Source: a bacterium | GTDB taxonomy: Bacteria > Hydrogenedentota > Hydrogenedentia > Hydrogenedentiales > SLHB01 | NCBI GenBank assembly: GCA_024231375.1 | Contig: JAAEQP010001255.1 | Location: forward strand, 1-11,419 | Reading direction: 5' to 3' | DNA: 11,419 nt | Shown here: positions 1 through 11,419 of the stretch, one piece after another | Position numbering within the stretch: position 1 is the first letter of the stretch | Layout: the number at the start of each line of letters is the position of its first letter | Program-made: the position numbers and the translations under genes | Notes under the pieces: model-generated | Told to the model about the DNA's origin: nothing | The model's database searches: none | Seen by the model: the letters and a program-made list of their open reading frames with translations, nothing else

Positions 1-8
1 GGCTTCTC

Positions 9-13
9 AGGAG
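9..13 (+). promoter_or_regulatory. Ribosome binding site of the Fic gene
   Basis: AGGAG lies 8 bases before the ATG at 22 and fixes that start. The region further upstream is outside the window, so the promoter cannot be seen. Confidence 0.7.
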
Positions 14-21
14 TTCTGGCG

Positions 22-1212
22 ATGGAACCGGTTCGATTCGAGCATTCCACGGCAGGGCGCTGCGTCCGTCAGCCGGAGGAGTACTGGGCCTTTGTTCCGC
101 ACCCGCTACCGCCTCACCTGGAGCTGGACTGGGAACTGGCCGGGCTCTTGGCAGAGGCGACAGCCAGTGTCGGGGAACTGTCGGGTGCGGGCCGCCTACT
201 CTCGAACCCCCATTTGTTGATCCAGCCTTACATCCGCCGTGAGGCGGTACTCAGTTCCCGTATCGAGAATACGCAGGCGGGCATGGACGACCTGTTCTTC
301 TTCGAGGCCGATGAATCCGAACCGCCCCGCACGCCGGACGTGCGCGAGGTGGCCAACTACGTCCGGGCCATGGAGTATGGCCTTGATCGTTTGGGTTCCT
401 TGCCCATCTGCGGACGCCTCGTACGCGAGATCCACGAGCGGTTGATGGAAGGCGTTCGCGGAGGCCACGCCACCCCCGGTGAGTTCCGTCGATCCCAGAA
501 CTGGATTGGCCCCCCCGGATGCACGTTGATGCAAGCAACCTATGTGCCTCCGCCGGTCTCCGACATGATGGAAGCGTTGTCGACGTGGGAGAAGTACCTG
601 AACGAGGATCCCCAGGAACCGCCGTTGATACAGTGCGCCCTCATGCACTACCAGTTTGAGGCCATCCACCCGTTCATTGACGGGAACGGGCGTGTCGGGC
701 GTCTCCTGATAACCTTCTTCCTGTGCGAACGAGGGCTTCTGTCTCTACCGCTTCTGTATCTATCCGCCTTCTTTGAACGGTACCGTGAGGAGTACTACCG
801 CCGGTTGCTGGCTGTGAGCCAACAAGGGGACTGGCGCGGATGGATCCTGTACTTTCTTCGGGGCGTCGCCGCTCAGGCCAAAGAAGCTTACGCCAACGCC
901 GGGGCCATTCTTGACCTTTACCAGGACATTCAGGACCAAGTGCGGTCCGCAGGCAGAGCACCTCGGCATACTCTGAGAATCGTCGACCGCCTATTCAGGA
1001 TACCTGTAGTTTCCGTGCCCAGACTCGCCGACGAACTGGATTTGCCCTACGCATCCGTACAGCGTGGCATCCGGTTCCTCGAGGGCTTGGGGATTCTTGG
1101 CGAGGTAACGGGCCAGCGCCGGAACCGTCTCTATCTCGCACCCCGCTTGATCGAAATCCTTGTCGGACGCCCAGGCTCTGCGGACGAGGACACGTGGCAC
1201 TCGAGCCAATGA
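22..1212 (+). CDS. Fic family protein AMP transferase, class II, with C-terminal winged helix
   Basis: Fic enzymes transfer AMP (less often another nucleotide-derived group) from a nucleotide to a hydroxyl side chain of a target protein. The 396-residue product has the complete catalytic signature HPFIDGNGRVGR at residues 216-227, with catalytic H216 and the phosphate/metal-binding DGNGR segment. An inhibitory helix motif of the (S/T)xxxE(G/N) type is visible N-terminal to the Fic core: S78 to E82-N83 in SSRIEN. This makes it a class II, self-inhibited Fic protein, so no separate antitoxin is expected and none is seen. The order is a Fic_N-type region (about 30-100), the Fic core (about 110-270), then a winged-helix DNA-binding-like segment (about 316-375, containing RLADELDLPYASVQRGI). 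Length and layout fit the common Fic plus HTH family. The target protein cannot be read from sequence. The next gene does not look functionally linked. Confidence 0.95.
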   Translation: MEPVRFEHSTAGRCVRQPEEYWAFVPHPLPPHLELDWELAGLLAEATASVGELSGAGRLLSNPHLLIQPYIRREAVLSSRIENTQAGMDDLFFFEADESEPPRTPDVREVANYVRAMEYGLDRLGSLPICGRLVREIHERLMEGVRGGHATPGEFRRSQNWIGPPGCTLMQATYVPPPVSDMMEALSTWEKYLNEDPQEPPLIQCALMHYQFEAIHPFIDGNGRVGRLLITFFLCERGLLSLPLLYLSAFFERYREEYYRRLLAVSQQGDWRGWILYFLRGVAAQAKEAYANAGAILDLYQDIQDQVRSAGRAPRHTLRIVDRLFRIPVVSVPRLADELDLPYASVQRGIRFLEGLGILGEVTGQRRNRLYLAPRLIEILVGRPGSADEDTWHSSQ

Positions 1213-1295
1213 CGTGGCCCGGTGTTGACAGCCTTGGCGCCGAGGACGACCTGCGCATGAGCCACTTCATCGTCTTCGACTTGAGGAAGGTGTAG
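1209..1295 (+). CDS. Possible 28-codon ORF overlapping the Fic stop; peptide or gene remnant
   Basis: An ATG at 1209 overlaps the Fic TGA (ATGA arrangement) and opens a 28-codon frame ending at TAG 1293-1295. The peptide (M-T-W-P-G-V-D-S-L-G, then residues ending FIVFDLRKV) has a balanced, protein-like composition with an amphipathic, strand-like end, rather than the Arg/Pro-rich look of GC-rich shadow frames. No Shine-Dalgarno is seen, so translation would depend on coupling to Fic. It may be a real small peptide, the surviving tail of a deleted gene, or chance. I do not recognise it. Confidence 0.25.
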   Translation: MTWPGVDSLGAEDDLRMSHFIVFDLRKV

Positions 1296-1304
1296 GATAT
1301 CCAC

Positions 1305-1646
1305 ATGCTCAGAACCACAGCGAAGTTCGCCCTGTACCTCGTCGGTGCACATCTGCTCTTCAGTGGCGGCCTCATCATCGTCGACGCCGTCCACGGCGTC
1401 AACGACCAGGACCCCAGCTTCGCGCTTCTCCTGCTCGTGTACTACATGAACCTGCCGTCCGTCTGGGTGCTCAAGTCGTTTGGCGCGTCCCTCACCCCCG
1501 TCCCCATCGTACTCGTTGGGACCGTCCAATGGGCCCTCATCGCCTTCACGCTCGCCGTACTCTACTGCGGGGCAAGGCCCCGAACCCGCACCAAGAACGC
1601 TGACGAACAGCCGACGCCCAAACCAACGGATGACAACGACGCCTGA
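1305..1646 (+). CDS. Small hypothetical membrane protein
   Basis: This 113-residue protein is not recognised. It has three hydrophobic segments at about residues 8-29, 38-56 and 66-88, followed by a polar tail of about 24 residues with Arg, Lys, Pro and Asp (90-113). That suggests a small integral membrane protein with a soluble C-terminal tail. The second segment contains a Pro and would be a short helix. AGGA at 1294-1297 lies 7 bases before the ATG, and a stronger GAGGAAGG at 1283-1290 sits further away. The minus-strand frame across this region is less protein-like. It follows Fic by 92 bases and is followed by a 500-base non-coding region, so it may be the last gene of the Fic transcript. 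No function is proposed. Confidence 0.65.
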   Translation: MLRTTAKFALYLVGAHLLFSGGLIIVDAVHGVNDQDPSFALLLLVYYMNLPSVWVLKSFGASLTPVPIVLVGTVQWALIAFTLAVLYCGARPRTRTKNADEQPTPKPTDDNDA

Positions 1647-1778
1647 ACGCCGGACTGGCCCTCTTGTGTCAAATGGTGGCTATTCGTACTACTACCCGTA
1701 AGAGTCTGGTCTTCTTAGCAGGAAGTCTGCGTGGCGGAAGCGATGGCACCCCGCGCTCCAGAGTAGTCGCTGGGTTAA

Positions 1779-1807
1779 GAGATCCCTCGACTTCGCTCGG
1801 GGATGAC
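1779..1807 (+). repeat. Dispersed palindromic repeat, copy 1
   Basis: This 29-base unit starts GAGATCCCTCG and ends GGGGATGAC. It matches the copy at 1901-1927 with a two-base insertion and several substitutions, and it is inverted relative to the copy at 1847-1873. It can pair with copy 2 across a loop of 39 bases. Units of this type (core CTTCGCTC, ends GAGAT and ATGAC) are widespread in intergenic DNA of many environmental bacteria. Confidence 0.75.
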
Positions 1808-1846
1808 GTGGAGGGTATGTGCGTGGTACGGGGGCATGCCCACTCC

Positions 1847-1873
1847 GTCATCCTGAGCAACGCGAAGGATCTC
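1847..1873 (-). repeat. Dispersed palindromic repeat, copy 2 (inverted)
   Basis: This 27-base unit begins GTCATCCTGAGC and ends GAAGGATCTC. Its reverse complement matches the copy at 1901-1927 at 23 of 27 positions. It sits between copies 1 and 3 in the opposite orientation, so it could pair with either one and give two mutually exclusive stem-loops. Confidence 0.8.
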
Positions 1874-1900
1874 GTTCACTCAGCGACTGTCCTGGAGTGC

Positions 1901-1927
1901 GAGATTCTTCGCTTCGCTCAGAATGAC
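1901..1927 (+). repeat. Dispersed palindromic repeat, copy 3
   Basis: This 27-base unit begins GAGATTCTTCGC and ends CAGAATGAC. With copy 2 it makes a near-perfect inverted pair (27-base arms, 27-base loop). In RNA this would be a very stable hairpin, but no T-run follows, so it is not a classical intrinsic terminator. Confidence 0.8.
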
Positions 1928-2011
1928 GCGGCCGGGTCAACCTGCCCTGCTTTGGTTGCGGCTATGCTGCACTAAGCCGATTCGTGGTCCAACCATCCCG
2001 ATTCCCCTCCC

Positions 2012-2041
2012 GTCCGTGTGAATCAGTGTTCATCCGTGGTC
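2012..2041 (+). repeat. Possible second intergenic repeat (GTGT/ATCCGTGG type)
   Basis: The run around CGTGTGAATCAGTGTTCATC followed by CGTGGTC has an internally repetitive pattern of GTG and ATC steps. A related TTCGTGGTCC occurs at 1981-1990. From memory, similar runs recur between genes in several environmental bacterial lineages. One copy in this window is not enough to prove a repeat family. Confidence 0.3.
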
Positions 2042-2069
2042 AGACCGTTCCGGATCGCCTCTCCAAACA

Positions 2070-2098
2070 TTGGACTTCCCCCCGCTTACGTGTACCAT
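2070..2098 (+). promoter_or_regulatory. Candidate sigma70-type promoter of the UROD-fold operon
   Basis: TTGGAC (2070-2075), a 17-base spacer and TACCAT (2093-2098) lie about 58 bases before the chosen start at 2157. A TG directly precedes the -10 box. Spacing is ideal and both boxes are partial consensus matches. It would drive the tightly packed genes 2157-5978. Confidence 0.45.
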
Positions 2099-2156
2099 AC
2101 CCGGATTGACATGAACCTCCGGTGCAGTTGGCGCGTATGTGGATTGGGAGAAGGCA

Positions 2157-3527
2157 ATGACAGGGCGAGAACTGATTCTGAAGGCGTTGCGGAACGAGCG
2201 TACGGAACGACCGGCATGGTTGCCGTTCGTCGGCGTGCATGGCGGTAAGATCCTGGGGCTGACGGCGACGGAGTTCTTGCAGTCGGCGGACCACATTGTG
2301 GCGGGGCTGAAGCGGGCGTACGAGTTGTACCAGCCGGACGGACTGCCCATCGTGTTCGACTTGCAGATGGAAGCCGAGATCCTGGGCTGCAACCTGGCGT
2401 GGGCGGACGAGGTTCCACCGTCGGTGGTATCCCACCCGTTGGCGATAGGCACACTGGACGAACTGCCGGCCTTCGACGTGACGCAGGGCCGGTTCCCGCT
2501 GGTCCGCGAGGCGACACGCCGCATGAAAGCCGATCTGGGCGAGGAAGTCGCCTTGTACGGGCTCATCACAGGTCCGTTCACGTTGACGTCGCACCTGCGC
2601 GGAAGCCAGTTGTTCCTGGACATGATGACCGAACCGGACACGGCCAAGTCGATCATGGCGTTCTGCACGGACGTGGCGAAGAAGACGGCCGACTTCTATC
2701 TGGAAGAAGGCGTGGACGTGATTGCGGTGGTGGACCCGATGACAAGCCAGATCTCGCCGCAGCATTTCGATGAGTTTGTGGCTCCGTATTTGAACGAAGT
2801 GTTCTCTCATGTGAAACGGCGTGGCGCGTTTTCGTCGTTGTTCGTGTGCGGCGACGCCACACGCAACCTCGAAGCCATGTGCCGTACGACGTGCGACAAC
2901 GTGTCCATCGATGAGAACATCCCGCTGGATCTGCTCCGCAACCTGAGCGAGAAGTATGGCAAGTCCTTCGGCGGCAACCTGAGACTGACCACGGTGCTGT
3001 TGCTGGGCAAACGTAGCGACGCCATGCTCGACGCCATCAACTGCATCGACATCGGCGGATCGCGCGGATTCATCCTGGCGCCGGGGTGCGACCTTCCCTA
3101 CGGCACGCCCGAGGACAACCTCCAGGCCGTGGCCGAGATGGTCCGCAACGACTATCAACGCCAGATTGCGCGCACATCGGTTCAGGTCACGGAGATGGAG
3201 TCTTTCGATGACTTGGTGTTGCCGGACTACCCTAATGAAGAGACGGTGATCCTGGACGTGATCACCTTGGATTCGTCGGCCTGCGCACCCTGTCTGTACA
3301 TGCTGGACGCGGCCATCAAGGCGTCCGAGAAGTCCCAGGCGCCGGTGACGGTTCGCGAACATAAGATCAAGAGCCGCGAGGGCATCGGGTACATGTGCCG
3401 CCTGGGCGCGAAGAGCATTCCCACCATCTGCGTCGACGGCGAAGTGAAGTTTGCGTCGGTGATACCGGACACGGATACATTGATGAAGATCATTGACGAG
3501 CGGCACGCGGAGAAGACCAAAGGATGA
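2157..3527 (+). CDS. Uroporphyrinogen decarboxylase-fold protein fused to a C-terminal thioredoxin-like domain
   Basis: The 456-residue protein has a UROD-type TIM barrel at about residues 1-345, followed by a thioredoxin/glutaredoxin-like domain at about 360-450. The barrel belongs to the UROD superfamily, which includes heme-pathway decarboxylases and MtaA/MtbA-like cobamide methyltransferases. In the methyltransferases zinc is held by HxC plus a distant Cys. Here the first site reads F229-V-C231-G, so the His is Phe, while the distant Cys is kept (GCDLP, C311). The added domain has a CAPC redox-type motif (C376, C379) and a later SIP that would be the cis-Pro (P422). I place the start at ATG 2157 because GGAG at 2147-2150 gives proper spacing; an in-frame GTG at 2139 would add six residues but has no ribosome site. 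The gene overlaps the CobW-type GTPase by ATGA. Methyl transfer or thiol chemistry is likely, but the substrate is unknown. True heme biosynthesis is unlikely. Confidence 0.85.
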   Translation: MTGRELILKALRNERTERPAWLPFVGVHGGKILGLTATEFLQSADHIVAGLKRAYELYQPDGLPIVFDLQMEAEILGCNLAWADEVPPSVVSHPLAIGTLDELPAFDVTQGRFPLVREATRRMKADLGEEVALYGLITGPFTLTSHLRGSQLFLDMMTEPDTAKSIMAFCTDVAKKTADFYLEEGVDVIAVVDPMTSQISPQHFDEFVAPYLNEVFSHVKRRGAFSSLFVCGDATRNLEAMCRTTCDNVSIDENIPLDLLRNLSEKYGKSFGGNLRLTTVLLLGKRSDAMLDAINCIDIGGSRGFILAPGCDLPYGTPEDNLQAVAEMVRNDYQRQIARTSVQVTEMESFDDLVLPDYPNEETVILDVITLDSSACAPCLYMLDAAIKASEKSQAPVTVREHKIKSREGIGYMCRLGAKSIPTICVDGEVKFASVIPDTDTLMKIIDERHAEKTKG

Positions 3528-4474
3528 TACCGGTCTGTCTGGTGACGGGATTCCTCGGAAGCGGGAAGACCACCTTCCTGCGCCGCATCATCGCGCGTCA
3601 CCCTAACGACAAGATCGTGTACCTGGTCAACGAATTCTCGCCCATCGATGTGGACGGACACGTGCTGGCGTCGGAGACGGGCGACCTGGTGGCCTTGCCG
3701 GGCGGCAGCGTGTTCTGCACGTGCATCGTGACCGAGTTCATCAACGTATTGACCAACATCCCCAAGCGGTTTGCGTCGGACGACGCCCCCATCCATGGCG
3801 TGGTGATCGAGGCGAGCGGCATCGCGAACCCCATGGTCGTGCAGAAGATGCTCCGCGAGACCAGACTGGACGAGGTCTACGAACTGAGCATGGTCGTTAG
3901 CATCGTGGACCCCGAGACCTTTCCCGAACTGGTGAAGATGCTGCCCAACGTGGCCGCCCAGGTGCAGGCCAGCGACACGGTCATCGTGAATAGGGTGGAC
4001 CTGCACAACGAGGAAACCATTGGGCGCGCGGAAGCCGAGGTCCGCGCCATACGGCCGGACGCACAGATCGTGCGCGCCACCCAATGCCAGGTGGACCTGG
4101 ACCTGTTCGGTCCGCCCGCGTCACGCGATCTCGACGGCGAGTACGCGTCGTGTGTGGACCCCAACTACGCCCGGTTGAGTGTGCATCTCAAGGGCGTGAT
4201 CGACGTGGACCGGTTGCGGGCGCTGCTGGACGAGTTGGGAACGGACCTGTACCGGATGAAGGGATTCGCACGAGTCGTCGGCCGGGCCGGGATCGACGGC
4301 CGAATGGCGTTCTTGGACTACTCGTCGGCGGGGCTTGCGGTGCGCGACGCGGCCGACCCGAACGAGGAGCCGGTCCTGGCGTTCATCGTGGCCGGGACCG
4401 CGCAGAACCGCGGGTGGGCGGTCATTGACCGCATCAAGGCGGGCGAAATCGACGCGAACGGACCGTCCCCGTGA
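3524..4474 (+). CDS. CobW/P47K-family GTPase with altered metal-binding motif
   Basis: COG0523 (CobW) proteins are GTPases that act as metal chaperones, with zinc and cobalt members known. The 316-residue product has Walker A GFLGSGKT (9-16), a switch II-like EASG (96-99), the guanine-specificity motif NRVD (156-159, usual form NKxD) and a C-terminal CobW_C-like domain (about 215-310). The usual CxCC metal motif between Walker A and switch II is changed: S62-V-F64-C65-T-C67 leaves only C65 of the three and adds C67. It begins inside the stop of the UROD-fold/thioredoxin gene (ATGA), so the two are probably translated together. A reasonable inference is that it delivers or removes a metal for that enzyme. 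The changed motif may mean a different metal, or a scaffold role. The family call is firm and the role is inferred. Confidence 0.9.
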   Translation: MIPVCLVTGFLGSGKTTFLRRIIARHPNDKIVYLVNEFSPIDVDGHVLASETGDLVALPGGSVFCTCIVTEFINVLTNIPKRFASDDAPIHGVVIEASGIANPMVVQKMLRETRLDEVYELSMVVSIVDPETFPELVKMLPNVAAQVQASDTVIVNRVDLHNEETIGRAEAEVRAIRPDAQIVRATQCQVDLDLFGPPASRDLDGEYASCVDPNYARLSVHLKGVIDVDRLRALLDELGTDLYRMKGFARVVGRAGIDGRMAFLDYSSAGLAVRDAADPNEEPVLAFIVAGTAQNRGWAVIDRIKAGEIDANGPSP

Positions 4475-5415
4475 AATCGCGCGACAATCTCCTGTTCGGT
4501 GTCGGGCTCGCGGTTCTCTTGGCCGCGGGCGCGGTCACCGTGTGGAAGGACTGGCAACGCAAGCATCCGCCCGACACCGGCGGGGGGGAAATCCGGTTCG
4601 GGTTCATCGACAAGACGGGGGAGATCGTCATCCTCGCGCAGTACGAACTCGCCAACGGCTTCAGCGAAGGGTTGGCGTCCGTGCGGATTTCGTTTCGCAC
4701 GGGCTTCATCGACACCCAGGGCAACCTGGTCATCCCACCGCAATACAGCGACGCGGGGGCCTTCTCCGAAGGGTTGGCGGCGGCTCAGATTGACGGCAAG
4801 ATAGGCTTCATCGACAAGGAAGGCATGCTGGTGATCCCCGCCCAATTCGACCGGGCGGGCGTGTTCTCCCAGGGCACGGCCCCGGTTGCGCTGGATGGCC
4901 GGTATGGGTACATCGACAGCACCGGCGACTGGGCCATCGAACCGCGGTACGAGCATGCGTTGCCGTTCACTGAGGGCCTGGGGTGCGTGGTCATTGACGA
5001 CCGATGCGGCTACATCGACGCGTCGGCCAACGTCGTCATCGAACCGCGGTTTGAGGAAGCCGGCCAGTTTGCCAATGATCGCGCCTTCGTGAAGATCGAC
5101 GGACAATGCACCTTTATCGACCGTAGCGGCGCCGTCGTCACCGAGCAGCGATTCAATGGCGTGCAACCGTCGGCGGGAGACTTGACGCCGGTGCTGGTGG
5201 ACCGTCTCTGGGGGTACGCGGACGGAGACGGCGTCGTCCGAATCCAGCCCGGTTACGAGGACGCGGGGCCCTTCCGGGAAGGCCTGGCCCCGGTGAAGAT
5301 CGGTGCGGCCTACGGTTACATCGACGAGACGGGAACCGTGGTCATCGAACCAATGTTCGACAAGGCGTATGGGTTCCGCGACGGGTTGGCGCGGGTGCGC
5401 ATTCGCAAACGGTGA
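4471..5415 (+). CDS. Membrane-anchored WG-repeat protein, eight repeats
   Basis: The 314-residue product starts with one hydrophobic segment (about residues 7-25) preceded by Lys/Arg, consistent with a signal anchor. The remainder, residues 42-314, is eight consecutive 34-residue WG repeats with the pattern GYID..G..VI.P.Y..A..F.EGLA.V, and the eighth ends at the C-terminus. Repeats 5 and 6 are the most worn: repeat 6 lacks the GYID glycine and the EGLA turn. WG repeats form beta-propeller-like or beta-rich surfaces used for binding; no catalytic residues are known. The start is GTG 4471, overlapping the stop of the CobW-type gene (GTGA). No ribosome site is seen, so translation depends on coupling. 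The hydrophobic segment begins right after this start, which supports it. The binding partner is unknown; the coupling suggests a link to the UROD/CobW pair. Confidence 0.9.
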   Translation: MKSRDNLLFGVGLAVLLAAGAVTVWKDWQRKHPPDTGGGEIRFGFIDKTGEIVILAQYELANGFSEGLASVRISFRTGFIDTQGNLVIPPQYSDAGAFSEGLAAAQIDGKIGFIDKEGMLVIPAQFDRAGVFSQGTAPVALDGRYGYIDSTGDWAIEPRYEHALPFTEGLGCVVIDDRCGYIDASANVVIEPRFEEAGQFANDRAFVKIDGQCTFIDRSGAVVTEQRFNGVQPSAGDLTPVLVDRLWGYADGDGVVRIQPGYEDAGPFREGLAPVKIGAAYGYIDETGTVVIEPMFDKAYGFRDGLARVRIRKR

Positions 5416-5454
5416 GGGCGCCCTGGTTCGCCCCTCTCGTGCCGCCGCATGAAC

Positions 5455-5462
5455 AGAAGGAA
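5455..5462 (+). promoter_or_regulatory. Ribosome binding site deciding the DinB-fold start
   Basis: AGAAGGAA lies 6 bases before the ATG at 5469. An in-frame GTG at 5412, which overlaps the WG gene stop as GTGA, has no such site. I therefore prefer the ATG. Confidence 0.6.
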
Positions 5463-5468
5463 GCCCAC

Positions 5469-5978
5469 ATGAATCAGGAACGCCAAATGCTTCAGCATTT
5501 CCTTGCCGCGATCGCCTATCGCACCCAAAAAGCGCTCCGAAACGCACCGCCTGAATTTGCCCCATTCCGAGCCGCCCCCGGTATCCGCACGCCTCATGAG
5601 ATCGTATGCCACATGACAAGCGTGCTGGGCTACGCACGCACGTTCCTGATTGGCGGCACGTGGTGGCCGGACATGGTGGAAGATTTCGACGCAGAAGTCG
5701 ATCGGCTCCATACGGTGCTCACCAGTCTCAGCGAACATCTGGCGAGTGACACGCCCCTTCAGGACGTGACCCCCAAACGGCTGCTTCAAGGTCCGCTCGC
5801 CGACTCCATGAGCCATGCCGGACAACTCGCCATGCTGCGCCGGTTCTTCGGTTCCCCCATTCCCCCCGAGAACTTCGTCATGGCCGACATCCGCGCGGAC
5901 AACACGGGCCCCACACAGCCCGAACCGGCCAGTCCCGACGAAGCATGGTTCGACGCCGAGGGGAATCCGCAGGAGTGA
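5469..5978 (+). CDS. DinB-superfamily four-helix protein, function unknown
   Basis: This 169-residue protein is predominantly helical and fits the DinB/YfiT superfamily, whose members use a surface metal site of His residues. Members include mycothiol- and bacillithiol-dependent S-transferases. The first part (TPHEIVCHM, H48) corresponds to the usual helix-2 His. The MSHAGQL segment (H116) corresponds to the usual H..GQ site, with D112 four residues earlier in place of the more common His. That gives a plausible H/D/H triad. Some DinB proteins use low-molecular-weight thiols, which would suit a neighbourhood with two thioredoxin-fold modules, but that is inference. It lies 53 bases after the WG-repeat gene and is probably the last gene of that operon. 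Confidence 0.7.
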   Translation: MNQERQMLQHFLAAIAYRTQKALRNAPPEFAPFRAAPGIRTPHEIVCHMTSVLGYARTFLIGGTWWPDMVEDFDAEVDRLHTVLTSLSEHLASDTPLQDVTPKRLLQGPLADSMSHAGQLAMLRRFFGSPIPPENFVMADIRADNTGPTQPEPASPDEAWFDAEGNPQE

Positions 5979-6039
5979 GGGGTGCCGCGGAGGATATCAA
6001 CAGAAGCCAAACAAACGGAAACGGGGCTTCGGGCACGGG

Positions 6040-6068
6040 TTGGAACCGGATGGGCCGAAGCGTATCTT
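6040..6068 (+). promoter_or_regulatory. Candidate promoter of the toxin-antitoxin pair
   Basis: TTGGAA (6040-6045), a 17-base spacer and TATCTT (6063-6068) lie 54 bases before the antitoxin start. A second -10-like TACCAT at 6090-6095 is possible. An 8-base palindrome TGGTACCA at 6087-6094 lies just downstream and could be an operator. Both are weak by themselves. Confidence 0.4.
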
Positions 6069-6121
6069 CCAATCCCCGGAAAGCCGTGGTACCATGAGGA
6101 TGGAGACTGGGAGAAGGAATA

Positions 6122-6331
6122 ATGACGTACAAAGGCCACGTCCAGAACGGCGTAGTTGTACTGGATGACCCCGTGAATCTGGCAGATGGCGCACGTGTGC
6201 GCATCGAGGTCGTCCAGGAAGCGCAATCGGAGGCCTTGCACCCGGAGATCCTGCGCTTCACAGGTGTGCTGCCGCCGGACATCGACGCGCGCGCCGAATA
6301 TGCTGACGGCGTCGCGAAGAAACACGCATGA
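6122..6331 (+). CDS. AF2212-like (DUF104-type) antitoxin
   Basis: The 69-residue protein opens with the pattern TYKGHVQNGVVVLDDPVNL, followed by ADGARVRIEV, typical of small beta-strand AF2212-like antitoxins that pair with PIN toxins. In these systems the antitoxin binds and blocks the toxin, and often represses its own promoter. The C-terminal part (about 36-69) is more polar and is probably the toxin-binding tail. A good ribosome site (AAGGA, 6114-6118) precedes the ATG. Its stop overlaps the toxin ATG (ATGA), as usual for coupled toxin-antitoxin genes. The DNA-binding ability of this type is not certain. Confidence 0.8.
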   Translation: MTYKGHVQNGVVVLDDPVNLADGARVRIEVVQEAQSEALHPEILRFTGVLPPDIDARAEYADGVAKKHA

Positions 6332-6744
6332 AGGTTATGTTCGACACGAACATCCTTCTGGACGTCTTCCAGAATCGCCAGCCCCACTATGCGGACTCGG
6401 CTGGGTGTCTCAACAAGGCAATCCACGGGGACATCGAGGGCTACATTCCCGCGCACGTGTTGACTACGTTCTACTATGTGCTGAAGAAACACCGCGACGC
6501 GCAGACGGCGCGGGATGCCGTGACTTGGCTGTTGGAGCGTCTCAGAGTGGCTTCGTGCGACCATGCGGTGCTCGAGGAAGCCTGCCGGTGCGAGATGTCC
6601 GATTATGAAGACGCCGTTGTGGCGGCATCGGCCCAGCAGGCAGGGTGTACACACATCCTAACACGCAACGCCAGCGATTTCGCCAAGTCGCCCGTTCCTG
6701 TCGTCAGCCCCCCAGATCTGCTTGGGCAACTCACGAACTCCTGA
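6328..6744 (+). CDS. PIN-domain ribonuclease toxin (VapC-like)
   Basis: PIN toxins are metal-dependent ribonucleases that cut tRNA, rRNA or mRNA when the antitoxin is lost. The 138-residue protein fits the small PIN family: FDTN with D6 near the start, DYED at 92-95 (D95 probably the conserved acid), and TRNASDF at 112-118 (D117). In related proteins a second acid often sits in the segment before the tyrosine pair (for example S-I-T-D-I-Y-Y). Here that segment is VLTTFYYVL and the position is T47. So three of four expected acidic positions are seen; this subgroup does vary at that site. It overlaps the antitoxin by ATGA. Confidence 0.85.
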   Translation: MKVMFDTNILLDVFQNRQPHYADSAGCLNKAIHGDIEGYIPAHVLTTFYYVLKKHRDAQTARDAVTWLLERLRVASCDHAVLEEACRCEMSDYEDAVVAASAQQAGCTHILTRNASDFAKSPVPVVSPPDLLGQLTNS

Positions 6745-6754
6745 AGCATGCCCG

Positions 6755-6792
6755 GCAAGCTGCGCGCCATGCGCCGCAAGTCCCCAGCTTGC
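6755..6792. other. Inverted repeat downstream of the PIN toxin
   Basis: GCAAGCTG (6755-6762) and CAGCTTGC (6785-6792) are perfect 8-base arms separated by 22 bases. There is no T-run. It could be a weak RNA stem at the end of the toxin transcript or a binding site, and it overlaps the -35-like element below. Confidence 0.3.
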
Positions 6793-6818
6793 AGCACACA
6801 CCAGCCTTTCAGTACAGT
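6789..6818 (+). promoter_or_regulatory. Weak candidate promoter for the oxidoreductase/epimerase pair
   Basis: TTGCAG (6789-6794), an 18-base spacer and TACAGT (6813-6818) lie about 90 bases before the ATG at 6908. Box matches are partial. A separate promoter is expected here because the 163-base gap separates functionally unlike genes. Confidence 0.3.
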
Positions 6819-6907
6819 CGATTCCCGTAACAAGCCGGCTTCTCACCGAATTCTTCTGAATCCGGAGAACACGCCGGCACAACAACACCGTCGGGGAGTG
6901 GAACGTC

Positions 6908-7906
6908 ATGGTTCGGTTGGGACTCATCGGTCTGGGTGGTATTGGAAACTGTCACGCCATGGCCATCGCCAGGCTCAAGAACTGCAAGATCGTCGCGGGA
7001 GCGGACCTGCTTCCGAAAGCGCGCAAGGCGTTCGCCGCCAAATATCCGGACGTGGCGATCTACAAAGACCACACGTCGCTCCTGAAAGAGGCCGACATCG
7101 ACGCGGCCCTGGTTTGCATTGAGACGCTGTACCACAAGAACGTCGGCATCGACGTGATGCGGAGCGGCCGGCCGGTTCTGTGCGAGAAACCCATGGCGCG
7201 CACGGTCGCCGACGCCAAGCGCATGCTGGACGCGTCCGACAAGACCGGGCAACTCCTCATGATTGCCCAATGCCGCCGGTACGACAAAGACTGGGGCCGG
7301 TTCGCCAAGATGGTGAAGGACGGCACCCTCGGACGACCGTTGCTGTGGCGTAGCGTGGCCGGTGGACCCGGACCGGGCAGTTGGTACATGGACGACAAGA
7401 TCGGCGGGGGGCCGCTGCTGGACGGCGCAGTACACAACTACGACTTCGCGAACCTTATCTTCGGCAAACCGGAAAGCGTGATCGCCACCGAGATCAAGCT
7501 GACAAAGCGCAGCGCCGTGGACACGGCGTCGGCCGTGGTCCAGTACGCGAAAGGCGACCAGTTGATGATGAGCTGGTCGTGGGGCGTGGCGCAGGGCGGC
7601 GGTACGGGCGATGTGCTGGGTCCGAAAGCGTCGTTGCTGTTCGGCCCCGGCGACATGAAGCCCGAAGGCGACGAAGGCGGCTACGGATACTACCGGGTGT
7701 CGCCCCTTGGCAAGAAACCGAGGCTCATCCGCTTCAAGTACGACTTCCTCGACATGTACACCCAACAGGCCCGGCATTTCGCCGAATGCGTGAAGGGCAA
7801 GGCCAAATGCCTGTCGCCGGGGACGGAGGCCATCAAAGGGGTGGCCGTGGCGGAAGCCATTCTGAAGGCGGCGCGCAAAGGCGGAACATGCAAGGTTAAA
7901 TGGTAG
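6908..7906 (+). CDS. Gfo/Idh/MocA-family NAD(P)-dependent oxidoreductase
   Basis: This family oxidises or reduces sugar hydroxyl groups, including inositol and amino- or keto-sugars. The 332-residue product has the N-terminal Rossmann motif GLGGIG (residues 8-13), the family motif EKP (E93-K94-P95, with the catalytic Lys), and the C-terminal-domain DGAVHNYD segment with D172 and H176 of the usual D/H active-site pattern. Length is typical. A ribosome site (GGGGAG) precedes the ATG. The next gene begins 9 bases later, and its product is a xylose-isomerase-like enzyme. Such pairs are common in carbohydrate gene sets where 3-keto or epimerised sugar intermediates form. The exact sugar cannot be read. 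Confidence 0.9.
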   Translation: MVRLGLIGLGGIGNCHAMAIARLKNCKIVAGADLLPKARKAFAAKYPDVAIYKDHTSLLKEADIDAALVCIETLYHKNVGIDVMRSGRPVLCEKPMARTVADAKRMLDASDKTGQLLMIAQCRRYDKDWGRFAKMVKDGTLGRPLLWRSVAGGPGPGSWYMDDKIGGGPLLDGAVHNYDFANLIFGKPESVIATEIKLTKRSAVDTASAVVQYAKGDQLMMSWSWGVAQGGGTGDVLGPKASLLFGPGDMKPEGDEGGYGYYRVSPLGKKPRLIRFKYDFLDMYTQQARHFAECVKGKAKCLSPGTEAIKGVAVAEAILKAARKGGTCKVKW

Positions 7907-7915
7907 GGGAACATC

Positions 7916-8710
7916 ATGGAACTTGGAATCAGTCAACTCATTCTCAACCGGCCCACGTGCGGCGCGGTGTTTACGGAAGCGGCGGCGGCGGGATACAAAG
8001 CCGTCGAACTGGTCATGCGACGCGAAGGCGAGCTGACGCTGAACCTCGATGAGGACGGCGCCAAACGGATCGTCGAGCAGGCCAACGCGGCCGGCGTCAA
8101 GCTGGTGTCCATGTGCCACAGCCATTGCACCGGCAACCTGCTGGACAGTGGCGAGGCCCAAGCCACCAGCATCGAAGAGACCATCATTGCGCTGGGAATC
8201 GCCAAGTCCATGGGCATCGAATGCACCTTGCACACACTGGGCGGGCTCAGGCCCGATCTCTACTACGACGACGCTTACCGGAACGGGATCGAATCGCTGA
8301 AAGCGATCGCGCCTCATGCGGAAGAACTGGGCGTAACGTTGGCCGTGGAGTTCGTGTGGAACGGGTTCCTTTTCAGCCCGGTTGAGATGAAGAACTTCCT
8401 GGACGAGGTGGGCAGCGACCGAATCGGGTTCTATTTCGATCCCGGCAACATGGCCGTGTTCCAGTACCCACACCATTGGGTCCGCGCCACGGGTCGTCAC
8501 GTGAAGATGGTTCATCTGAAGGACTGGAAAGGCCACGCGTTGAACGGAGAGTGGACGGCGCTCCTGGAAGGCGAAGTCGACTTCCCGGCCGTGATGCGCG
8601 AGTTGAAGGCCGCCGGATACGCCGGGCCCCTCATCAGTGAAGTCGAACCGGGCCTGGCGTCGCTGGAAGATACCATCGCGGCTATGCGCACGATCGCCGA
8701 GATGGGCTAG
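7916..8710 (+). CDS. Sugar phosphate isomerase/epimerase family protein (xylose isomerase-like barrel)
   Basis: The 264-residue TIM-barrel protein shows the usual metal-ligand set of this family: E145 (VEF), D175 (FDPGN), H200 (MVHLKD) and E242 (ISEVEPG). The FDPGN and VHLKD motifs are standard for xylose isomerase-like epimerases. It lacks nothing obvious and has the usual length (about 260-290). It begins 9 bases after the oxidoreductase and shares its transcript, and the ribosome site is GGGGA. Together they probably act on consecutive steps of one sugar or polyol pathway. I cannot tell which epimerisation or isomerisation it performs. Confidence 0.9.
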   Translation: MELGISQLILNRPTCGAVFTEAAAAGYKAVELVMRREGELTLNLDEDGAKRIVEQANAAGVKLVSMCHSHCTGNLLDSGEAQATSIEETIIALGIAKSMGIECTLHTLGGLRPDLYYDDAYRNGIESLKAIAPHAEELGVTLAVEFVWNGFLFSPVEMKNFLDEVGSDRIGFYFDPGNMAVFQYPHHWVRATGRHVKMVHLKDWKGHALNGEWTALLEGEVDFPAVMRELKAAGYAGPLISEVEPGLASLEDTIAAMRTIAEMG

Positions 8711-8725
8711 AATCGGCGGCGCGCC

Positions 8726-8980
8726 TCAGAGGCCGAAGAGCCCGCGGGCGAAGGCTTCCGAGAACGGTTGCCCCGGTTCGTAGCCGCGCACCCATTCGCC
8801 ATCGATGACGAGATAGGGGACGCCCAGCTTGCCGGTCTTCTGCTTCAATTCCTCGCCATAGGCGGGGTTGTCTCTGATGTCCCGGTTCTCGTACTCGATG
8901 CCGTTCGCGTCCATGAACGCTTTCAAGAGTTGGCAATCGCCGCAGAGTTTCCCCGAATAGACAATGACCTGTTTGGACAT
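8726..8980 (-). CDS. Glutaredoxin-like protein with CGDC active site
   Basis: The 84-residue protein has the glutaredoxin/NrdH fold: an N-terminal strand, the CxxC motif C13-G-D-C16, the cis-proline loop GVP (P55), and the expected short length. The Asp inside CGDC is unusual (CPYC or CPWC is common), which may change redox potential or metal binding. Ribosome site AGGAG lies just upstream on the minus strand. It is convergent with the epimerase gene (16 bases between stops) and divergent from the UROD-fold gene at 9133. The 152 bases between must hold the promoters for both. It may supply reducing power to the neighbouring enzymes. Confidence 0.85.
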   Translation of the reverse strand: MSKQVIVYSGKLCGDCQLLKAFMDANGIEYENRDIRDNPAYGEELKQKTGKLGVPYLVIDGEWVRGYEPGQPFSEAFARGLFGL

Positions 8981-9132
8981 GACGTGCTCCTGTCTTCGTA
9001 TTCGTTTCCTCGTAGTCTAACAAACGCGGAGTGCCGATCCATCCCTGCCGAAGGCCAAGTGGCAAATCCGGTCCACCGCAATGTATCGTTGTGCCTACCA
9101 ATACGAACCGGCCACCGGACCAGGGAGGAACT

Positions 9133-10179
9133 ATGGCGTACTCTGGAGTGATGGACGATATCCGCCGTGCCGTGGCGCTGCAACGTCCGGAGCGGCTGCC
9201 CGTGTTCGTGTGCAGCGAGGAGATGGACGTCCGCGTCTGCGGCAGCCGTTACGACCGGTACAACTCGGACGCGGCCGAGATGGCGCGCGTGCAGATCGAG
9301 GCGATCGAACGGTTCGACTACGACTGGGCGTGGCTCCAGGTCGACGACTGCCTGGAGTTTGAGCCCCTGGGCATAGGAGTGAAAGGCGAAGGCGATATTC
9401 TCCCCGCCACCTGCGAATACCTCCCCATCACGGACGCGTCGCTCGCCGACCTTCGGCAACACGGGTACCGCGTAGAGGGCCGTATGCAGGTGCTCCTGGA
9501 TGCCATCGCCGCCGTGAAGGACCATTTCGGCGACACGGTGTGCGTTACCGGACGGACCGCCGCGCCCTTCAGTTCCGTGGCGCTGGCGTTCGGTCTGGAC
9601 GACACCGTGACGATGCCCTACACCCAGCCCGATTTCCTCCGGGAAGCCCTTGTCGTCTTCGAGGAGTACCAAACGCAGTTTGGACTCGACCAACTGAAGG
9701 CCGGCGCCGATGCGATCTGGTTCGGCGACTGCAATGCCTCGGGCCACCTCATCAGCCCGGACACCTACCGCGAATTTGCCATGGAACCCGCGCGCCGCGT
9801 GAGCGCCGCCTACCAGGAGGCCGACGGCATTGTCATCTACCACGCCAGTGAGGAATTGCCCGGCTGTCTCGACCTGCAGGCGGACGCGGGGTTTTCCATC
9901 TTGAGTGTGGGCCCCGGGCTGGACATGGAGACCGCGCGCGCGACGGTGGCAGGCCGGGTATGCCTGTCAGGGAATGTCGACCCCATTCACACCCTCGCGA
10001 ACGGGACGCCCGACGCCGTGCGGGCCGAGGTCGAACGAATCGTGACCCGCATCAGTTGCCACGGCAGCCACGTAATGAACTCAGGCGAGATGGTGCCGCG
10101 CCACACGCCCGAGGTAAACGTGGAGACCTTCGTCGAGACCGCGCGCAACCAGTGGGCGGATTCGGCGCAGCAGCAGTAG
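9133..10179 (+). CDS. UROD-fold protein of the methyltransferase-like branch, zinc ligands changed
   Basis: The 348-residue protein is a full-length UROD-type barrel. Family marks include GNVDP (280-284) and the C-terminal-helix segment after it. In MtaA-like relatives HxC and a later Cys (SxGC) hold zinc. Here the first site is H237-A-S239, and the later site is SGEMVP with Glu (E319) where Cys is expected, so both cysteines are missing while the His remains. That argues against standard zinc-activated thiol methylation. I chose ATG 9133 because GGGAGGAA at 9123-9130 gives good spacing; the upstream in-frame GTG 9031 has none. It shares its upstream region with the divergent glutaredoxin. 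Substrate unknown. Confidence 0.85.
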   Translation: MAYSGVMDDIRRAVALQRPERLPVFVCSEEMDVRVCGSRYDRYNSDAAEMARVQIEAIERFDYDWAWLQVDDCLEFEPLGIGVKGEGDILPATCEYLPITDASLADLRQHGYRVEGRMQVLLDAIAAVKDHFGDTVCVTGRTAAPFSSVALAFGLDDTVTMPYTQPDFLREALVVFEEYQTQFGLDQLKAGADAIWFGDCNASGHLISPDTYREFAMEPARRVSAAYQEADGIVIYHASEELPGCLDLQADAGFSILSVGPGLDMETARATVAGRVCLSGNVDPIHTLANGTPDAVRAEVERIVTRISCHGSHVMNSGEMVPRHTPEVNVETFVETARNQWADSAQQQ

Positions 10180-10204
10180 CACCTGGACCACCCGGGCCCC
10201 AGCC

Positions 10205-11419
10205 CTACTCCTTCTTCGCCCGAACCCAGAGTTGCAGGTCGAGCAACGTCTGGGGCTCTCCGGCGTCGGCGGAAGGCGACAAGACGATAGCGTTCTCCCC
10301 ACGCTTCACAATTCCCGCGGCAACGGCACAGCTCATCCACGTGTCCGACACTGACACATCCGCCAGAGCCTCGCCGTTCATGGTCACAGCAATCGATTTG
10401 GGCGCGGTCTTGTACCGCAGCTTCAACGTGACCTGGCGGTCGGGTGCGATGGCTTCACCCACGCAAAGCGTGATGGCCTCAGCTTCGCCGGCTTCCAGCG
10501 TCCGGGGATGGCCCGGCTCGACGATGTCGCGGTTCATGAACCCTTCGCCGCCTTCGTACCAGAAGGACAGACTGCCGTAGCCGCGGGTGGCGGTGGTGAA
10601 GACCTTGTCGAGCGGGGCGATGGTAGCCGGCTCGCCCAGTTCGTTCCACAACGGGCTCGCGGGGTTGAAGAAGTTGAACATGTACACGCTGTCGGCTCCG
10701 GAGTCCCACACGTTCGCGGCACGTCCGCGATAGCACTCCGTGCTGGCGCGGACCTTCTTGGCATCCGCGTCTTTGAACCGAGACTCGCTGATGCATGCCC
10801 AGACCGGCACATTATGTTCATGGGCGAGAGCCACGGACGTTTCCCACGGATTGAGCCGGAAATACCCGCTCACCGTCATGATGTCGATGAGATCGTCCTC
10901 CATCCACCGCACCACGTCGAATCCGACAAGCTTGCAGAACTCCACAGAGTCGGGAACGCGCACGGAGATCAGGATGGGCCGCCCGCGTTTGGCGCCCACC
11001 TCGTCGGCCATGGTCCGAACCCGGCGGATGAGGTCCGTCATCATGCCCAGCTCTTCCTCACTGGCCGGCTTGCCCATGGACGGGTTCCGGAAGTAGTTGA
11101 GATGGCGGAAGAAATCGAGTTGTACGCCGTCGACATCGTAGTTCTGACATACCTCTTCGATGAATCCAAACGCCAAATCCCGCACCTCTTGGTGACCGAA
11201 GTCGACAGCCGTCCACCCCCCGTTGAGAGGACGCTTCTCCTTGGTTCCCAGCAGCCATTCGGGATGTTCTTGCTTGATGGGCGGGAAGAGATGGGGCGAG
11301 TACCACGCACCCCACGCATCATGCACGTCGTTCATGCGCATGGACCAGAACACTTCAACGTCGTTCTCGCGGCACCAGTCGACGACGATCTCGAGGGAAT
11401 CCGTGCCTTGATCGATGAA
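10205..11419 (-). CDS. Family-10-type glycosyl hydrolase-like protein, partial (cut at right edge)
   Basis: The frame is open from the right edge and ends at TAG 10205-10207, so the N-terminus lies outside the window; at least 404 residues are seen. The first part resembles the TIM barrel of GHL10/family 10 glycosylhydrolase-like proteins: a WSMRMND segment and DVDGVQLDFFRH with an Asp in the expected catalytic region. The last 90-100 residues form a beta-sandwich-like region (for example KLRYKTAPKSIAVTMNG), suited to carbohydrate contact. A methionine inside the visible part is not its start, since the open frame continues to the edge with a protein-like peptide. It is convergent with the UROD-fold gene (25 bases). 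Role in glycan breakdown is likely, the substrate is unknown. Confidence 0.75.
   Translation of the reverse strand, partial: FIDQGTDSLEIVVDWCRENDVEVFWSMRMNDVHDAWGAWYSPHLFPPIKQEHPEWLLGTKEKRPLNGGWTAVDFGHQEVRDLAFGFIEEVCQNYDVDGVQLDFFRHLNYFRNPSMGKPASEEELGMMTDLIRRVRTMADEVGAKRGRPILISVRVPDSVEFCKLVGFDVVRWMEDDLIDIMTVSGYFRLNPWETSVALAHEHNVPVWACISESRFKDADAKKVRASTECYRGRAANVWDSGADSVYMFNFFNPASPLWNELGEPATIAPLDKVFTTATRGYGSLSFWYEGGEGFMNRDIVEPGHPRTLEAGEAEAITLCVGEAIAPDRQVTLKLRYKTAPKSIAVTMNGEALADVSVSDTWMSCAVAAGIVKRGENAIVLSPSADAGEPQTLLDLQLWVRAKKE

Follow-up and report, generated by a model that had tools for sequence, protein, structure and literature searches.

The window analysed here, a stretch of 11,419 nucleotides of bacterial DNA, carries three neighbouring genes whose stops and starts overlap, as ATGA at 3524 and as GTGA at 4471 (Table 1). 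This layout had been described in the initial annotation and was confirmed: all three frames are open on the + strand, both overlaps lie at these positions and the Pfam domains were found. The stop of the third gene is in turn overlapped in the same manner by a GTG at 5412, which the initial annotation missed, and therefore such overlaps alone cannot delimit a unit. A tRNA scan and an Rfam scan of the window found nothing.

Table 1. Genes, domains and conserved sites of the locus, in positions of the window.
Feature	Position	Strand	Remarks
UROD barrel + thioredoxin-like fusion gene	2157..3527	+	456 aa; ATG start, gggagaagg just upstream
URO-D (MtaA/CmuA-like) barrel, residues 4-330	2166..3146	+	PF01208 E 3.5e-59; best fold match 4ay7
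His146	2592..2594	+	Present in 103/103 aligned family members; Asp at the aligned position in MtaA
F229-V-C231	2841..2849	+	MtaA zinc motif His-x-Cys with Phe for His; alignment to 4ay7
Cys311 of PGCD	3087..3089	+	Second MtaA zinc cysteine; C in 92/102, in-frame TGA in 10/102
Thioredoxin-like domain with CAPC (residues 376-379)	3246..3521	+	CxxC conservation; AlphaFold2 model
CobW/COG0523-type G3E GTPase gene	3524..4474	+	316 aa; ATG start
GSVFCTC	3704..3724	+	Replaces the CxCC metal motif of COG0523; S62, F64, C65, C67 each 39/39
WG-repeat protein gene	4471..5415	+	GTG start; hydrophobic N-terminal stretch (by eye); lineage-specific neighbour

The barrel of the fusion protein lies nearest to MtaA by sequence comparison as well as by fold. 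Its predicted model matches MtaA best (4ay7, Foldseek E 9.8e-22, TM 0.91 by target length), and the AlphaFold2 model of the whole fusion chain has a mean pLDDT of 91.8, the linker at about residues 340-360 being lower (55-85). By score the barrel stays below the NCBIfam cut-offs (PRK06252, 155 vs 244 bits; TIGR01463, 153.5 vs 235.4) and reaches 135.2 of 400 bits with the MtaA model and 136.5 of 600 with the MtbA model. HemE uroporphyrinogen decarboxylase was ruled out (TIGR01464, 81.7 bits vs a cut-off of 302.95). We take F229, C231 and C311 to match the zinc-ligand positions of MtaA. In the family alignment the histidine position is F in 100 of 102 members and L in the other 2, and C231 is kept in 102/102. 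The His-Cys-Cys ligand set is thus incomplete, with both cysteine positions retained (Cys or TGA at 311) and the histidine replaced, and the missing histidine rules out a canonical MtaA. The invariant His146 is a possible substitute metal ligand, which is a guess from the alignment. According to PMC10418091, zinc is bound by these MtaA-type residues in the UROD-superfamily methyltransferase family. Compared with MtaA/MtbA (SCMT) of methanogens, the fusion shares the fold, both zinc cysteines and, in part of the family, corrinoid neighbours, but it has Phe for the His of HxC, a C-terminal thioredoxin and the motifs FDLQMEAE and GPFTLxxHL, which are specific to the fusion family.

Regarding the thioredoxin part, CxxC is present in all 87 sequences that align at this domain. 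By itself the part falls under the Pfam cut-off (PF13192, 16.8 vs 24.8 bits), and the family profile matches the solved thioredoxins 1nho (1e-6) and 1fo5 (6.5e-6). Together with the URO-D match and the confident model, these profile matches uphold the earlier description of a UROD barrel fused to a CAPC thioredoxin-like domain. In loci with a UROD barrel only, a separate thioredoxin gene lies directly downstream in 11/15. Among the best-scoring NCBIfam models for these separate genes is the HUIPC thioredoxin-like (seleno)protein NF047660, which the fused domain also matches, weakly; all scores are 22 to 44 bits, far under the cut-off of 105.

Relatives of the fusion in 10 other loci, though not the window itself, carry an in-frame TGA at the Cys311 codon, always at the same position and with the frame open beyond it. 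SelB, by which we judged the selenocysteine machinery, is over the cut-off in 10/10 TGA-bearing genomes (a fragment in G093) vs 4/8 others. Selenocysteine at position 311 of these relatives is therefore likely and is strongly indicated by their sequences. A SECIS search with 51-nt folds placed 1/10 beyond z -2 and did not separate the 10 TGA loci from 16 Cys loci (mononucleotide shuffles), so that the evidence consists of the position of the TGA, the open frame and SelB. On the tree the selenocysteine label, counted against 9 other labelled rows, is not more clustered than in shuffles (71/500 as low). Near the selenocysteine-type UROD genes of L073, L074, L075 and L117 are extra thioredoxin-like ORFs in which an in-frame TGA takes the place of the first CxxC cysteine. 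Genes of this branch appear to have been deposited as truncated proteins: of the best 120 relatives that the database gives for one TGA-type gene, 89 stop exactly at the TGA position. A deposited protein of Desulfomonile tiedjei, P0185 (310 aa), stops there too, after FAPG, where a TGA may follow. The accessible part of a 2026 review of prokaryotic selenoproteins (PMC13188914) contains none of the terms uroporphyrinogen, MtaA, PF01208 and URO-D, under which a selenocysteine branch of the UROD superfamily would have shown up, and the corresponding parts of PMC12013277, PMC8318568 and PMC9312934 do not contain "uroporphyrinogen".

The second gene encodes a protein with the domain and motifs of a G3E GTPase (cobW PF02492, E 1.2e-33; motif GFLGSGKT); the profile of the CobW C-terminal domain (PF07683) reaches 21.3 bits vs a cut-off of 22. 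The best fold match of the model (pLDDT 91.1) is YjiA (1nij, E 2.6e-16), with a TM of only 0.44-0.47 and an rmsd of 19-20, so that the two domains of the GTPase are set differently; MeaB is among the weaker matches. Where COG0523 has CxCC, the family pattern here is GSxFCxC (39/39 aligned), and of 60 neighbouring GTPases in which the motif was read, 57 are of the FCxC type and 3 have CxCC or CxCG (L061, L069, L117). Haas et al. 2009 (PMC2770081) report CXCC in all COG0523 members and place subfamily 13 next to mtaA/mtaB/mtaC. Subfamily 13, compared by description, resembles our GTPase in adjoining corrinoid methyltransferase genes and would differ from it in the motif if it has CXCC.

The association between the fusion and this GTPase is well supported. 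One scan of relatives, which used exact peptide patterns and is biased to close relatives, found the GTPase in 38/45 loci, and in 24/38 pairs from other genomes the two genes overlap by exactly -4, so the 4-base overlap is beyond chance. Among 84 distinct fusions, i.e. loci with a match reaching the thioredoxin end (the front is partly missing in L037, L082, L090 and L091), the GTPase adjoins 58, in at least six phyla, and 56 of these 58 have the FCxC-type motif; the selenocysteine-type fusion L059 is outside the 84 because its match ends at the TGA. Duplicates (24 of 126 loci) had been removed, and 5 fragments of 103 were left out before the tree. At the genome level the special GTPase type occurs in 49/58 fusion-bearing genomes vs 3/136 fusion-negative ones (Fisher p 7e-33, kinship ignored), where "fusion-negative" is not absolute, only some candidates per genome having been scored; one of the three, G1464, shows the thioredoxin end of a fusion that a contig end has cut (L182). 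For each genome the motif was taken from the top-scoring locus, whereby 15 of 18 fusion-negative matches were set aside as CxCC type, and it was broadened after the hits had been seen (GQxFCxC in 4 Bacillota genomes and G779, GSMLCRC in G704). With the strict motif GS[IVL]FCxC the counts are 43/58 vs 3/136, and without a motif filter, at 1e-30, 50/58 vs 18/136 (1/21, 12/60 and 5/55 in the fusion-negative sets). In genomes without a neighbouring GTPase, it was found elsewhere in 13 of the 19 searched. Against a dedicated partnership, the special GTPase was not seen in 9/58 fusion genomes, including 3/7 of the Armatimonadota sample (drafts), and L061, L069 and L117 adjoin a GTPase of the CxCC or CxCG type in its place.

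The third gene does not share this history. Its product has seven WG repeats (Pfam E 1e-85), and the gene adjoins the pair in only 1/45 other loci, L029, the closest relative, which rules it out as a member of the system. The initial annotation had proposed a membrane-linked unit of three genes in an order to be sought in unrelated genomes; the order recurs for the fusion and the GTPase and fails for the WG-repeat protein, and with it "membrane-linked" drops out. The overlapping starts in the window would fit three genes, as would L029, where the GTPase stop and the WG start also share ATGA (8333), but given the single locus we consider the three-gene unit highly improbable. The conserved unit is two genes, not three.

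Corrinoid-system genes of any type lie near 15/45 relatives of the fusion, to which this count is confined, and are out of view in 30/45, with flanks of up to 6 kb and often less. A corrinoid protein is present in 12/45 loci, a RACo/RamA activase in 9/45, DUF1638 in 5/45, a MetH-activation domain in 4/45 and a homocysteine S-methyltransferase in 3/45; pyrrolysine-biosynthesis-like genes adjoin L039. Among the scanned proteins of the window we found no corrinoid-system gene, no B12-binding or RACo domain and no Ram, which speaks against a corrinoid link at this locus. A close comparison is with the type 1 mlp clusters of Kountz and Balskus (PMC10418091), which also encode bacterial UROD-superfamily corrinoid methyltransferase homologs, Mlp1-3. 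In the accessible part of that paper these are linked to methyl-sulfur or methyl-selenide, Mlps are reported to have His-Cys-Cys, several Mlps1 excepted, and Mlp2 and Mlp3 stand in one cluster, typically with a corrinoid protein and Ram; CobW and GTPase are not mentioned there, and thioredoxin occurs in a reference title only. Our locus, set apart from these clusters by description, differs in the lack of corrinoid protein and Ram among the scanned proteins. In the open-licence part of PMC we found no paper on combinations of UROD, CobW, thioredoxin and corrinoid, and none on a UROD methyltransferase in Hydrogenedentes.

We give about even chances to the reading that the fusion transfers methyl groups by a corrinoid-linked thiolate/selenolate chemistry, with a built-in domain as reductant and a GTPase of its own to load the metal; here we infer the metal, the methyl transfer, the reductant role and the client of the GTPase. 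Methyl transfer in the MtaA-like barrel would run between a corrinoid protein on one side and a soft thiol or selenol centre on the other. The catalytic pair would consist of Cys231 and Cys311, the latter probably a selenocysteine in relatives, and would bind zinc or a different soft metal in a site remodelled after loss of the usual histidine. The thioredoxin domain might keep this thiolate/selenolate pair reduced or provide it with a thiol, the part played by coenzyme M in methanogens, and the private COG0523-type GTPase would put the metal into the barrel. The earlier suggestion of metal-dependent methyl or thiol chemistry with a GTPase serving the enzyme is plausible, given the MtaA fold, the corrinoid genes near 15/45 relatives and the COG0523 branch that PMC2770081 describes beside corrinoid methyltransferases, and it stays at the level of interpretation. 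Loss of the barrel histidine together with loss of CxCC in the GTPase could also mean that neither protein binds zinc, which would count against metal loading of this kind.

Alternatively, Cys231 and Cys/Sec311 could alternate between a dithiol form and a disulfide or selenylsulfide form, re-reduced by the thioredoxin at each turn, while a substrate is reduced in the barrel and the GTPase loads a cofactor other than zinc. Such a redox enzyme would suit the TGA at the Cys311 codon in 10 loci, the thioredoxin fused or adjoining, the nearby thioredoxin-like ORFs with TGA in CxxC and the phenylalanine that replaces the zinc histidine. Both cysteines, however, line up with the zinc cysteines of MtaA, and the genes near 15/45 relatives (corrinoid, RACo, DUF1638, MetH-activation or homocysteine methyltransferase) argue for methyl transfer, so we regard the redox enzyme as somewhat unlikely. 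MeaB-type G3E GTPases load or reactivate B12 enzymes. The GTPase and barrel might do the same for a corrinoid protein. The MeaB fold match would allow this, and so would those loci in which a corrinoid protein clusters with an activase or an activation domain; the corrinoid protein is out of view in 33/45 loci, and the conserved active-site cysteines and the thioredoxin favour catalysis by the barrel itself, which makes this role improbable.

A more far-reaching form of the methyl-transfer reading, which we put forward tentatively and consider rather unlikely as a whole, is that these proteins make up a new family of methyl enzymes based on thiols or selenols. The thioredoxin CxxC would stand in for coenzyme M there and exchange methyl groups or electrons with a barrel site of the Cys-Cys/Sec type, the private FCxC GTPase would fill that site, and the selenocysteine branch would have been missed as gene callers cut at TGA. 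The module, which spans at least six phyla, suggests MtaA-type chemistry without coenzyme M in bacteria and points to an unexplored sulfur- or selenium-based methyl chemistry. For the question of what COG0523 GTPases deliver, and which proteins receive it, the fusion and its GTPase are also a clean candidate case of an enzyme with its metallochaperone. In database listings the relatives are named, if at all, "uroporphyrinogen decarboxylase (family protein)", "MtaA/CmuA family methyltransferase", "methylcobamide:CoM methyltransferase MtaA" or "hypothetical protein".

Reading the ORFs of the window places the three genes and both of their overlaps where the initial annotation had them. In the first ORF a URO-D barrel (Pfam E 3.5e-59) precedes a thioredoxin-like domain, and Pfam assigns the second to the CobW-type GTPases and the third to the WG-repeat proteins. 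Overlap alone cannot delimit the unit, because a GTG at 5412 in the following DinB-like ORF overlaps the WG stop too (by eye, this ORF more probably begins at the ATG at 5469). The proposal that all three genes form one system is borne out for the order of fusion and GTPase and not for the WG gene. When a collection of one genome per species was scanned for the pattern with the first protein, a same-strand GTPase relative lay downstream in 38 of 45 loci, 24 of these 38 pairs overlapping by exactly 4 bases, and a WG gene stood beside the pair at one of the 45 only (L029, 76% identical).

A profile built from 18 fusions was then run on phylum samples named after their seed records. It matched 20/398 genomes in Bacillota (seed G003), 11/294 in Planctomycetota (G002), 24/68 in Hydrogenedentota (G001), 7/121 in Armatimonadota (G007) and 7/345 in the sample of the Desulfobulbaceae seed G005; the single matches in Bacteroidota (G004, 1/345) and Acidobacteria (G010, 1/149) are the seeds themselves. 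Distinct loci number 102 of 126, and in 84 of them, one near a contig end, the match extends to the end of the thioredoxin domain. A CobW-type GTPase adjoins 58 of these 84 fusions (one upstream), and for 25 no GTPase neighbour appears in the flanking sequence covered, which reaches at least about 1.4 kb past the fusion on the downstream side. Where COG0523 proteins have CxCC, the GTPase carries GSxFCxC (39/39 aligned). This FCxC type is found in 56 of the 58 neighbours, L061 being without it and L115 a weak match with the motif unread, and in 57 of 60 neighbouring GTPases. The GTPases adjoining L061, L069 and L117 are of CxCC or CxCG type; it is possible that the partner has been replaced there.

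The GTPase was also searched at genome level, with the motif read on the best locus, in genomes with the fusion (19 without a neighbouring GTPase) and without it. The FCxC type is present in 49/58 fusion genomes as compared to 3/136 others (1/21, 1/60 and 1/55; Fisher p = 7e-33, kinship ignored), and one of these three, G1464, has a fusion cut by the contig end. Specifically, it occurs in 20/24 fusion-bearing Hydrogenedentota (adjacent in 13, elsewhere in 7 of the other 11), 12/13 Bacillota, 11/11 Planctomycetota, 4/7 Armatimonadota and 2/3 Desulfobacterota. With the strict motif GS[IVL]FCxC 43/58 fusion genomes are positive (p 1e-26), and with no motif filter 50/58 vs 18/136 (p 1e-22), both Fisher values again ignoring kinship. 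Genomes whose barrel has no fused thioredoxin carry the FCxC-type GTPase in 3/7 cases in the Bacillota sample and 1/4 in the Desulfobacterota sample.

Confident AlphaFold2 models of the fusion (pLDDT 91.8) and the GTPase (91.1) have MtaA and YjiA, respectively, as closest solved folds. In the alignment of 103 barrels His146 is present in 103/103 and Cys231 in 102/102, and position 311 is Cys in 92/102 and TGA in 10/102. Where MtaA has its zinc histidine, 100/102 barrels have Phe and 2/102 Leu; against MtaA (4ay7), the family's Phe aligns onto the His of LHICG. Three neighbouring URODs examined retain this His (LHICG in L030 and L018, IHTCG in L041). The CxxC of the thioredoxin domain is conserved in 87/87 sequences aligning there.

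The in-frame TGA falls exactly at the Cys311 codon, with the frame open beyond, in L059, L070, L071, L073, L074, L075, L078, L117, L118 and L119. L059 is a full fusion with an adjoining FCxC GTPase. A second TGA in L117, L118 and L119, near the barrel end where Cys relatives end, is taken as a stop. SelB scores above its curated cut-off in 10/10 genomes with such a TGA (a fragment in G093) vs 4/8 others (p 0.023). Cys and Sec forms are intermixed on the tree, with five label changes, three of them forced by supported branches, against nine labelled rows, and G093 holds one of each (L069 and L078). With L073, TGA read through, as query, 89 of the best 120 proteins end in PG, 86 of these at 309–312 residues, just before the aligned position as judged from the protein sequences; Cys is present there in 24 of the remaining 31. 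RNA folds of 51 nt at the TGA loci (1/10 beyond z -2) do not stand apart from those of 16 Cys loci and are compatible with either presence or absence of a SECIS. The TGA-bearing URODs (Sec-URODs) are probable selenoproteins and would form a branch within the UROD superfamily for which we found no prior listing.

In 11/15 unfused-barrel loci the next gene downstream encodes a thioredoxin with TLDSxxCAxC or a close variant of it: the fused domain also exists as a separate partner. Small thioredoxin-like ORFs near Sec-UROD genes follow, in frame, a TGA that stands at the position of the first CxxC cysteine (UxPC, UxAC), which would put selenium on both partners; two that were scanned resemble NCBIfam NF047660 at scores under the cut-off of that model.

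We see about an even chance that the fusion is a corrinoid-linked methyl-transfer enzyme: the transfer would take place at the Cys-Cys/Sec site of the barrel, the thioredoxin domain would be the enzyme's own reductant and the dedicated GTPase its metal loader. Selenocysteine combined with thioredoxin indicates a redox function as a rule. Because of this combination, and since the zinc histidine is lost, a redox enzyme instead of a methyltransferase is taken seriously, even if we hold it to be rather unlikely. For methyl transfer, the surroundings include a corrinoid protein in view at 12/45 loci, RACo at 9, DUF1638 at 5, a MetH-activation domain at 4 and homocysteine S-methyltransferase at 3, any of these at 15/45. 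The Bacteroidota loci L030 and L032 combine fusion and GTPase with a URO-D protein, a B12-binding protein, homocysteine methyltransferase and a MetH-activation domain, and L008 (Hydrogenedentota) has the same set without the activation domain. These clusters resemble a methionine synthase whose parts are encoded by individual genes, and their UROD proteins are candidates to carry out the methyl-donor step. Pyrrolysine-biosynthesis-like genes adjoin L039 (PylD N-domain E 1.7e-23). Among the window proteins scanned, none was of corrinoid-system, methionine-synthase-like or pyrrolysine-type kind.

COG0523 proteins adjoining corrinoid methyltransferases are on record since 2009 (PMC2770081), and bacterial SCMT homologs were described in 2023 (PMC10418091). 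In the part of the open-licence PMC literature searched, neither the thioredoxin fusion nor the FCxC GTPase nor Sec-UROD turned up.

Additional ORFs of the window and thioredoxin-like ORFs with a preceding in-frame TGA near probable Sec-UROD genes
Feature	Position	Strand	Remark
DinB/mycothiol-transferase-like ORF	5412-5978	+	below Pfam cut-offs
69-residue ORF	6122-6331	+	ATGA overlap with PIN-domain gene
PIN-domain protein	6328-6744	+	preceded by overlapping 69-residue ORF
Glutaredoxin, CGDC	8726-8980	-	between sugar-isomerase-like gene and second URO-D gene
Thioredoxin-like ORF with TGA	L073:1175-1405		
Thioredoxin-like ORFs with TGA	L074:742-978 and 1085-1315		
Thioredoxin-like ORF with TGA	L075:2578-2808	-	
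Thioredoxin-like ORFs with TGA	L117:261-506 and 596-835	-	

The PIN-domain gene and the short ORF before it look like a toxin-antitoxin pair. The second URO-D protein of the window (9031-10179, +) has, by eye, YHAS and NSGE at the HxC and PGC positions, and judging from these residues it seems to have neither of the zinc cysteines.
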